Positions 1-64,000 of a stretch of DNA of 64,000 nt are shown here, piece by piece (the first letter of the stretch is position 1; each line of letters starts with the position of its first letter). The notes beneath the pieces are model-generated. The model was given only the letters and a program-made list of their open reading frames with translations. It had not been told where the DNA came from and ran no database searches. The stretch comes from Thiotrichaceae bacterium (lineage in GTDB: Bacteria > Pseudomonadota > Gammaproteobacteria > Thiotrichales > Thiotrichaceae), in contig WFRR01000106.1 of the NCBI GenBank assembly GCA_015486375.1, positions 1 to 64,000 on the forward strand, written 5' to 3'. Both the position numbers and the translations under genes were made by a program.

Positions 1-108
1 CTTGCAGTTGCCGTCGGCTAGTAGTTATAATCTTCGCTATCACAGCGAGAGGTAGGTTCTCCTACAGAGGACTTTCACCTCATTAGTTCACGCCCATGCT
101 GGGCGTAC
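1..108 (-). mobile_element. Probable 5' end of a group II intron (domain I), cut by the window edge
   Basis: Read on the minus strand from about position 108 leftwards, the sequence starts GTACGCCCAGCATGGGCG and continues with GAGGTGAAAGTCCTC and later AGCCGACGGCAAC. These resemble the opening stem, the 'GGTGAAAGTCC' segment and a later domain I segment of bacterial group II introns. Three short hairpins lie in a row: 34-48, 52-65 and 90-106. The intron would run off the left edge, so no reverse transcriptase can be seen. The match is from memory of the family, and the first bases (GTACG rather than the usual GTGYG) are atypical. It could also be another structured repeat. Confidence 0.45.
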
Positions 109-127
109 CAAGGCAAATCACGTTGAC

Positions 128-193
128 CTCAAACTCAGCCCTGTTTTTATGCTACGCTATCGCTTATAGCATAAAAACAGGGCTGAGTTTGAG
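128..193. repeat. 27-bp perfect inverted repeat (large hairpin)
   Basis: Positions 128-154 are exactly complementary to 167-193, with a 12-nt loop (155-166). No gene covers it. It lies 20 bp from the presumed intron 5' end and 20 bp from the end of the deleted insertion sequence. Some group II introns insert next to terminator-like stems, so this may be a target hairpin, a terminator of a lost gene, or a small palindromic repeat. Confidence 0.9.
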
Positions 194-213
194 CCAAGTG
201 TTTGCGGCGTTCT

Positions 214-656
214 GACTGTAGAAAAACCCTATTTTCGGTCAAAATGCAATAAAATCACCCCCCTGATCTTTTCAGCAGCAAATTGATAAATGGCAAAATA
301 TATTCCCTATGATGATGACGAAACACGGTTAATCACCATCAATTTTAAAGCACAACTGCAACGTGGCAGTTTTGAATATGCCTTGAATAATTTGCTTGAA
401 AATCAATTAGATTTAATCGATTTTAATTCACTTTACAAAAATGATCAGGACAGTCCTCCTGCCTATAACCCCGCTATCCTATTGAAAGTAATCTTATTTG
501 CTTATTCCAGAGGCATTACCTCAAGCCGCGAAAAAAATAAATGAAAATAATCCCGTTATTGATGAAAAAAATGATTGGAATTGTCACAAAAAAAAGATTT
601 TTTGAAAATGACTGTTTTTATTGAGAAATAGGGTATGTTTAGGTTTTTCTACAGTC
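214..656 (+). mobile_element. Internally deleted insertion sequence with matching terminal inverted repeats
   Basis: The left end GACTGTAGAAAAACC (214-228) is an exact inverted copy of positions 642-656. Between these ends is only a broken transposase N-terminus (290-544) and a short stretch that could be the tail of the original gene. At about 440 bp it is far too short for a complete element of this kind, so it is best read as a non-autonomous deletion derivative. No clear target-site duplication is visible at the two flanks. It could still be moved if a full-length relative exists elsewhere in the genome. Confidence 0.8.
290..544 (+). pseudogene. Transposase N-terminal fragment (IS1182/IS5-like, DUF772 type)
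   Basis: The 84 residues carry the start of a DUF772-type transposase: an opening MAKYIPYDDD and the stretch AYNPAILLKVILFAYSRGIT, typical of the first helix bundle of IS1182-like transposases. The protein then stops after SSREKNK, whereas full-length relatives continue for several hundred residues with the DDE catalytic core. The reading frame breaks at about 535-545. A different frame downstream remains open for about 20 codons, as expected from an internal deletion that joined the two ends of the gene. No catalytic residues remain, so it is not a functional transposase. Confidence 0.8.
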
Positions 657-698
657 TCGTTATATTTGCATCAGAATTTCTTTCAATTTTAATTCATA

Positions 699-736
699 CT
701 CAAATTTTGAGCTTGTTTAAAATCTCAATTTGAGAT
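699..736 (+). promoter_or_regulatory. Two palindromic operator-like sites before higBA
   Basis: CTCAAATTTTGAG (699-711) and ATCTCAATTTGAGAT (722-736) are both perfect palindromes sharing the half-site CTCAA/TTGAG. Their centres are 24 bp apart, just upstream of the toxin start. Toxin-antitoxin operons of this type are usually repressed by their helix-turn-helix antitoxin binding such repeats, so these are probable autoregulatory operators. Binding is inferred. Confidence 0.55.
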
Positions 737-748
737 AGTGTGATGTCT

Positions 749-1036
749 ATGCACATAATTACTCGAAAAAGATTACTAGAATTTGCAGAAGAGCATCAAA
801 ATTCACTGACACCATTGGACGCATGGTACAGAATTGTAAAAAATACAGAAATTGCAAACTTTTCAGAGTTAAGAGAAATATTTCCAAGTGCTGATAAGGT
901 CGATGACCTTACAGTATTTAACATTGGTGGGAATAAAATAAGACTCATTGCTGCTGTACATTACAACACGCAATGCTTGTATATTCGTCATGTTTTAACA
1001 CATAAAGAATATGACAAAGAAAAATGGAAGGTATGA
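749..1036 (+). CDS. higB: HigB-type mRNA interferase toxin
   Basis: The product is a small basic protein of the HigB (RelE-fold) toxin family, which cleaves translated mRNAs at the ribosome. Family features are the start MHIITRKRLLEFA, the DAWYRIVKN segment, and the C-terminal core IGGNKIRLIAAVHYNTQCLYIRHV followed by HKEYDKEKW. In-frame GTG (740) and ATG (743) codons lie upstream, but ATG 749 matches the usual family start. The stop overlaps an ATG by ATGA at 1033-1036, so toxin and antitoxin form one operon. Two palindromes just upstream probably bind the antitoxin. It lies beside mobile-element debris, which fits horizontal acquisition. Confidence 0.85.
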   Translation: MHIITRKRLLEFAEEHQNSLTPLDAWYRIVKNTEIANFSELREIFPSADKVDDLTVFNIGGNKIRLIAAVHYNTQCLYIRHVLTHKEYDKEKWKV

Positions 1037-1038
1037 AT

Positions 1039-1440
1039 ATGAATACACAATTAATTAATATATCCAAGGTATGGCCAAATATTAAAGGTATTTTCTCTGT
1101 TCCTCATTCAGAAAAAGAATATAAAAACTTAGTTCAATACTTAGATGTTTTGATTGATGAAGTTGGTAATGATGAAAACCATGAGCTTGCATCAGTTATG
1201 GAAACAATGGGTAGACTTATTGAAAATTACGAAGATCAAAATTATGAAATAAATAAAGGCTCAGTAATTGACACCCTAAAATATCTAATGAAAGAACATG
1301 GTTTAAAGCAGTCAGACATGAAAGAGATAGGAAGCCAAGGTGTTGTATCTGAAATACTTTCAGGGAAAAGGTCTCTAAATATTGATCAAATTAAAAAGAT
1401 AAGTGAAAAATTTCATGTATCACCTGCTGTGTTCATTTGA
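1039..1440 (+). CDS. higA: HigA-type antitoxin with C-terminal XRE helix-turn-helix
   Basis: The protein (about 133 residues) has an acidic N-terminal half (EYKNLVQYLDVLIDEVGNDENH, a run found in this antitoxin group) and a C-terminal XRE-type helix-turn-helix (LMKEHGLKQSDMKEIG, then VVSEILSGKRSLNIDQIKK). It should neutralise the upstream HigB and repress the operon. In-frame ATGs are at 1024, 1033 and 1039. GGAAGG at 1026-1031 is well spaced for 1039, while 1033 overlaps the toxin stop. Only 26 bp separate its stop from smc and no terminator is visible, so transcription may run on into smc. Confidence 0.85.
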   Translation: MNTQLINISKVWPNIKGIFSVPHSEKEYKNLVQYLDVLIDEVGNDENHELASVMETMGRLIENYEDQNYEINKGSVIDTLKYLMKEHGLKQSDMKEIGSQGVVSEILSGKRSLNIDQIKKISEKFHVSPAVFI

Positions 1441-1466
1441 ATTTTCCGCAGGAAGGAAACGGCTAG

Positions 1467-4400
1467 ATGCGGCTCAGTCAGATTAAATTAGCAGGCTTTA
1501 AAAGTTTTGTTGATCCCAGCACAATCCAGTTTCGCAGTAATTTAACCGCTATTTTAGGTCCGAATGGGTGTGGAAAATCCAATACGATTGATGCAGTGCG
1601 TTGGGTCATGGGTGAAAGCTCTGCTAAGCATTTGCGGGGTCAATCAATGGATGATGTGATTTTCAATGGTTCGAGTGCTCGTAAAGCGATTGGTCAAGCA
1701 TCAGTTGAGTTAATCTTTGATAATACAGATAAATCACTGGGGGGAAGTTATGCCGCCTTTGATGAGTTATCTATTAAACGTCGGGTGCGTCGTGATGGTC
1801 AATCACAGTATTTTCTTAATAATACCCGCTGTCGAAGACGCGATATTACTGATATTTTTCTCGGTACGGGTCTAGGTCCACGCAGTTATGCCATTATTGA
1901 ACAGGGCATGATTTCGCGTTTAATTGAATCAAAGCCTGCTGAATTACGGATTTTTCTAGAGGAAGCAGCGGGGATTTCTAAGTATAAACAACGCCGCCGC
2001 GAGGCAGAAACCCGTATTCGTCATACGCGTGAAAGTTTACAACGATTAGCGGATGTTCAAGATGAGATTGACAAGCAATTAGCCCGTCTAAAACGGCAAT
2101 CCAATGCAGCGATTAAATTTAAAAGTTATAAAACAGAAGAACGACAATTACAGGCCGAATTGCTGCTATTACGTTTGCAACAGCAAGAGGCTAAGCTGTA
2201 TAAGCATCAGCGTGAATTAGATCAAAATGCCACTCAACATCAAGCCTTATTAAGTCAATTGCGGCGTACCGAACGGGAACTTGAACAGCAGCGGCTTGAG
2301 CATGAAAATGCGAATGAAGCATTCAATCAAATTCAAGCTAATTATTATCGAATTACGGCTGAAATTTCTCGTCTTGAGCAAACCATTCAGCACCAACGAG
2401 AGTTATATACACGACAAGCCAATGAGCAAGCCCAGCTACAATCTGAATTAGCCGCTGTTTTAGAACAAATTGAAGCAGATAGACAGGATTTATCAGAATT
2501 AAGCGATAGTTACAATGAAATTGAACCCTTATTAGAACAGCAGCAAACCGAGTTGGAGATTGCCCAAGAAACTCGCTTGGAAGCAGAGTATGAACAAACC
2601 GAATGGCAGGAGCAATGGGCGAGTTTACAGGCTCAGTTAGCCGAACCGACTCAACAGTCGCAGATTGAAAATAATCGTTTGCTACAAATTGAGCAAATGA
2701 TACAGCAATATCAACAGCATTTAGCCCGACTTAAAGATGAAATGAGTGCATATCATTTAGAGGATTTACAGGCGAATTTAGCGCAGCTTGAACAACGAAA
2801 AAATGATTTATTTCAGCAAAAGCAAGCGATTCAAACGCAACAAAAACAGCATCAAATTGATTTACAGACGAGCTTATCCACCCAAAAGCAACTTAAACAA
2901 GCAATCAATCAATACACCGCAGAGGGGCATCGTTTTAAAGGTCGTTTGGTATCTTTACAGGTGTTGCAACAGGCAGGTTTAAATAAGGGTTCTGGTAAAA
3001 CACATAAGCAATTGAATAATTGGCTACATAAAAATAATTTAGATAAGAAAGTACGTTTAGCTGAATGTATTAAAGTTGATATAGGTTGGGAGCATGCCTT
3101 AGAAACCGTTCTAGGCGAGCAATTGGAGGCTTTATATATTGATGATATTCCACTACAGCGTTTGCAAATACCACTGCAAGAGTTAGCTAAAAATAATCTG
3201 CGATTAATTTCCTCACAGTCAGCCAACTCATACAGTCACGCTGAAACGATTGGGCAGTTAGATAATACAACCGTAACACTGGCAAGCAAGGTACAACACC
3301 CTGAAGCGATTAGAGCCAATGTATCCCATATTTATTGTGCTGAGGATTTAAGCCAAGCTTTTGCTAAACAGGCACTGCTACAAGTAGGGCAATCCATTAT
3401 TACTAAAGAGGGGATTGAATTAGGGCTTAATTACCTTCGTATTCGAGCGGATCAAGTCGAGCATCAAGGTTTATTATTACGCCAACAAGAAATAGAGTCA
3501 TTACAAATCACGCTGCAGCAATTAAGAGATAATTTACAAAACGATCAGAATAGCTTAAACGATAATCAAGTGTTTCTAAAGCAACTTAATCAACAGGCGA
3601 ATCAATATCAAAATCAGTTTAATCAATGCCATCAAAATTACAGCCAAGTCGCCGCTGAGTTTTCTTCCTTGCAGAGTCAGCTAAATAATTCTCAGCAACG
3701 AATTCAGTTGATTGATAAAGAAAAACAGGCGTTACAGCAGAGTATTCAAGCGGAGCAATTACAGCATCAACAGGCGCAACAACGCCATGATCAAGCCCTT
3801 GAGCAGATAGAGCAATTATCACAGCAAAAGGAGGAACTAGTCCCACAGGGTGAAATCTTAACGGAAAGTCTCGCTCATGCAGATGATCAGTTGGAATGGT
3901 TAATGGATGCACTGCAAGAAAGTCGTTCTCAGCTTGAATCATTAGGCATGAAAAAGCAATTTTCTGAACAGCAGTTACAACGCTTGCAAGATAATTTGCA
4001 GCAACTGCAACAACGCCAAACCCGTTTATTAGAACAGGCGAAACAGGAACAACAACCCGAAGAAGATTTAGAAGCACGTTTACAAACAGAATTAGCTCGA
4101 CAGCTAAGTAGCGAAAAAAAGTTAATGGCGGCTCGTTCCCAACGAGAAAGCAGTGATCAACAGATTAAAGCACAGGAGAAGCAGCGTTTAGACTGGGAAC
4201 AGCAGATTAGTACACAGCGGGATACGCTGGAAGAACTGAAATTACAATGGCAAGAAAGCCAATTACAAGAAAAAAGTTTGCTAGAGCAACTGGCTGAAAC
4301 AGAACTATTGCGGGATGTACTCGAAGACCACTTAAATAAATACGCTACTATAGAGCAACACCAGCAACAAATTAGTCAGGTTCAAGTACGTATTAAACGC

Positions 4401-5015
4401 TTAGGTGCGATTAACTTGGCTGCGATTGAGGAATATAATGAAGCAAAGCAACGTCAAATCTATTTTGCGACTCAACGTGCCGATTTAGAGACAGCTTTAG
4501 AGACACTAGAGACCGCAATGGCTAAAATTGATCGAGAAACCCGCAGCCGTTTTAAAGATACCTTTGAACAGGTCAGTCAGCGTATGAATGTTATGTTTCC
4601 TAAACTCTTTGGAGGGGGAGAGGCGTATTTAAGTATGACCGATAATAATTTACTGGAGACAGGGGTTGTCATTATGGCAAGACCGCCGGGGAAAAAATTA
4701 TCTAATATTCATTTACTCTCAGGCGGTGAAAAAGCTTTAACCGCTGTTGCAATGGTGTTTGCCATTTTTGAGCTAAACCCTGCCCCTTTCTGTATGTTAG
4801 ATGAAGTTGATGCCCCTTTAGATGAAGCAAATGTAGGACGTTTCGCCAATTTAGTCAGAGAAATGTCAGCACAAGTACAATTTATTTTTATAACCCACAA
4901 TAAGTCCACAATGGAACTTGCCGAAAATCTTGTGGGTGTTACCATGCGGGAAGCTGGAGTATCTCGCTTAGTCTCTGTGGATCTTGAGGAAGCGGTACGA
5001 ATTGGCTCTGACTAA
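1467..5015 (+). CDS. smc: Chromosome partition protein SMC
   Basis: Full-length SMC ATPase of 1182 residues, which with ScpA/ScpB compacts and helps segregate the chromosome. The N-terminal head has Walker A GPNGCGKS at residues 31-38. Two long glutamine-rich coiled coils flank a hinge at roughly 510-660. The C-terminal head has the signature LSGGEK (1084-1089) and Walker B around D1112-E1113 (FCMLDEVDAPLDE). GGAAGG precedes the ATG at good distance. A separate smc instead of mukBEF sets this organism apart from enterics. The higBA cassette directly upstream occupies the place where the gene's own promoter would be expected. A parB gene lies at the other end of the window. Confidence 0.98.
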   Translation: MRLSQIKLAGFKSFVDPSTIQFRSNLTAILGPNGCGKSNTIDAVRWVMGESSAKHLRGQSMDDVIFNGSSARKAIGQASVELIFDNTDKSLGGSYAAFDELSIKRRVRRDGQSQYFLNNTRCRRRDITDIFLGTGLGPRSYAIIEQGMISRLIESKPAELRIFLEEAAGISKYKQRRREAETRIRHTRESLQRLADVQDEIDKQLARLKRQSNAAIKFKSYKTEERQLQAELLLLRLQQQEAKLYKHQRELDQNATQHQALLSQLRRTERELEQQRLEHENANEAFNQIQANYYRITAEISRLEQTIQHQRELYTRQANEQAQLQSELAAVLEQIEADRQDLSELSDSYNEIEPLLEQQQTELEIAQETRLEAEYEQTEWQEQWASLQAQLAEPTQQSQIENNRLLQIEQMIQQYQQHLARLKDEMSAYHLEDLQANLAQLEQRKNDLFQQKQAIQTQQKQHQIDLQTSLSTQKQLKQAINQYTAEGHRFKGRLVSLQVLQQAGLNKGSGKTHKQLNNWLHKNNLDKKVRLAECIKVDIGWEHALETVLGEQLEALYIDDIPLQRLQIPLQELAKNNLRLISSQSANSYSHAETIGQLDNTTVTLASKVQHPEAIRANVSHIYCAEDLSQAFAKQALLQVGQSIITKEGIELGLNYLRIRADQVEHQGLLLRQQEIESLQITLQQLRDNLQNDQNSLNDNQVFLKQLNQQANQYQNQFNQCHQNYSQVAAEFSSLQSQLNNSQQRIQLIDKEKQALQQSIQAEQLQHQQAQQRHDQALEQIEQLSQQKEELVPQGEILTESLAHADDQLEWLMDALQESRSQLESLGMKKQFSEQQLQRLQDNLQQLQQRQTRLLEQAKQEQQPEEDLEARLQTELARQLSSEKKLMAARSQRESSDQQIKAQEKQRLDWEQQISTQRDTLEELKLQWQESQLQEKSLLEQLAETELLRDVLEDHLNKYATIEQHQQQISQVQVRIKRLGAINLAAIEEYNEAKQRQIYFATQRADLETALETLETAMAKIDRETRSRFKDTFEQVSQRMNVMFPKLFGGGEAYLSMTDNNLLETGVVIMARPPGKKLSNIHLLSGGEKALTAVAMVFAIFELNPAPFCMLDEVDAPLDEANVGRFANLVREMSAQVQFIFITHNKSTMELAENLVGVTMREAGVSRLVSVDLEEAVRIGSD

Positions 5016-5047
5016 ATATTCAATTAAAAAAATAGGAAATTAACCAC

Positions 5048-5689
5048 ATGGAACCCGTCAGTATCATTATTATGCTCTTGGGTATGGCTGTCTTAGTCGC
5101 ACTTTTCTTTATGAGTCGTTCTTCTCGGAAAATTCTTCCTAAGGAACAAGATATGCACATTCACGCCATTCGTGACGAAGAGGGGCGTTTAGCCTCATCA
5201 GTAAAAGACGATATTCCTCCTGACAGTGGAGCAATGTCAAAAGAGGAAGTGCAAGAAGTTAAACAAGCCATTACCCCTAAAGCGGTCAAAGAAACCCAAC
5301 TCGTACTATTTATTGCTTCTCTCGATGAAGACATCGGTATCAATGGTAATAAATTACTCAATGTTATGGCAAGGATTGGTTTGAAGTATGGTGAGATGGA
5401 TTTGTTTCATCGTGTAGCCCTAACCGATAAGGGCGAAGTCAGTATTTATACCATTGCTAATGGTGTTGCACCGTGGACATTAAAACCTGATGATATTCGA
5501 GGGACGAATATTCCTGGTATTTCGTTGATTCTCAATTTGCCTAGTTTAATTGATGATGTTCAAACCATTGAAGATTTCATCACTGTAGCAACCAGATTGG
5601 CAAAAGATATCAATGCTGTGTTAAAGAATCAGCAACAACAACCATTTAGTGAAGCTGATAAGCAAGCTATGTTGGATCTTGTTCAGTAA
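5048..5689 (+). CDS. zipA: Cell division protein ZipA
   Basis: ZipA tethers FtsZ to the inner membrane early in division. The 213-residue protein begins with a single membrane helix (about residues 4-21, SIIIMLLGMAVLVALFF) and a basic patch (RSSRK). A short acidic linker follows, then a C-terminal FtsZ-binding domain from about residue 80 (ETQLVLFIASLDED, GEMDLFHRV, GISLILNLPSLIDDVQTIEDF). It is shorter than E. coli ZipA, mainly because the linker lacks the long Pro/Gln-rich region. It follows smc by 32 bp, the order known from Pseudomonas, where ligA comes next; here ligA is absent. Confidence 0.9.
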   Translation: MEPVSIIIMLLGMAVLVALFFMSRSSRKILPKEQDMHIHAIRDEEGRLASSVKDDIPPDSGAMSKEEVQEVKQAITPKAVKETQLVLFIASLDEDIGINGNKLLNVMARIGLKYGEMDLFHRVALTDKGEVSIYTIANGVAPWTLKPDDIRGTNIPGISLILNLPSLIDDVQTIEDFITVATRLAKDINAVLKNQQQQPFSEADKQAMLDLVQ

Positions 5690-5735
5690 TTTTTATTGTT
5701 TCTCTTTGAGTTAGACGCTTGAGTTAAAATCGCTT

Positions 5736-6335
5736 ATGTCCATTATCTCCCTTGCCATCAAAACTATTCCTGATATTGAAACAGGTCGCCGTTTGCATCA
5801 GATTAAGAATTTATCCGATGCGGGGGTGGCAAAAGCCATGTTTCATTTGCAACAGCAATGTTCAGGCTCAGAAAATTTACCCTTGTATTTGCAACGTATT
5901 GTGAGTATTGCTCTTTTAGTCGAAACCAAGGGTAAAACAGTCTTACATCAATTAAGCCTAGATAGCCGTGGCAATGCGGATGAAAAGCATATTTTACAAG
6001 GTTATATTCAATCGATTGCTGAAGCGAATAATCCAAAACTATTGTCATGGCAAGGCTTGAGCTATGAGTTGCCTGTGCTGCGTTACCGTGCTTTAAAACA
6101 CGGTTTAAGTCTGCCAAACTCAGAAGCTCATCAGGATTTAAGTCAGTTATTTGCAGATCAATCCAATACTGTTGCGAGTCTTTCTAACCTCGCCTGTCTA
6201 TTGAATTTAGATGTCTTAAGTTCGTTCGATATGCCGCAAACATGGCAAGCTTATTTAGCAGGTGAGCAAGATCGTATTGATCAAGCCGCTCAAGCTGAAG
6301 TCAAAGTCTTACATGAAATTTATCAGCGTATTTAG
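5736..6335 (+). CDS. PolB-type 3'-5' exonuclease-like protein, catalytic residues lost
   Basis: Sequence pattern and length match the predicted 3'-5' exonuclease family related to the DNA polymerase B proofreading domain (PF10108). The landmarks are altered. Exo I, normally FDIETIPD, is LAIKTIPD (A7 and K9 replace D and E). Exo II, normally WNGxxFDLPVL, is WQGLSYELPVL (E111 replaces D). The final exo III, normally near DVLNTY, reads KVLHEIY (K190 replaces D). The protein ends soon after, at 199 residues. The frame is intact, so the gene appears retained but probably not an active nuclease. It may bind nucleic acid or act as a scaffold. It follows zipA by 46 bp, probably in the same transcript. 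Confidence 0.75.
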   Translation: MSIISLAIKTIPDIETGRRLHQIKNLSDAGVAKAMFHLQQQCSGSENLPLYLQRIVSIALLVETKGKTVLHQLSLDSRGNADEKHILQGYIQSIAEANNPKLLSWQGLSYELPVLRYRALKHGLSLPNSEAHQDLSQLFADQSNTVASLSNLACLLNLDVLSSFDMPQTWQAYLAGEQDRIDQAAQAEVKVLHEIYQRI

Positions 6336-6393
6336 TTGTATTGCTTATTTAGCGGGGTGTTTAACCGCGCTAAATTATGTATCGCTTAAGAGT

Positions 6394-6975
6394 TTAGAGG
6401 AATTTCAGATAAGCAACGGCAATTACTAAAATAGCAACCACTGCCCAACCTAATCGTTCAATATATTGTAAAACGAATGGTTCTATTTTTTCACCAAAAT
6501 AGGCGACTAAACCTGCGACTAAGAAAAAACGCATTCCGCGTCCAATCAAAGATGCCAACACAAACGGCCAAAACAGCATTGATAATGCCCCTGCCGTCAC
6601 AGTAAAAATCTTATAGGGTATGGGTGAAAATCCTGCCACAAAAACGACCCAAACGCCCCATTCTGCAAACCATTGTTTCGCTAATTCAAAATGCCCTTGA
6701 TAATTTAATTGGACAATATACGGCTGCACACTATCAAATAACCAATAACCCAGTGCGTAACCTAAAATTCCGCCTAATACAGAGCTAATTGTGGTGAGTA
6801 AAGCTAAATATCGCCAATTCAGTGGTTTACTTAATACCATTGGAATTAACATAATATCGGGCATAATCGGGAAAAAAGAGGATTCTGCAAAACTTAAACT
6901 GGCAAGATATTTAGGGGCTTGTTTATGTGCAGATAATTTTAAAATTTTATTATAAAGAGGTGCAAATAATTTCAT
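6394..6975 (-). CDS. yqaA: YqaA family membrane protein (DedA/SNARE-associated fold)
   Basis: A 193-residue inner-membrane protein with four to five hydrophobic segments. The DedA-like core includes SLSFAESSFFPIMPDIMLIPMV near the N-terminus and the motif AGFSPIPYKIFTVTAGA, which in this superfamily forms re-entrant loops with conserved Pro and Gly. Relatives are linked to lipid carrier or phospholipid movement across the membrane, but the substrate of the YqaA branch is not known. It lies 11 bp downstream of pcm on the same strand, as in many gammaproteobacteria where surE, pcm and yqaA-like genes cluster. Confidence 0.85.
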   Translation of the reverse strand: MKLFAPLYNKILKLSAHKQAPKYLASLSFAESSFFPIMPDIMLIPMVLSKPLNWRYLALLTTISSVLGGILGYALGYWLFDSVQPYIVQLNYQGHFELAKQWFAEWGVWVVFVAGFSPIPYKIFTVTAGALSMLFWPFVLASLIGRGMRFFLVAGLVAYFGEKIEPFVLQYIERLGWAVVAILVIAVAYLKFL

Positions 6976-6986
6976 ATTTTTTGTTG

Positions 6987-7703
6987 TTATCGTTGAGATT
7001 GACGGGTAAAGGGAACAAATTGCACGCTGTTATGCAAAGTGGTTTGGTAATCCGTTTTAGAGGTACGTTGAATAGCATGTAAGTATTGGGTACGACCTTG
7101 CTTTCCAATCGGAATAATTAAGATTCCACCTACTTTTAATTGTTGCAGTAGGCTATTAGGGACTTTTTCAGGTGCAGCAGTTGCCATAATAGCATCATAG
7201 GGTGCAGCGCTTTCCCAGCCCCAATTACCATTACTTTGGTGTAAATAAATATTTCGATAACCTAAAGCCAGCAGTAATTGTTTAGCACTGTGATGCAGTT
7301 GCGGAATAATTTCAACACTGTGTAATGTTTTAACTAATGCACCCAAAATGGCGGCTTGATAACCCGATCCTGTACCAATTTCTAAGACATTGTCTAATCG
7401 TCGCTTAGCATCGTGCTGTTGCAATAATAGCTCGGTCATCCGTGCCACAATATAAGGTTGAGAAATCGTTTGCCCATAACCAATCGGTAAAGATGAATCT
7501 TCATAAGCACGGCTCGCAAGCGCTTCATCGACAAATAGATGACGAGGAACATAGCGAAAAGCATGTAAAATATATGGGTGTTGAATCCCTTGTATTTGTA
7601 AGCGTTTAACCAGCCGATTACGGGTACGCTGTGAGGTCATACCACAGCCCTGTATATCAAGTGTTGCTGCTAAGCGATGTTGACTATGCGATATTTTTCT
7701 CAT
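6987..7703 (-). CDS. pcm: Protein-L-isoaspartate O-methyltransferase
   Basis: Pcm uses S-adenosylmethionine to methylate isoaspartate in aged proteins, starting their repair. The class I methyltransferase fold is clear: LPIGYGQTISQPYIVARMTELL is the family substrate-site signature and VLEIGTGSGYQAAIL is SAM motif I. PYDAIMATAAPEKVP follows, then a C-terminal VQFVPFTRQ. The frame opens at an ATG at 7703 that overlaps surE by 20 bp. An internal ATG at 7640 (MTSQRTRNRLV) aligns better with the start of the E. coli protein, so the first 21 residues are uncertain. The surE-pcm coupling is the standard arrangement. Confidence 0.95.
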   Translation of the reverse strand: MRKISHSQHRLAATLDIQGCGMTSQRTRNRLVKRLQIQGIQHPYILHAFRYVPRHLFVDEALASRAYEDSSLPIGYGQTISQPYIVARMTELLLQQHDAKRRLDNVLEIGTGSGYQAAILGALVKTLHSVEIIPQLHHSAKQLLLALGYRNIYLHQSNGNWGWESAAPYDAIMATAAPEKVPNSLLQQLKVGGILIIPIGKQGRTQYLHAIQRTSKTDYQTTLHNSVQFVPFTRQSQR

Positions 7704-8457
7704 GAACGATGGTATTTATCCAATCTGTAGTGCTTTCTAATGCCTGATAACGGGTCAAATCAATATGAATTGGGGTAACTGATACATAGCCGTGTTTAAT
7801 GGCGTAAAAATCAGTACCTTCATCTGCGTCTAGCTCCGCACCAGGAGGACCAACCCAATACATATCCTTGCCGTGTGGATCTTTTTGCTTATAGATAGGT
7901 TCAGGGCAATGTCTGCGTCCTAAACGGGTTACTTTTATGCCTTTAATTTGTTCCCACGGTAAATCAGGGACATTAACATTTAAAATCATATTGTCATTAT
8001 TAGGATAGTGATTAATCTGACCAAGCAATTGTTTTACAACCCGAGTGGCTGAGTCAAAATATTTGGGCTGAAATGAGGTACTTGAAACAGCAATCGCAGG
8101 ACAATCTAAAAAACGTCCCTCCATTGCTGCTGCGACTGTACCCGAATACAGTACATCATCACCTAAGTTAGCACCTGCATTAATACCTGAAATAACAATA
8201 TCAGGTTTTGAGGTTAATAAGGAGGTTAAACCTAAATGTACACTGTCAGTCGGTGTACCATTAACACTGTAAATACGCTCACCGTGATTAGTGAGTCTTA
8301 GAGGGGTTTTTAGTGTTAAAGAGTTACTTGCACCACTACAGTCTTGATGCGGTGCGATCAGAGTGACTCGATTGGAAGCCTCTTGCAATAGGCTAGTCCG
8401 TAATTGATTGATACCAGACGCTAGAAAACCATCATCGTTACTGAGTAAAATATCCAT
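7684..8457 (-). CDS. surE: 5'/3'-nucleotidase SurE
   Basis: SurE is a divalent-metal-dependent phosphatase acting on nucleoside 5'- and 3'-monophosphates, linked to stationary-phase survival. The 257-residue protein starts MDILLSNDDGFLASGI, with the metal-binding Asp pair of the family (NDDG). The later family blocks PDIVISGINAGANLGDDVLYSGTVAAAMEG and NVNVPDLPW are all present. TDFYAIKHGYVSVTPIHID near the end is the usual C-terminal signature. Its 3' end overlaps pcm by 20 bp. It is divergently transcribed from the smr gene, with a 44-bp gap. Confidence 0.96.
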   Translation of the reverse strand: MDILLSNDDGFLASGINQLRTSLLQEASNRVTLIAPHQDCSGASNSLTLKTPLRLTNHGERIYSVNGTPTDSVHLGLTSLLTSKPDIVISGINAGANLGDDVLYSGTVAAAMEGRFLDCPAIAVSSTSFQPKYFDSATRVVKQLLGQINHYPNNDNMILNVNVPDLPWEQIKGIKVTRLGRRHCPEPIYKQKDPHGKDMYWVGPPGAELDADEGTDFYAIKHGYVSVTPIHIDLTRYQALESTTDWINTIVHEKNIA

Positions 8458-8501
8458 AAGTTATCGTATTATTAGATTAAGGAATAAGAGGATCACTACT
8501 A

Positions 8502-9086
8502 ATGAGTGATGAAACAGGAAGTCAACAAAACAATGCTACGATGGATTTTGCAGAATTAATGCAAAATTCAGGGGTTGTACCCATAAAAAATCAACAACAG
8601 ATTCATGCTAAACCTATCAAGAAATCAAAACCATCACCACCCTATTATGGACAGACCCAAAATACGCATAAAACAGCAACAATAGGTACTCAGATGAGTA
8701 ACAGTGCTTTCTCTAATCACTGTGAAATGAAAACTTTATCTGCCGCAGATACACTTAACTTTTGTTCTAAAAACATACAAAAAAATGCCTTTAGAAAACT
8801 GCGACGCGGTCAATTTCCTATTGCCGATGAACTCGATTTACATGGCTTAACCAGTTTACAAGCCCGTGAACTTTTGCTGGATTTTTTAAAGCACGTCACC
8901 ATTCCCTCTCGGCATTGTGTACACATTATTCATGGTAAAGGGCATCGCTCCGCTGATAATAAAGCCATCCTAAAAACTAAAGTGAATCATTGGTTGCAAC
9001 AACACCCACGAGTATTAGCTTTTCACTCATGTTTACCCGCCGATGGAGGAACAGGTGCTGTGTATGTGATTATCCGTTTAAAGTAG
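8502..9086 (+). CDS. Smr domain protein (SmrA/SmrB-like)
   Basis: The C-terminal half (from about residue 100) is an Smr domain, with the signatures DELDLHGLTSLQARELL and HIIHGKGHRS and the ending DGGTGAVYVIIRLK. Stand-alone bacterial Smr proteins are nucleases or nucleic-acid binders; E. coli SmrB cleaves mRNA between collided ribosomes. The first 95 residues are polar, poorly conserved and probably disordered. The gene stops 9 bp into the convergent yhbY. Which of the two Smr paralogues it corresponds to cannot be decided from sequence alone. Confidence 0.88.
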   Translation: MSDETGSQQNNATMDFAELMQNSGVVPIKNQQQIHAKPIKKSKPSPPYYGQTQNTHKTATIGTQMSNSAFSNHCEMKTLSAADTLNFCSKNIQKNAFRKLRRGQFPIADELDLHGLTSLQARELLLDFLKHVTIPSRHCVHIIHGKGHRSADNKAILKTKVNHWLQQHPRVLAFHSCLPADGGTGAVYVIIRLK

Positions 9087-9368
9087 CGAGGATTTTTTCT
9101 TATTACGTTTATATAAAACAGCAATATTACCAATTCGTTGAATCAGTTCTGCCTGATTATTTTTGGCAATCGTGTTAATCATCTCATTGCGGACATCACG
9201 ATCACCAACAGCAACTTTGAGTTTAATTAATTGATGAAAGCTCAAAGCGGTGTCAATTTCGGCTTGAATTGTCTCTTTTAAGCCCTGCTGAGCAATCATA
9301 ACAACAGGTTTTAGACTATGTGCCAGTGACTTTAGTCGCTTTTTTTGGGCATTTGTGGATACTTCCAT
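9078..9368 (-). CDS. yhbY: YhbY family RNA-binding protein (CRM domain)
   Basis: A 96-residue CRM-domain protein associated with the large ribosomal subunit precursor. Family features are KRLKSLAHSLKPVVMIAQQGL, LIKLKVAVGDRDVR and the ending IGNIAVLYKRNKKK. In E. coli yhbY is also divergent from rlmE(ftsJ)-ftsH, and the same layout holds here: rlmE starts 82 bp away on the other strand. Its stop region overlaps the smr stop tail-to-tail. Confidence 0.93.
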   Translation of the reverse strand: MEVSTNAQKKRLKSLAHSLKPVVMIAQQGLKETIQAEIDTALSFHQLIKLKVAVGDRDVRNEMINTIAKNNQAELIQRIGNIAVLYKRNKKKSSLL

Positions 9369-9450
9369 GATATTCTTCGTCGATTAATAACTGTATAAGT
9401 ATAACAAGTAAGTTTTTATTAACTACCTGTTTCTATGTCTTCAATTAATT

Positions 9451-10074
9451 ATGGCAATAAGCAAAAGTAGCAACCGCTGGATGAAAGAACATCTAGAGGA
9501 TGAATACGTTAAAAAATCTCAACAAGAAGGCTATCGTTCTCGCGCAGTGTATAAATTGCAAGAGATTCAATTTCGAGATAAATTATTCAAACAGGGCATG
9601 CGTGTCGTTGATTTAGGTGCTGCACCGGGTAGTTGGAGTCAAATCGTGACAGGCTGGGTGGGTGAACAAAATGGCAAAGTGATTGCCAGTGATATTTTAC
9701 CGATTGACCCCTTGCCCTTCGTGGAGTTTGTACAAGGTGATTTTCGTGAGCAGGTGGTTTTAGATCAATTGCTCACATGCTTGGGAGGGAAAAAAGCAGA
9801 TGTTGTAATTTCTGATATGGCCCCCAATATGAGTGGCAATAATGCGATTGATATGCCTCGTTCACTGTATTTATGTGAGCTAGCACTGGATATGGCACAA
9901 CAAGTACTGAAACCTAATGGAATATTTTTAGTCAAACTGTTTCAAGGGCAGGGTTCAGAGCTTTATCTTAAAATGGTAAGGAAAAGCTTCAAACAGCTAA
10001 AAATTCGTAAACCAAAGGCATCTCGCGCCCGTAGTCGGGAAGTTTACGTCTTAGCGCAAGGGTTTATCGTATAA
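9451..10074 (+). CDS. rlmE: 23S rRNA 2'-O-ribose U2552 methyltransferase
   Basis: RlmE (FtsJ/RrmJ) methylates U2552 of 23S rRNA late in 50S assembly. The 207 residues match the family: [13 protein letters not shown] at the N-terminus, SAM-binding [25 protein letters not shown] (catalytic Asp region), [10 protein letters not shown] (catalytic Lys region) and the Arg-rich [16 protein letters not shown] near the end. It precedes ftsH, as in E. coli, where the pair is heat-shock induced. Here a 138-bp gap carries a sigma-32-like promoter, so ftsH may also be transcribed on its own. Confidence 0.96.
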
Positions 10075-10092
10075 AGCGTGGTATTAAGCCAT

Positions 10093-10116
10093 AATCGCTA
10101 AAGTACGATTTTTTTA
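10093..10116 (+). terminator. Weak terminator-like hairpin after rlmE
   Basis: AATCG (10093-10097) pairs with CGATT (10106-10110), followed by a run of T to 10115. The stem is only 5 bp, so termination would be partial at best. It could attenuate read-through into ftsH. Confidence 0.3.
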
Positions 10117-10152
10117 TGGTGACTGTAGAGTGAATATAAGATTGATTAAAGT

Positions 10153-10181
10153 TGTAAATACACTGTATATTCCCCCAAAAT
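10153..10181 (+). promoter_or_regulatory. Possible sigma-32 (heat-shock) promoter for ftsH
   Basis: TTGTAA (10153-10158) and CCCCCAAAA (10173-10181) resemble the sigma-32 -35 (CTTGAAA) and -10 (CCCCAT) elements, with a 14-nt gap within the usual range. They lie 32 bp upstream of the ftsH start codon. FtsH belongs to the heat-shock regulon in E. coli, which supports the reading. Confidence 0.45.
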
Positions 10182-10212
10182 TATTTTAAATTAAAAAATT
10201 AAAGGTGTTCCG

Positions 10213-12150
10213 TTGAACGATCTGACGAAAAATTTATTAATCTGGGTGGTGATCGCCTTTGTTTTAGTGGCTGTATTTAGCAAATTTAGTATGCAGTCAG
10301 ATACTCAAACGACGTTACCATATTCTGAATTTATCCAAAATGTTGCCAATAATTCTGTTAAAGAAGTCGAAATTAATGGCCGTGAATTAACAGGTATAAC
10401 CAGCAATGGGCTAACATTTAAAACCTATATTCCCCCTCAAGAAACGAAGCTAGTGGATGATTTACTGGCACATAACGTCAAATTTGATGTTATTCCACCT
10501 GAACAACGCTCTATTTTCATGGAAATTTTAATTAGTTGGGTTCCTTTCCTACTGATTATTGGTTTATGGATTTATATTATGCGTCAAATGCAGGGCGGCG
10601 GTGGTGGTCGTGGTGCAATGTCATTTGGTAAAAGTAAAGCGCGTATGCTGAATGAAGACCAAGTCAAAGTAAACTTTGGTGATGTTGCAGGCTGCGAAGA
10701 AGCGAAAGAGGAAGTCGGAGAAGTCGTCGATTTTCTTAAAGACCCGAGTAAATTCCAAAAATTGGGCGGTAAAATTCCCAGTGGTTTACTAATGGTCGGC
10801 TCACCAGGTACAGGTAAAACCTTATTAGCCCGTGCGATTGCAGGCGAAGCAAAAGTCCCTTTCTATACTATTTCAGGTTCTGACTTTGTTGAAATGTTTG
10901 TCGGTGTCGGCGCATCACGCGTGCGTGATATGTTCGAGCAAGCCAAGAAAAATGCCCCTTGTATTATCTTTATTGATGAAATTGACGCGGTCGGACGACA
11001 GCGTGGCGCAGGTGTTGGCGGCGGACATGATGAGCGTGAACAAACGCTAAACCAATTGTTAGTTGAAATGGATGGTTTTGAAGGCAATGAAGGCGTTATC
11101 GTTATTGCTGCCACCAACCGTCCTGATGTACTCGACTCAGCTTTATTACGCCCCGGACGTTTTGATCGTCAAGTGGTTGTACCTTTACCTGATGTACGCG
11201 GACGTGAACAAATCTTAAAAGTTCATATGCGTAAAGTCCCTTTAAATGATGATGTTAAAGAGAATTTATTAGCCCGAGGAACCCCCGGTTTTTCTGGTGC
11301 AGATTTAGCTAACTTAGTTAATGAAGCAGCTTTATTTGCGGCACGTAGTGATAAGCGCACCGTTTCTATGTATGATTTTGAGAAAGCTAAAGACAAAATC
11401 ATGATGGGTGCAGAACGTAAATCGATGGTCATGAGTGAAGAAGAAAAGCTAAATACGGCTTATCACGAAGCAGGTCATGCCATTGTAGGCGTTAAAGTAC
11501 CTTCCCATGATCCCGTTTATAAAGTGACTATTATTCCACGCGGACGGGCTTTGGGTGTCACCATGTATTTACCCGAAGAAGACCGTTATAGTGCCAGTAA
11601 AGAACGTTTAGAAAGCCAAATTTCTAGTTTATTCGGAGGACGTATTGCCGAAGAACTTACGTTAGGTGTTGATGGTGTCACTACAGGCGCATCTAATGAT
11701 ATTGAACGTGCGACTGAGATCGCCCGTAATATGGTCACTAAATGGGGCTTATCGACGACTTTAGGACCACTCGCTTATTCTGAAGATGAAGGTGAGGTAT
11801 TCTTAGGTCGTAGTGTTACTCAGCATAAGCAGATGTCAGATGATACGGCTCATGCCATTGATAAAGAAATTCGTGGATTTATTGATCGTAACTATCAACG
11901 CGCTGAAACGATTCTGAAAGAAAATATAGATATTTTGCACAGTATGGCAAAAGCATTGATGAAATATGAAACCATTGATAGTGTCCAAATTGCTGCGATA
12001 ATGGCAGGTAAACCTATTCCTCCTCCGAGTGATTGGAATGATGATGATTCATCTGATAATAACGGTGATGGTGGCAATATTGCTCATACGGAAACGGAAG
12101 TTAAACCGAAAGATAACGATGAGCTAGGTAAAACAGCCGAGTCACATTAA
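10213..12150 (+). CDS. ftsH: ATP-dependent zinc metalloprotease FtsH
   Basis: Membrane-anchored AAA+ protease that degrades misfolded membrane proteins and regulators such as sigma-32 and LpxC. The 645 residues hold TM1 (about 8-25), a periplasmic domain, TM2 (about 104-124) and a Gly-rich linker. The AAA module has Walker A GSPGTGKT (196-203), Walker B FIDEID and the second region of homology ([18 protein letters not shown]). The zinc protease motif HEAGH is at 418-422. The start is TTG, with AAAGG at 10202-10205. The usual second Pro of Walker A (GPPGTGKT) is Ser, a mild substitution. The tail is acidic and Asn/Asp-rich. Confidence 0.98.
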
Positions 12151-12353
12151 ACATCGTGGTTTAATTGTATTAAAAATACCGCTGTATATGATATTAAGTT
12201 AGTTGATCAAATCAATAAATTATAATTTTCATCGTATATGGGGGTATTTGACAAAAATCAAATAATTGTAAACGAATACTCAGAATACTGGGTTGATTAC
12301 TATTGTATCGTCTATTCTTAATGAATTAGTAACGATATATAAAAGTAATAATT
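12151..12353. other. AT-rich gap between ftsH and dsbB
   Basis: About 200 bp with no open frame of note and no strong hairpin. A TTGACA is seen at 12248-12253, but no convincing -10 box lies at normal spacing. Confidence 0.6.
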
Positions 12354-12854
12354 ATGATAAATATACAAAAATGGATGTTAACCCAATGGTTTTGGGCATT
12401 ATGGGTATTGTTAGGTGTTACTCTAGAGTCGACTGCACTGTATTATCAATACGTTTTAAATGAGCTTCCTTGCGTTTTATGTATTCAATTTCGTTTATTA
12501 ATGCTGCTTTTAATCATAATCGGTCTGCTCGGTGTTTTTCTTAGACATAATCCGTGGGTGCGACGCTTATTATCTTTTGCACTTCTGCTAACCTCTGCGG
12601 GAATGTTAGAACGTAGCTATCAACTACTGGGGACAGAACGCGGTTTCGTGATTGGTGAATGCAATATGGATTTAGGCTTACCCCAATGGTTTGCGATTCA
12701 AGAGTGGATTCCCTCAATATTTGAAATACAAACAACCTGTGGATATACACCGATTATTGCTTGGGGTATATCGATGGCAGAAAGCCTTGCCGCCCTGTCA
12801 ATCGTTCTCTTTATCGTTGCATCTATTATGTTATTGCTATCGTTTAAAAAATAG
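12354..12854 (+). CDS. dsbB: Disulfide bond formation protein DsbB
   Basis: DsbB reoxidises periplasmic DsbA and passes electrons to quinone. The 166-residue protein has four membrane helices. The first periplasmic loop has the redox pair C40-V-L-C43 (LPCVLCIQFR). The second loop has the other pair in GECNMDLGLPQWF and QTTCGYTP, spaced as in the family. Its dsbA partner is not in the window. It stands alone between ftsH and the convergent kinase gene. Confidence 0.92.
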   Translation: MINIQKWMLTQWFWALWVLLGVTLESTALYYQYVLNELPCVLCIQFRLLMLLLIIIGLLGVFLRHNPWVRRLLSFALLLTSAGMLERSYQLLGTERGFVIGECNMDLGLPQWFAIQEWIPSIFEIQTTCGYTPIIAWGISMAESLAALSIVLFIVASIMLLLSFKK

Positions 12855-12893
12855 ACTCTATTGACTTATACTCAGCCAAATAGCAAAACCAAA

Positions 12894-12920
12894 GAGAATA
12901 ATGCAACCTGACCTATTCTC
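12894..12920. terminator. Inverted repeat between convergent dsbB and kinase genes
   Basis: GAGAATA (12894-12900) pairs with TATTCTC (12914-12920) around a 13-nt loop, between two convergent genes. There is no adjoining T-run, so its role as a bidirectional terminator is only suggestive. Confidence 0.3.
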
Positions 12921-12926
12921 CGTCTC

Positions 12927-15209
12927 CTATTTAGATTTTTTACCCGTCGTTAGTGGTGGAATCATAAATTTTAATGGATTATCACAACTCAATACTCGAT
13001 TTAACATTTCTGGGTCGGGTTGTTCACTTTTTATAATCTGTTTGATTTCTTTTGATACGGTTGCTTTATCCTTTAAATATTTAACGGTCGGGTATTTCTC
13101 ACTGAGCTTCTTATAAGCATTGATTCGCTGTTCAAGGTACATTTTTGCCGCAATGGTATTATTATCACGCATTGCCAGACAAGCAAGTCCATTATGTACT
13201 CGTGCAACCCGTCGTTTATTTTTCCACAAATCATCACCACCGTATTTATTTAGTACCGTAAAATATTGATGTTCCGCTGTATCATATTGCCCTTTTAAAA
13301 AGGCTAAATGCCCTGTTTCTTCATGTAAAAAAGCAATGGGTAAATTGTATATAGGATCAATTTCTTTCTCTTGAAAATCAGCTTCTTCACCTGCTTCTTT
13401 GGCTTTTCTTTTTGCCGCAGCATTGGCAATACTATTTGACTCTTCATGTGCCTGTACAATCGCCCATGCTTTTTGTAAAAGCCCATCAGAATAATTCAGG
13501 TCGCTCATATGAAAATAGCCATGAGCTTCAACAATATAGAACATAACGCGTGGCAGTTGTTTTTCGAGTGGAATATTTTTAAATACTTGATCTAAACGTA
13601 GACGAATATCGATCATACCTTTTAAACCCTCCCGTAAATTACCTTCATAAGCGGTAATTTCTGCAATCTTGCGTTGTATATGAGCAATATCGATTTCAGC
13701 ATTAATCGTATCTTCACGCTTATCCAAGACAGATCGGTAAATAGCTAATGCTTGGCGATAATAGTTTAATGCACCCTCCACATCACCTTGATTAAGGGCA
13801 TAAGGGTGTCCTGTGACTTCTGCCAAACGTGACAATGTACCCGCGTGCATAATTTGAATAGCCACATTATTCCCTGTTTTCAAGCTTAATTGACTAATAC
13901 GACTATTTGCGACTTCAATTAATTTTTGACGGATAGTTGTCGTTTGTGGCAACTCCTCCAAGGTATTATCCAAGTCATCAATCATGCCTTGGGTGAGTGT
14001 TCTGATTTGTTTAGTTTCCGTTTCAATCTGTAATTGATTCAGCCAAAAGCTACCACTAATGACAATGACAAATAACATGATTGAAGCAATAATCCAATAT
14101 TGAGGATTACGACGAATATGCTTTTGTAATACATACAAACTGCGATTACTGACCGCATTAACGGCGCGGTGATCTAAATAGTTTTGTAAATCAGAGACAA
14201 AAGATTGAGCACTAGCATAACGTTGTTGCTCATCTTCATGAGTGGCTTTTAAGAAAACTTGTCGTAACTCATAATCATCAATATGGGTCGAAATTTTATT
14301 GATATTCGGTTCAGGAAAAGGCGTATGTTTAGAAATGCTGGTATCAGGAACTTGACCTGATAAAGCATGAGATAACAAAATACCTAGACTAAAAATATCA
14401 TCCCCGATAACAGGGGTATATTGACGATGACGACTCGGGCTAGAATATTCAGGCGTTAAAGCAAAACTTTGTTCAGCCGTTTCTTCATTCGCTTCATTAT
14501 TATTTAAGTGTTGTGCAATGCCAAAATCTAATAATTTAAGCGTACCTTTATCGGTAATTAAAATATTAGCAGGCTTAATATCACAATGGATAATACCGTG
14601 GCGATGGGCTTCTTGGATAACCAAACCCAGTTTAATAATAAGCTCTAAAGTTTGTCGCGTATCTAACTTATTAGTTTGAATATATTCATCAATACTGACT
14701 CCCTCGACCAGCTCCATAATAAAATAATGAATATTACTATTGAGTGTACCGCCATCCAATAAGGTGACGATATTGGGATGATTAAGCTGAGCGAGAATCT
14801 GACGCTCACGTTTAAACAGTTGCGTCTCTAAGGTACTCGACTCAACAATTTTAATCGCCACATCCTGCTCATATTCACCATCAATACGATGGGCAAGATA
14901 CACACAGCCCATCCCGCCGTGTCCAAGAATTTCATCTAATTGATACACACCAATGGTTTTACCGAGGTAATCCATTTGACGTTTGCGACAAATTTTATTT
15001 TTTTGTGCCGTACTGAAGGTTTCTATCTGAATCGGTTCAGATAAGAATGTATTAGAGCGTGCATGAGCAGCAAGTAGGCTTTTGACTTCTTCATAGACTT
15101 CATCGCCTTCTTCACAATGTTGTTTTAAACAGACTAATTGCCGCTTCAATGGCTGCTCTAAACAGAGAATAAATAAATCTTCAATGTGGTCAAAATCTAT
15201 TTTAGCCAT
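12927..15209 (-). CDS. Membrane Ser/Thr protein kinase with periplasmic TPR-like region
   Basis: Hanks-type kinase of 760 residues. After an 80-residue N-terminal helical segment the kinase domain (about 85-350) has the Gly loop GHGGMG, K120 in VAIK, HCDIKPAN with catalytic D210, and DFG (D228). The HRD motif is HCD, so it is a non-RD kinase that may not need activation-loop phosphorylation. One membrane helix at 371-390 puts a 370-residue, helix-rich region with tetratricopeptide-like character outside the cytoplasm, probably the sensor. The ECF sigma gene lies 13 bp upstream on the same strand. Such sigma-kinase pairs work without a classical anti-sigma factor, the kinase phosphorylating the sigma factor; that function is inferred here. 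Confidence 0.92.
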   Translation of the reverse strand: MAKIDFDHIEDLFILCLEQPLKRQLVCLKQHCEEGDEVYEEVKSLLAAHARSNTFLSEPIQIETFSTAQKNKICRKRQMDYLGKTIGVYQLDEILGHGGMGCVYLAHRIDGEYEQDVAIKIVESSTLETQLFKRERQILAQLNHPNIVTLLDGGTLNSNIHYFIMELVEGVSIDEYIQTNKLDTRQTLELIIKLGLVIQEAHRHGIIHCDIKPANILITDKGTLKLLDFGIAQHLNNNEANEETAEQSFALTPEYSSPSRHRQYTPVIGDDIFSLGILLSHALSGQVPDTSISKHTPFPEPNINKISTHIDDYELRQVFLKATHEDEQQRYASAQSFVSDLQNYLDHRAVNAVSNRSLYVLQKHIRRNPQYWIIASIMLFVIVISGSFWLNQLQIETETKQIRTLTQGMIDDLDNTLEELPQTTTIRQKLIEVANSRISQLSLKTGNNVAIQIMHAGTLSRLAEVTGHPYALNQGDVEGALNYYRQALAIYRSVLDKREDTINAEIDIAHIQRKIAEITAYEGNLREGLKGMIDIRLRLDQVFKNIPLEKQLPRVMFYIVEAHGYFHMSDLNYSDGLLQKAWAIVQAHEESNSIANAAAKRKAKEAGEEADFQEKEIDPIYNLPIAFLHEETGHLAFLKGQYDTAEHQYFTVLNKYGGDDLWKNKRRVARVHNGLACLAMRDNNTIAAKMYLEQRINAYKKLSEKYPTVKYLKDKATVSKEIKQIIKSEQPDPEMLNRVLSCDNPLKFMIPPLTTGKKSK

Positions 15210-15222
15210 ATTTCTATTACAC

Positions 15223-15744
15223 TTATTGATTCATTTCACGGAATAGCCATGTCTTGGCCATTACCCACTTGCGTTTCACAGTCGCCACTGAAATATTCAG
15301 CGTATCAGCAATTTCAGTATTTTTCATACCTGCGAAAAAACGTAACTCTACGACTTGCTCTTGAGTTGGGTCTCTTTCTTTCAGTTTATGCATAAGAGAA
15401 TCTAATAAGATGAGATCAACATTATTCTGTTCATTGGGTTCAGAAACTAACTCTTCCTTTAAAGTTAATAGTGGTTGATTATTGCCTCGTTTTTGCGCCC
15501 CTCGTTCGCGCGCATAATCAACTAATACCTGTCGAATACAACGACTGGAAAGTGCCATAAAATGTGAGTGATCAATCGCTTCTAAATTTTTATGCTTATA
15601 TAATTTAAGATAGGCTTCATTCACCAATGCCGTAGGACATAACGTTTGGTTGCGATGATTGCGATAGATATGCCGTGCAGCGATACGTTTTAACTCGGGG
15701 TACACAGTGGCGGAAAAAATGGCGTGAAAGGCTGGGGCAGGCAT
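15223..15744 (-). CDS. ECF sigma factor of the kinase-linked (ECF43-like) type
   Basis: The 173-residue protein has region 2 (YPELKRIAARHIYRNHR, then PTALVNEAYLKLY and the FMALSSRCIRQVLVDYARE stretch typical of the PF07638 group) and region 4 (QEQVVELRFFAGMKNTEIAD, LNISVATVKRKWVMAKTWL). This group is commonly encoded next to Ser/Thr kinases; the EcfP/PknT pair of Vibrio parahaemolyticus is the studied case, in which sigma is activated by Thr phosphorylation. Here the kinase gene follows by 13 bp. No zinc-finger anti-sigma gene is adjacent. Its regulon cannot be read from this window. Confidence 0.88.
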   Translation of the reverse strand: MPAPAFHAIFSATVYPELKRIAARHIYRNHRNQTLCPTALVNEAYLKLYKHKNLEAIDHSHFMALSSRCIRQVLVDYARERGAQKRGNNQPLLTLKEELVSEPNEQNNVDLILLDSLMHKLKERDPTQEQVVELRFFAGMKNTEIADTLNISVATVKRKWVMAKTWLFREMNQ

Positions 15745-16263
15745 AGTTACTCTTAAATAAAGTAGATTATGAAATTAAGTATAGGTCTTAGTGTGAGCAG
15801 ATCAAAGTATATTGTTTAAACGGGTCGCTTATGTCACGGTTTTTTCTGACGAAATGAATATTTTGAGCCTTACGAAGAAATAAGCACACCGTGATTAAGT
15901 GCTGGTAATCACGATGCAAGTCTCGTTTAGTTGTGAATATGAGATAGGCATTATTTTTATCATTGTCGGTACTGAATGTCCTGTCACTCCTTTGACAAGA
16001 TAGAAACTTTGCATTAGTGGCATATCCTATGCGTCTCTAATCAGTTAACTTAACATAAGATTAATACATTTTGATTTATTGTCCAGAAGCCATTCTCAGA
16101 TTAGCACTTGAATTTTCTATTATGGTCATTAATTAATATTATTTAAACTTTGGAAGGCGGATTTATCACGACTTTGTTACAAGAATTAATGCTTATGTAA
16201 CTTGCAATATTGTGTCGAGCATCGCATTATTTCAGCCCATCTTTTCCATGAGTCTATTTGTAA
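15745..16263. other. 519-bp intergenic region with an inverted repeat
   Basis: No credible gene is seen. CGTGATTA (15890-15897) and TAATCACG (15906-15913) form a perfect 8-bp inverted repeat with an 8-nt spacer, of a size fitting an operator or small hairpin. TTGACA occurs at 15992-15997, but no good -10 follows. The region must hold the divergent promoters of the sigma-kinase operon and the MFS gene. Confidence 0.6.
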
Positions 16264-17640
16264 ATGAATAAGCAAGAATGGTACACCGCAGCGTCGCTTG
16301 CCGCTGTTTATGCTGTGCGAATGTTGGGTTTATTTATGATTCTGCCTGTATTTGCTTTGTATACAGAATCATTATTACATGCAACCCCGTTATTAATCGG
16401 GATCGCAATTGGAATTTATGGTCTCACACAAGCCTTATTCCAAATTCCTTTAGGGCTATTATCTGATAAAATTGGACGTAAGCCTGTCATTATTGGCGGA
16501 TTATTAGTATTTGCACTTGGGAGTGTGATTGCCGCGCTGAGTCATGAAATTGAATGGATTATTTTCGGGCGAGCAGTACAAGGTATGGGGGCAATCGCTG
16601 CTGCAACAATGGCATTAGCAGCAGATTTAACCCGTGAAAAGAACCGTAGTCGCATCATGGGAGTGATTGGGATGAGCATTGGTTTATCCTTTATGCTCGC
16701 GATGATTATCGGGCCGCTATTAGACCAATGGGTTGGTATTTCAGGCATTTTCTGGGTGACGACAGGCCTAGCAGGGTTGGGTATCTTATTGGTGCTATTT
16801 GTTGTGCCACAACCCAAGCAACAACGCGCTCATCGTGATGCAGGTATTTTGCAAGATTACCTCTCAAGCACCTTAAAAAATACGACTCTGTGGAAAATTA
16901 ATGGCAGTGTTTTTATTCTGCACATGATTATGACCGCTAATTTTAGTGTCTTACCGTTAATTTTTCAGGACAATTTAGGCTTACAAGGGGCAGAACATTG
17001 GAAAATTTATCTGCCTGTCTTTTTAAGTTCTTTTGTGATTGCGATTCCAATGATTATTGTGTCGGAAAAATTTCATAAAATTCGCGCCCTATTTGTGACA
17101 GCGGTTATTGCTATTTTAATAGCACAACTGAGTTTTGCATGGACGCAAACCGATAAAATAGGACTATTATTAACCTTCTTTGTCTTTTTTATTGGCTTTA
17201 ACTTCTTGGAAGCCGTACAACCTTCATTAGTTGCAAAATATTCGGATGTTGATAGCAAAGGCACTGCAATGGGTGTGTTTAGTACCTCACAATTTTTAGG
17301 TATCTTTGCAGGCGGTTTAATTGGAGGATGGGTACAAACCCAGTATGGTTATACAGGTGTTTTTTTACTTGGTGCAGGGATGGCAGCTTTTTGGGTATTT
17401 ATTGCATTTAATTTACCAAAACCTAACTTTTATAGCCTGCGTCGATTAGAATTAGTAACCCCCCTACCGAATAATACAGAAGGACTTGCAGGAGACATTG
17501 CAAAAATAACAGGTGTTAAACAGGTATCAATCAGTACAGCTGATGCGATTGCCTATCTTAAGGTAGATAAAAAAACACTGGATGAGGTGGCATTAGCCAA
17601 CTTTTCCACTCATATTGAACCACTACATACAAAATCATAG
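16264..17640 (+). CDS. MFS transporter, YajR-like
   Basis: A 458-residue transporter with 12 predicted membrane helices and the MFS loop 2-3 motif [13 protein letters not shown]. Motif C-like residues ([18 protein letters not shown]) sit in helix 5. After the last helix, a 60-70 residue soluble tail ([20 protein letters not shown] ... [12 protein letters not shown]) has the pattern of the ferredoxin-like YAM domain of E. coli YajR. The substrate is unknown. It lies 11 bp before ssb, an order also seen in Pseudomonas, where uvrA is the divergent neighbour; here uvrA is replaced by the sigma-kinase pair. Confidence 0.87.
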
Positions 17641-17651
17641 GAAGAAAAATT

Positions 17652-18212
17652 ATGGCACGAGGCGTTAACAAAGTCATACTCATTGGAACATTAGGTGCTG
17701 ATCCTGAAGTTAAATATATGCCAAATGGCAATGCCGTTTGCAATATCAGTATTGCAACCAATGAATCTTGGAAAGATAAACAAACAGGGCAAATGCAAGA
17801 ACGGACAGAATGGCATCGTGTCGTCGCCTTTCAGCGTTTAGCCGAAATCATCGGTGAATATTTACGTAAAGGTTCACAAGTGTATATCGAAGGCAAATTG
17901 CAAACCCGTAAGTGGCAAGCTCAGGATGGTCAGGATCGTTATACGACTGAAATTCGTGCTGATAATATGCAAATGTTAGGTAGTCCAGCAGGAGGCGGTA
18001 ACAATGCAGGCGGGGGCTATGGTCAAAACCGAGGTACTGCCAGTATGCAACAAAATAACCAACAGCAAGCAGGCGGTTATAATCAACAAGCTGCGCCTCA
18101 GCAGAATGCACCGCAACAAAACTCAGCCCCACAACAAGCGGCAGCCCCGAATAATGCCCCTGCATCACAAGCACCTGGTTTTGAAGACTTTGATGATGAT
18201 ATCCCCTTCTAA
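17652..18212 (+). CDS. ssb: Single-stranded DNA-binding protein
   Basis: SSB coats single-stranded DNA in replication, repair and recombination. The OB fold occupies about residues 1-110 ([59 protein letters not shown]). A Gly/Gln/Asn/Pro-rich flexible linker follows, ending in the acidic tip FDDDIPF, which docks partner proteins. Length (186) is normal. It is preceded by GGAAG and sits 11 bp after the MFS gene, so it may be cotranscribed. Confidence 0.98.
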
Positions 18213-18233
18213 TCCCACGAAAATAAATAATGA

Positions 18234-18264
18234 AGGAATAAGCGTTTATTAAGCCCTTATTCCT
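18234..18264 (+). terminator. Stem-loop after ssb
   Basis: AGGAATAAG (18234-18242) pairs exactly with CTTATTCCT (18256-18264) around a 13-nt loop. It starts 22 bp after the ssb stop. Only a loose T-rich stretch follows, so it may be a weak terminator or an mRNA 3'-end stabiliser. Confidence 0.45.
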
Positions 18265-18311
18265 GCGTAAGTCTATTTTGAAAATTGAGTGATTGTTGAG
18301 GAGAAAGTGTA

Positions 18312-18983
18312 ATGCACATCGAAGTCGGTGTTGTTCAAGAAGCTAAAATGTTATTAAGTTATGGCACTGCTATGGCGGCGTTTGGCTATTTGGCTAAAAA
18401 TTTATGGGACGAATTAAAAAGCGGACAAGGTTTATCGATATTGTTACGCAGTGTGATCAGTAGTGTATTAGTATTCATATTCTTTGAAGTCTTTCCACAT
18501 CATCCTATTGGGGTCTCAGAAGTCCATTTAATTTTAGGTTCTAGCCTATTTCTATTATTTGGGCTTGTCCCCGCAGGGATTGGCTTAGCGATTGGTTTAT
18601 TAGTGCAAGGCTTATTCTTTGCGCCATTTGATTTACCTAATTTCAGTATCAATGTTACGACTTTATTAGTACCATTATTTGTCATGGCAGCCTTAGCGCA
18701 ACGGTTTATTCCTAAGAATATCGCTTATAAAGACTTAGCTTACTCACAGGTTTTAAAACTTTCGGTGGCTTATCAAGGCGGCATTGTTTCTTGGGTGGCA
18801 TTTTGGGCATTGTATGGACAAGGATTCGCAAGCAGTAATCTCGTGGCAATCTCCTCATTTGCAGTTGCTTATATGAGTATTGTTTTACTTGAACCCCTTA
18901 TTGATCTTGGCGTATTAGCTACTGCTAAACTATTTTCTAACTTCAAAGATAGCAGCCTATTTACATATCGTTTATATCACTAA
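18312..18983 (+). CDS. CbiM-like energy-coupling factor transporter permease (cobalt)
   Basis: A 223-residue membrane protein of the CbiM family (PF01891). CbiM is the substrate-binding subunit of cobalt ECF transporters, using the N-terminal Met-His to ligate metal; here the protein starts MHIEVG. A second diagnostic stretch is FPHHPIGVSEVHLILGS, with further His residues, followed by AIGLLVQGLFFAPFDLP. Six or seven hydrophobic segments are visible. CbiN, CbiQ and CbiO are not adjacent. A role in cobalt supply fits the cobN gene about 18 kb away, but the link is inferred. A 13-bp stem-loop follows the gene. Confidence 0.75.
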   Translation: MHIEVGVVQEAKMLLSYGTAMAAFGYLAKNLWDELKSGQGLSILLRSVISSVLVFIFFEVFPHHPIGVSEVHLILGSSLFLLFGLVPAGIGLAIGLLVQGLFFAPFDLPNFSINVTTLLVPLFVMAALAQRFIPKNIAYKDLAYSQVLKLSVAYQGGIVSWVAFWALYGQGFASSNLVAISSFAVAYMSIVLLEPLIDLGVLATAKLFSNFKDSSLFTYRLYH

Positions 18984-19005
18984 ACGATCACTGGAATAGA
19001 ACACT

Positions 19006-19037
19006 CAAATACATACTATGTGAATAGTCTGTATTTG
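19006..19037 (+). terminator. Long hairpin downstream of the cbiM-like gene
   Basis: CAAATACA (19006-19013) pairs with TGTATTTG (19030-19037), and inside it ACTAT (19015-19019) pairs with ATAGT (19024-19028) over a GTGA loop. A single mismatch separates the two stems. The stem is AT-rich and is followed by TATTTCT. It is probably a terminator, 22 bp after the stop codon. Confidence 0.55.
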
Positions 19038-19129
19038 TATTTCTGATAATCAGTTTACCGCATAGCGCCATATCACTCGTTCTTACGGTAATGTGATCTA
19101 CAGAATTAGAATTTATAGGAAAATATGCA

Positions 19130-19516
19130 ATGAAAACCAATATTCATGCTTTGCAACATGTTTCATTAATTATTGCCAATACGCAAAAATCACTGCATTT
19201 TTATTGTGAATTGTTGCAGCTACAGCAAGATTTTAGTCGTCCAGACTTAGGCTATGAGGGTGCATGGCTATCGATTAGTGCTGAGCAACAAATACATTTA
19301 TTGAAATTACCCAACCCTGATCCTACTCAGGGTCGCCCTGAACATGGAGGACGTGATCGACATGCCGCGTTTATGGTGAATGATTTGCAGTTAATCGTTG
19401 ATCAATTAAATCATGCTAAAATTAGCTACACCTTAAGTAAATCAGGTCGTCGTGCGCTGTTTTGCCGTGATCCTGATAATAATGCCTTAGAGTTTATTCA
19501 AGTTAAGGATGTCTAA
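19130..19516 (+). CDS. VOC family (glyoxalase/bleomycin-resistance fold) protein
   Basis: A 128-residue vicinal-oxygen-chelate fold protein. The two beta-alpha-beta modules are visible: HVSLIIANTQKSLHFYCELLQL at the start and HAAFMVNDLQLIVDQLNHA in the middle. The end FCRDPDNNALEFIQV supplies the usual metal-ligand Glu. His residues in LQHVSL and RDRHAAF are the other likely ligands. The family includes glyoxalases, dioxygenases and resistance proteins, so the reaction cannot be assigned. The gene has its own ribosome-binding site (TAGGAAAAT) and a neighbour of unknown function 32 bp downstream. Confidence 0.85.
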   Translation: MKTNIHALQHVSLIIANTQKSLHFYCELLQLQQDFSRPDLGYEGAWLSISAEQQIHLLKLPNPDPTQGRPEHGGRDRHAAFMVNDLQLIVDQLNHAKISYTLSKSGRRALFCRDPDNNALEFIQVKDV

Positions 19517-19548
19517 ATTACCTTTAATTAAATCAAAGTGCTAAAACT

Positions 19549-19986
19549 ATGGATCAAAAACTTTCTCCTTATCATCAGGCTTTTTTAGGGCGCTTTAGTG
19601 GTGTTTTACGTTGGCATCAATTAGATGAGTTATGGCAAATTTTGCAAGAAGAAGGCAGTAATGATTGGTTTATTTATGCAGTAGGAGATTCACCGCCTGA
19701 AGAATCAAGCCTTTATCCTGAGTTAGAAAATTTTATTAAAGAAGTGAATACACTGTTACGACAGGATCATGATGAGTCCTATTGTGGGATTGTTTATGTG
19801 GATAATTTCACTCAACCGACTTTTATAAAAATCTTTGACCCTAATAATTTAGGGACATCCTGTAGTACGGGTTTAGCTCCTCCTTTGCCTGCATGGGTAC
19901 TGTCAAAAATACCGCCAATTGATTTACCCAGTGCAATGCCGCAAACACAGAGTCGAAAGCGTTGGTGGAAACGTTTATTTAATTAA
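19549..19986 (+). CDS. Conserved hypothetical protein
   Basis: The 145-residue soluble protein has no signal peptide or membrane helix. Visible features are an N-terminal helical part (HQAFLGRFSGVLRWHQLDEL), a central stretch GIVYVDNFTQPTFIKIFDPN, a Cys in NNLGTSCSTG and a Pro-rich segment LAPPLPAWVLSKIPP. The end is basic (RKRWWKRLFN). The pattern looks like a small conserved gammaproteobacterial family without known function. It lies between the VOC gene and a small coiled-coil gene, all on the same strand. Confidence 0.65.
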   Translation: MDQKLSPYHQAFLGRFSGVLRWHQLDELWQILQEEGSNDWFIYAVGDSPPEESSLYPELENFIKEVNTLLRQDHDESYCGIVYVDNFTQPTFIKIFDPNNLGTSCSTGLAPPLPAWVLSKIPPIDLPSAMPQTQSRKRWWKRLFN

Positions 19987-20030
19987 GACATAAACTACGT
20001 ATCAATATATTACATAACGAGGAATTGCTT

Positions 20031-20282
20031 ATGAAATCAGATGATTATAAACTTCCCAGACAGCAGCAGACATTGAGTTCATTGCTTCCTAAAGATATTA
20101 GGGAAAATATTCAAGCCGCTTTGTTAAGTTCTGAACAGCTTAAGGAGCTGAGTCCAGAGGAACGCTTTAATTATAAACAAACGCAGAAAAAGCTGGCTAA
20201 AGTGCTACGAGAATTAGGTAAAGTTGAAGCGGAGAACCGTAAACTACACAACTATCTATCTCAAGCTGAAACGCAAAATTAG
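20031..20282 (+). CDS. Small predicted coiled-coil protein
   Basis: About 83 residues, charged and helical. The second half (ERFNYKQTQKKLAKVLRELG and KVEAENRKLHNYL) has heptad spacing suggesting a short coiled coil. ATG 20031 is preferred over an in-frame TTG at 20025 because GAGGA at 20019-20023 is correctly spaced. No function is recognised. It lies 60 bp upstream of der and could share its transcript. Confidence 0.6.
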   Translation: MKSDDYKLPRQQQTLSSLLPKDIRENIQAALLSSEQLKELSPEERFNYKQTQKKLAKVLRELGKVEAENRKLHNYLSQAETQN

Positions 20283-20342
20283 GCAGTTGCACTAATTCTT
20301 GTTATTCTGTCGCCCTTATCTTCTTCATACAAAGTTTTCGCC

Positions 20343-21725
20343 ATGCGACCTGTTCTTGCTCTTGTCGGCCGACCCAATGTTGGCAAATCGACGCTATTTA
20401 ACCGCCTGACCCGCTCTCGTGATGCACTGGTGGCTAATTTTCCGGGTCTAACCCGTGATCGTAAATACGGTGCAGGTAAGCTCAGCACTAAAGATTATTT
20501 GGTTGTCGATACAGGGGGACTCAGTGGTGATAAAGAGGGTATTGATGAATATATGGCAACCCAAACATGGGCTGCCGTGGAAGAAGCGACCTTATTATTA
20601 TTTATTGTTGATGGTCACGATGGACTCACCGCTGCTGATGAACAAATTGCAACCCGTCTGCGTCAAACAGGCAAGCAAACTTATCTAATTGTTAATAAAA
20701 CGGATCGCCTTGACCCCCATCAAGCGGTTGCTGAATTTTATGCTCTAGGCTATGCGGATATATTTCCAATTGCCGCTACGCAAAATCGGGGGGTGACGAA
20801 GATGATTGAAAGTATTCTCGCGCCTTATCCTGATCGTGAAGAGGTAGAAGAGGAAAGACGACGTAACAGTGAAAAAGATGGGATTCGTTTGGCTTTTGTC
20901 GGTCGTCCTAATGTGGGAAAATCGACCTTAATTAATCGTATTTTAGGTGAAGAACGTGTGGTTGCTTTTGATGAACCAGGCACAACCCGTGACAGTATTT
21001 TTATTCCTTTTGAACGTGATGAACAAAAATATACTTTAATTGATACCGCAGGTATACGCCGCCGTAGTCGGGTCAATGAGGTGATTGAAAAATTTAGTGT
21101 GATTAAAACCTTGCAAGCGATTGAAGATTCACATGTTGTTATCATGGTTTTAGACGCTCATGAAAATATCGCGGATCAAGATGCACATTTACTCGGTTTA
21201 GTTTTAGATGCAGGGCGTGCTTTAGTGCTAGCCATTAATAAATGGGATGGTTTAGATAATTATGATCGAGATATTATTAAAAACCAATTAGAAATAAAAC
21301 TACCCTTTCTAGATTTTGCAGAACGGCATTTTATTTCTGCTTTACATGGTTCAGGGGTCGGTAATTTATTTGCTTCTGTTCAAGCTGCCCACCGTTCTTC
21401 TATGCTTAAGGTCACCACTTCACGTTTAACCCGTATTTTAGAAACAGCGACAGCGACACACCAACCGCCTTTAGTTAAAGGTCGTCGCATTAAATTACGT
21501 TATGCCCATCAAGGGGGGAGTAACCCCTTTGTATTAATTATTCATGGCAATCAAACTAAACGTATTCCGACCTCATATAAACGCTATTTAATGAATTATT
21601 TCAGAAAAACATTGAAATTAGTCGGCACACAAATTCGGATTGAATTTAAGTCGGGAGACAATCCTTTTAAAAATAAAAAGAATGTTCCCGAATGGTTGCA
21701 AAGAAAGCGTAAGAAAAGAGCTTAA
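20343..21725 (+). CDS. der: Ribosome biogenesis GTPase Der (EngA)
   Basis: Der is an essential tandem GTPase needed for 50S subunit maturation. Both G domains are intact: GRPNVGKST near residue 8 and again near 185, switch motifs (LTRDR; GTTRDS), DTGG and DTAG, then NKTD and NKWD. The C-terminal KH-like domain ends in NPFKNKKNVPEWLQRKRKK. The 460-residue length is typical. It is convergent with corC, with 19 bp between them. Confidence 0.98.
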   Translation: MRPVLALVGRPNVGKSTLFNRLTRSRDALVANFPGLTRDRKYGAGKLSTKDYLVVDTGGLSGDKEGIDEYMATQTWAAVEEATLLLFIVDGHDGLTAADEQIATRLRQTGKQTYLIVNKTDRLDPHQAVAEFYALGYADIFPIAATQNRGVTKMIESILAPYPDREEVEEERRRNSEKDGIRLAFVGRPNVGKSTLINRILGEERVVAFDEPGTTRDSIFIPFERDEQKYTLIDTAGIRRRSRVNEVIEKFSVIKTLQAIEDSHVVIMVLDAHENIADQDAHLLGLVLDAGRALVLAINKWDGLDNYDRDIIKNQLEIKLPFLDFAERHFISALHGSGVGNLFASVQAAHRSSMLKVTTSRLTRILETATATHQPPLVKGRRIKLRYAHQGGSNPFVLIIHGNQTKRIPTSYKRYLMNYFRKTLKLVGTQIRIEFKSGDNPFKNKKNVPEWLQRKRKKRA

Positions 21726-21744
21726 GATTTGCTATTGAAAATTG

Positions 21745-22611
21745 TTAGGTTTGCAAGAGTTGTGTTTCGGTATGATCAATAAATAAATCCATTGATAAAA
21801 TACGTCGTCCATCGCTGCGGGTGATTTGAAATAAGAATTGCCCAAAACGCAATTCTTGCCCTTGCTTTGGGATTTTTCCAAGACGGCTCATGACAATTCC
21901 CCCAATGGTATCGAATTTGTCAAAGCTGATGTGGGTATTAAACGACTGGTTAAACTCCCGAATCGGTGTCAGTGCATCCAAGCTATAGTGTTGTTCACTA
22001 TGTTGTTTGATATTGATTTTATTATCAACAATATCATGCTCATCATCAATATCACCGACAATTTGCTCTAGCACATCTTCAATGGTTACAATACCTGATA
22101 CTGAAGAATATTCGTTAATCACAATCGCCATGTGCTTACGTGTATTTCTAAAATCAGTCAGTAAACTCTGTAGATGTTTACTTTCGGGAATCACATTGGC
22201 GGAAAAAAGAATATCATCAATATCAAATTCTTTTTCTCTGCCCATATAATTTAATAAATCTTTGGTTAATAAAATGCCATCAAAATCATCTTGGTCTTCA
22301 TTGTAGACAGGATAACGGGAATGACGACTTTTCATTACTTCGGATACTAATTCTTGAAAATTTGCCCCACGATGTAAAAATTTGATATGTGAACGAGGAA
22401 TCATCACATCTCTTGCTTCTAACTGTTCAATACGCAACACACCTTCAATCATTCCTAAGGAATCATTTTCAAGTAGCCCCTTTGCTTGCGCTTGATGCAA
22501 TTCATTAATTAGTTCTTGACGGTTATCGATACATAAACTGAAATGTTTCTTTAACCAACGTTGCCACCACGGTCGTGGTGGTTTTTCTGCTTTCGCTGCT
22601 TTAGGTTTCAT
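21745..22611 (-). CDS. corC: CorC/YbeX-type CBS domain protein
   Basis: Soluble HlyC/CorC family protein of 288 residues. A basic N-terminus leads to two CBS domains (ARDVMIPRSHIKFL; HMAIVINEYSSVSGIVTIED, whose ending VEDVLEQIVGDIDDEHD is typical) and a C-terminal transporter-associated domain (YSLDALTPIREFNQSF ... GQFLFQITRSDGRRILSM). It was first linked to magnesium/cobalt efflux in enterics; recent work on the ybeX neighbourhood points to ribosome metabolism. It is the last gene of the phoH-ybeY-corC operon seen in many gammaproteobacteria. The downstream lnt gene of E. coli is absent here. Confidence 0.92.
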   Translation of the reverse strand: MKPKAAKAEKPPRPWWQRWLKKHFSLCIDNRQELINELHQAQAKGLLENDSLGMIEGVLRIEQLEARDVMIPRSHIKFLHRGANFQELVSEVMKSRHSRYPVYNEDQDDFDGILLTKDLLNYMGREKEFDIDDILFSANVIPESKHLQSLLTDFRNTRKHMAIVINEYSSVSGIVTIEDVLEQIVGDIDDEHDIVDNKINIKQHSEQHYSLDALTPIREFNQSFNTHISFDKFDTIGGIVMSRLGKIPKQGQELRFGQFLFQITRSDGRRILSMDLFIDHTETQLLQT

Positions 22612-22694
22612 TATCTCCTATCATTTTCCACTATTAAGTTGACATTTATTTTACGCCATTCTAGCTGATTGATAAATTAATAATGCTTTAAATA

Positions 22695-23216
22695 TTAATG
22701 ATAGGGGTTTGTAAAACCAAGTTTTTCTAAAATTTCAATTTCTAAGGCTTCCATAATTTCTGCTTCAGCATCAGAAATATGATCAAAACCTTGTAAATGC
22801 AGCACACCATGAACCAATAAATGTACCCAGTGTTGTAGTAAAGTTTTATTCTGTTGCTGAGCTTCTTGTTTAAGTACCGATTCACAAATAACTAAATCAC
22901 CTAAGTGAGAAAATTCAGCCATATCCAGAGTGTCGATTAACTCAACGGGAGGAGCGTCAAAGGGGAAGGATAAAATATTGGTCGCATAGGCTTTGCCGCG
23001 ATAATCTTGATTTAATTGCAAAGCTTCAACTGGGTTCACGACACGAACTACTAAGCTTTTCACTACTTGATCTTGATGATCAGTATCACAATTTTGCATC
23101 GCTGCATTAGCCCATTGTGAAAGTTGTACTAATGAAGGCAAATTTTGATAATCATAGGGATTTTGTAGTTCAACGTCTAAACTATTAGCAGAAGAAGTCA
23201 CACAGTCTATCGTCAT
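22695..23216 (-). CDS. ybeY: Endoribonuclease YbeY
   Basis: YbeY is a zinc-dependent endoribonuclease for 16S rRNA 3'-end maturation and ribosome quality control. The zinc motif HGVLHLQGFDH provides the three His ligands near the C-terminus. NQDYRGKAYATNILSFPFD is the other family block. Length (173) is normal. Its ATG overlaps the phoH stop by 4 bp, indicating translational coupling. Confidence 0.96.
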   Translation of the reverse strand: MTIDCVTSSANSLDVELQNPYDYQNLPSLVQLSQWANAAMQNCDTDHQDQVVKSLVVRVVNPVEALQLNQDYRGKAYATNILSFPFDAPPVELIDTLDMAEFSHLGDLVICESVLKQEAQQQNKTLLQHWVHLLVHGVLHLQGFDHISDAEAEIMEALEIEILEKLGFTNPYH

Positions 23217-24202
23217 GATGACGATTCCTGTGCTTCATAAGCTTCCACAATACGTTGTACCAGCTTATGTCGAACCACATCTTTAGCCGAAAAATGGGCA
23301 AAACTGACCCCTTTTACTTTTTCTAAAATAGGTGTGACATGCTTTAAGCCTGAGCGTTGATGACTAGCTAAATCGATTTGAGTAATATCACCTGTAACCA
23401 CCGCAGTTGAGCCAAAGCCTAAACGGGTTAAAAACATTTTCATTTGTTCAGGTGTTGTATTTTGAGCTTCATCCAAAATAATAAAGGCATCGTTTAAAGT
23501 ACGTCCACGCATATAAGCTAAGGGTGCAACTTCAATAACATTACGTTCGAGTAACTTCGTCACTTTATCAAAACCCAACATTTCATAGAGAGCGTCGTAC
23601 ATAGGGCGTAAGTACGGATCAACCTTTTGGGCTAAATCACCGGGCAAAAAACCGAGCTTTTCCCCTGCTTCAACGGCAGGACGGACTAAAACAATTCGTC
23701 GAACCCGATCTTTTTCTAACGCTTCAACCGCACAAGCCACTGCAAGATAAGTTTTACCTGTTCCCGCAGGGCCAATACCAAAGCTTAAATCACAACGTCG
23801 AATGTTCTCAATATAGTCCTGCTGTATAATACCTCGGGCTTTAATTAAGCCACGTTTAGTACGAATACTTGCACTGAGTTCTTTTTCTATACGGGCAGCT
23901 TTCTGGTTTAAATGTTGCTCGCCAAGTGAGCGTAAAAATAAATGTAAGCTTTCAGGGGTAAGCACATCATTTTTGGTCTCATCATAGAGTTCAATCAAAA
24001 TATTCTGTGCATATTGCACATCTTCAGGATTACCAATTAAATTAAATTGATGTCCACGATTTTGAATATCGACGCTTAAGTGTGTTTCAAGTAAACGAAG
24101 GTGTTGGTCAAATTGACCACAAAGATTTTGTAATCGTTCATTATCATCAGGTGTGATGCTGAAACGAATACTGCGTTTATTATTCGCGATTTCGGTGTTC
24201 AA
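23213..24202 (-). CDS. ybeZ: PhoH-like ATPase (YbeZ)
   Basis: PhoH-family P-loop ATPase of 329 residues that partners YbeY. The N-terminus has a KH-like part. The ATPase core has Walker A GPAGTGKTYLA, the family signature VRPAVEAGEKLGFLPGDL, Walker B AFIILDEAQNTTPEQMKMFL and TGDITQIDL. The start is TTG at 24202, with AGGAG about 12 nt upstream and no better ATG. The E. coli order miaB-ybeZ-ybeY-ybeX is kept except that miaB is missing; leuD lies upstream. Confidence 0.95.
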   Translation of the reverse strand: MNTEIANNKRSIRFSITPDDNERLQNLCGQFDQHLRLLETHLSVDIQNRGHQFNLIGNPEDVQYAQNILIELYDETKNDVLTPESLHLFLRSLGEQHLNQKAARIEKELSASIRTKRGLIKARGIIQQDYIENIRRCDLSFGIGPAGTGKTYLAVACAVEALEKDRVRRIVLVRPAVEAGEKLGFLPGDLAQKVDPYLRPMYDALYEMLGFDKVTKLLERNVIEVAPLAYMRGRTLNDAFIILDEAQNTTPEQMKMFLTRLGFGSTAVVTGDITQIDLASHQRSGLKHVTPILEKVKGVSFAHFSAKDVVRHKLVQRIVEAYEAQESSS

Positions 24203-24267
24203 AGAAAAAGTTGACTCCTACAAATTTTTTAGCGCACTTATATTTAATCTATGCACTTTAACTATTA

Positions 24268-24909
24268 TTATGATGCAAATAACCACGGTGCAGCCTTTTT
24301 TCTGTTTGCTTCATAAGCACGAATAGCGTCTGTATGGCGTAAACTTAAACCAATATCGTCTAGACCATTAAGCAAACAGTATTTACGAAATTTATCAACC
24401 TCGAATTGATATGACTCACCTGATGGGGTTTTTAATTGCTGTTGCTGCAAATCAATGACTAAATCATAGTGATCCGTTGCAGATAATTCGGTAAAAATAG
24501 TATCAATGACACTAGCAGGAAGTACAATCGGTAGTAAACCGTTCTTAAAGCTGTTATTAAAGAAAATATCAGCAAAGCTAGGAGCAATAATTGCACGAAT
24601 ACCATAATCTGTTAATGCCCATACCGCATGTTCTCGTGAAGAACCGCAACCAAAGTTTTCTCGAGCTAATAGAATTGAACTTTCGCTATAACGGGGATTA
24701 TTTAAAATAAAGTCAGGATTGATACGTCGCTTGGAGTGATCCATATCAGGTTCACCCGCGTCCAAATAACGCCAATCATCAAATAAATTAACGCCAAAGC
24801 CTGTACGTTTTACAGACTTTAGGTATTGCTTGGGGATAATTGCATCGGTATCAATATTAGGACGATCCATCGGAATCACACTACCTTGATGCGTTGTAAA
24901 TTTATCCAT
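24268..24909 (-). CDS. leuD: 3-isopropylmalate dehydratase small subunit
   Basis: LeuD forms the swivelling domain of isopropylmalate isomerase in leucine synthesis. Signatures: [20 protein letters not shown] at the start, then [20 protein letters not shown], the substrate-binding motif. The 213 residues match the usual length. It follows leuC by 25 bp. No leuB or leuA is in the window, so the leucine genes are split from the usual leuCDB order. Confidence 0.97.
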
Positions 24910-24934
24910 AATAATTTCCTTTTAAGCAGAGTGT

Positions 24935-26338
24935 TTATGATTCGTGTAGATCAGTAAAATGACCCGAGATAGCTGCCGCTGCTGCCATTGCTGGACTAAC
25001 GAGATGAGTGCGTCCGCCTTGACCTTGCCGTCCTTCAAAGTTTCGATTTGAAGTGGAAGCACAACGCTCGCCTGCTTCTAGACGATCTGCATTCATGGCC
25101 AAACACATAGAACAACCTGGTTCACGCCACTCAAAACCAGCTTGTGTAAATATTTTATCTAAACCTTCTGCTTCTGCTTGTCTTTTAACCAAGCCTGACC
25201 CCGGTACAACCATGGCTAATTTAATATTGTCAGCGATGTGATGATCTTTGGCAATGGCTGCAGCAGCCCGTAAATCTTCAATGCGTGAGTTGGTGCAAGA
25301 GCCAATAAAGATTTTATCTACTTGAATGGCTTCAATCGGCATATCTGCTTCTAAGCCCATATAGTCTAAAGCTGCTTGAATGGCTTGGGATTTAACAGGG
25401 TCGCTATAATTTTGGGGATTAGGAACATTGGCATTAATGGGCAAAACCATTTCAGGCGATGTGCCCCATGTAACCTGAGGTTTAATATCTGCTGCCTTTA
25501 AGCAAATAGTTTTATCAAATACGGCATTATCATCTGACTTTAATTCTGACCACGCCTGTACTGCTTGCTGCCAATGCTCAGCTTTCGGTGCAAAAGGACG
25601 GTCTTTAATATACTCGATAGTTTTATCATCAACGGCAATCATGCCTGCCCGTGCGCCTGCTTCAATGGCCATATTACATACCGTCATGCGTCCTTCAATG
25701 GACAAGTCTTCAATGGCTTCACCAGCAAATTCAAGTGCGTAACCTGTGCCACCTGCTGTGCCGATCTCACCAATAATAGCTAAAACAATATCTTTACCTG
25801 TGACACCTGCTGCAACCTGTCCTTCGACCTGAATTAACATGTTTTTCATTTTCTTCTGGATCAAACATTGTGTTGCCATGACATGCTCAACTTCTGAAGT
25901 ACCAATACCATGTGCGAGTGCGGCAAATGCCCCGTGAGTTGAAGTATGAGAATCGCCACATACCACGGTCATCCCCGGTAGTGTTGCGCCTTGCTCTGGT
26001 CCAATGACATGTACGATGCCTTGGCGAGGATCACCCATTTTAAATTCGGTAATGCCAAATTCTTCACAATTGTTATCAAGGGTATCCAGTTGAATTTTTG
26101 CAACAGGGTCAGTAATGCCTTTCTCTAAGCCTGTTGTCGGGACGTTGTGGTCAGCAACTGCAAGAATAGAATCGACTCGCCACAAATTTCGTTTTGCTAA
26201 ACGGAGTCCTTCAAATGCCTGTGGAGAAGTTACCTCATGTACAAGGTGTCTATCTATGTACAATAAACATGTACCATCGTCTTCCTGACGTATGACGTGA
26301 GCATCCCAGACCTTATCATAAAGTGTTTTGCCGACCAT
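24935..26338 (-). CDS. leuC: 3-isopropylmalate dehydratase large subunit
   Basis: Aconitase-family iron-sulfur enzyme that isomerises 2- to 3-isopropylmalate. The 467-residue protein shows [20 protein letters not shown], the cluster-ligand Cys in [17 protein letters not shown], and the Cys pair in [11 protein letters not shown]. The start [16 protein letters not shown] is canonical. An 8-bp inverted repeat with a 31-nt loop lies in the 101 bp upstream. No leader peptide with leucine codons was seen there. Confidence 0.98.
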
Positions 26339-26374
26339 AATTCACCCAATATCTGTTTAATCAAGGGGAAGGTA

Positions 26375-26421
26375 TGCTACGCCATGTGATAACAATCGGC
26401 AAATACTTCTGAAGCGTAGCA
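26375..26421. repeat. Inverted repeat between the amidase gene and leuC
   Basis: TGCTACGC (26375-26382) is complementary to GCGTAGCA (26414-26421) across a 31-nt loop. It is downstream of the amidase gene and upstream of leuC on the minus strand. It could terminate the former or structure the leader of the latter. Confidence 0.4.
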
Positions 26422-26439
26422 ATTAATCGCACCCATATT

Positions 26440-27879
26440 TTAGAAATTAGGAATTTTTAGGCGTTGTCCTGAACGAATTGTTGTATCTTGTAAGTCATTA
26501 GCATTTTTAAGTTGCGATAAGGTTACTTTGTGTTTTCTGACAATACTCATTAGTGTATCCCCTTTACGCACCGTATATCGCTGATAAGATTTAGGACTCA
26601 CTTTTGATTTCGGCTTTGTTTTTGATTTAGATTTCACTTGGTAACGCGCTTTAGGAATATAGCGTTTGTAATAACTATTAACGCCCTTAAAAATTGCACT
26701 GGCTAACTTCGCTTGATAAGCCGTTTGACTGAGCTGCATTTCCTCTTTGGGATTACTAATATAAGCCGTTTCAACCAACATAGAAGGAATCTCAAGCGAT
26801 TTTAGAACAACAAAAGCGGCACTTTCCACTCGACCTCGATGTAAGTTATTGATCGTGCTAAGTTCTTTAAGCACGTTTTTAGCTAATGATAAGCTACGAT
26901 TCAAGGTTGAAGAGCGGGTTAAATCTAATAACACGGTTTTTAACATGCGATTACGACCACTAAAATTAATATCACCTAACTTTTTAGCTTGTGCTGCATT
27001 TTCACGCGCAGCAATAAAACGGGCTGCTTGGCTAGATGCCCCGCGACGGGATAGCACATATACGGATGAACCTGACATGCTGCGGCGTACATTGGCATTG
27101 GCATGTACAGAAATAAACAAATCTGCACGATGACGACTAGCAATTCGGACCCGTTCCTGTAAAGGAATAAATGTATCGCTGGAACGCGTCATTATGGCTC
27201 GCATACCTTTATGTTTATTAATTTTATCGCGTAAGCGTTTAGCAATTTGTAGTACGACATCTTTTTCATTATTTCCATACAGACCAATTGCCCCCGGATC
27301 TTTACCTCCGTGTCCCGGATCAATTGCTACGGTAAATATTTTTTTATTAGAAGGTTTTGACTTTGATTTAGCCCGATTGGGTTTAACGACTTTTTTCCCC
27401 GTCTTTTTCTTGGCATATTTTAATTTTTTCCCGATACTGGTATGACTTAAGATGAGTTCGACTTGAGTGCCTTTTTTACTTTTCTTTAAACGAGACAGTA
27501 AGCCAACCGTGGTATGCATATCCAATACAACCCGTAAACTATGATCATCACCAATGGAATAGCGAATCCCTTGAATCGGAGCATTACCCTCTGTTGAGGT
27601 AAATTTAAATACCCGCTTTGCTGCTAAGGTGTTTTTAAAATCAATCACCACTCGATGCGGTTTTTTTAATGCAAAAGCTTTATATTTAACCTGTTTTGAC
27701 ACATTGAAGGAAACTCGCAATTTGCCAGAGCTTTGCTTTATCTGTAAGGATTCTATCCGCGCGGAATCAGCAGCTGATAATTGCCCACTCAATAGTAGCA
27801 AAGCCAATATTGTCATTGTTTGCATCAATAGGCTGGAGGTGTAGTCACTTAACTTTTTCTTATCTATAAACATCGTCAT
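26440..27879 (-). CDS. N-acetylmuramoyl-L-alanine amidase, AmiB/AmiC type with LysM
   Basis: Periplasmic zinc amidase that splits septal peptidoglycan. The 479 residues show a signal peptide (hydrophobic run MTILALLLLSG, then QLSAADS) and an AMIN domain (about 40-150). A Lys/Ser-rich linker leads to the Amidase_3 domain (AIDPGHGGKDPGAIG with zinc His; ADLFISVHANA; IPSMLVETAYISNPKEE with catalytic Glu). A C-terminal LysM repeat (YTVRKGDTLMSIVRKHKV) follows. AMIN-amidase-LysM is the AmiB layout. The gene is downstream of tsaE, as amiB is in E. coli, but 398 bp separate them. Confidence 0.93.
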   Translation of the reverse strand: MTMFIDKKKLSDYTSSLLMQTMTILALLLLSGQLSAADSARIESLQIKQSSGKLRVSFNVSKQVKYKAFALKKPHRVVIDFKNTLAAKRVFKFTSTEGNAPIQGIRYSIGDDHSLRVVLDMHTTVGLLSRLKKSKKGTQVELILSHTSIGKKLKYAKKKTGKKVVKPNRAKSKSKPSNKKIFTVAIDPGHGGKDPGAIGLYGNNEKDVVLQIAKRLRDKINKHKGMRAIMTRSSDTFIPLQERVRIASRHRADLFISVHANANVRRSMSGSSVYVLSRRGASSQAARFIAARENAAQAKKLGDINFSGRNRMLKTVLLDLTRSSTLNRSLSLAKNVLKELSTINNLHRGRVESAAFVVLKSLEIPSMLVETAYISNPKEEMQLSQTAYQAKLASAIFKGVNSYYKRYIPKARYQVKSKSKTKPKSKVSPKSYQRYTVRKGDTLMSIVRKHKVTLSQLKNANDLQDTTIRSGQRLKIPNF

Positions 27880-28277
27880 TTCTTAAGGGCATAATGTTAA
27901 TAATAGGAATAACGTCTATCTGCAATTTTAGAGGACAAGCATTGAGTAAATTACAACAGACTCCTATCACAAAAGTGATGTTGAGGAGTAGAGTAGTAAA
28001 GTACAGCCGTTATTCTTTTTCAAGTGATTTTTAAACTAAAACGATAGTCAGAATGGTACGTTGATAGTCAAACAGTTGATTCAACTACTAATAAGTGTAT
28101 TTGATGTTTTATATAGCACATCATTATATCTTGCTAACGTTTAGCTCTAATCACAGAGTAGGCCTATTTATGCTAGAAAAATTCAAAATTATTTCGATAA
28201 TTTTTCTGACTCAAATAGATGAAAATTATTGCTTAAATTTATTTTTGTTTTTTTAAAGCGTAAATTTCAACAAATTT
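27880..28277. other. 398-bp gap between tsaE and the amidase gene
   Basis: AT-rich and without a credible gene on either strand. No strong palindrome or RNA element was recognised. In E. coli these two genes are nearly adjacent, so the amidase gene here probably has its own promoter in this gap. Confidence 0.6.
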
Positions 28278-28691
28278 TCACTGGACGACTGTTATTTTAC
28301 GACCATTAGCATGATAGGAGATGAATACACTTATATTCGGTTTAGGAAGAAAGCCAATGGCTTTTTCAGGCCACTCAACCAAACAGATTGCATCACTATC
28401 AAAATAATCGCGCCCTCCCATATATTCCAGCTCTTCTGGGTCACCCAATCGATACAAGTCAAAATGATACATTTTTTGTTTAGAAAGCTTATAGGGTTCG
28501 ACCAGAGTATACGTCGGGCTTTTCACTGCGCCTTGATGTCCAAAGTGTTGCAAAATACCGCGAACAAGGGTAGTTTTTCCAGCACCCAAGTCACCGTATA
28601 AAAAGACCACACTGCCTTTAGTTAAAGAACGTGCTAATTCAGCCGCAAATGACAACATCTGGGTTTCATTAGGGATAATCACAGACTGCAT
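28278..28691 (-). CDS. tsaE: tRNA threonylcarbamoyladenosine biosynthesis ATPase TsaE
   Basis: TsaE is the P-loop ATPase that resets the TsaBD complex making t6A37 in tRNAs. Walker A GDLGAGKTTLVRGIL, the SPTYTLVEPY block and HFDLYRLGDPEELEYMG are all present, with LVEWPEKA near the end. ATG 28691 (MQSVIIPNE) is chosen over an in-frame ATG 48 bp upstream, because it has AGGAG at suitable distance and gives the normal length (about 137). It is divergent from queG, the order seen in E. coli (queG, nnr, tsaE, amiB) but without nnr. Confidence 0.95.
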   Translation of the reverse strand: MQSVIIPNETQMLSFAAELARSLTKGSVVFLYGDLGAGKTTLVRGILQHFGHQGAVKSPTYTLVEPYKLSKQKMYHFDLYRLGDPEELEYMGGRDYFDSDAICLVEWPEKAIGFLPKPNISVFISYHANGRKITVVQ

Positions 28692-28799
28692 AAACGAGCG
28701 ACTCCTGATAAAGTGACTTAAGCTAAAAATCGTTGCCATACCATATAGTCTTAAGCGCTCGCATTCAACTTTAACCCTTAATCAAATTACCTAATTATT

Positions 28800-29861
28800 A
28801 TGCTTAATCCAACACAACTGAGTAAAGAAATTATCCAATGGGGACAAGAATTTGGTTTTCAAAAAGTCGGTATCAGTGATATTGATTTATCGGAAGCTGA
28901 ACCACAATTACTTACGTGGTTAAAGCAAGGCTTTCACGGTGAAATGCAATGGATGGAGCGACATGGCACAAAGCGTAGTCGTCCAGAAGAATTGGTTACT
29001 GATACTGTTAGTATTATTTCAGTACGGCTGGATTATTTACCGCCAAATAGTGCCGATGCTAAAATGGTACTGAACCATCCACAACTTGCTTATGTATCAC
29101 GTTATGCACTTGGACGGGACTATCATAAATTGATGCGTAAACGTTTACAAAAGTTTGCACATAAAATTAATGAATATGCAAAAGAGCTGTCCTATCGGGT
29201 TTTTGTAGACAGTGCGCCAGTGATGGAAAAAGCTATCGCGGTAAAAGCAGGTTTAGGTTGGCAAGGAAAACACACCAATATTTTAGCTAAAGATGCAGGC
29301 TCTTGGTTTTTCTTAGGAGAGATTTACACTAACTTGCCACTGGAAATAAGTCAGATCAATCAAGAACATTGTGGTTCATGTACAGCCTGTATAGATGTCT
29401 GTCCCACTCAAGCGATTATTGCGCCCTATCAATTAGATGCTCGTCGTTGCATCTCATATTTGACCATTGAATCAAAAGCACCAATCCCCTTAGAATTTCG
29501 ACCATTAATCGGAAATCGTATTTACGGTTGCGATGATTGTCAGCTAGTCTGTCCTTGGAATCGCTTTGCACAATACGGAGAAATTACGGATTTTGCAGCC
29601 AGACATCAATTAGATGCACCCCACCTAACGCATTTATTTCATTGGACAGAAGATGAGTTTTTGACAAAAATGCAAGGTTCAGCTATTAGAAGAATCGGTT
29701 ATGAAAGTTGGCAACGTAATATTGCGGTGGCTTTGGGAAATATTAGTAAGCAATCGACACAATGTAAAAGTGTGATTACACTCTTAAAAAATAAGCACTA
29801 TTCAAGTTCTGAGTTGGTAAAAGAACACATACGTTGGTCAATTAAAAAACTTTCTCATTGA
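28800..29861 (+). CDS. queG: Epoxyqueuosine reductase
   Basis: QueG reduces epoxyqueuosine to queuosine in the wobble position of tRNAs, using cobalamin and two 4Fe-4S clusters. The 353-residue protein has the catalytic segment VFVDSAPVMEKA, then AGLGWQGKHTNIL. The cluster motifs are CGSCTACIDVCPTQAI and CDDCQLVCPWNR. A helical C-terminal repeat part follows. Its cobalamin need gives a possible consumer for products of the cobN/cbiM-like genes in this window. Confidence 0.96.
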   Translation: MLNPTQLSKEIIQWGQEFGFQKVGISDIDLSEAEPQLLTWLKQGFHGEMQWMERHGTKRSRPEELVTDTVSIISVRLDYLPPNSADAKMVLNHPQLAYVSRYALGRDYHKLMRKRLQKFAHKINEYAKELSYRVFVDSAPVMEKAIAVKAGLGWQGKHTNILAKDAGSWFFLGEIYTNLPLEISQINQEHCGSCTACIDVCPTQAIIAPYQLDARRCISYLTIESKAPIPLEFRPLIGNRIYGCDDCQLVCPWNRFAQYGEITDFAARHQLDAPHLTHLFHWTEDEFLTKMQGSAIRRIGYESWQRNIAVALGNISKQSTQCKSVITLLKNKHYSSSELVKEHIRWSIKKLSH

Positions 29862-30018
29862 TTTTCAAACAAAAAACATGATAGCCTGTATCCGCGCTGC
29901 TTATACTCAATGTATTTGATATATCTATCATATCTGATTATTTTAACTATTTTTTACAATGTTCAAAGACCTCGCGACTTATACTTCATTAATATCAGTG
30001 CTTAGGCATTCCTAAAAA

Positions 30019-30113
30019 TTATTAACCCTAAAAAATGAAAAATTAATACTACTCAACTATTTTAATACAGAATTTATTAACCCTATTTTTGTCAGCACGA
30101 TAAAAAAATTAAT
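30019..30113 (+). repeat. Duplicated AT-rich leader motif before the protease gene
   Basis: TTATTAACCCTA occurs at 30019-30030 and again at 30074-30085. Each copy is followed, 6 to 16 nt later, by AAAAATTAATAC or a near match. The two blocks are 55 bp apart in the 281-bp gap upstream of the protease gene. They may be paired regulator sites or the residue of a local duplication. No other gene fits in the gap 29862-30142. Confidence 0.5.
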
Positions 30114-30142
30114 ACCAAATAAACTAAAGAGATTATCAGGGA

Positions 30143-31402
30143 ATGTTACAGCTCTTCATTAGACTTCTATTGTCATTTTTATTGCTACCGATTGCCGTAG
30201 CAGAAAACAACACCATGAATATTTATTCTGATGTTGAAAATTCTGTTTATCAAATCCAAGTCTTACATAAACAAACAGGCAAAAAATCGGTCATCGGCTC
30301 AGGTTTTGTAGTTGGACAGAGTAATATTCTTGCCACCAATTATCATGTAGTCAGTAGTTACGTGACCGAACCTGAAACTTATAAGCTTGAATACTTTTCA
30401 ACTTCAGGTGAAAGAGGAAGCTTAGAACTATTGGATCTTGATATTGTGCATGATTTAGCCGTAGTTAAAGCCAAAAAATATCTTGGAAAACCCTTACAAT
30501 TAACGACTATTCCTGACAAGGGAGCGAGCTTATATTCACTCGGGAATCCTATGGACTTAGGTTTTTCCATTGTTGAAGGAACTAATAATGGCTTAATGAA
30601 GTACTCAGAAGATAAAAATATTTTATTCTCAGGGAGCTTAAATCCAGGTATGAGTGGCGGTCCGACACTAGATGCTGATGGTAATATTATTGGTATCAAT
30701 GTTGCCACATCAGGTAATGAAATCAGTTTTCTCGTCCCCGCTAAACATTTAGCCGCTATTCTGGAACGTTTGAAAGCTCGTAATTATATTGCTGAAAAGA
30801 GTTTTCTTAAACTCACTTCTAATCAACTCTTAAATGCTAATAGTACATTTTTAAAGCGTATTTTAAATGCCGATAAATGGGTTTATGAAAGTATCGGGGG
30901 ATTCAGTGTTCCCTCTGAGTTATCTCGCTCAGTACGCTGCTGGGATACCAGCCGTGAACCTGAAAAGGATGATTTATTTCGTTCCTTTTTTATTCGTTGT
31001 TCAAATGAGCGCAGTATTTATTTAGATACAGGTTTAGAGGTTGGTGTGGTTGAGTATGAGTATCAATGGCTCGAATCAGATGCACTCAATCCTGCCCGCT
31101 TTTATGATTATTATGAATACCTCAATACCAGTAACTTAGTCAGTGATGCGAATCAAAGTGATATTACTAATTTTTCTTGTAATACTCGCTTTGTTAATGT
31201 CAATCAACAAGAATTTAAAGTGACTATTTGTCGTCGTGATTATCGGAATTACACGGGACTCAGTGATGTATTGATTACGATGGCAATGGTAGGGCATAAA
31301 TCTCAAGGATTTATTTTTAATCTCGATATGCTGGGTACCGATTTTAATATGGCCTTAAAACTCTTTCAAAAAATGCTAGGAGAATTTAAATGGAACAAAT
31401 AA
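30143..31402 (+). CDS. Secreted trypsin-like (S1C/DegP-type) serine protease
   Basis: A 419-residue protein with a signal peptide (residues 1-20, cut after AVA) and a chymotrypsin-fold protease domain with an intact catalytic triad: H68 (TNYHVV), D104 (IVHDLAVVK), S171 (GMSGGP). No PDZ domain is seen. The last 200 residues (about 215-419) form an unrecognised domain with several Cys, possibly regulatory or substrate-binding. Its 3' end overlaps the FHA gene by 13 bp, so the two are coupled. An envelope quality-control or signal-cleaving role is inferred. Confidence 0.85.
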   Translation: MLQLFIRLLLSFLLLPIAVAENNTMNIYSDVENSVYQIQVLHKQTGKKSVIGSGFVVGQSNILATNYHVVSSYVTEPETYKLEYFSTSGERGSLELLDLDIVHDLAVVKAKKYLGKPLQLTTIPDKGASLYSLGNPMDLGFSIVEGTNNGLMKYSEDKNILFSGSLNPGMSGGPTLDADGNIIGINVATSGNEISFLVPAKHLAAILERLKARNYIAEKSFLKLTSNQLLNANSTFLKRILNADKWVYESIGGFSVPSELSRSVRCWDTSREPEKDDLFRSFFIRCSNERSIYLDTGLEVGVVEYEYQWLESDALNPARFYDYYEYLNTSNLVSDANQSDITNFSCNTRFVNVNQQEFKVTICRRDYRNYTGLSDVLITMAMVGHKSQGFIFNLDMLGTDFNMALKLFQKMLGEFKWNK

Positions 31403-32376
31403 TCCTAGAAATTCAAGCCAATGGTCTCAACCAATACCACCATATCGATGAATTTCCCGTCACTATTGGTCGAGCCTATGATAATGATATTATTTTATCA
31501 GACCGTTCTATTTCTGCTCATCATGTCATTATCGAATGTTCAGAACAAGGCAAACTCGTTTTTCATAATTTATCAAATGAAAATGGCACGATATTAAATA
31601 GTAAAAAATTAGATAACTGTCCAACTAAGGGAGGAATTCCCTCCATATTAAATCTTGGACATATACAGTTACGTATCGTCTCGCCTTCAACACGAGTGGA
31701 AACTACCTATAGGAATGAATGCGACCATATTTTTTGTGCAATGGGACAACATATGTGGAGTGCTGTTCTTTTGTTTTTTACGATGGGAGTGCTATTGCTA
31801 GAGCGTTATTTAGAAACGCCTTATGCTAGAGATGCACTGTATTACTTTACATTGGGCTTTCCCTACCTCATCGGTATTTTAATTTCCACCTTGTTTTTCG
31901 CAACCATTAGTCGTCTGACGGTACACCGTTGGCATTTTTTATCAATTATGTCGATTATTACCTTATTAATACTCTTCTCACAATTCCTTTCAAATATAGG
32001 GCATAGCTTAAATTACTTCTTTAGCTCTAATACACCCTTGGAAATTTCAGCCCAGATTAGTTATTTTATCTTGCCATTACTGTTGATTTTCTTTTTTACT
32101 AAAAAAATCTATCGTACTAATATTCCGATGACACTGGGTATTGCCTTTGTCATTAGCTTCTTTTACTCATTGCCTTACACGCTCGAATTAATTGACAGCT
32201 TAAATATTGAGGAAGAATACGCGGCCAATTCAACCAATACACCCCCCTACAATAAAACCTTAAGTTCTTTAGATATACGTGTTCAAAGCAGTCTTTCTGT
32301 GGACGAATTTATACAAGAAACCCAAGAAAAATTAAGTCAGGAAGTTCGAGAACATCTGATAGCAAATGCAGATTAA
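31390..32376 (+). CDS. Membrane protein with N-terminal FHA domain
   Basis: The 328-residue protein starts with an FHA phospho-threonine-binding domain (about 1-95) with G27-R28, S40, H44-H45 and N65-G66-T67 in the standard places. Five or six hydrophobic helices (about 120-275) follow, and a polar C-terminal tail. It resembles cytosolic pThr readers tethered to the membrane. It overlaps the upstream secreted protease gene by 13 bp. A Ser/Thr kinase that could supply the phosphorylated ligand is encoded about 15 kb away at 12927-15209. The partners are not known. Confidence 0.85.
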   Translation: MEQIILEIQANGLNQYHHIDEFPVTIGRAYDNDIILSDRSISAHHVIIECSEQGKLVFHNLSNENGTILNSKKLDNCPTKGGIPSILNLGHIQLRIVSPSTRVETTYRNECDHIFCAMGQHMWSAVLLFFTMGVLLLERYLETPYARDALYYFTLGFPYLIGILISTLFFATISRLTVHRWHFLSIMSIITLLILFSQFLSNIGHSLNYFFSSNTPLEISAQISYFILPLLLIFFFTKKIYRTNIPMTLGIAFVISFFYSLPYTLELIDSLNIEEEYAANSTNTPPYNKTLSSLDIRVQSSLSVDEFIQETQEKLSQEVREHLIANAD

Positions 32377-32474
32377 AGTATTTAAGGCTTGTTTCTGCTA
32401 TCTACTTGATTTAATTTTGTTAAACTACTATGTTTTTTAAAGTCACTACAATGAGTTAGGCATATCAAAATATC

Positions 32475-33038
32475 ATGGACGAGTTAAAAAATAATTTCGG
32501 AAAAATAGCAGAGACACCTTCTGTTTCCATCAAGAAGCAGCATTCTCAGTTTCTACGGGTCATTATTCCCAGTAGCTTGATTATAATCGCTGTATTGGTG
32601 AGCTTACCGTATGCCTATAGTTACTATCAAAAAAACACTTCTGCTCAATTATCACAGTACAATGTACAAAAACAATTGGATTATTTATTAAGCTACCCCG
32701 ATGTAGCAGAATATGCATGGATGCGTAGTTTAAATCCAATTGCTAAAGCTATTGAAGGTAGTATTGTTTGGAGTCAGGCAGAACATGATGGGGTGATGAA
32801 GTTTAAAAACTTACCTGCGACATCAAAACAACAACAATATCATTTACGCATATATGATCGTAATACCACCGAAGCTTTTTCTACCGCTGTATTTCAACAA
32901 GGTAAATTTATGCAAGATTCACGTATTGTGGCATTTAAAGCCAATAGCAAAGTAAAATCACCGTATAAATTTATTCTTAGTCTAGAAAGTATCCAAGGTG
33001 TAGAAGAAGAACAAATTTTACTGCGCGCTCAGCCATAA
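32475..33038 (+). CDS. Single-pass membrane protein with RskA-like extracytoplasmic domain
   Basis: A 187-residue protein: short cytoplasmic N-terminus (about 27 residues), one membrane helix (about 28-48, VIIPSSLIIIAVLVSLPYAY), then a periplasmic domain. That domain carries the pattern of the anti-sigma-K factor RskA C-terminal family: GSIVWSQAEHDGVMKFKNLP, then YHLRIYDRNTTE and AVFQQGKF. The usual cytoplasmic zinc-binding anti-sigma domain is absent; the N-terminus is too short and has no HxxxCxxC motif. It is thus an orphan sensor-like half, 98 bp after the FHA gene. Any sigma-factor link is inference. Confidence 0.6.
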   Translation: MDELKNNFGKIAETPSVSIKKQHSQFLRVIIPSSLIIIAVLVSLPYAYSYYQKNTSAQLSQYNVQKQLDYLLSYPDVAEYAWMRSLNPIAKAIEGSIVWSQAEHDGVMKFKNLPATSKQQQYHLRIYDRNTTEAFSTAVFQQGKFMQDSRIVAFKANSKVKSPYKFILSLESIQGVEEEQILLRAQP

Positions 33039-33084
33039 TATTGCTATTCAATTATTTTTTATTGACTTAAATAAATCTCACATT

Positions 33085-33855
33085 ATGATAAATTCTCTCA
33101 AAATCAGCGTATTGCTAAGCATCTTGTTTAGCCTTTCTTTTCCTAGCTATGCAGCATCGAACCCTAATAAGACCCATATTTTTATCTTAGCAGGACAATC
33201 CAATATGATGGGACGCGGTGCAACAACAAAGCTGCCTGTTAATCTACGTCAACAACCCGAAAATATAGAGTTTTATACGCATGGGCGACAATCAGGTTTA
33301 GCTAAATATCAATATTTCGGACCTGAAGTACAATTCGCTCATGCAATGGCAAAAATTTTCCCAAAAGAAAAAATTATTATTATTAAATCCGCTGCGAGTG
33401 GCTCTTCTATTCAAGAATGGTTACCGAGTAAAGCTCTGTATCAAGGCTTATTACGCCAAGTAAAATTTGTAGCTCCATCTAATGGCAGTAAAATTGAAGC
33501 CATTGTATGGATGCAGGGTGAAACGGATGCGCGGACTGAAGCAAGCGCGAATAGCTATGCAAAGAATCTAAAACATTTTATCCAAACCTTACGTCAAGAT
33601 TTAAATGCTAATCATGTGCCTTTTTTAATTGGGCAGATCAATCAAAAAAATAGCAGCTTTCCGATGGAAAAGCAGGTACGAGCGGCACAGGCACAAGTGG
33701 CTAAAGAGCTATCGAATACACTGCTGGTATCCAATGATGGCTTAACCATGATTTATGATAAGGTTCACTACGATGCTAAGGGATTAATTGAACTAGGACG
33801 ACGTTTTGCGATTAGTTTTGTCAATTATCGTAAACAACAATTACAAAAAGATTAG
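33085..33855 (+). CDS. Secreted SGNH esterase of the SASA (sialate O-acetylesterase/CE6) type
   Basis: A 256-residue protein with a signal peptide (about 1-23, ending SYAA). The esterase domain shows block I GQSN (37-40, nucleophile S39), Gly/Asn oxyanion residues (KSAASGSS), WMQGETDA (block III equivalent) and the catalytic Asp-His pair in MIYDKVHYDAKG. The family removes acetyl groups from carbohydrates such as xylan or acetylated sugars, so a cell-wall or exopolysaccharide substrate is likely. It lies 46 bp after the RskA-like gene, on the same strand as the protease and FHA genes. Confidence 0.85.
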   Translation: MINSLKISVLLSILFSLSFPSYAASNPNKTHIFILAGQSNMMGRGATTKLPVNLRQQPENIEFYTHGRQSGLAKYQYFGPEVQFAHAMAKIFPKEKIIIIKSAASGSSIQEWLPSKALYQGLLRQVKFVAPSNGSKIEAIVWMQGETDARTEASANSYAKNLKHFIQTLRQDLNANHVPFLIGQINQKNSSFPMEKQVRAAQAQVAKELSNTLLVSNDGLTMIYDKVHYDAKGLIELGRRFAISFVNYRKQQLQKD

Positions 33856-33957
33856 TTGATACGTCTCAATAGAATGAAATTTAGTCAAAAAAACTCCGCG
33901 CAATTAGCATAGAATGCAGCCCTTATTTATAGTCATTGGATAAAAAGGATAGGCATT

Positions 33958-34740
33958 ATGGTAAAGGATACACTCACCATTGCAGGTAAATCTTATACAT
34001 CGCGTTTGCTGGTTGGTACGGGAAAATACAAAGATTTGACTGAAACACAACTCGCAACTGAAGCCAGTGGTGCAGAGATTATCACCGTTGCAATCCGTCG
34101 TACCAATATTGGACAAAATGCGAATGAGCCTAATCTATTGGATGTCATTTCTTTAGATAAATATACATTACTGCCGAATACTGCAGGTTGTTATAACCTT
34201 GATGATGCGGTGCGTACCTGTCAGTTAGCGCGTGAGTTACTGGATGGACATAAACTAGTCAAACTCGAAGTACTTGGTAATGAAAAAACCCTATTCCCTC
34301 ATATTGGGCAAACCATTCAAGCCGCACAAATATTAGTAGATGACGGTTTTGATATTATGGTGTATACCAATGATGACCCGATTGTTGCACAAGAATTAGA
34401 GTCAATGGGCTGTGTTGCTGTTATGCCTTTAGCCGCTCCGATTGGTTCAGGTTTGGGTATTCGTAATCCGTATAATATTATGGAAATTGTTGAAAATGCC
34501 AATGTGCCTATTATTGTTGATGCAGGCGTGGGTACAGCTTCTGATGCTGCAATTGCAATGGAAATGGGCTGTGATGGTGTTTTAATGAATACGGCAATTG
34601 CTGCTGCTCAAGACCCTATACTGATGGCATCTGCAATGAACAAAGGCATAAAAGCTGGACGTGAAGCCTTTTTAGCTGGGCGTATGCCACGTAAACGCTA
34701 TGCTTCTGCCTCCTCTCCGATTGATGGTACATTTTTCTAA
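33958..34740 (+). CDS. thiG: Thiazole synthase
   Basis: ThiG builds the thiazole ring of thiamine from deoxyxylulose phosphate, the ThiS thiocarboxylate and an iminoacetate donor. The 260-residue TIM-barrel protein has [12 protein letters not shown] at the start and the Schiff-base Lys in [25 protein letters not shown] and [20 protein letters not shown] are the phosphate-binding loops. thiS, which often precedes thiG, is not in the 102 bp upstream, and no TPP riboswitch is visible there. trmB follows after 3 bp, as in Pseudomonas. thiL is at 46.6-47.5 kb. Confidence 0.97.
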
Positions 34741-34743
34741 ACT

Positions 34744-35430
34744 ATGAATAACAAGCTTTTTATGCGTACTGTACGCAGTTTTGTATTACGACAAGGACGT
34801 TTAACCTCTGGTCAAGAATATGCTTTAGCAAATTTTTGGTCAAAGTATGGTATTGAAGTTTCTGAACAAATGCTCGATCTAGAAGCACTATTTTCTCGAC
34901 AAGCACCGATTACCTTAGAAATTGGTTTTGGTAATGGCACTTCATTAGCAGAAATGGCAAGGAATGCCCCTGAACGAAATTTTATTGGTATTGAAGTACA
35001 TACTCCAGGCGTGGGGCATTTATTGCATCTTATTGATGAATATCAATTAAGCAATATTCGAATAATTCGTGAGGATGCGGTATTAATACTGGAAAATATG
35101 ATTCCAGAACAGGCTTTGGATCGGGTGCAGTTATTCTTTCCTGATCCGTGGCATAAGAACAAGCATCGTAAACGTCGTATCGTACAAGTTGACTTTGTGA
35201 CATTATTAGCCAGTCGATTACATAAAAATGGCGTTTTTCATATGGCAACAGATTGGCAAGCTTACGCTGAACATATGGCACGAGTAATGGAAGCCCATTC
35301 TGATTTTGATAGTATGGCTGAACAACCCTATGCAGAAAAACCTGCAAATCGTCCACAAACAAAATTTGAAAAACGCGGTTTAGATCGTGGGCATGGAGTA
35401 TGGGATCTATTATATCAAAAGAACTTTTAG
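34744..35430 (+). CDS. trmB: tRNA (guanine-N7-)-methyltransferase
   Basis: TrmB makes m7G46 in the variable loop of tRNAs. The 228 residues include VRSFVLRQGRLTSGQEYAL at the N-terminus, SAM motif LEIGFGNGTSLAEMA, LFFPDPWHKNKHRKRR (signature with catalytic Asp), and the C-terminal NRPQTKFEKRGLDRGHGVWDL. The gene starts 3 bp after thiG, so the two are cotranscribed. Confidence 0.97.
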   Translation: MNNKLFMRTVRSFVLRQGRLTSGQEYALANFWSKYGIEVSEQMLDLEALFSRQAPITLEIGFGNGTSLAEMARNAPERNFIGIEVHTPGVGHLLHLIDEYQLSNIRIIREDAVLILENMIPEQALDRVQLFFPDPWHKNKHRKRRIVQVDFVTLLASRLHKNGVFHMATDWQAYAEHMARVMEAHSDFDSMAEQPYAEKPANRPQTKFEKRGLDRGHGVWDLLYQKNF

Positions 35431-35590
35431 CCCCAATATGGTTAAGAGAGCTAAAAACTGCTACTACTCGGTACTTGATATTACCGTACTTTCTTTCATA
35501 TACTCTCTAAGAAGATTTTTATCGAATGGATGCAGACTTTTTGAAAAAATCAGTACTCCCTAATTTATAAATATACCTAAGGATTCACAG

Positions 35591-36256
35591 ATGGAACTCG
35601 CCTTATCTATTGCGCTAATAGTTGGAATTATATTATTTGTTATTGGCTTATTTATCGTTGTGTTAGGCGGCTTTAAACACCATTTTTTTACAGGTATTAT
35701 TGCTTTAATTCCCTTCCTCAACATTATTATACTACCGAGTGTGTGGCACAGATCACACATTGGTTTTTACCTTGGAATGGTCGGATTTATATTGGCTTTA
35801 GGTGCGTGGTATGGCGGAGGCAATGCTCACCTACTCAGTGTCGGTGAAGGTGGAAAATTTGGTCTTAATTTACCGATAAGTTCATCATCAAAGACTGAAA
35901 ATATAGCCAAAACTGACCAAAATAATGACACAAAAGCCCCTGCTAAAGAAGTCGTACCTGCTGAGCCGAAGCAGTCTAATGTTAGTGATTATGAGGGTGA
36001 CATTAAAGAGCTACCGAAACAAGTATTGTACCAATTAGTATTTGAAGCGGTCGATGATAATGAAACATCGGGACTCAGTGATGAGCATGTGCGCTTACAA
36101 CAAAAAGATGGTGAAGTCATAGAGGGAAAAGTATTAAAGTCTAATAGTGATCGCCTTATTATTGAGTATATTGAAAATGATGTGACGGCAACCCTCGAAG
36201 TTAAAGCCGATAATATCCGTAAACTTGAACGTCTTATTAAACAAAATCGTCCTTAA
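35591..36256 (+). CDS. Membrane protein of unknown function with C-terminal small-barrel-like region
   Basis: A 221-residue protein with three hydrophobic segments in the first 80 residues (IALIVGIILFVIGLFIVVL, FFTGIIALIPFLNIIIL, IGFYLGMVGFILALGAWY). A polar, low-complexity linker (about 95-140) follows. The C-terminal domain (about 150-221, VRLQQKDGEVIEGKVLKSN, DRLIIEYI) has the strand pattern of Sm/SH3-like barrels. No family is recognised with certainty. It is followed by ycgL after 12 bp. Confidence 0.6.
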   Translation: MELALSIALIVGIILFVIGLFIVVLGGFKHHFFTGIIALIPFLNIIILPSVWHRSHIGFYLGMVGFILALGAWYGGGNAHLLSVGEGGKFGLNLPISSSSKTENIAKTDQNNDTKAPAKEVVPAEPKQSNVSDYEGDIKELPKQVLYQLVFEAVDDNETSGLSDEHVRLQQKDGEVIEGKVLKSNSDRLIIEYIENDVTATLEVKADNIRKLERLIKQNRP

Positions 36257-36268
36257 AGTCTTATTAAA

Positions 36269-36514
36269 ATGAATTGTTATATTTATCGTAGCAGCCGAAA
36301 AGTCGGCAGTTATCTGTATATCACCGAAAAAAATAATTTCAGTGATATACCTGAAGAACTCCTAAAATTATTGGGGCGGGTTGAGTTCGCATTTCAATTG
36401 AAACTCAATAAAGATAAAGCACTTGCCAATGCTGATGTAAAAATAGTCTTAAAACAACTTAAAGAACAAAGCTTTTTCTTACAGATACCACCCCCTCAAG
36501 ATCAAGAGGGTTGA
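36269..36514 (+). CDS. ycgL: YcgL domain protein
   Basis: An 81-residue protein of the YcgL family (DUF709). Family features are the start MNCYIYRSSRK, LYITEKNNFSDIPEELL and the end KEQSFFLQIPPP. Function is unknown; the family is largely gammaproteobacterial, which supports the taxonomic placement. The last 13 bp overlap the convergent YkgJ-type gene. Confidence 0.88.
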   Translation: MNCYIYRSSRKVGSYLYITEKNNFSDIPEELLKLLGRVEFAFQLKLNKDKALANADVKIVLKQLKEQSFFLQIPPPQDQEG

Positions 36515-36957
36515 GCGAAGCCATTTGGCCAGATATAGGTATCTTCTTTACAGTCATATGAACGGCAACGAATAGGACGATCGTCCCATACTTCACATTG
36601 AAAATTATTACGATTAAGATGTGGACAATAGCCATCGGATTCATCACGGGCAATAAAGAAAGGTCTATCTTTATTGTAAGCAACTTTATTCGCTTGCACT
36701 TCTCGCTCTGTGAGTGCAAACATTAAGGTACAACATTTTGCTTGGCAGTATGAGGTGAGAGAGCCGCAATCGACACACGATTCTTGCACGTTCTCATCTT
36801 CACTGCCATAGATTGCAGCCACTTTCATATCCAGTGAACGTTCTAAGAATTCTAATAGCTTTTTTTGTCCATCAGGGGGAAGTGCGAGAAAGTCAGGGTC
36901 ATCCACGAATTCTGCTTCCCAATCAATATCCATACTGGTGCGATCTTCTATTTGCAT
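36502..36957 (-). CDS. YkgJ family cysteine cluster protein
   Basis: A 151-residue protein with a CxxxxxCC-type zinc/iron-chelating motif. The Cys residues lie in ESCVDCGSLTSYCQAKCCTL, then YCPHLNRNNFQCEVWDDRPIRCRSYDC. This matches the YkgJ family (PF03692), proposed to bind zinc or an Fe-S cluster; the substrate is unknown. An internal ATG eight codons in (MDIDWEAE) is a possible start. It overlaps ycgL tail-to-tail. Confidence 0.85.
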   Translation of the reverse strand: MQIEDRTSMDIDWEAEFVDDPDFLALPPDGQKKLLEFLERSLDMKVAAIYGSEDENVQESCVDCGSLTSYCQAKCCTLMFALTEREVQANKVAYNKDRPFFIARDESDGYCPHLNRNNFQCEVWDDRPIRCRSYDCKEDTYIWPNGFAQPS

Positions 36958-37092
36958 AAATTATTAAGGTCTTTATTAAAAATAATCATAAGATCATAGC
37001 AGTTTAAAACACTTTAACCTTTACCACTTTAGCAATAAGCACAAGAATCGTTTTTATGGCAATCTTGATAATTATTTTCTAGAGTCGAATCT

Positions 37093-40000
37093 ATGCACTT
37101 ACTTGCTGCCAAACCAGGAGGATTTAGTGATGACGAAGGTATTATTGATTTACAACAATCACCTGCTGATATTGTTATTTTATCCTCACAAGACAGCTCT
37201 CTGAGTTTATTAGCTCAGGTTGCAGCGCATTTACCCCGTGATTATCCCTCTTTACGTTTAGCTAATATTATTCACCTTAATAAGGCAGCCGCATTTGATT
37301 TATACAGTACTCAAGTGCTTGAATATGCCAAGTTGATCGTCGTATCATTACTAGGAGGCTATAGCTATTGGTCGTATGGTTTAGATCAATTACAACTTCT
37401 GACACAAAGTAAACAGATTCCTTTAGTGATTGTTTCAGGTGATGATCAAGTTGATCAACAACTGTTTGCAATGAGCCGTGCAGAAGAAAATGACTGTATG
37501 CGTATTTGGCAATTTCTACGTCAAGCAGGGCAAAAAAATAGTATTAATCTCTTTTATTATTTAGCACAACGCTTTTTTGGTCAAAAAAGGACATGGCAAG
37601 CACCTCACAGATTAGACAAAGCATGGATTTATCAGCCTTCTCTCTTGCATACCAATACCCATGCAGCCTTGCAATATTGGCAAAAAAAATGGAATGCAAA
37701 CCATGCCACCGCATTAGTTATTTTATATCGTTCTCATATTCAATCAGGTAATACACAAGCCTTTGATGATTTACTTATATTGATGCAGGAGCAACAACTG
37801 AATGCTTTGCCTGTGGCGATTAGTTCACTTAAAGAAGTGAGTAGTTTAAAGCTAATCAATCAGCTACTGGTGACAGAAAATATTGATATTATTCTTAATA
37901 CCACCAGCTTTGCAGCCAATAGTGGTAGTGCTGATGATACAGATAAAACGCCTCTCAATTTTAGTCGTGATGAAACTCAAAATATTTTCAGTAAAACTAT
38001 TCCTGTGATTCAATTGATTTTTGCAGCTAATAATCGTGAAGATTGGCAAGATAATCCCCTCGGTTTACATTCACGGGATTTAGCTATGAATATTGCTTTA
38101 CCCGAAATGGATGGGCGAATTATTAGCCGCGCGATCGCTTTTAAAAGTTCGCTGAAGCGTGATCAACGTACCCAAATGGAAATTATTGCTTATCGCTTAC
38201 AAAAGGAGCGCGCGCGTTTTTGTATTGAGTTAGCTAAGAAATGGACAGCGTTACAACATAAGCCAAATAAAGAAAAACGGATTGCCTTAATTCTGGCTAA
38301 TTATCCTACCAAGGATGGACGCATTGGTAATGGGGTTGGCTTAGATACCCCCGCATCAACGATTAATATTCTATTGGCAATGCAACAAGCGGGTTTTGAT
38401 GTTCGTGATATTCCTGAAAATGGAAATGCTTTAATTCAGTTATTACTCAATTATGTCAGTAATAATCCTGATCACTTTTCCTTAAAAGCCTGTCAGCAAA
38501 GTTTATCTATACCTACCTATCAAGACTATTTTCAGCAACTACCACAAGAAAATCAGGATGAGGTATTAGAACGCTGGGGACAAGTTGAAAATGATCCTAA
38601 AGTACGCCAACAACGCATTATGCTTTCAGGAATTCGTTTAGGAAAAACCTTTGTGGGTATTCAACCTGCACGTGGCTATAACATGGATATTAGTGCTACC
38701 TATCATGATCCTGACCTTGTTCCACCGCATCATTATTTAGCTTTTTATTTTTGGTTACGGCATATCTATCAAGTCGATGCGATTGCTCATATTGGAAAGC
38801 ATGGTAATTTGGAATGGCTTCCGGGCAAAAGTTTAGCACTCTCAAATGCGTGTTGGCCCGATGCAATTTTAGGTGCAATGCCACATTTATATCCCTTTAT
38901 TGTCAATGACCCAGGGGAAGGCACACAAGCAAAACGTCGTACTCAAGCGGTTATTTTAGATCACTTAATGCCAGCGATGACCCGCGCAGAAAACTATGGC
39001 GACTTATTGCTATTAGAACAATTAGTGGATGAATATTATCAAGCAATGGGCTTGGATCAACGTCGAGAGCAGTATTTACAAGAACAAATATTCAAGGCAC
39101 TGCAAAATACACAGTTAATTCATGAAATCAAAGGGGAAACGCAAACTGAAAAACTGGGTGAATTAGATGCTTATTTATGTGAATTAAAGGAAAGTCAAAT
39201 ACGTGATGGCTTACATACCTTTGGAGAAAGTCCGAAAGGCGAGCAGCGTATTGACAGTTTAATTGCGCTTAGTCGTTTGCCAACGTATTTAGGGGTAGGT
39301 TTACTGCATGCTTTATCGGCTGATTTTGCTTGGGACTTTGATCCATTACAAGCAGATCAAAGTCCGTGGGAGTACAGCAAGCCTGAATGTTTATCTGTAC
39401 TGTCATCTAGTCTATGGCGTAATGCAGCTGATAGTCGTGAACGTTTAGAATTATTTGCAAAACAATTGCTCAATTATCAATACCCTATTGATGCAGATGA
39501 CTTTCCTCAAACCTATGTTTACCTCGATAAAATCAAACAACAGCTTGCGCCGAGTCTCGATAGCTGTGGCGACAATGAAATACAACAATTTATTGCTGCC
39601 TTAGAAGGACAGTTTGTGCCTGCGGGACCAAGTGGTGCGCCAACACGGGGACGTTTAGATACCTTGCCAACAGGGCGTAATTTTTATTCTGTTGATACAC
39701 GGGCTATTCCCAGTTTGGCAGCATGGCAACTGGGTAAAGCCTCCGCTGAACAATTAATTTTGCGACATCTACAAGAACAAGGCGAATATCCAACCAGTTT
39801 AGGTTTATCTGTGTGGGGTACAGCCACGATGCGAACAGGCGGTGATGATATCGCTCAAGCCTTTGCATTGATGGGGGTTGAACCTATTTGGGATCAATAC
39901 AATGGACGCGTGATTGATTTTAAAATTATTCCTGCAATGCAATTAAATCGTCCTCGGGTCGATGTCACTTTACGCATTTCAGGCTTTTTTCGGGATGCTT

Positions 40001-40878
40001 TTCCAAATGTAGTGCGCTTATTTGCTGCTGCGGTGGAAGCCTTGGCAGATTATCCTGATTCGGGTGATTTAAATACCATACAAACCCGAATTTATACCGA
40101 TATTAAATTACTGTCACAATCAGGTTTAGATGCAGAAACAGCCAAACGTCAAGCAACATGGCGAATATTTGGCTCAAAACCGAATAGTTATGGCGCGGGC
40201 TTACAAGGTTTAATTGATGAACGCTGCTGGGATGATAATAGTGACTTAGCCCGTGCTTATATTAATTGGGGTGGTTATGCTTATGACCAAAATAGTGTGG
40301 GCGAATCCGCTCATGCAATCTTTGAACATCGCCTAGAACAGTTGCAAGTGGTCGTGCAAAATCAAGATAATCGTGAACATGATTTATTAGATTCTGATGA
40401 TTATTATCAGTTTCAAGGTGGAATGAGTAATGCGGTACGGGTACTCAGTGGTAAAGATCCACAGGTTTATCATGGTGATCACTCTAACCCTGCTCAACCT
40501 AAAATTCGGACTCTGCAAGAAGAACTAAATCGTGTGATTCGCTCTCGAGTTTTAAACCCTAAATGGATTAAGGGAATGCAGCGACATGGTTACAAAGGTG
40601 CTTTTGAAATGGCAGCGACGGTTGATTATCTGTTTGCTTATGATGCCACAACAGATTTAATTCAAGACTATCAATATGAGCAGCTCAGTGATACTTATCT
40701 ACTCGATTCTGATAATGCGGCATTTTTGCAAAATAATAATCCTCATGCCATGCAAGAAATGACTGAACGTTTAATTGAAGCCATGCAACGCGGTTTATGG
40801 GCTGAACCCAATGATTATAAAGAAAAACTAGAAAGCATCTTAATGCAAATTGAGGCAAGTTTAGAAACTGCGACTTAA
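37093..40878 (+). CDS. cobN: Aerobic-type cobaltochelatase subunit CobN
   Basis: The large 1261-residue chelatase subunit binds the corrin ring and inserts cobalt with ATP-driven partner subunits. Family blocks run throughout: ALILANYPTKDGRIGNGVGL and DTPASTINILLAMQ in the middle, HYLAFYFWLRHIYQVDAIAH followed by GKHGNLEWLPGK, FIVNDPGEGTQAKRRTQAVI, and PAGPSGAPTRGRLDTLPTGRN. It is of CobN length and order rather than BchH. The partner ATPases (CobS/CobT or ChlI/ChlD-like) are not adjacent. No cobalamin riboswitch was recognised in the 135 bp upstream. The gene after it encodes a vWA-TIR protein, an unusual neighbour. Confidence 0.9.
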   Translation: MHLLAAKPGGFSDDEGIIDLQQSPADIVILSSQDSSLSLLAQVAAHLPRDYPSLRLANIIHLNKAAAFDLYSTQVLEYAKLIVVSLLGGYSYWSYGLDQLQLLTQSKQIPLVIVSGDDQVDQQLFAMSRAEENDCMRIWQFLRQAGQKNSINLFYYLAQRFFGQKRTWQAPHRLDKAWIYQPSLLHTNTHAALQYWQKKWNANHATALVILYRSHIQSGNTQAFDDLLILMQEQQLNALPVAISSLKEVSSLKLINQLLVTENIDIILNTTSFAANSGSADDTDKTPLNFSRDETQNIFSKTIPVIQLIFAANNREDWQDNPLGLHSRDLAMNIALPEMDGRIISRAIAFKSSLKRDQRTQMEIIAYRLQKERARFCIELAKKWTALQHKPNKEKRIALILANYPTKDGRIGNGVGLDTPASTINILLAMQQAGFDVRDIPENGNALIQLLLNYVSNNPDHFSLKACQQSLSIPTYQDYFQQLPQENQDEVLERWGQVENDPKVRQQRIMLSGIRLGKTFVGIQPARGYNMDISATYHDPDLVPPHHYLAFYFWLRHIYQVDAIAHIGKHGNLEWLPGKSLALSNACWPDAILGAMPHLYPFIVNDPGEGTQAKRRTQAVILDHLMPAMTRAENYGDLLLLEQLVDEYYQAMGLDQRREQYLQEQIFKALQNTQLIHEIKGETQTEKLGELDAYLCELKESQIRDGLHTFGESPKGEQRIDSLIALSRLPTYLGVGLLHALSADFAWDFDPLQADQSPWEYSKPECLSVLSSSLWRNAADSRERLELFAKQLLNYQYPIDADDFPQTYVYLDKIKQQLAPSLDSCGDNEIQQFIAALEGQFVPAGPSGAPTRGRLDTLPTGRNFYSVDTRAIPSLAAWQLGKASAEQLILRHLQEQGEYPTSLGLSVWGTATMRTGGDDIAQAFALMGVEPIWDQYNGRVIDFKIIPAMQLNRPRVDVTLRISGFFRDAFPNVVRLFAAAVEALADYPDSGDLNTIQTRIYTDIKLLSQSGLDAETAKRQATWRIFGSKPNSYGAGLQGLIDERCWDDNSDLARAYINWGGYAYDQNSVGESAHAIFEHRLEQLQVVVQNQDNREHDLLDSDDYYQFQGGMSNAVRVLSGKDPQVYHGDHSNPAQPKIRTLQEELNRVIRSRVLNPKWIKGMQRHGYKGAFEMAATVDYLFAYDATTDLIQDYQYEQLSDTYLLDSDNAAFLQNNNPHAMQEMTERLIEAMQRGLWAEPNDYKEKLESILMQIEASLETAT

Positions 40879-41000
40879 TTTATCGTCATCATAGCTGGCA
40901 GCAATTCGATATAATCATTTTTTAAAAGATTTTTCTAAGGTATACAGTTATCGATCTTTATAGACCCAGCGCGGCTGCACCGTGGTTAGTTGGCGTATTA

Positions 41001-42233
41001 ATGGATGTATCCGCCTCAATGCGTTATGCGGGTATGGCGAGCATTCAACACTATGTAAACCTAATTGAACGCAATATTATTGATCTTTTTGCAGATAAAA
41101 GTAGCTATTTAAATCAAGAATTAGTGATTGATAAAAATATCAAATTATTTGCCTATGCATATGGGGTTAACCATCCTCTACATACCTTAAGAACGGCAGA
41201 ATATGCGGCGGTTAAGAATTTATTATCCGATATTGTTTTATCCAAATATAAGAAAGCTAACCCCATTAGCTTGGCCGAGCTAATTGACAATTGGTCGTTT
41301 TATCAACAAAAAATCAAAAGTATTGCCCCTTTAATGTATGGCACTAGCACAATGTTAGAAGGCTTAAATACGGTTGAGGAATTATTTGATCGTGAGCAAC
41401 AACAACAGACTTATGGCAATAAAATATTGATCATTTTTTCTGATGGAGAAGCGCCTAATAGTGGTGCAGAAGAAATTATTGCCAAGGTTGAACAGTTGCG
41501 CGATGAAAATATTGTGATTATCAGCTTATATATCAATGATCATCAAGAAATTACACCTAAATCTATTTATGCACAATCGCCTGAATCATGGAGCGAAGGT
41601 GCGAAGCTAATGTTTGATTGTGCCTCTTATATGAATCATGAATCCTTTTTGTTTTCTTACTTAAAAGCCCAACGTTGGAAAATTCCTACTTATGGAAAGC
41701 TGATTACACAAATCCCCAATAGTGCCATTTTTCAAGCACAAACAGCTATATATTCAGAGCAAACAGGCACTGAGACAGAGTTAAATCAGCGTAATATTGT
41801 GATTATTCATAGTGAAAAAAATCAACATAGTTTGCATACTTTACAGAGCCATTTACGCATACTGCAGGGTCGAGCCACATTACTATTCTGGTCTGAAAAA
41901 GATATTCAAGAAAAATCACTAGCAGAATCCTCCTCTAAAATAGAATCTGATTTCTATCACTCTCAAGCCATTATATTAATGGTCTCCCCACATCTAATGG
42001 CATCAGGTTTTATGCAAGGCTCAATATTAGGCTTTTTATTACAACAAGCTAAAAGCCGAGGTACAGAAATTATTCCCGTAATTTTAGAATCCAGTCGGTT
42101 TCGCTATAAAGATAGTTTGCAAACATTTAAAGCCATTAATTCATACAACCAACCCTTGCGCGCTTTGTGTATCCATGATCAGGATAAAGTGTTTGCTAAC
42201 GTCATTAAGCAAATTCAAACTGTTTTATTTTAG
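41001..42233 (+). CDS. von Willebrand A domain fused to a TIR-like domain
   Basis: The N-terminal part (about 1-230) is a vWA domain with an intact metal site: D2-x-S4-x-S6, T115/T117 in MYGTSTM, D148 in FSDGE. The C-terminal part (about 265-405) has a TIR-like order: IVIIHSEKN, LLFWSEKDI, QAIILMVSPHLMASGFM, then IIPVILESSRF. The NADase Glu expected just after the SxF motif seems to be missing (I or S there), so it may be a scaffold. The frame stays open upstream to 40926 and encodes PWLVGVLMDVSASM, the first vWA strand, so the true start is probably upstream. AAGG at 40937-40940 points to an ATC codon at 40950. Confidence 0.75.
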   Translation: MDVSASMRYAGMASIQHYVNLIERNIIDLFADKSSYLNQELVIDKNIKLFAYAYGVNHPLHTLRTAEYAAVKNLLSDIVLSKYKKANPISLAELIDNWSFYQQKIKSIAPLMYGTSTMLEGLNTVEELFDREQQQQTYGNKILIIFSDGEAPNSGAEEIIAKVEQLRDENIVIISLYINDHQEITPKSIYAQSPESWSEGAKLMFDCASYMNHESFLFSYLKAQRWKIPTYGKLITQIPNSAIFQAQTAIYSEQTGTETELNQRNIVIIHSEKNQHSLHTLQSHLRILQGRATLLFWSEKDIQEKSLAESSSKIESDFYHSQAIILMVSPHLMASGFMQGSILGFLLQQAKSRGTEIIPVILESSRFRYKDSLQTFKAINSYNQPLRALCIHDQDKVFANVIKQIQTVLF

Positions 42234-42312
42234 CCAAGGAAACAGAAATTAATGGTTTATATATCAATCAGAAAGAATTTGGGATTGACATATATAATGC
42301 ACTATTTCATAG

Positions 42313-43662
42313 CTACTTCTGTAAATTCCGAGTTACATACATGATCGTTGCAGTTATTAATACCAATAAAGCACTACCGAGTAGTAAGGCATAATCTTCT
42401 AATTGTAATAAAGCATATAGCACAGCATATAAACTAGTTAATAAAAAGAAAATCAGAGTCCCTCGCCATTTTGAACGCAATACAGCTAAGGAATACAGGC
42501 TAATAATGCTGACTGTAACCGCACTCGCACTAATATAGGCATGTAAGAAGCGAATATGCTCTGCGAGTGAGAGCAAAATTAGATAGAACAAACTAAGTGC
42601 AAAACCAATCACCATATATTGCAATAAATGCAGTCGAGCTTGAGTGACAACTTCAACAATCAATAAACTTAAGAAGGTCATTACAATAAACATAACACCG
42701 TATTTTACTGCCCGAGACGTTTTGGAATAAAGTGAGACAGGTTCAAATAGATTAACTCCAGCAGTCAGTTCATCTAATGGGTAAGATTCCTTTTGCATCA
42801 CCCATTGTTGGGGATAACTACGGGCTAAATGTGGAATTGCCCATTTGGCAGAAAAGCCATCAACACCTGTCTCATATTCATTGGGTAAAATATCGCCTTG
42901 GAAACTAGGGTGCGGCCAAGCAGAAGTCATATGTACTTCAGTATTTTGTCCTAAGGGTGTAAATTTAAATCCTTCACTGCCTTTAACACTCAACTGTAAT
43001 TTAAAATTGTGTTGTGTATTGAGTTCATCCAAACGGCTTGGTTTGAGTACAGCACTAAAGCCTGTTTCGATTAAATCAGGCAGACGAGTACCTGGGCTGA
43101 GTGCAATTTGTTTTTCATTCCATGTAAACAACGCATTACCTGTAATGGCTTTGGTATCACTTAAACCGATAATGATACGAGCTTGATCCCATTGATAACG
43201 ACGGCGCTGTTCTTGTTCACTCACTAGTGCCGCATAATCAAAATTACCTGATAAATTAATATCAGCCGTATAAACCAGTGTTTTGTAAATACCGCGATGC
43301 CGTTGTTCTTCGCGTAAATTAACATTAATATTTAATTCAGTTGGTAAAATAATGGCTGTTTTATCCTCAAATACATCTTTAGTGATAGTTCTGGTTTCAC
43401 CATTTTTATCTGTCACCGTGTCCATATTAATCAGATGATCCACATAGGGGATAAGTAAAATAGGTCCCTGTAGAGTTTGGTACTGTCCCCATGTTGAGGC
43501 AATATCATTTAAAATATCAGCTTGACGATAGCTTCGTTCATTAACAACCCCCTGTACCATAAGCAAAGGAATCAGCATTAATAACACTAAAAATCCAATA
43601 ATAAAAAACCGTAAGGTCAGGGATTCTGAAAGCGATTGTAGAAAACGTTTTTTTTCGGTCAT
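42313..43662 (-). CDS. creD: Cell envelope integrity inner membrane protein CreD
   Basis: CreD-type protein of 449 residues. One N-terminal helix (RFFIIGFLVLLMLIPLLMVQ) is followed by a large periplasmic domain (IASTWGQYQTLQGPILLIPY is the family signature), then five or six C-terminal helices from about 310. In E. coli creD is the main target of the CreBC two-component system and affects envelope stability. Here it lies 80 bp downstream of a kinase gene and its response regulator on the same strand, so it is probably controlled by them. Confidence 0.93.
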   Translation of the reverse strand: MTEKKRFLQSLSESLTLRFFIIGFLVLLMLIPLLMVQGVVNERSYRQADILNDIASTWGQYQTLQGPILLIPYVDHLINMDTVTDKNGETRTITKDVFEDKTAIILPTELNINVNLREEQRHRGIYKTLVYTADINLSGNFDYAALVSEQEQRRRYQWDQARIIIGLSDTKAITGNALFTWNEKQIALSPGTRLPDLIETGFSAVLKPSRLDELNTQHNFKLQLSVKGSEGFKFTPLGQNTEVHMTSAWPHPSFQGDILPNEYETGVDGFSAKWAIPHLARSYPQQWVMQKESYPLDELTAGVNLFEPVSLYSKTSRAVKYGVMFIVMTFLSLLIVEVVTQARLHLLQYMVIGFALSLFYLILLSLAEHIRFLHAYISASAVTVSIISLYSLAVLRSKWRGTLIFFLLTSLYAVLYALLQLEDYALLLGSALLVLITATIMYVTRNLQK

Positions 43663-43742
43663 AACACGATTATCATTATTAGAGGTTAACTTTTAGCGAT
43701 GGCTTAGGCTTAGCAGTGAGTGAATTGGTATGGATTAAGAGG

Positions 43743-45182
43743 TTAAATGGGTAAATGTAGACGGACTCTTGCACCCAGATAAGGGGGCGGAGAGGTAAGT
43801 AATTCTATTTTCCCACCGACTGAGGTCACAATTTCAGTGGAAACAGCTAAGCCAATACCTTGTCCCTCTGTTTTACTGTCAGCACGTATGCCCCGTTGTA
43901 ATAGTTTGGAGGGTTCATTTTCAGGAAAGCCCATACCATCATCATCAATATCAACAACTAGCATATCTTGTTCATGAGATGAGGAAACCGCGACAACATT
44001 TTCACAGAATCGGCAAGAATTATTCATTAAATTACCAAATAATTCCATTAAATCATCATATTCCAAACGGCATTTATCTATTTCTGGCACAGTCAAAGCA
44101 AACTCAATATTTTTATCACGATATACTTTTTGAAGTGAATTCGCTAAGCGTTTTAATATGGGCTGTACCGCTTCAGGAGTTATCATGGCGTATTGCTCAT
44201 GTACAACGGCACGGCGTAATTGATGCGCAATAATATCGTTCATACGCTCAAGTTGTCCCCCCATACCCTTAATTCTGGGGTTATCACCTCGCCCACTACG
44301 TTGCTCTTGTTCAATAAAACCTTGCATAGCCGCTAGCGGTGTTTTAAGACTGTGGGCTAAATCATCCAGTGCATCCCGATAACGCTGCTTTTGTCCTTTC
44401 TCATAATGCAATAAAGCATTAATCGCATTTTTAACAGGGACGAGTTCTTCAGGGTAAGTATCGGCAATAAATTCCTGTTTACCTGCTTCAATTTCACGGA
44501 CTTCTTCTTCAAAGTATTGAATCGGGGATACCACCCAAAAGCTTAAAGCCATTTGTGAAACAATCACTAATAAAATAGAAATAAAGAATAAAATCACCAA
44601 TAAGGTGATCTGTTGCTCATTAGCAACATCTAACGATTGCAAATTTCCTGCAACCACCAGTTGATAATCACTATGAGGCGAGTAGCTAAAACCTAAGCTT
44701 GCGACAGCATGCGTTTTTGAGAATACCGTTGGCATAGGGTCAGGGGGATCCCTCGGCATAACAGGTCTAAGGATATTTTTGTTACGCTGGTTAGGCTCAC
44801 TAATAAGATCAAAGGTTAATAAATAATTTTGGGTTTTTTGTAGAGACTCTTTACCTTCATAAGGATCATAGCTGTGCCAAAGCAACTCTTGAGTTGATAC
44901 ATCTTGCAAATAGCCAAAAACAGCATCAGAACCATCCGTTGCGAATTTATTTGTTCGTAAGAATTCATCAAAACTTTTTTTAGCATCAACATCAAGGACA
45001 AAATGCCCTCGATTAAAAATAAAGAAGCCAAGCAACTCGTCCGTATAGTCTGACATCTTTTCAAGACGTTCTTCTATCGCACTTTGTTTATAATAATGAT
45101 TAAGTGTCAAACCAAGGATTAAGATACCAACGATCATAATCCCTAGTGTGCTAACTAATTGCCTAGCTCGGAGTGAATTCAT
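43743..45182 (-). CDS. Sensor histidine kinase (PhoQ/CreC-like)
   Basis: A 479-residue inner-membrane kinase: TM1 (about 12-30), a periplasmic sensor region (about 31-180), TM2 (about 190-215) and HAMP-like VSPIQYFEEEVREIEAGK. The H-box DLAHSLKTPLAAMQGF carries the phospho-acceptor His. The ATPase domain has N-box FGNLMNNSCRF, G1 DIDDDGMGF and GQGIGLAVSTEI. The H-box resembles PhoQ more than CreC. The acidic periplasmic patch typical of PhoQ is not obvious, so the signal is unknown. Its start overlaps the response regulator stop by 4 bp. Confidence 0.92.
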   Translation of the reverse strand: MNSLRARQLVSTLGIMIVGILILGLTLNHYYKQSAIEERLEKMSDYTDELLGFFIFNRGHFVLDVDAKKSFDEFLRTNKFATDGSDAVFGYLQDVSTQELLWHSYDPYEGKESLQKTQNYLLTFDLISEPNQRNKNILRPVMPRDPPDPMPTVFSKTHAVASLGFSYSPHSDYQLVVAGNLQSLDVANEQQITLLVILFFISILLVIVSQMALSFWVVSPIQYFEEEVREIEAGKQEFIADTYPEELVPVKNAINALLHYEKGQKQRYRDALDDLAHSLKTPLAAMQGFIEQEQRSGRGDNPRIKGMGGQLERMNDIIAHQLRRAVVHEQYAMITPEAVQPILKRLANSLQKVYRDKNIEFALTVPEIDKCRLEYDDLMELFGNLMNNSCRFCENVVAVSSSHEQDMLVVDIDDDGMGFPENEPSKLLQRGIRADSKTEGQGIGLAVSTEIVTSVGGKIELLTSPPPYLGARVRLHLPI

Positions 45183-45859
45183 GTACTTCGTGGTAAAGTG
45201 AAACGATAGCCACGACCACGCAAGGTCTCAATGGGCTTCAAAGTGTTATCAGGGTCTAATTTAGTTCTTAGACGACGAATAAAGACCTCAATCACATTAC
45301 TATCACGATCAGAATCTTCAGCATAAAGGCTTTCTGTTAAATGTGTTTTAGAGATAACTTCACCAGCATGTAAAATTAGGTGTTCTAATACCTTATATTC
45401 ATATGCGGTTAAAATAACCTCCTCGCCGTTTAAAATAACCCGTTGTTCAGAAGTGTTTAAGGTAATTGGACCACAAACCAGTGAAGCTTGTGTCCAACGG
45501 TTATTTCTTCTTAATAAGGCCTTAAGACGGGCGATCAACTCTTCAAAATGATAGGGCTTAACCAAATAATCATCTGCACCTGCTTCTAAACCTTCCACTT
45601 TATTCTGCCAGCGTCCTCTAGCAGTTAAAATTAAGATCGGATAATCCAGCCCTTTGGCACGGACTGCTTCAATAATCTCAATGCCATTCACCTCTGGAAG
45701 TCCCAGATCAATGACGGCAATATCGATGGGGTATTCACAAGCCATATAACGCCCTTGTATACCATCAGCAGCGAGATCAACTACAAACCCTGCTGCTCCT
45801 AATTCTTCCGCAATTTGTTCACGGATGTCGTTTTCATCTTCAACAACTAATACTCTCAT
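45179..45859 (-). CDS. OmpR/PhoP family response regulator
   Basis: A 226-residue two-domain regulator. The receiver domain has E7-D8 acidic residues, phospho-acceptor D51 (VIDLGLPEVNG) and K in DDYLVKPYHFEEL. The C-terminal winged helix shows LTAYEYKVLEHLILHAGEVIS and NVIEVFIRRLRTKLD, then TLRGRGYRF. It is the first gene of a regulator-kinase-creD operon and probably acts on its own promoter, where palindromes are seen at 45917-45963. Confidence 0.94.
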   Translation of the reverse strand: MRVLVVEDENDIREQIAEELGAAGFVVDLAADGIQGRYMACEYPIDIAVIDLGLPEVNGIEIIEAVRAKGLDYPILILTARGRWQNKVEGLEAGADDYLVKPYHFEELIARLKALLRRNNRWTQASLVCGPITLNTSEQRVILNGEEVILTAYEYKVLEHLILHAGEVISKTHLTESLYAEDSDRDSNVIEVFIRRLRTKLDPDNTLKPIETLRGRGYRFTLPRST

Positions 45860-45916
45860 AGAGTGAACCTTTGAAATTTCTAATAATTAAATAGCTTAAG
45901 CTACATTGCACCTTAG

Positions 45917-45963
45917 TATAGAACGCGCTGTTCTATAATTTAGGCATTTATCGTTAATTAACG
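45917..45963 (-). promoter_or_regulatory. Palindromes in the promoter region of the two-component operon
   Basis: TATAGAAC (45917-45924) mirrors GTTCTATA (45930-45937) around 5 bp, and CGTTAATTAACG (45952-45963) is a perfect 12-bp palindrome. On the minus strand a TATACT box (45920-45915) overlaps the first palindrome, with a poor -35. This looks like a controlled promoter of the response regulator gene. The binding factor is unknown. Confidence 0.45.
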
Positions 45964-46074
45964 GCTTAAATTGATAGATCATTTATAAATATTTAGCGAT
46001 ACTATCGTAAATAGGTTACGTTAATTTTTACTGGCTTAGTATAAAAAATAAGCGGATACAGGTATAGCGTAAAC

Positions 46075-46560
46075 TCAATTTAGTACGATTAAAATTTGTA
46101 AGCAAATAGCAGCAAAAATACCTGCTAAAATATCATCTAACATAATGCCTAAGCCCCCCGTTAACTGTTTGTCGATATAACGAATTGGCCAAGGTTTCCA
46201 AATATCAAAGAGTCGAAATAATAAGAAACCAATAATAATCCACTGCCATGCAAAAGGGACTGCAAACATCGTAATCAGATAGCCAGCAAACTCATCCCAG
46301 ACAATCCCCCCGTGATCATGTACGCCTAAACGGCGTGAAGACTCCCCACAAATCCAAATACCAATAATACAAATAAGTCCTAATAATACTCCGTATTGTA
46401 GTAGATCTAAGGGTTGCATCAGTAAATAAATCGGAATCACAGCCAATGTTCCTGCGGTACCAGGTGCAAAGGGAGCTAAACCACTTCCAAATCCAAATGC
46501 TAAAAAATGGATAGGATTAGTAAATACGGTTTTAGGGCTAACCTTGATGTGACGACTCAT
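46075..46560 (-). CDS. pgpA: Phosphatidylglycerophosphatase A
   Basis: PgpA removes phosphate from phosphatidylglycerophosphate to make phosphatidylglycerol. The 161-residue membrane protein has GFGSGLAPFAPGTAGTLAVI at the start, DHGGIVWDEFAGYL with conserved acidic residues, and FRLFDIWKPWPIRYID followed by GGLGIMLDDILAG. It is the last gene of the nusB-thiL-pgpA run, an order conserved in gammaproteobacteria, and lies 12 bp after thiL. Confidence 0.96.
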   Translation of the reverse strand: MSRHIKVSPKTVFTNPIHFLAFGFGSGLAPFAPGTAGTLAVIPIYLLMQPLDLLQYGVLLGLICIIGIWICGESSRRLGVHDHGGIVWDEFAGYLITMFAVPFAWQWIIIGFLLFRLFDIWKPWPIRYIDKQLTGGLGIMLDDILAGIFAAICLQILIVLN

Positions 46561-46572
46561 CGAAAACTCAAT

Positions 46573-47526
46573 TTATGAAAAATGTTGGTAACCATTATGG
46601 GGTAAATTAATCTCAGGGTGCAGCTTAATTTTATTCATTGATTGATCGATTGTACCGATGCAACGTATATTGAGTTTACGGGAACGAATCAGGGGTTTAA
46701 GTTGATAGGCTTTTAAAGGACTAATGGTAAATAATAACTCATAATCATCGCCCCCAATCAGTGCGAGTTCTAATGCCTTACTATGGTCTAATTTCTTTAA
46801 TGCAGATGATAAGGGGATTGTGTGAGTATTAATTTTAGCACCGACGTTTGAGGCATCTAAAATATGCTGTAGGTCAGCCAGTAGACCATCCGAAATATCA
46901 ATACATGCCGATGCATAGCCTTGTAATAAACGACTCATCGAATTACGAGGCTGTGGGTATTCAAGTTTACTAACACATTCAGCTGTATCTTGTGGACTTA
47001 AGAATAATCTATTTTGTAAAACGGCTAAACCCGCCGCTGCATCACCTAAAGTACCCGTGACGTAGATATGATCACCTTGTTGTGCCGTACTACGTAATAA
47101 TGCTTTACCTTGCTTAACAAAACCCATCACTTGAATGGTAATACTTAATTTCCCACGGCAAGTATCTCCCCCGACTAAAAAGATATTATGTAGCTTGGCT
47201 AAGCTTTTTAGTCCCTCAGAAAATTCACTTAACCATTCAGTATCGGTGTTAGGCAAGGTCAATGACAGTGTAAACCATGCAGGCTCTGCACCCATCGCGG
47301 CTAAATCACTGAGGTTAACGGCCAATGCTTTATGTGCAATGGCATGAGCATTCGTCTCAACAGGAAAATGCACGCCTGAAATGAGGGTATCAACTGAAAC
47401 TACTAATTGCTGTTGCTCTAAAGGTAAATTTAACAGTGCGGCATCATCACCGACCCCCTGATGGACAGATTTGGGCGAATCGTCCCATGTAAAATAACGC
47501 TCAATTATAGAAAACTCATCTGCCAT
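46573..47526 (-). CDS. thiL: Thiamine-monophosphate kinase
   Basis: ThiL phosphorylates thiamine monophosphate to the active diphosphate. The 317-residue PurM-fold protein has the start MADEFSIIERYF, GVGDDAALLNL (metal and ATP binding), SVDTLISGVHF, AVNLSDLAAMGAEPAWFTL, GGDTCRGKLSI, and CIDISDGLLADLQHIL. Its ATG overlaps the nusB stop by one base (TAATG), indicating coupled translation. It completes the thiamine theme with thiG at 34 kb. Confidence 0.97.
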   Translation of the reverse strand: MADEFSIIERYFTWDDSPKSVHQGVGDDAALLNLPLEQQQLVVSVDTLISGVHFPVETNAHAIAHKALAVNLSDLAAMGAEPAWFTLSLTLPNTDTEWLSEFSEGLKSLAKLHNIFLVGGDTCRGKLSITIQVMGFVKQGKALLRSTAQQGDHIYVTGTLGDAAAGLAVLQNRLFLSPQDTAECVSKLEYPQPRNSMSRLLQGYASACIDISDGLLADLQHILDASNVGAKINTHTIPLSSALKKLDHSKALELALIGGDDYELLFTISPLKAYQLKPLIRSRKLNIRCIGTIDQSMNKIKLHPEINLPHNGYQHFS

Positions 47527-48227
47527 TAGCTTGCTTCAACACTCTCTTCTAAAGTCTTTTTTATACTTATATTTAAACTTGCCTTTAAAGTATTTTTTGT
47601 AATTATCTTTGAGCTTACTTTTAAGGGCTTCTTCGCACTCTTCTCTTCTAAAGTCTTTTTTGTACTTACCTTTGGTGTTGCATCTAAAGGTTTCTCTGCA
47701 CTCACCTCTAAAGTCTTTTTTGTACTTACCTTTGAAATTATATCCAAAGGTTTTTCTGCACTGACTTCTAAACTGCGTAATTGAATAATTAATTGCGTCA
47801 TCACGCCATTAACAAACTTATGTCCTTGATCTGCACCGAATTTTTTAGTGATATTCACCGCTTCACTCACGGCTACCTTATAAGGTGTTTCTGTATGGTT
47901 GAGTAATTCACACGTTGCCATACGTAGTACTGCTTGCTCAATCATATCAACCTGTTTCAATTGACGATGTTGTAAATGGGGTTGGATTAATGCTTCAATT
48001 TCTTCAGCATTATTTAAGGCATATTTAATTAAACTAAAGAGAAAAGCTGTATCCGCTTTTCTAAAATCACCTGAATAAATATCAGCGTATTGTAATTGGA
48101 TATAGATTTCTTGGAGGGAATGCTGTGTCATTTGCCATTGATAAATAGCGAATAAGGCCAGTTTACGAGCCACACGACGTTCAGCGATAAGTTTTTGAGC
48201 ATCGGATATTTTTCTTCTTCTAGACAT
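47526..48227 (-). CDS. nusB: Transcription antitermination factor NusB with repetitive C-terminal tail
   Basis: NusB with NusE binds boxA RNA and supports rRNA antitermination. Residues 1-152 are a normal NusB fold (RRVARKLALFAIYQWQM, MIEQAVLRMATCELLN, YKVAVSEAVNITKKFGADQG and HKFVNGVM). From residue 153 to 233 there is an added Lys/Ser/Thr/Glu-rich tail built from about 20-residue repeats (LEVSAEKPLD then KVSTKKT). Standard NusB ends near 140-160 residues, so this extension is unusual. It lies downstream of ribH, separated by a 263-bp gap with a large palindromic element, and overlaps thiL by one base. Confidence 0.95.
   Translation of the reverse strand: MSRRRKISDAQKLIAERRVARKLALFAIYQWQMTQHSLQEIYIQLQYADIYSGDFRKADTAFLFSLIKYALNNAEEIEALIQPHLQHRQLKQVDMIEQAVLRMATCELLNHTETPYKVAVSEAVNITKKFGADQGHKFVNGVMTQLIIQLRSLEVSAEKPLDIISKVSTKKTLEVSAEKPLDATPKVSTKKTLEEKSAKKPLKVSSKIITKNTLKASLNISIKKTLEESVEAS
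47529..47771 (-). repeat. Tandem 60-bp coding repeat at the nusB 3' end
   Basis: The DNA for NusB residues 153-233 contains two nearly identical 60-bp units (20 residues, LEVSAEKPLD..KVSTKKT), a third diverged 63-bp unit and a partial fourth. The TCTAAAGTCTTTTTTGTACT motif (plus strand) recurs. All units are multiples of three and keep the frame. Confidence 0.85.
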
Positions 48228-48325
48228 AATCGTTTCTTCTTTAAATGTGCACTGTTTTGCATTAGAAAACAGGTGTTTAGTTTAGGGTGTTGTTTAGTTA
48301 AGTGATATTAGTTTAATCAATCTAA

Positions 48326-48424
48326 GCGATAAGTGTTGCAGTCAGTGATACGCGGTGAATACATCCTTGTACGCTCGTCTCGGCATCCCTGCCTCGAATG
48401 GTCACTGATTGCAACGCTGATCAC
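48326..48424. repeat. Large imperfect palindromic element between ribH and nusB
   Basis: GTTGCAGTCAGTGA (48335-48348) pairs with TCACTGATTGCAAC (48402-48415) with one mismatch. The pairing continues outward imperfectly to about 48326 and 48424. The 53-nt loop contains smaller stems and a stretch GGCATCCCTGCCTCG that resembles dispersed intergenic palindromes of gammaproteobacteria. It may be a repeat element, and could also act as an mRNA 3' structure for ribH. Confidence 0.7.
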
Positions 48425-48490
48425 TTTCTCCTTAAATCCTCAAACCTATTATATTAAGGTGAAAAAGGTTTTAAGTAGGATGAAGATTGA

Positions 48491-48964
48491 CTAAGAAAAT
48501 TTCTTTAGTAATGAGACCATTTCGATTGCACCGAGGGCAGCTTCTGCGCCTTTATTGCCTGCTTTTGTACCTGCGCGTTCGATGGATTGTTCAATGGTTT
48601 CGGTGGTCAGTACGCCGTTGATTACGGGGATACAGTGATTCATGCTAACGGCTGCAAGTCCTTTAGCAGACTCACCTGCGACGTAATCAAAGTGAGGAGT
48701 GCTGCCACGGATGACTGCACCGAGTCCGATAATTGCATCGTATTTTCCACTTTTTGCCATTGCTTGGGCAATTAGGGGCAGTTCATACGCACCGGGTACG
48801 CGCGTAATTTCTATATTGTTAGCATCAACGCCATGACGACGCAGTGCATCAACAGCTCCTGTGAGTAAGCCTTCTACCACAAATTCATTAAAACGTGCCA
48901 CACAAATGCCATATGTGCCATTGGCTGAGGTAAAATCACCTTCAATTACTTTAATATCTTGCAT
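48491..48964 (-). CDS. ribH: 6,7-dimethyl-8-ribityllumazine synthase
   Basis: RibH joins the pyrimidine and the four-carbon intermediate in riboflavin synthesis, forming an icosahedral or pentameric shell. The 157 residues include [49 protein letters not shown] (catalytic His region) and [20 protein letters not shown]. It lies 12 bp after the ribB(X) gene in the order ribE-ribB(X)-ribH. Confidence 0.97.
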
Positions 48965-48976
48965 TATTTATTCCTG

Positions 48977-50095
48977 CTAATCCTGTACATAATCAATAAT
49001 TTCTAAACCGAAGCCACCAATTGCATGGAATTTCATCGGTGCGCTCATTACCCGCATTTTAGTTACCCCAATATCTTTTAGTATTTGTGCGCCAATACCA
49101 AAGGTACGCAAATCTTTTTGTGATGAGGACACTTCCTGCTCAGCTTCAGGTTTATGGGTATCTGCTTCAATCGTATTAATACGATTTAATAAATCTTGGG
49201 TATCAATAAAATCCCGTAAAATAACAATAATACCGTGGCCTTCCGCTTGAATACGTTGCATCACAGAACGCAGAGGCCAACCACAAGCTCTCTCAGTCAG
49301 TGATAACATATCACATAATTCATTCTCTAAATGAACCCGTACCATTACAGGAGTATCACTGGATATTTCCCCTTTTACTAAAGCAAGATGAGTATTGTGT
49401 TTAGTCGGCTCTTGATAGGCAATTAATTTAAATTTCCCAAACTCGGTATTGACTTCAACTTCTTGAATTCGTTCGATAGTTTTCTCATTGGCGATACGAT
49501 AGCTAATTAAATCCTCAATCGTGCCAATTTTTAAATGGTGTTGTTCTGCGATTTTAAATAGATCATCTCGACGTGCCATTGTGCCATCTTCATTCAAAAT
49601 TTCCACAATGGTGGCTGAGGGTTCAAAACCTGCTAAACCTGCTAAATCACAGCCTGCCTCTGTATGACCTGCACGGGTTAATACACCACCCAATTGAGCT
49701 TTTAGAGGGAATATATGCCCCGGCTGTACAATATCATCACCCGTCGCATTTTTGGCAACCGCCGCTTGTATCGTTAAGGCACGATCTTGGGCAGAAATAC
49801 CTGTTGTTACCCCTTGTGCAGCCTCAATAGATACAGTGAAATTTGTGCCATGTATATCATGATTGGTACCTTGCACCATCAGTGATAAGTCTAACTGCTT
49901 ACAACGCTGTGCGGTTAAGGTCATGCAAATCAGACCTCTTCCGTGGGTCGCCATAAAATTAATATCTTCGGGCTTGACTTGTGACGAAGCCATTAAAAAA
50001 TCGCCTTCATTTTCACGATCTTCATCATCAACCACAATGACCATCTTACCAAGGGCAAGATCCGCTATAATTTCTTCTGTTGTATTAAATTTCAT
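48977..50095 (-). CDS. ribB: 3,4-dihydroxy-2-butanone-4-phosphate synthase with degenerate GTP cyclohydrolase II domain (RibBX-like)
   Basis: The N-terminal half is an intact DHBP synthase ([43 protein letters not shown]). The C-terminal half aligns with RibA only in outline (VRVHLE at its start, [17 protein letters not shown] near its end). The zinc-binding Cys cluster and the YLRQEGRG catalytic segment are missing; ILRDFIDTQ stands there. It therefore cannot be a standard GTP cyclohydrolase II and matches the RibBX proteins of some gammaproteobacteria. Another ribA must exist elsewhere. ATG 50095 ([10 protein letters not shown]) fits the family start; an ATG at 50125 overlaps ribE. Confidence 0.9.
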
Positions 50096-50108
50096 TGCTT
50101 TAAAAACC

Positions 50109-50783
50109 TTATTTAATAAAGCCATTTTCTGCTAAAAATGCTTCTGTAATCGCTGATGATTGTTGAGTTTGATTAGAAACCTGTGCTGCTTGATCACCTA
50201 ATAATAAACGCTCTAAGTAACGGGCAATCACATCAACTTCTAGATTTACTTTACTACCGATATGATAATGTTTAATCACTGTTTCTTGAATCGTATGTGG
50301 CACAATATTTAATTTAAATTTCGCACCATCAACTTCATTCACTGTTAAGCTCACACCATCAACACAAATTGAACCTTTGCTTGAAATATATTTTGCCAAG
50401 CTATCAGGCGCTTTAAGCCAAAAACGAGTAGAACGCCCTTCGTCATACTGTTCAATCACTTCGCCTAAAGCATCGACATGTCCACTGACAAGATGTCCCC
50501 CTAAACGGGTATTTAGCGTTAATGCCTTCTCTAAATTAACCTCTGATCCAATGGTAATATTGGCAAGTGAGGTTAAAGCCAGTGACTCTTTGGAAACATC
50601 TGCCCAAAATCCTGCCTTCTTTACCAGAACTGCCGTAAGACAAACACCATTAACCGCAATACTGTCACCAATATTGACATCAGATAAATCTAATTTAGCT
50701 GTATTCAGCAATAAGCGGACATCTTGACCTTTGGGTTGAATATCTGCAATTGTTCCAATTGCGGCAATAATCCCTGTGAACAT
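50109..50783 (-). CDS. ribE: Riboflavin synthase, alpha subunit
   Basis: The enzyme dismutates two lumazines to riboflavin. The 224-residue protein has the duplicated lumazine-binding domain: MFTGIIAAIGTI and NIGDSIAVNGVCLTAV in the first half, RLGGHLVSGHVDALGEV, then ISSKGSICVDGVSLTVNEVD in the second. It is the first gene of the riboflavin run. No FMN riboswitch fits in the 99 bp before it, which separate it from a divergent rhodanese gene. A 20-residue extension past the usual C-terminus is polar. Confidence 0.96.
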   Translation of the reverse strand: MFTGIIAAIGTIADIQPKGQDVRLLLNTAKLDLSDVNIGDSIAVNGVCLTAVLVKKAGFWADVSKESLALTSLANITIGSEVNLEKALTLNTRLGGHLVSGHVDALGEVIEQYDEGRSTRFWLKAPDSLAKYISSKGSICVDGVSLTVNEVDGAKFKLNIVPHTIQETVIKHYHIGSKVNLEVDVIARYLERLLLGDQAAQVSNQTQQSSAITEAFLAENGFIK

Positions 50784-50882
50784 ATTTGAATCTACCGTGC
50801 AAGCGTTAGCGAGCCTAACAGTTTACCATATAAAGCGTAAAGCCCCTCTTTTTAGGTAGTGACAAAGTTGTGAAAGGAAGAT

Positions 50883-51299
50883 ATGAATAAAATAATACCG
50901 ATAGCCCCTCATAAAGCACAGGCTCTTTTAGAAAAAGATTCAACCGCTATCCTCATTGATATACGTTCTTCAATGGAATTTCTATTTATAGGGCATCCCG
51001 TTAATGCTGTTCATATTGCATGGCTTGATGACCCTGACTGGGAAATTAATCCAAACTTTTATAATGAAGTTAAATATGCAGCGAAAAAGAGGTCTCCTAA
51101 ACATTTTGTCAATATTCCTATTTTATTAATCTGTCGTAGTGGCAATCGCACTCAGCAAGCGGGTCAGCTCTTACTCACTTCAGGTTTTAATCATGTTTTT
51201 GATATAGAAGGCGGTTTTGAGGGTGAAAAAGATCAAAATTCCCATCGTAGTCATATCAATGGATGGCGGTATCATAATCTTCCATGGGAACAATGCTAA
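50883..51299 (+). CDS. Rhodanese-like domain protein
   Basis: A single-domain sulfurtransferase-like protein of 138 residues. The fold is marked by AILIDIRSSMEFLFIGHPVN near the N-terminus and the active loop ICRSGNRT with catalytic C84, followed by FNHVFDIEGGFEGEKD. The N-terminal insert before the active loop (PDWEINPNFYNEVKYAAKKR) is typical of a common proteobacterial subgroup. The sulfur acceptor is unknown. It is divergent from ribE and followed by an SDR gene. Confidence 0.9.
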   Translation: MNKIIPIAPHKAQALLEKDSTAILIDIRSSMEFLFIGHPVNAVHIAWLDDPDWEINPNFYNEVKYAAKKRSPKHFVNIPILLICRSGNRTQQAGQLLLTSGFNHVFDIEGGFEGEKDQNSHRSHINGWRYHNLPWEQC

Positions 51300-51340
51300 T
51301 GTTATAAAAAGAGTAAAATGCTAACTATTTGGAAATATCA

Positions 51341-52195
51341 ATGAAAAATGTATTAGTCACGGGCTGTTCTAGCGGTATTGGTTATTGTGTCGCCAAAGGT
51401 TTGCAAGCACGAGGCTACCGTGTTTTTGCGACAGCGCGTAAACAGGAAGATATACAGCGTTTGGAGTCTGAAGGTTTGCAGGTGATTGAGTTGGATTTAG
51501 CCAGTTCAGAGAGTGTGAATGATGCTGCAAATGAGTTAATGTTAAGAACCAGTAATGAATTATATGCTGTGTTTCATAATGGTGCATATGGTCAACCTGG
51601 TGCGGTTGAGGATTTAAGCCGTACTTGCTTAGAAAAACAGTTTGCTGCCAATGTATTTGGCTGGATTGAATTAAATAATCGTCTAATGCCGCTATTTCGA
51701 CAAAATAATACAGGGCGGATTATCTTTAATAGCTCTATTTTGGGAATTGTTTCCCTTGCTTATCGCGGAGCTTATAATGCCAGTAAATATGCGATTGAGG
51801 GCTTTGCAGATACACTACGACAGGAACTCTTTGATACTAATATTCAGGTTTCTTTGATTGAACCGGGTCCAATTGAAAGCCGTTTTAGGGCAAATGCCTT
51901 GCAAGCTTTGCATGACAATATAGATATTGAGACGAGTTTTCATAAACAGCGTTATCAAACAGAAATTCAACGTTTATCCAAACAAGAAGCAGTTGTACCT
52001 TTTACATTACCGCCTGAAGCTGTACTGAAAAAAATTATTCATGCTTTGGAAAGTAAGCGAGCTAAACCTCGTTACCTTGTTACTGTGCCTAGTCATCTTT
52101 TTAGCCGTTTAAAATGTTTACTTCCGATAAGATGGTTTGATAAGTTATTAGTTAGAATATCTAAATCAGGTAGCAAACAGGATAAAACATTATGA
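51341..52195 (+). CDS. Short-chain dehydrogenase/reductase
   Basis: Classical SDR of 284 residues. The cofactor loop is TGCSSGIGYCVAKGL, followed by ATARKQEDIQRL, where the Arg suggests NADPH. The active site is Ser in NSSILGIVS and Tyr/Lys in YNASK. A C-terminal extension (KCLLPIRWFDKLL) resembles the YciK/DltE-like group. An in-frame TTG 12 bp upstream is possible, but ATG 51341 matches the family start MKNVLVTG. Its stop overlaps the next gene by 4 bp. Confidence 0.9.
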   Translation: MKNVLVTGCSSGIGYCVAKGLQARGYRVFATARKQEDIQRLESEGLQVIELDLASSESVNDAANELMLRTSNELYAVFHNGAYGQPGAVEDLSRTCLEKQFAANVFGWIELNNRLMPLFRQNNTGRIIFNSSILGIVSLAYRGAYNASKYAIEGFADTLRQELFDTNIQVSLIEPGPIESRFRANALQALHDNIDIETSFHKQRYQTEIQRLSKQEAVVPFTLPPEAVLKKIIHALESKRAKPRYLVTVPSHLFSRLKCLLPIRWFDKLLVRISKSGSKQDKTL

Positions 52196-52599
52196 GTGAT
52201 ATGTTGGAATATTTATTTTTTAGTCGTGATATTAGCGATCAATTTACTCAACTATTGAAAAGTAAACAATTAGTATGGCAAGAAAGTATTGAGTCTGTGC
52301 ATGACTCGATTCTTATTCAAGTGGCTGAAGATGATATTGGTGAACACTGGGATGAAGTCGATGATTTTTATGATGATTTAGCCATTGAGGACCAAAATAG
52401 ATTGGAATTAGATAAAGAGACCAGTACGGCGGGGGTTTATATTCAATTGCAATCAGGTAAGCAAACTGTTGCTCAAGTTGACCCCGAAGTATTAGGACGG
52501 ATTCTTGACGTGGTCGATAGTAATGAATTTTCCACCTTTATTGATGTAATCGTTAAAAGTGTTGAAGTCCCTGATGATAGTTCGATTTGTCAGCGTTAA
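52192..52599 (+). CDS. Conserved hypothetical acidic protein
   Basis: A 135-residue soluble acidic protein, without membrane segment or known motif. It starts MLEYLFFSRDISDQF and has a strongly acidic centre (EDDIGEHWDEVDDFYDDLA). It ends with a conserved-looking helical part (VDPEVLGRILDVVDSNEF). The start codon overlaps the SDR stop (ATGA), so the two are made together. No function is assigned. Confidence 0.65.
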   Translation: MSDMLEYLFFSRDISDQFTQLLKSKQLVWQESIESVHDSILIQVAEDDIGEHWDEVDDFYDDLAIEDQNRLELDKETSTAGVYIQLQSGKQTVAQVDPEVLGRILDVVDSNEFSTFIDVIVKSVEVPDDSSICQR

Positions 52600-52696
52600 T
52601 TATTGCTATATTCAAGCTCCTCTGTACAGATATTTTTCATATCAGCTTAACAGAGGGCTTTCTTATTTGTGAATGCACAAATATATTTGATCGCGT

Positions 52697-54058
52697 TTAG
52701 ACAGCTAGAAAATGCCCTGCTAAGCCTAGAAAGGCTAAGAAACCCACCACATCTGTAATGGTCGTTAATGCAACACTACCCGCTAAGGCAGGATCTATGC
52801 CGACTTTATCCAAGAAAACAGGTAGCAGCACCCCAAAGCTAGAAGCAACCAATAAATTAATAACCATCGCGGCAGCAATCACTGCGCCGATCATGGGATT
52901 GTGAAACCAGAACCACGAGACTAAACCCATGACACTCGCCCAAATCAAACCATTAATTAATCCAACCCAAATTTCACGTCGAAATAAAATAAAAATATTA
53001 CTTTTACTGATTTGTCCCAAGGCAATTCCTCGGGTGACCAGTGTCAATGTTTGACTCCCCGCAACACCACCCATACTGGCAACAATCGGCATAAGAATAG
53101 CTAAGGCAACAAAGGTTTCTAATACTTCATGAAATTGTCCAATCACGGCTGAAGCGAGTAAGGCCGTGAGTAAATTAGTCCCAAGCCAAACCGCCCGTCG
53201 TGCTGAACTAATCACCACAGGGGCAAATAAATCATCTTCTTCATCCAGACCTGCGGCACTCAAGACGGAATGTTCAGCTTCATCACGAATGACATCCACG
53301 ACATCATCAACGGTAATACGTCCAACTAATTTATTGTTATTATCCAATACAGGCGCAGAGACCCAATTTCTATCCTCAAATAAAATAGCCACTTCTTTAT
53401 CAGACATATCTGCAGAAATGGTTTTACCTGTGGTTCGCATAATATCGTATACAATTTGTTCGGGTTGTTGCGTTAATAAATACGCGATGGGTAAAATACC
53501 CAGATAATTATTATTACGATCGACAATAAAAACATTATCGGTATGAGAAGGTAATTCTTGTAAACGGCGCAAATAACGCAGTACAACATCAATGGAGACA
53601 TTCGGACGAGCAGTAATGATATGAGTATCCATCATTCCACCTGCTGTATCCTCAGGATAGGCTAATACAGTTTCTAATCGCTGCCGATTTTGTCGATCTA
53701 AACTGGCAAGAATTTGAGGAATCAGTTTTTCAGGTAAACTCTGTAGAAAGTCGGCTAAATCATCAATATCGAGATCTTTAGCGGCGGCAATCACTTCACC
53801 TGCTGCCATATCTTGTACTAATGAAGCACGCACTTCATCCCGTAATTCAATCAGTACTTCACCCTCATTGCTATTTTCAACCAGTTCCCATAATACTTTG
53901 CGCTGTTCTACAGGTGATGATTCAATCAGGTGGGCAATTTCGGCTGGATGGAGGGCATTCAGTAATACGCTCACTTGTGGTAATGCACCATGTTCAATCG
54001 CAGTAGAAAAGGAATCAAGCTGTTGAACAAGACTTTTCTCATATGGCATGGCAGTCAC
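52697..54058 (-). CDS. mgtE: Magnesium transporter MgtE
   Basis: Mg2+ channel with cytosolic gating domains. The 453-residue protein has the N domain (HPAEIAHLIESSPVEQRKVL ... LQSLPEKLIPQILASLD), two CBS domains (EDTAGGMMDTHIITARPN; SADMSDKEVAILFEDRNW) and the five-helix pore domain from about 285. The family motif PIVASMGGVAGSQTLTLVTR lies in the pore domain, and the end carries DPALAGSVALTTITDVVGF. It lies just downstream of rapZ on the same strand. No Mg-sensing leader was recognised in the 126-bp gap. Confidence 0.96.
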   Translation of the reverse strand: MTAMPYEKSLVQQLDSFSTAIEHGALPQVSVLLNALHPAEIAHLIESSPVEQRKVLWELVENSNEGEVLIELRDEVRASLVQDMAAGEVIAAAKDLDIDDLADFLQSLPEKLIPQILASLDRQNRQRLETVLAYPEDTAGGMMDTHIITARPNVSIDVVLRYLRRLQELPSHTDNVFIVDRNNNYLGILPIAYLLTQQPEQIVYDIMRTTGKTISADMSDKEVAILFEDRNWVSAPVLDNNNKLVGRITVDDVVDVIRDEAEHSVLSAAGLDEEDDLFAPVVISSARRAVWLGTNLLTALLASAVIGQFHEVLETFVALAILMPIVASMGGVAGSQTLTLVTRGIALGQISKSNIFILFRREIWVGLINGLIWASVMGLVSWFWFHNPMIGAVIAAAMVINLLVASSFGVLLPVFLDKVGIDPALAGSVALTTITDVVGFLAFLGLAGHFLAV

Positions 54059-54184
54059 CCCTCTGATTCTTATTTGATGATATGAGTGTTATATATAGAA
54101 CATATTCGTAGTATTGAAACAATACAACAGTGGATGAATGCGATAAATTTATTGGGAAATTGTAATTATCCGTATAAGTTTTTA

Positions 54185-55039
54185 TTATTTAGATAATTCA
54201 CGATGATGTACCAAGCTATTCTTAGCATATTGTTGTGCAAATATATCCGCTAGCTGCTCTACAATATAGACAGAACGATGATGTCCCCCTGTACAACCAA
54301 TCGAAATAGTCATATAGGCTTTTTGGTTTTCTTCAAAAGAAGGAATCCAATTTTTCAAAAAGTGCTGAATATCATTGACCATATTTTTCACACTCTCATG
54401 TTGTGATAACCAATCTTTAATCGCTTGATCTTGTCCCGAAAATTTTCGTAATTCACTGACCCAATAAGGGTTGGGTAAACAGCGTACATCAAAAGTGAAG
54501 TCTGAGTCACAAGGAGCTGAATGTTTAAATCCAAACGATTGAAACATCAAGGCAATCCCTTGAATATTTTTTCCACATAAGCGTTGTTTTATTAGATAAC
54601 TGAGTTGATAAATATCTGTTTTAGACGTATCAATATGCAGATCAGCCACATTCGATATATCTGCAAATAAGCCTTGTTCTTGCTCAAGCGAATCATTTAA
54701 GGATTGTTTAGCGTGTGCGAGCGGATGACGACGACGGGTTTCATTGTAACGCTTTCTGATAATTTCCGTTCGAGCATAAAGATAAACAACTTCAGTATTT
54801 TTATATTGTGACTTGGTTTTAGCAATCACTTTAGGCAGTTGCTGAATATTTTCTATACCACTGCGTATATCAATACTCACTGCAATTTTTTTACGTTGTT
54901 GCGCCAATGCTATTTTTAAAAGTTTAGGAAGCAACTGAGGGGGTAAATTATCAATACAGTAATAATTTTGATCTTCTAAGGTGTTCAGCGTAAGAGTTTT
55001 TCCTGACCCTGATAGACCCGTAATAATGACAATGTGCAT
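54185..55039 (-). CDS. rapZ: RNase adapter protein RapZ
   Basis: RapZ is a P-loop protein that steers RNase E to the small RNA GlmZ in E. coli, so tuning glucosamine-6-phosphate synthesis. Walker A is GLSGSGKT at residues 8-15. LEDQNYYCIDNLPPQLLPKL, ETRRRHPLAH, FDVRCLPNPYW and IGCTGGHHRSVYI are family hallmarks. Length 284 is typical. It follows ptsN as in the standard rpoN cluster. Confidence 0.96.
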   Translation of the reverse strand: MHIVIITGLSGSGKTLTLNTLEDQNYYCIDNLPPQLLPKLLKIALAQQRKKIAVSIDIRSGIENIQQLPKVIAKTKSQYKNTEVVYLYARTEIIRKRYNETRRRHPLAHAKQSLNDSLEQEQGLFADISNVADLHIDTSKTDIYQLSYLIKQRLCGKNIQGIALMFQSFGFKHSAPCDSDFTFDVRCLPNPYWVSELRKFSGQDQAIKDWLSQHESVKNMVNDIQHFLKNWIPSFEENQKAYMTISIGCTGGHHRSVYIVEQLADIFAQQYAKNSLVHHRELSK

Positions 55040-55144
55040 AAAATTCGATTCACATAAAATACTAATAACGTATAATTTAGTGTATCCCTATTTTTTTGAG
55101 AAAATAAAATATATTAAAGGAAGAAAATAGTGTGATATGCGTAT

Positions 55145-55621
55145 TTATGCCGCGATACGAGGCTTGTCATAAAAGGTATGAAAATAGTCAATAAGAACAG
55201 ACGGGTCTTGATAATGACACAGGCTAGCAATAAATGGCTTATTGTAAGGCAGTGTAGTTAATTCTTGTAACATATTGATATTACTGGCTGACATACTTTC
55301 TGGTAATAGAATAGCAATGAGAAATTTTACGGGTTTTTTATCAGGTGCATCCAGTTCAATGCCTTCATTTAAGGAAAGAATTGCAGCTCTGGCTTGACCA
55401 ATTGATAAGCCTGCATGAGGAATGGCGATACCACCCCCCAATGCAGTACACCCTAATTTTTCACGATTAATCAACGCATCAAATATCTCAGCTTGAGAGA
55501 CTTGATTTTGACCTATCGCTAGCAGTTGTGCTAGCTTTTCAAAGGCACGTTTCTTACTGTGTAGTCCCTGATTACATGCAATTCTTTCAGGTGATAATAG
55601 GGTGATAATATCCATATCCAA
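55145..55621 (-). CDS. ptsN: PTS IIA-like nitrogen regulatory protein PtsN
   Basis: EIIA-Ntr of the nitrogen phosphotransferase system, which controls potassium uptake and other processes. The 158 residues include INREKLGCTALGGGIAIPHA with the phosphorylated His, then KFLIAILLPES. An Ala replaces the usual Gly/Thr after this His (IPHAGL), a mild change. The Npr (HPr-like) partner found after rapZ in E. coli is not present; mgtE is there instead. Confidence 0.94.
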   Translation of the reverse strand: MDMDIITLLSPERIACNQGLHSKKRAFEKLAQLLAIGQNQVSQAEIFDALINREKLGCTALGGGIAIPHAGLSIGQARAAILSLNEGIELDAPDKKPVKFLIAILLPESMSASNINMLQELTTLPYNKPFIASLCHYQDPSVLIDYFHTFYDKPRIAA

Positions 55622-55640
55622 AAATCCTTTCGATTAAGTT

Positions 55641-55991
55641 TTAAACTGTTTCTAACTCAGCTTGTTCTACCACTTTACGGTGGGAACCCTCTTGGCGATG
55701 GTGATCTTTTAACTTTTCTTTATGTTTAACAATTTGCCGATCGAGCTTATCAATTAATGCATCGATAGCAACATACATATCTTCAGCTTTAGCATCCGCA
55801 AAAATATGGTTACCGCTTAAATGGATCGATGCTTCGGCTGTATGGGTAGTTTTTTGAACTTCTAGTATAACGTGAACATTTAAAACTTGGTCGAAGTGGC
55901 GTTTAAGGCGGGTAATCTTGTCACGAATATAGCCATTAAGCGATTTAGTGACTTCAATATGACGACCAGTTACTTTAAGTTGCATATGCAA
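55641..55991 (-). CDS. hpf: Ribosome hibernation promoting factor
   Basis: Short-form HPF that helps form hibernating 100S ribosomes. The 116-residue protein matches the family: MQLKVTGRHIEVTKSLNGYI, LEVQKTTHTAEASIHLSG and AEDMYVAIDALIDKLDRQIV with the basic KHKEKLKDH. It lies between rpoN and ptsN, the conserved order. Confidence 0.96.
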   Translation of the reverse strand: MHMQLKVTGRHIEVTKSLNGYIRDKITRLKRHFDQVLNVHVILEVQKTTHTAEASIHLSGNHIFADAKAEDMYVAIDALIDKLDRQIVKHKEKLKDHHRQEGSHRKVVEQAELETV

Positions 55992-56071
55992 ACTCCTTTT
56001 CTTCGTTGTTGATACTTTTATTGACTCAGATGTAGTTAAACCATCTACTAGTAATTACTAACTTCGCACCC

Positions 56072-57508
56072 TCATATTAACATTTTTCGTTCATGGGATG
56101 CTGGAATATTTAACGCTTCTCTGTATTTCGCTACCGTGCGTCGTGCGACTTTTATTCCCTGCTTTTGTAGTTGTATTGTTAACATATTGTCACTGAGTGG
56201 TTTTTTCAAGTTTTCTTGTTCAATCAAGCTATTAATCATTGATTGAATTGCCGTTGCAGAACAACTTCCACCTACGTCTGTTGCGATCTGACTCGAAAAA
56301 AAATACTTAAGTTCAAAAATCCCTCGGGGTGTATGTAAATATTTTCGCGTGGTTGCCCGAGAAATGGATGATTCATGCATCTCAAGCTGCTCAGCAATAT
56401 TGCGTAATACCAGAGGTTTCATCGCCTGTGCGCCGTATTGCAAAAATGCCTTTTGATGCTGGACGATGAGTTGAGTTACTTTGAGTATAGTCTGATTTCG
56501 GCTATATATGCTCTTAATAAACCAATTTGCATGCTGTAAATTGCTTTTCAGGTATTTAATCTCAGACGATGTGCCTTTTTTCAAAAGTAGATCTGCATAG
56601 AAGTCATTAATTTTTAACTGCGGACTGGCATTAGGATTTAACGAAACCTGCCAATGACCCTTTATTAGTTTCACATAAACATCAGGTACAATATATTCTG
56701 TATGTTGACTCGAAAACCGTGAACCGGGGTAAGGATCGAGTGTTTTTAAAAGTTGAACTAACTGTGTGAACTTAGCGGCACTCAATTTTAAGGTTTGTTT
56801 AAACAGAGTATGCTGCCTAATCTCTAATAGTTCAGGTCTTTGTTTGAGTAATTTAGCCGCTTTAATTGCTAATGGATTATCAGGGTAGCGCATTTTTAAT
56901 TGAATCGCTAAACACTCTCCGGGGCTTCTTGCTCCCACACCTAATGGATCAAGTCGCTGGATATAGCTTAATATTGATTCAATCTCACTGTTATCTTCTA
57001 ATAATAGAGTATCTTTTAGTATTTGATAAAATGACTCAATAGAACTGCGTAAATAACCCTTATCATCAATAGCATCCACAATAGTTTTAGCAATGATTTT
57101 ATCAGGTACAGATAACTGACTTAAATTAATTTGCCAGTGGAGGTAACTCTGTAATGATTCGGTTTCACTGTGTGTGTTTTCCAGTACATGACTGGTTGAT
57201 ATTGGTTCTGCATCACTATTTGGAGAGAAGTTATCACTATAGATTTCATCCCAACGGGTATCAATATCATTTTCATTCGGAATATCATATTCTGTGCTTG
57301 ATTCTTCAGCATTATTAGGGTCATTTAGATCCTGATCCGATTCATTATTATTTTCATTGACTTCTAATAAAGGATTACTCTCTAAGGTCGTTTGAATTTC
57401 TTGTTCTAGCTCAAGGGTAGAAAGTTGTAGTAAGCGAATCGCCTGCTGCAACTGCGGTGTCATGGTGAGCGATTGCCCAAGCCCAATGTTTAATCCTTGT
57501 TTTATCAT
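56072..57508 (-). CDS. rpoN: RNA polymerase sigma-54 factor
   Basis: RpoN recognises -24/-12 promoters and needs enhancer-binding ATPases. The 478-residue protein has the Gln-rich activator-interacting region I (LGQSLTMTPQLQQAIRLLQ, LELEQEIQTTLESNPLLE) and an acidic region II. The core-binding and DNA-binding regions follow, with a C-terminal RpoN box ARRTVAKYRE. The gene heads rpoN-hpf-ptsN-rapZ. The lptB gene that normally precedes it is absent; nrdR lies upstream. Confidence 0.97.
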   Translation of the reverse strand: MIKQGLNIGLGQSLTMTPQLQQAIRLLQLSTLELEQEIQTTLESNPLLEVNENNNESDQDLNDPNNAEESSTEYDIPNENDIDTRWDEIYSDNFSPNSDAEPISTSHVLENTHSETESLQSYLHWQINLSQLSVPDKIIAKTIVDAIDDKGYLRSSIESFYQILKDTLLLEDNSEIESILSYIQRLDPLGVGARSPGECLAIQLKMRYPDNPLAIKAAKLLKQRPELLEIRQHTLFKQTLKLSAAKFTQLVQLLKTLDPYPGSRFSSQHTEYIVPDVYVKLIKGHWQVSLNPNASPQLKINDFYADLLLKKGTSSEIKYLKSNLQHANWFIKSIYSRNQTILKVTQLIVQHQKAFLQYGAQAMKPLVLRNIAEQLEMHESSISRATTRKYLHTPRGIFELKYFFSSQIATDVGGSCSATAIQSMINSLIEQENLKKPLSDNMLTIQLQKQGIKVARRTVAKYREALNIPASHERKMLI

Positions 57509-57592
57509 TATTGAAGCAAATTGCTCATCTCATTATTAGTGAAGGAAATAGTCGCTATGGGGGTTAAATCCTATTAATGCGAACCGTTATTG

Positions 57593-58048
57593 CTATGGAT
57601 CTTTTTCTAAACGATTAATAATCTCTCTAAATTCGTTTAAATCATTAAAACTTAAATAAACCGAGGCAAAGCGTATATAAGCAACGGCATCCAATTTCCG
57701 TAATTCATCCATGACAATATCACCGAGCAAACTGGAAGCAATTTCACGCGTAGCACGATTACGGATATTCTTTTTAATATGGATAATGGAGGATTCAATA
57801 TTTTCTGTGGCAACAGGACGCTTTTCTAAAGCACGTAACATCCCTCCGCGTAACTTCATTTCGCTGAATGCTTCACGCGCATTATCAGATTTGACTACCG
57901 AAGGCATGGCTAATTCTGCTACTTCATAGCTGGTAAAACGCTCGCCACATCTTTCACATTGCCGCCGACGGCGAACTTGATCACCATCAACAGCAAGGCG
58001 GGAGTCAATCACCCGCGTTATTTCATTAACACAAAATGGGCAACGCAA
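57593..58048 (-). CDS. nrdR: Transcriptional repressor NrdR
   Basis: NrdR represses ribonucleotide reductase genes in response to ATP/dATP. The 151 residues hold an N-terminal zinc ribbon ([17 protein letters not shown] and [17 protein letters not shown]) and an ATP-cone. It lies 35 bp downstream of glyA, the order seen in other gammaproteobacteria, where ribD usually follows. Confidence 0.97.
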
Positions 58049-58083
58049 TCCTTTGTCTCCCTATTTTAATCAAATCGCTTAAA

Positions 58084-59337
58084 TTATTGATAGACAGGTA
58101 AACGATGACATACCGCACTGACTTGTGCTTTTACCGTAGCAATCGTATCACTATTTTCAATATCATCTAAAATATCAGCAATCCAGTTAGCCAAATCTGT
58201 CGATTCAGACTCTTTAAAACCCCGTGTAGTAATCGCTGGTGTACCAATCCGAATACCACTGGTGACAAAGGGCGATTGAGGATCATTCGGGACGGCATTC
58301 ATATTAACGGTAATATGAGCTTGACCTAATGCAGCATCCGCAGCTTTACCTGTTAGCCCTTTATTAATTAAATCAACAAGGAATAAATGGTTATCTGTTC
58401 CACCTGAAACAATATTATAACCTCGTTCAATCAAGGTATTCGCCATTGCACGGGCATTCTTAACGACTTGCTGTTGATAGGTTTTATATTCAGGTTCTAA
58501 GGCTTCCTTAAAGGAGACTGCTTTTGCAGCAATAACATGCATTAATGGTCCGCCTTGCGTACCAGGAAAAACCACTGACTGTAATTTCTTCTCAATTTCA
58601 GGGTTTGACTTAGCCAAAATAATGCCACCACGCGGCCCACGTAAGGTTTTATGTGTGGTTGAAGTTGTTACATCTGCAATATTTACAGGGTTAGGATATT
58701 CACCCGCAGCAATTAAGCCTGCCACATGCGCCATATCGACCATCAGATAAGCACCCACTTCATCGGCAATATCTCTAAAACGTTGCCAATCAACGATCCG
58801 AGAATAAGCTGAGAAACCTGCAACGATCATTTTAGGTTTATGTTCTTCAGCCAATTGCTCAACTTGTGCGTAATCAATTTCACCTGTTGCGCTATCTAAA
58901 CCGTATTGAATGGCATTATAAATTTTTCCAGAAAAGCTAACATGTGAACCGTGGGTTAAATGTCCGCCATCCGCTAAACTCATGCCTAATACGGTATCAC
59001 CAGGAACACAAAGTGCTTGGTAAACGGCCGCATTGGCTTGTGAACCAGAATGAGGTTGCACATTGGCATAATCAGCTCCGAATAACTGTTTAACGCGATC
59101 AATCGCTAATTGCTCTGCTATATCAACGTTTTCACAACCGCCATAATAGCGTTTAGAAGGATAGCCTTCTGCATACTTATTTGTTAAGACAGAACCTTGT
59201 GCTTGCATCACACGCGGACTGGTGTAATTTTCAGACGCAATCAGCTCAATATGTTCTTCTTGGCGAATAACTTCATTTTGCATTGCACTCCATAATTCGT
59301 CATCGTAGCCTGCTACTGTCTGATCTTTAGAAAACAT
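58084..59337 (-). CDS. glyA: Serine hydroxymethyltransferase
   Basis: PLP enzyme interconverting serine and glycine with tetrahydrofolate. The 417-residue protein has [29 protein letters not shown], the PLP-lysine motif [15 protein letters not shown] and [17 protein letters not shown] 59337 ([11 protein letters not shown]) has GGAG 9 nt upstream and is preferred over an in-frame TTG at 59352. It is divergent from slyX, with nrdR directly downstream. Confidence 0.97.
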
Positions 59338-59414
59338 TGTTTCTTTCTCCAAAAGGTTCTGTATTTAAAGGTGCGCTATGATACCGTAAGGTTTTCACAA
59401 TTGCTCAAAATTTC

Positions 59415-59630
59415 ATGGAAAAACAGTTAGAACAACGTTTAGAGACTTTAGAAATGATGCTGATGCATCATGAAGAAACAATCGAACGTTTAAGTCAAGA
59501 ATTACATAAGCAACAAGCTGAAAATAGTCTGTTATCTAACACCTTAGAAGTGATGCAAAGTAAGCTACAAACACTGAGCCTTTCATTAATGGCTTCTGAA
59601 GCCGATGAGACCCCACCGCCTCACTATTAG
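59415..59630 (+). CDS. slyX: SlyX family protein
   Basis: A 71-residue coiled-coil protein (QRLETLEMMLMHHEETIERL), with the family ending PPPHY. Function is unknown. It starts 77 bp from the divergent glyA and is followed by rsmJ after 9 bp, so the two are probably cotranscribed. Confidence 0.9.
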   Translation: MEKQLEQRLETLEMMLMHHEETIERLSQELHKQQAENSLLSNTLEVMQSKLQTLSLSLMASEADETPPPHY

Positions 59631-59639
59631 GATAAGTCC

Positions 59640-60341
59640 TTGAAACTATCACATGACAGTGATTATATTCTATACCCATCTGAACGCGGTTTAGAATTAC
59701 GCCATCGCCATAATAAGAAAATTGGCGCAGTGTATGCTGATTTTTTAACAGGAAAAGCCCAGCACCGTCGTTTATATGGGGGGGGGAAAGGTCAACAAAT
59801 TGCGAAAGCAATTGGTTTAAAAAAAATAGATAAACCTAATGTGCTCGATCTCACCGCAGGTTTAGGACGGGATGCGTTTGTACTAGCCAGTCTAGGCTGC
59901 CAACTAACTTTATTAGAACGCTCACCCACGATTCACGCTTTATTAGCCGATGCACTACAGAGAGCCAGCCAAAGTCAAGACAGCGAAGTATTAGCAATTA
60001 TTGCACGGATGCAGTTGCATCAATCCGATGCCTTTGCGTATTTAGATAAGTTGATTACAGCGAATTCAGATCAAGATAAACCTGATGTGATTTATCTTGA
60101 TCCGATGTTTCCAGAGCGAAGCAAAACCGCTGCTATCAAAAAAGAAATGTTGTTTTTTCATGATATTGTCGGTATGGATGCCGACAGTGATCAGTTGCTC
60201 GATTTAGCCAGACAGTGTGCAAAAAAAAGAGTTGTGGTTAAACGCCCTCGTTTAGCCAAACCCCTTAATCAAGTACCTGCTAACTTTGTTATTAAAGGCA
60301 AATCGACACGTTATGATGTGTACTTGCCTTATGTACGCTGA
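59640..60341 (+). CDS. rsmJ: 16S rRNA (guanine1516-N2)-methyltransferase
   Basis: RsmJ methylates G1516 of 16S rRNA. The 233-residue protein has VYADFLTGKAQHRRLYGGGK, SAM motif VLDLTAGLGRDAFVLASLG, LLERSPTIHALL, VIYLDPMFPERSKTAAIKKE (catalytic DPMFP) and RVVVKRPRLAKPL. The start is TTG (59640), with AGGA upstream at 59630-59633. A run of nine G (59778-59786) encodes the conserved GGG in LYGGGK and could be prone to slippage. Confidence 0.94.
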   Translation: MKLSHDSDYILYPSERGLELRHRHNKKIGAVYADFLTGKAQHRRLYGGGKGQQIAKAIGLKKIDKPNVLDLTAGLGRDAFVLASLGCQLTLLERSPTIHALLADALQRASQSQDSEVLAIIARMQLHQSDAFAYLDKLITANSDQDKPDVIYLDPMFPERSKTAAIKKEMLFFHDIVGMDADSDQLLDLARQCAKKRVVVKRPRLAKPLNQVPANFVIKGKSTRYDVYLPYVR

Positions 60342-60347
60342 AATAAT

Positions 60348-61025
60348 TTATAACATTGCATCCGCAATGCGTTGTTCTAACATGGCTTCTTTTTCTTCAG
60401 GTAATAATAAATTTTGTAATATCTTTTGCGTCTCTTCGCTTTGATCTTCGCGGAACATATCAAATATTTCATCAGGAAGACGATGCGTTGGAATATTATC
60501 CCCCGCCTTACGTTGCCAATCAAGAATCATAATCATCTTTTCAACAGGGGGTTTTTTGTGGCTAATACTATCGATATTAACGCCTTTATTCTCTGAAAGA
60601 AAATTACAGGCTTGAAACCAAGCCATATCATAACCCTTGGTTTTTATATTAAAGACTTTATGATAATTCTTTTTATTACGATGAAATTGTACATTGAAAA
60701 CAGGGGTATAATGCGCCCATAACTTACCTTCTCGATAAGTGCGTTTTTTCAGAAATTTTAGCTTCAGATTAACCACGCCCGTATTGAAAATAGTGCAACG
60801 ATCTTTTTCTTCAGGCTCTTTTTTATTTAGGTTTTTTTCCATTAACCATTGAAGATTTAAAGATTCTGCCTCTTCCGTTGCGCGTGCCTGTTGCGCCTCT
60901 GTGGTGAATTTCGTTCTAAAATTAAACCATTTTTGTTTAACCTTACTACTCACCATTACATTGACACGAATTCCAATGTAGTTAGGTGGGTTTTTTTGTG
61001 TTCCATCATAATGATAAAGTGCCAT
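60348..61025 (-). CDS. Protein of unknown function with two AP2-like segments
   Basis: A 225-residue, basic, soluble protein. Two stretches look alike: residues about 16-60 (YIGIRVNV, KQKWFNFRTKFTTEAQ, ARATEEAESLN) and about 108-150 (FNVQFHRNKKNYHKVFNIKT, AWFQACNFL). Both have the strand-strand-strand-helix order of AP2-type DNA-binding domains, with the ending 'aa.A...l'. This is a weak visual match. A polar helical C-terminus follows. The gene is convergent with rsmJ, and another unknown gene lies upstream on the same strand. It could be a DNA-binding protein of mobile origin. Confidence 0.55.
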   Translation of the reverse strand: MALYHYDGTQKNPPNYIGIRVNVMVSSKVKQKWFNFRTKFTTEAQQARATEEAESLNLQWLMEKNLNKKEPEEKDRCTIFNTGVVNLKLKFLKKRTYREGKLWAHYTPVFNVQFHRNKKNYHKVFNIKTKGYDMAWFQACNFLSENKGVNIDSISHKKPPVEKMIMILDWQRKAGDNIPTHRLPDEIFDMFREDQSEETQKILQNLLLPEEKEAMLEQRIADAML

Positions 61026-61247
61026 AGATGTGCCCCGTAAATTATTATTAAGTCTATGCCCGAAAGTTTAGCTAACTGGTATTTAGTAGCAATTTACACC
61101 ATTTTTATCGCTAAACGTAGTGAAAAATATTTATACCCGATATATAGAATTGATTGTTATTTAAACATATATTAACTAATACTAATATACCACAAATGGT
61201 TGTAATGAGGACTTATCATTGCATGTAGAGAACGATGATGGAAATGT

Positions 61248-61739
61248 TTAGCCATGACCTCTAACTTTGTTCGAGGAAACAGGGACGATTTCTCCCATTA
61301 AATTACTGACGACCATAATATCAAATGCAACTTGACTATTTTCAGTCACTTTAAGTAAACGATGACTATCCTGTGCTTTCCATTCAGCAGCAGCTGGACT
61401 AATCCAATGATTACGAGCGGCTTTTTCTTTACGATCACCCGTTAATTGATAGGTATTGAGGCGATTAGAATAATTTTTCTTAAACCATTTTCGCAAAATT
61501 CGATAAACAGACTTGGCACGTTCTTGGCTTACACAAGCATTATCGACAGAACCCGTATTGATCGCTAAAGAACCCATGATTAGGGCATTATTTTTGATCG
61601 CCCCTGCGATATAAATCACTTCACAATCGCCTATTTGTAGACGCTGGTTTGCTTCAATACGATCTACTTTATGACTAACTAATGCAAGTACCTCGTTAAC
61701 ATCATCAGGTAGAGCAAAAAATTGAAATTCGGCTTTCAT
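61248..61739 (-). CDS. Hypothetical protein
   Basis: A 163-residue soluble protein, no signal peptide or membrane helix. It starts MKAEFQFFALPDDVNEVLAL and has a central hydrophobic strand region (CEVIYIAGAIKNNALIMGSL). A basic helix (AKSVYRILRKWFKKNYSNRL) precedes a Trp-containing segment (ARNHWISPAAAEW). No family is recognised. It stands between ppa and the AP2-like gene on the same strand, with a 222-bp AT-rich gap downstream in which nothing else was seen. Confidence 0.6.
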   Translation of the reverse strand: MKAEFQFFALPDDVNEVLALVSHKVDRIEANQRLQIGDCEVIYIAGAIKNNALIMGSLAINTGSVDNACVSQERAKSVYRILRKWFKKNYSNRLNTYQLTGDRKEKAARNHWISPAAAEWKAQDSHRLLKVTENSQVAFDIMVVSNLMGEIVPVSSNKVRGHG

Positions 61740-61782
61740 CGTTGTCGGTTATCCTTAAGAAAAAATAGGTTTAAATGGTGTG

Positions 61783-61811
61783 TTATCAGTGTAATACGAT
61801 TACACTGATAA
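61783..61811 (-). terminator. 13-bp perfect hairpin after ppa
   Basis: TTATCAGTGTAAT (61783-61795) and ATTACACTGATAA (61799-61811) are exact complements with a 3-nt loop, 9 bp beyond the ppa stop. There is no immediate T-run on the minus strand, so it may stabilise the 3' end rather than terminate alone. Confidence 0.6.
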
Positions 61812-61820
61812 ACTAATCGG

Positions 61821-62435
61821 TTATTCTCCGAACATATCAATATAGTCTAGCATGGAAGCTTGAATCACTTTTTCTGCATGGGCTTTACCATAAGGTTTAC
61901 CAATACTGACGTTGTTTTCCTGACCTGGCACCATTTTATAGGTTCTAAAGTAATGATCTAGGCGTTCAATAAATACTTCAGGAACATCATCTAAACTTTC
62001 AGCATCCGCCCAAATATTATCAGTCGCTAAGACGGCAATAATTTTATCATCGGCTTCACCCCCATCAATCATAGGAAGACCACCCAAAACCCGCGCATGT
62101 AGCACAATATCGGAGCGAGTAATCGGACGCTCGGATAAAACACAAATATCTAAAGGGTCTTTATCACCTTTAAGTCCTTCTTCACCCATTAAAGCGGCTG
62201 TTCGTCGTCCACAATAAGTACGAGGAATAAAGCCATATAAAGAAGGCTGTAAAGACGAGGCACGTTGGGGTCGATCGACCATTAAATAACCTGTCTTCTT
62301 GTCTGTTTCATATTTAACAGGGTCAAAGGGGGTAATTTCAATATAGGCATTGACGATGTCAGGGGCTTTATCACCTGTGGTTAAGCCATGCCAAGGATGA
62401 GGTCTCCAACGGTAAAACGTGTCAGGAAAAGACAT
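61821..62435 (-). CDS. ppa: Inorganic pyrophosphatase (family I)
   Basis: Ppa hydrolyses pyrophosphate from biosynthetic reactions. The 204-residue soluble enzyme has [20 protein letters not shown], the Asp-rich signature [11 protein letters not shown] with metal ligands, and [17 protein letters not shown]. It is somewhat longer at the N-terminus ([12 protein letters not shown]) than E. coli Ppa. It is transcribed alone, with a strong hairpin downstream. Confidence 0.94.
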
Positions 62436-62642
62436 GATTGCTCCTTATTCTCAAATTTAATTAGTACGAATTTTGACATACTCGCTTATTTAAAGGAAGG
62501 ATGTTCTGATCACCTCTTGAGCTTGATAAGTAAACTGAACGCATTACAACGGTTGTTAACCCTCGATCGATAAATAAGCCTCTATCTATTTCACTCTCAT
62601 ATATACTTCCCTACAAAGTAATTTGCAGTCTTATGATCCATT

Positions 62643-63446
62643 ATGAAGTTTTTAATCCTACTATTTTTGACCTTTAGCCTTTCTTTAGCACAAGCAGACC
62701 AACCGCCGTGGAAACTGGTTGTACACAAAGATTTACATAAAAAAAGCCCGAAAAATTTTGCTGAGCGTAATCATCTCTTATTTAAACATTTTATTGAGCA
62801 ATCACTGTATGCAGAGGGAAAGACTGATTTTTTTAAAATGATCGATCAGGTCAAAAATAATATTTTTTGGACAGGCAATCGCAGTAAAAATATTTATATT
62901 GATGCCTTTCAACGCTCTTATCCCTCGCTTAAACGCCTTAAAACCAATGAGAAAATTCCTGAAATTGTGTTTCTCATTCCTTATATTGAATCTTTATGGC
63001 ATCCCAAAAGTGGTAAATCGTCGGCTGACTATGGTTATTGGCAACTTGTTCCTGCGATTGTGCGAGAAATACAAAGCTTAGATACAACGCCAACAAAAAT
63101 ACGCAAGGCTAAACTGGATCATATTCGTTCTAGTTTTAGCCTCAGTACCCAAGTCGCACTGATCCATTTACGCCGTTATTATTTTTACTTTGCCAAGGTT
63201 GCTAATCATTCTGAAAGTGATGCATGGTTATTTAGTATTTTGGCTTACAACTGGGGCGCAGGTAATGTAAAAAGAATGTTGTCAGAGATGGAATCACAAC
63301 AAATAAAAGCAGACTTTTCTAACTTTTACCACTATTTACATAAACAATATCAAGCTAATAAAAGTGATCGTTCCATGAAAGCTGCATTAGAATATTTACC
63401 CAGCTTATGGAATATTGCCCAAGTCATTCGGCAAAAAACAACTTGA
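62643..63446 (+). CDS. Lytic transglycosylase SLT-domain protein (MltD-like)
   Basis: A 267-residue exported protein with a signal peptide (about 1-18, LILLFLTFSLSLAQA). The transglycosylase core shows VFLIPYIESLWHPKSGKSSA with the catalytic Glu, YGYWQLVPAI, and AYNWGAGNVKRML (family AYNxGxGrV). It lacks the LysM repeats of MltD and is much shorter, so it is a compact relative. It should cut glycan strands with formation of anhydro-muramic ends. It converges on parB. Confidence 0.87.
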   Translation: MKFLILLFLTFSLSLAQADQPPWKLVVHKDLHKKSPKNFAERNHLLFKHFIEQSLYAEGKTDFFKMIDQVKNNIFWTGNRSKNIYIDAFQRSYPSLKRLKTNEKIPEIVFLIPYIESLWHPKSGKSSADYGYWQLVPAIVREIQSLDTTPTKIRKAKLDHIRSSFSLSTQVALIHLRRYYFYFAKVANHSESDAWLFSILAYNWGAGNVKRMLSEMESQQIKADFSNFYHYLHKQYQANKSDRSMKAALEYLPSLWNIAQVIRQKTT

Positions 63447-63483
63447 ATAATAGTAGAGCCAATCAATCTAGCATAGATAGATT

Positions 63484-64000
63484 CTAATGAATATGGGCTA
63501 AAATACCTTCTAATTCATCCAGACTATGATATTCAATACTGAGTTTTCCTTTGCCACTGTTTTGATAATTTAAGCTCACTTTAGCCCCTAATTTTTCAGA
63601 TAAATCTTGTTCTAACTGCTGAATTTCAGGGGAATTTTGTACAGTTTTCTGTTGTTTGCTTGAAGTCGATGTAGTCAGTAAATCTCTAACGAAACTTTCT
63701 ATTTTACGCACAGACCAAGCCTGTTTAGCCACTTGCTTAGCGACTTGGGCTTGTTGTTTGGGTGCTAAACTTAATAACGCTCGGGCATGACCCATTTCAA
63801 GCTGAGCATTATTTAATAAATCGGTGGCGGTTTTGCCTAAATCCAATAAGCGTAATAAATTACTCACCGCCGAACGGGAACGCCCGATTTTTTCAGCCGC
63901 TTGCTGATGACTTAAATTAAATTCATCAATTAAACAACGTAAAGCCTGTGCTTGCTCTAAAGGGCGTAAGTCCTCACGTTGAATATTTTCAATCAGAGAC
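63484..64000 (-). CDS. parB: Chromosome partitioning protein ParB (partial, C-terminal part)
   Basis: The gene continues beyond the right edge; its C-terminal 171 or so residues are visible. The part from 64000 inwards reads LIENIQREDLRPLEQAQALR, the end of the ParB CTPase core. The helix-turn-helix follows (FNLSHQQAAEKIGRSRSAVS), then the ARALLSL segment. The dimerisation domain ends the protein (LEQDLSEKLGAKVSLNY ... GILAHIH). It binds parS sites and loads SMC, which is encoded at the other end of this window. parA would be expected next, beyond the edge, suggesting nearness to the replication origin. Confidence 0.95.
   Translation of the reverse strand, partial: SLIENIQREDLRPLEQAQALRCLIDEFNLSHQQAAEKIGRSRSAVSNLLRLLDLGKTATDLLNNAQLEMGHARALLSLAPKQQAQVAKQVAKQAWSVRKIESFVRDLLTTSTSSKQQKTVQNSPEIQQLEQDLSEKLGAKVSLNYQNSGKGKLSIEYHSLDELEGILAHIH

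Follow-up and report, generated by a model that had tools for sequence, protein, structure and literature searches.

A conserved gene pair of an HtrA-like protease and an FHA membrane protein in Pseudomonadota and its possible role in phosphothreonine control of envelope proteolysis

Only a few routes are known for cytoplasmic Ser/Thr phosphorylation to reach the Gram-negative periplasm. A run of four genes in a Thiotrichaceae bacterium raises the question of whether such a route is encoded here and, if so, by which of these genes. The window analysed (the whole stretch of 64,000 nucleotides from contig WFRR01000106.1) belongs to a 2.67-Mb draft genome. A preliminary description had joined a secreted protease, an FHA-domain membrane protein, an RskA-like protein and an esterase into one envelope “cluster” and had connected it with an ECF sigma factor and a Ser/Thr kinase encoded elsewhere in the window. 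The four reading frames are indeed present, all on the same strand (Table 1), and the description was also correct about the catalytic triad of the protease (H68, D104, S171) and the overlap of the first two genes. The conserved unit, however, comprises only these two genes, as follows from gene order in the relatives.

Table 1. Features of the locus, with positions counted from the first nucleotide of the window.
Feature	Positions	Strand	Basis
HtrA-like (S1C-type) secreted serine protease, 419 aa, no PDZ domain	30143-31402	+	Trypsin_2, Foldseek, triad conservation
Predicted signal peptide of the protease, residues 1-20, AVA|EN	30143-30202	+	Sequence, by inspection, no predictor
Protease C-terminal domain, residues ~215-419, invariant C266/C286/C346/C363	30785-31399	+	Alignment, Pfam/PDB searches
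13-nt overlap of protease stop and partner start	31390-31402	+	Conserved start offset, 88 loci
FHA-5TM membrane partner, 328 aa	31390-32376	+	Pfam FHA, AF2 model, adjacent to protease in all readable loci
Cytoplasmic FHA domain, predicted pThr pocket R28, S42, H45, N65	31390-31683	+	Foldseek, alignment to solved FHA domains, conservation
Five predicted TM helices: 121-142, 149-178, 183-211, 215-241, 245-280	31750-32229	+	AF2, K+R per loop
Predicted periplasmic C-terminal tail, P285, Y287, L291, F307 motif and terminal helix	32230-32373	+	Conservation, AF2, loop charge
RskA-like single-pass protein, third gene	32475-33038	+	ORF; weak RskA_C match
Secreted SASA-type carbohydrate esterase (PF03629), fourth gene	33085-33855	+	Pfam
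ECF sigma factor of TIGR02999, Ser/Thr kinase directly downstream	12927-15744	-	Family match

The pairing of the protease with the FHA protein is conserved across genomes far beyond chance. In all 88 distinct readable loci, representing more than 20 families of Pseudomonadota, the two genes are adjacent with the FHA partner immediately downstream, and the partner starts at offset -13 in 61 loci, -10 in 10, -16 in 7 and -4 in 5. Within the Thiotrichaceae-type family, the two genes overlap by 13 or 16 nt, also when the FHA proteins share only about 30% identity. The pair was found in Thiotrichaceae, in many other families of Gammaproteobacteria and in five genomes of other classes. A long homolog of the FHA protein is present in 53 of the 60 genomes of the Thiotrichaceae-type family; the seven genomes lacking it are all drafts of 93% completeness or less, and in two of them (G026 and G034) the protease match is only partial as well. 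The closest named relatives are two Thiotrichaceae metagenome-assembled genomes with proteases 76-77% identical to that of the window, the only two returned when contigs were scanned with the single protease. A profile of the protease C-terminal domain matched 25 of 369 Gammaproteobacteria genomes (including one spurious short match, in G303) together with the five genomes of other classes. The profile of the partner membrane part matched 17 of the 369, all within the 25, and this search revealed no membrane part without the protease among these genomes.

No third gene recurs beside the pair in the distant neighbourhoods, and none is conserved throughout 20 neighbourhoods of 13-19 kb; the unit therefore consists of two genes. 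Its flanks vary by genus: amiC-tsaE-queG occurs in about half and hemL with an RsmE-like gene in others (gene identities by inspection). The protease and FHA genes are thus certainly one two-gene pair. Plasmids gave no match to the FHA partner and no near full-length match to the protease, and the scan for promoters and terminators performed no better than on shuffled sequences. A literature search, with most subscription journals outside its reach, found no published description of the pair, the parts of which belong to known superfamilies.

The two remaining genes have other affinities. The third gene matches RskA_C at only 13.9 bits (E=0.066), well below the cut-off of 29.4, and this weak match does not place the protein in the family; as the preliminary description stated, the window protein lacks an anti-sigma zinc domain, and no cognate sigma gene is found among the recurrent neighbours of its orthologs in 19 relatives. 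These orthologs (L087-L105) have a conserved C-terminal AQP ending and often adjoin a YcaO-like gene. The esterase is a clear SASA carbohydrate esterase (Pfam, E=6e-49), and its gene lies just upstream of thiG.

The earlier proposal of a four-gene system, with the RskA-like protein as a sensor and the ECF sigma factor and kinase in control, has in its favour the common strand and short gaps of the genes in the window, but we consider it very improbable. Most genomes of the family have a single RskA-like ortholog located away from the pair, also within the same genus (G001), and the window genome is the only one where it adjoins the pair; neither this gene nor the esterase accompanies the pair in any other of the 20 neighbourhoods. 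A four-gene operon is therefore contradicted by gene order in relatives. The TIGR02999 sigma factor is present in 21 of 60 family genomes, against 53 of 60 for the pair, so that most pair-bearing genomes of the family lack it, and the three genomes outside the family that encode this sigma factor all lack the pair. The supposed co-occurrence of the pair with the ECF sigma/kinase genes is not borne out by this distribution, on which we reject their coupling: the protease-FHA module does not depend on the TIGR02999 sigma factor.

The protease combines a familiar catalytic domain with an unfamiliar C-terminal one. It matches Trypsin_2 of Pfam (E=2e-20), its best Foldseek matches are S1C/HtrA/DegS structures in a list dominated by the S1 domain, and its AF2 model has a mean pLDDT of 89. 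The residues of the triad are invariant in 88 of 88 loci, and A20, the last residue of the predicted signal peptide, is nearly invariant among 35 homologs. The four cysteines of the C-terminal domain are also invariant in all 88 loci, which suggests disulfides; such bonds would place the domain in the periplasm. Thus, the S1C domain and the intact triad of the HtrA/Deg proteases are present but the C-terminal PDZ domain is not: Pfam scans of the whole protein and of the C-terminal domain detected none, and the scores against the NCBIfam HtrA models do not exceed 59 bits, with cut-offs of at least 250. The C-terminal domain itself, about 200 residues long, has no Pfam match in the window protein; its homologs show no recurrent Pfam family, and a sequence search of the PDB gave no match. 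The pair defines a widespread protease domain unrecognised by the family libraries used.

The partner is, as had been described, an FHA domain on a multi-pass membrane protein. Both Pfam (44.6 bits against a cut-off of 20.7) and Foldseek, where the matches of the N-terminal domain are FHA structures, assign it to this fold. The FHA pocket of the window protein is intact, since R28, S42, H45 and N65-G66 align with solved FHA domains, including that of Rv1747. Among FHA-bearing homologs, the pocket Arg is found in 75 of 80 and the Ser in 52 of 80; in about 30% of them Ser42 is replaced by Ala or Cys, which may weaken phosphate binding. The AF2 model has five transmembrane helices (mean pLDDT 88), and the drop of pLDDT to about 53-56 in residues 281-300 indicates a partly disordered tail. 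The two predicted inner loops average 2.04 Lys and Arg each and the outer loops only 0.85 and 0.20, a distribution to which the positive-inside rule can be applied. With the FHA domain inside and an odd number of helices, the C-terminal tail is predicted to be periplasmic, on the same side as the protease. The tail carries a conserved motif, PxYNxxL…F, in which P285, Y287 and F307 rank with the best conserved residues, and it reaches 1.53 bits per column, compared with 1.13-1.33 in the transmembrane helices. The partner is not the FHA protein associated with type VI secretion (TagH), for which it scores 16.2 bits against an NCBIfam cut-off of 120, and the neighbourhoods of the pair contain no recurrent T6SS gene.

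All 80 pair-bearing hosts tested outside the family f149 encode a Hanks-type kinase that passes the Pfam cut-off (with a best E of 1e-20 or lower); however, 301 of the 369 Gammaproteobacteria genomes have such a match, so that kinase presence alone says little. Outside f149, 73 of 74 loci retain the phosphate-binding Arg28 of FHA; in the exception, G259, the pocket is broken though kinases are present. In f149, the pair occurs in 12 of 12 genomes, and the kinase matches are absent, partial or atypical (best E 2.8e-14), for example a lanthipeptide-synthetase-like protein and a kinase of about 500 aa beside a PP2C phosphatase. The FHA domain is absent in six of these genomes (G207, G429, G432, G433, G434 and G435) and lacks Arg28 in four (G319, G427, G430 and G431), while two (G426 and G428) keep Arg28. 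At the FHA-less loci, the protease, the transmembrane core and a YxxxL-type tail persist.

A Fisher test of FHA or Arg loss against f149 membership, on nearly these counts, gives p of about 1e-10 for genomes that are not independent, and the tree indicates at least two losses within one clade, only partly independent and with moderate support. The association holds at the level of this one family, on which it rests. A rule by which FHA is lost exactly where the kinase is lost is untrue genome by genome, since the FHA-less G432, G434 and G435 have atypical kinases and Arg28 is retained in G426, a genome with no kinase match at all. Of the earlier claims on Ser/Thr kinases, the general link is thus supported by FHA decay in a family without typical kinases, although the tie to the ECF sigma/kinase pair of the window is not. 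The f149 sequences give the best clue to the mechanism: FHA behaves as an optional input, droppable where there is little to read, while the protease is still accompanied by the membrane core and the tail; the protease, transmembrane core and tail appear to be the working unit.

Any mechanism has to accommodate the obligate pairing, the invariant catalytic residues, the conserved phosphothreonine pocket and the erosion of FHA in hosts without typical kinases. The pair probably connects signalling by Ser/Thr kinases with envelope proteolysis. The protease would be exported to the periplasm with a disulfide-rich C-terminal domain in place of PDZ, and its partner would be a five-helix inner-membrane protein with a cytoplasmic FHA domain and a periplasmic tail. 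Phosphothreonine on a substrate of a Hanks kinase, or on the kinase itself, would dock in the FHA domain; this docking would alter the membrane protein, which via its tail would reposition the protease or change its activity. We give such “inside-out” control, in which phosphothreonine binding in the cytoplasm modulates the periplasmic protease, a little less than an even chance. More tentatively still, the chain from the FHA reader through the five-helix protein to the HtrA-like protease may represent an undescribed module of many Pseudomonadota families. Within this scheme, the topology is predicted, and we infer that the tail touches the protease, which way the signal runs, and that a kinase and substrates take part.

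The signal could also run outside-in, as in the DegS-RseA relay: under envelope stress the protease would cut or sense the partner tail, and the FHA protein would then release or capture a phosphorylated cytoplasmic protein. The HtrA/DegS-like fold of the protease agrees with this possibility, for which the conserved, partly disordered tail on the protease side would be a plausible substrate. It is nevertheless unlikely, because the six FHA-less f149 genomes would have lost the “output” and retained the protease, the transmembrane part and the tail, the pair has no conserved neighbour that could serve as an output (DNA-binding, anti-sigma or other), and the protease has no PDZ stress sensor. 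We are slightly more doubtful that the partner is an anchor or chaperone, which would hold the protease at the inner membrane while FHA localises the complex, without gating, to a phosphorylated scaffold, for instance a division or cell-wall complex. A stoichiometric complex of this kind would agree with the obligate pairing and the translational overlap, and FHA is dispensable in f149; yet the near-complete retention of the FHA Arg elsewhere and a tail conserved beyond the needs of bare tethering argue against a passive anchor, although both are still compatible with localisation. Between these possibilities, we favour inside-out control.

Several known systems resemble the pair in part. Like DegS and DegP, its protease is an S1C-type chymotrypsin-fold enzyme exported to the envelope, and DegS-type structures are among its best structural matches, but it differs from HtrA/Deg proteins in lacking PDZ, in its unclassified four-cysteine domain, in scoring far under all HtrA family cut-offs and in its obligate FHA partner. 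The DegS-RseA relay similarly couples an envelope protease to a protein that reaches from the periplasm through the inner membrane into the cytoplasm, while the partner here is a five-helix FHA protein rather than a single-pass anti-sigma factor, and no sigma factor lies beside the pair. The top structural match, the S1C-NTF2 part of RsgI9 (PDB 7SJY), shares the S1C fold and an extra C-terminal domain; the similarity is confined to the S1C part (rmsd of 16 A over the full alignment), and RsgI9 is one anti-sigma protein rather than the product of a gene pair.

On the side of the FHA domain, the threonine-phosphorylation pathway of type VI secretion (PpkA, Fha, TssL) switches an envelope machine by means of an FHA protein that recognises phosphothreonine at the inner membrane (PMC3953482). 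It is a functional parallel rather than a relative, with no secretion genes conserved beside the pair, whose output is a protease. The FHA-ABC transporter Rv1747, the pocket of which aligns with that of the partner, and FhaB/FipA likewise tie bacterial FHA domains to membrane proteins, but they have no protease partner and a different membrane domain. Trypsin-like peptidases and, elsewhere in the same systems, FHA domains occur in trypsin-containing conflict systems (PMC7159879), from which the pair differs by its exported protease and the lack of conserved STAND, vWA or MoxR genes. A defence-system reading was rejected: PADLOC has no model for the FHA partner, and the protease obtained only generic trypsin-domain matches.

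If our reading is true, the two-gene module represents a route for cytoplasmic phosphorylation to reach the periplasm, with an FHA reader on one side of the membrane and an HtrA-like protease on the other. The pair is compact and widespread, and f149, which has no typical kinases, offers natural FHA-less versions for comparison.

Two minor observations concern individual f149 genomes. In G432, a gene for an atypical kinase of about 497 aa with a cysteine-rich C-terminal part overlaps a PP2C-like phosphatase gene (L175:808-3358). In G434 and G433 (L182 and L183), the FHA domain of the partner is apparently replaced by a charged, low-complexity N-terminus of about 70 residues.
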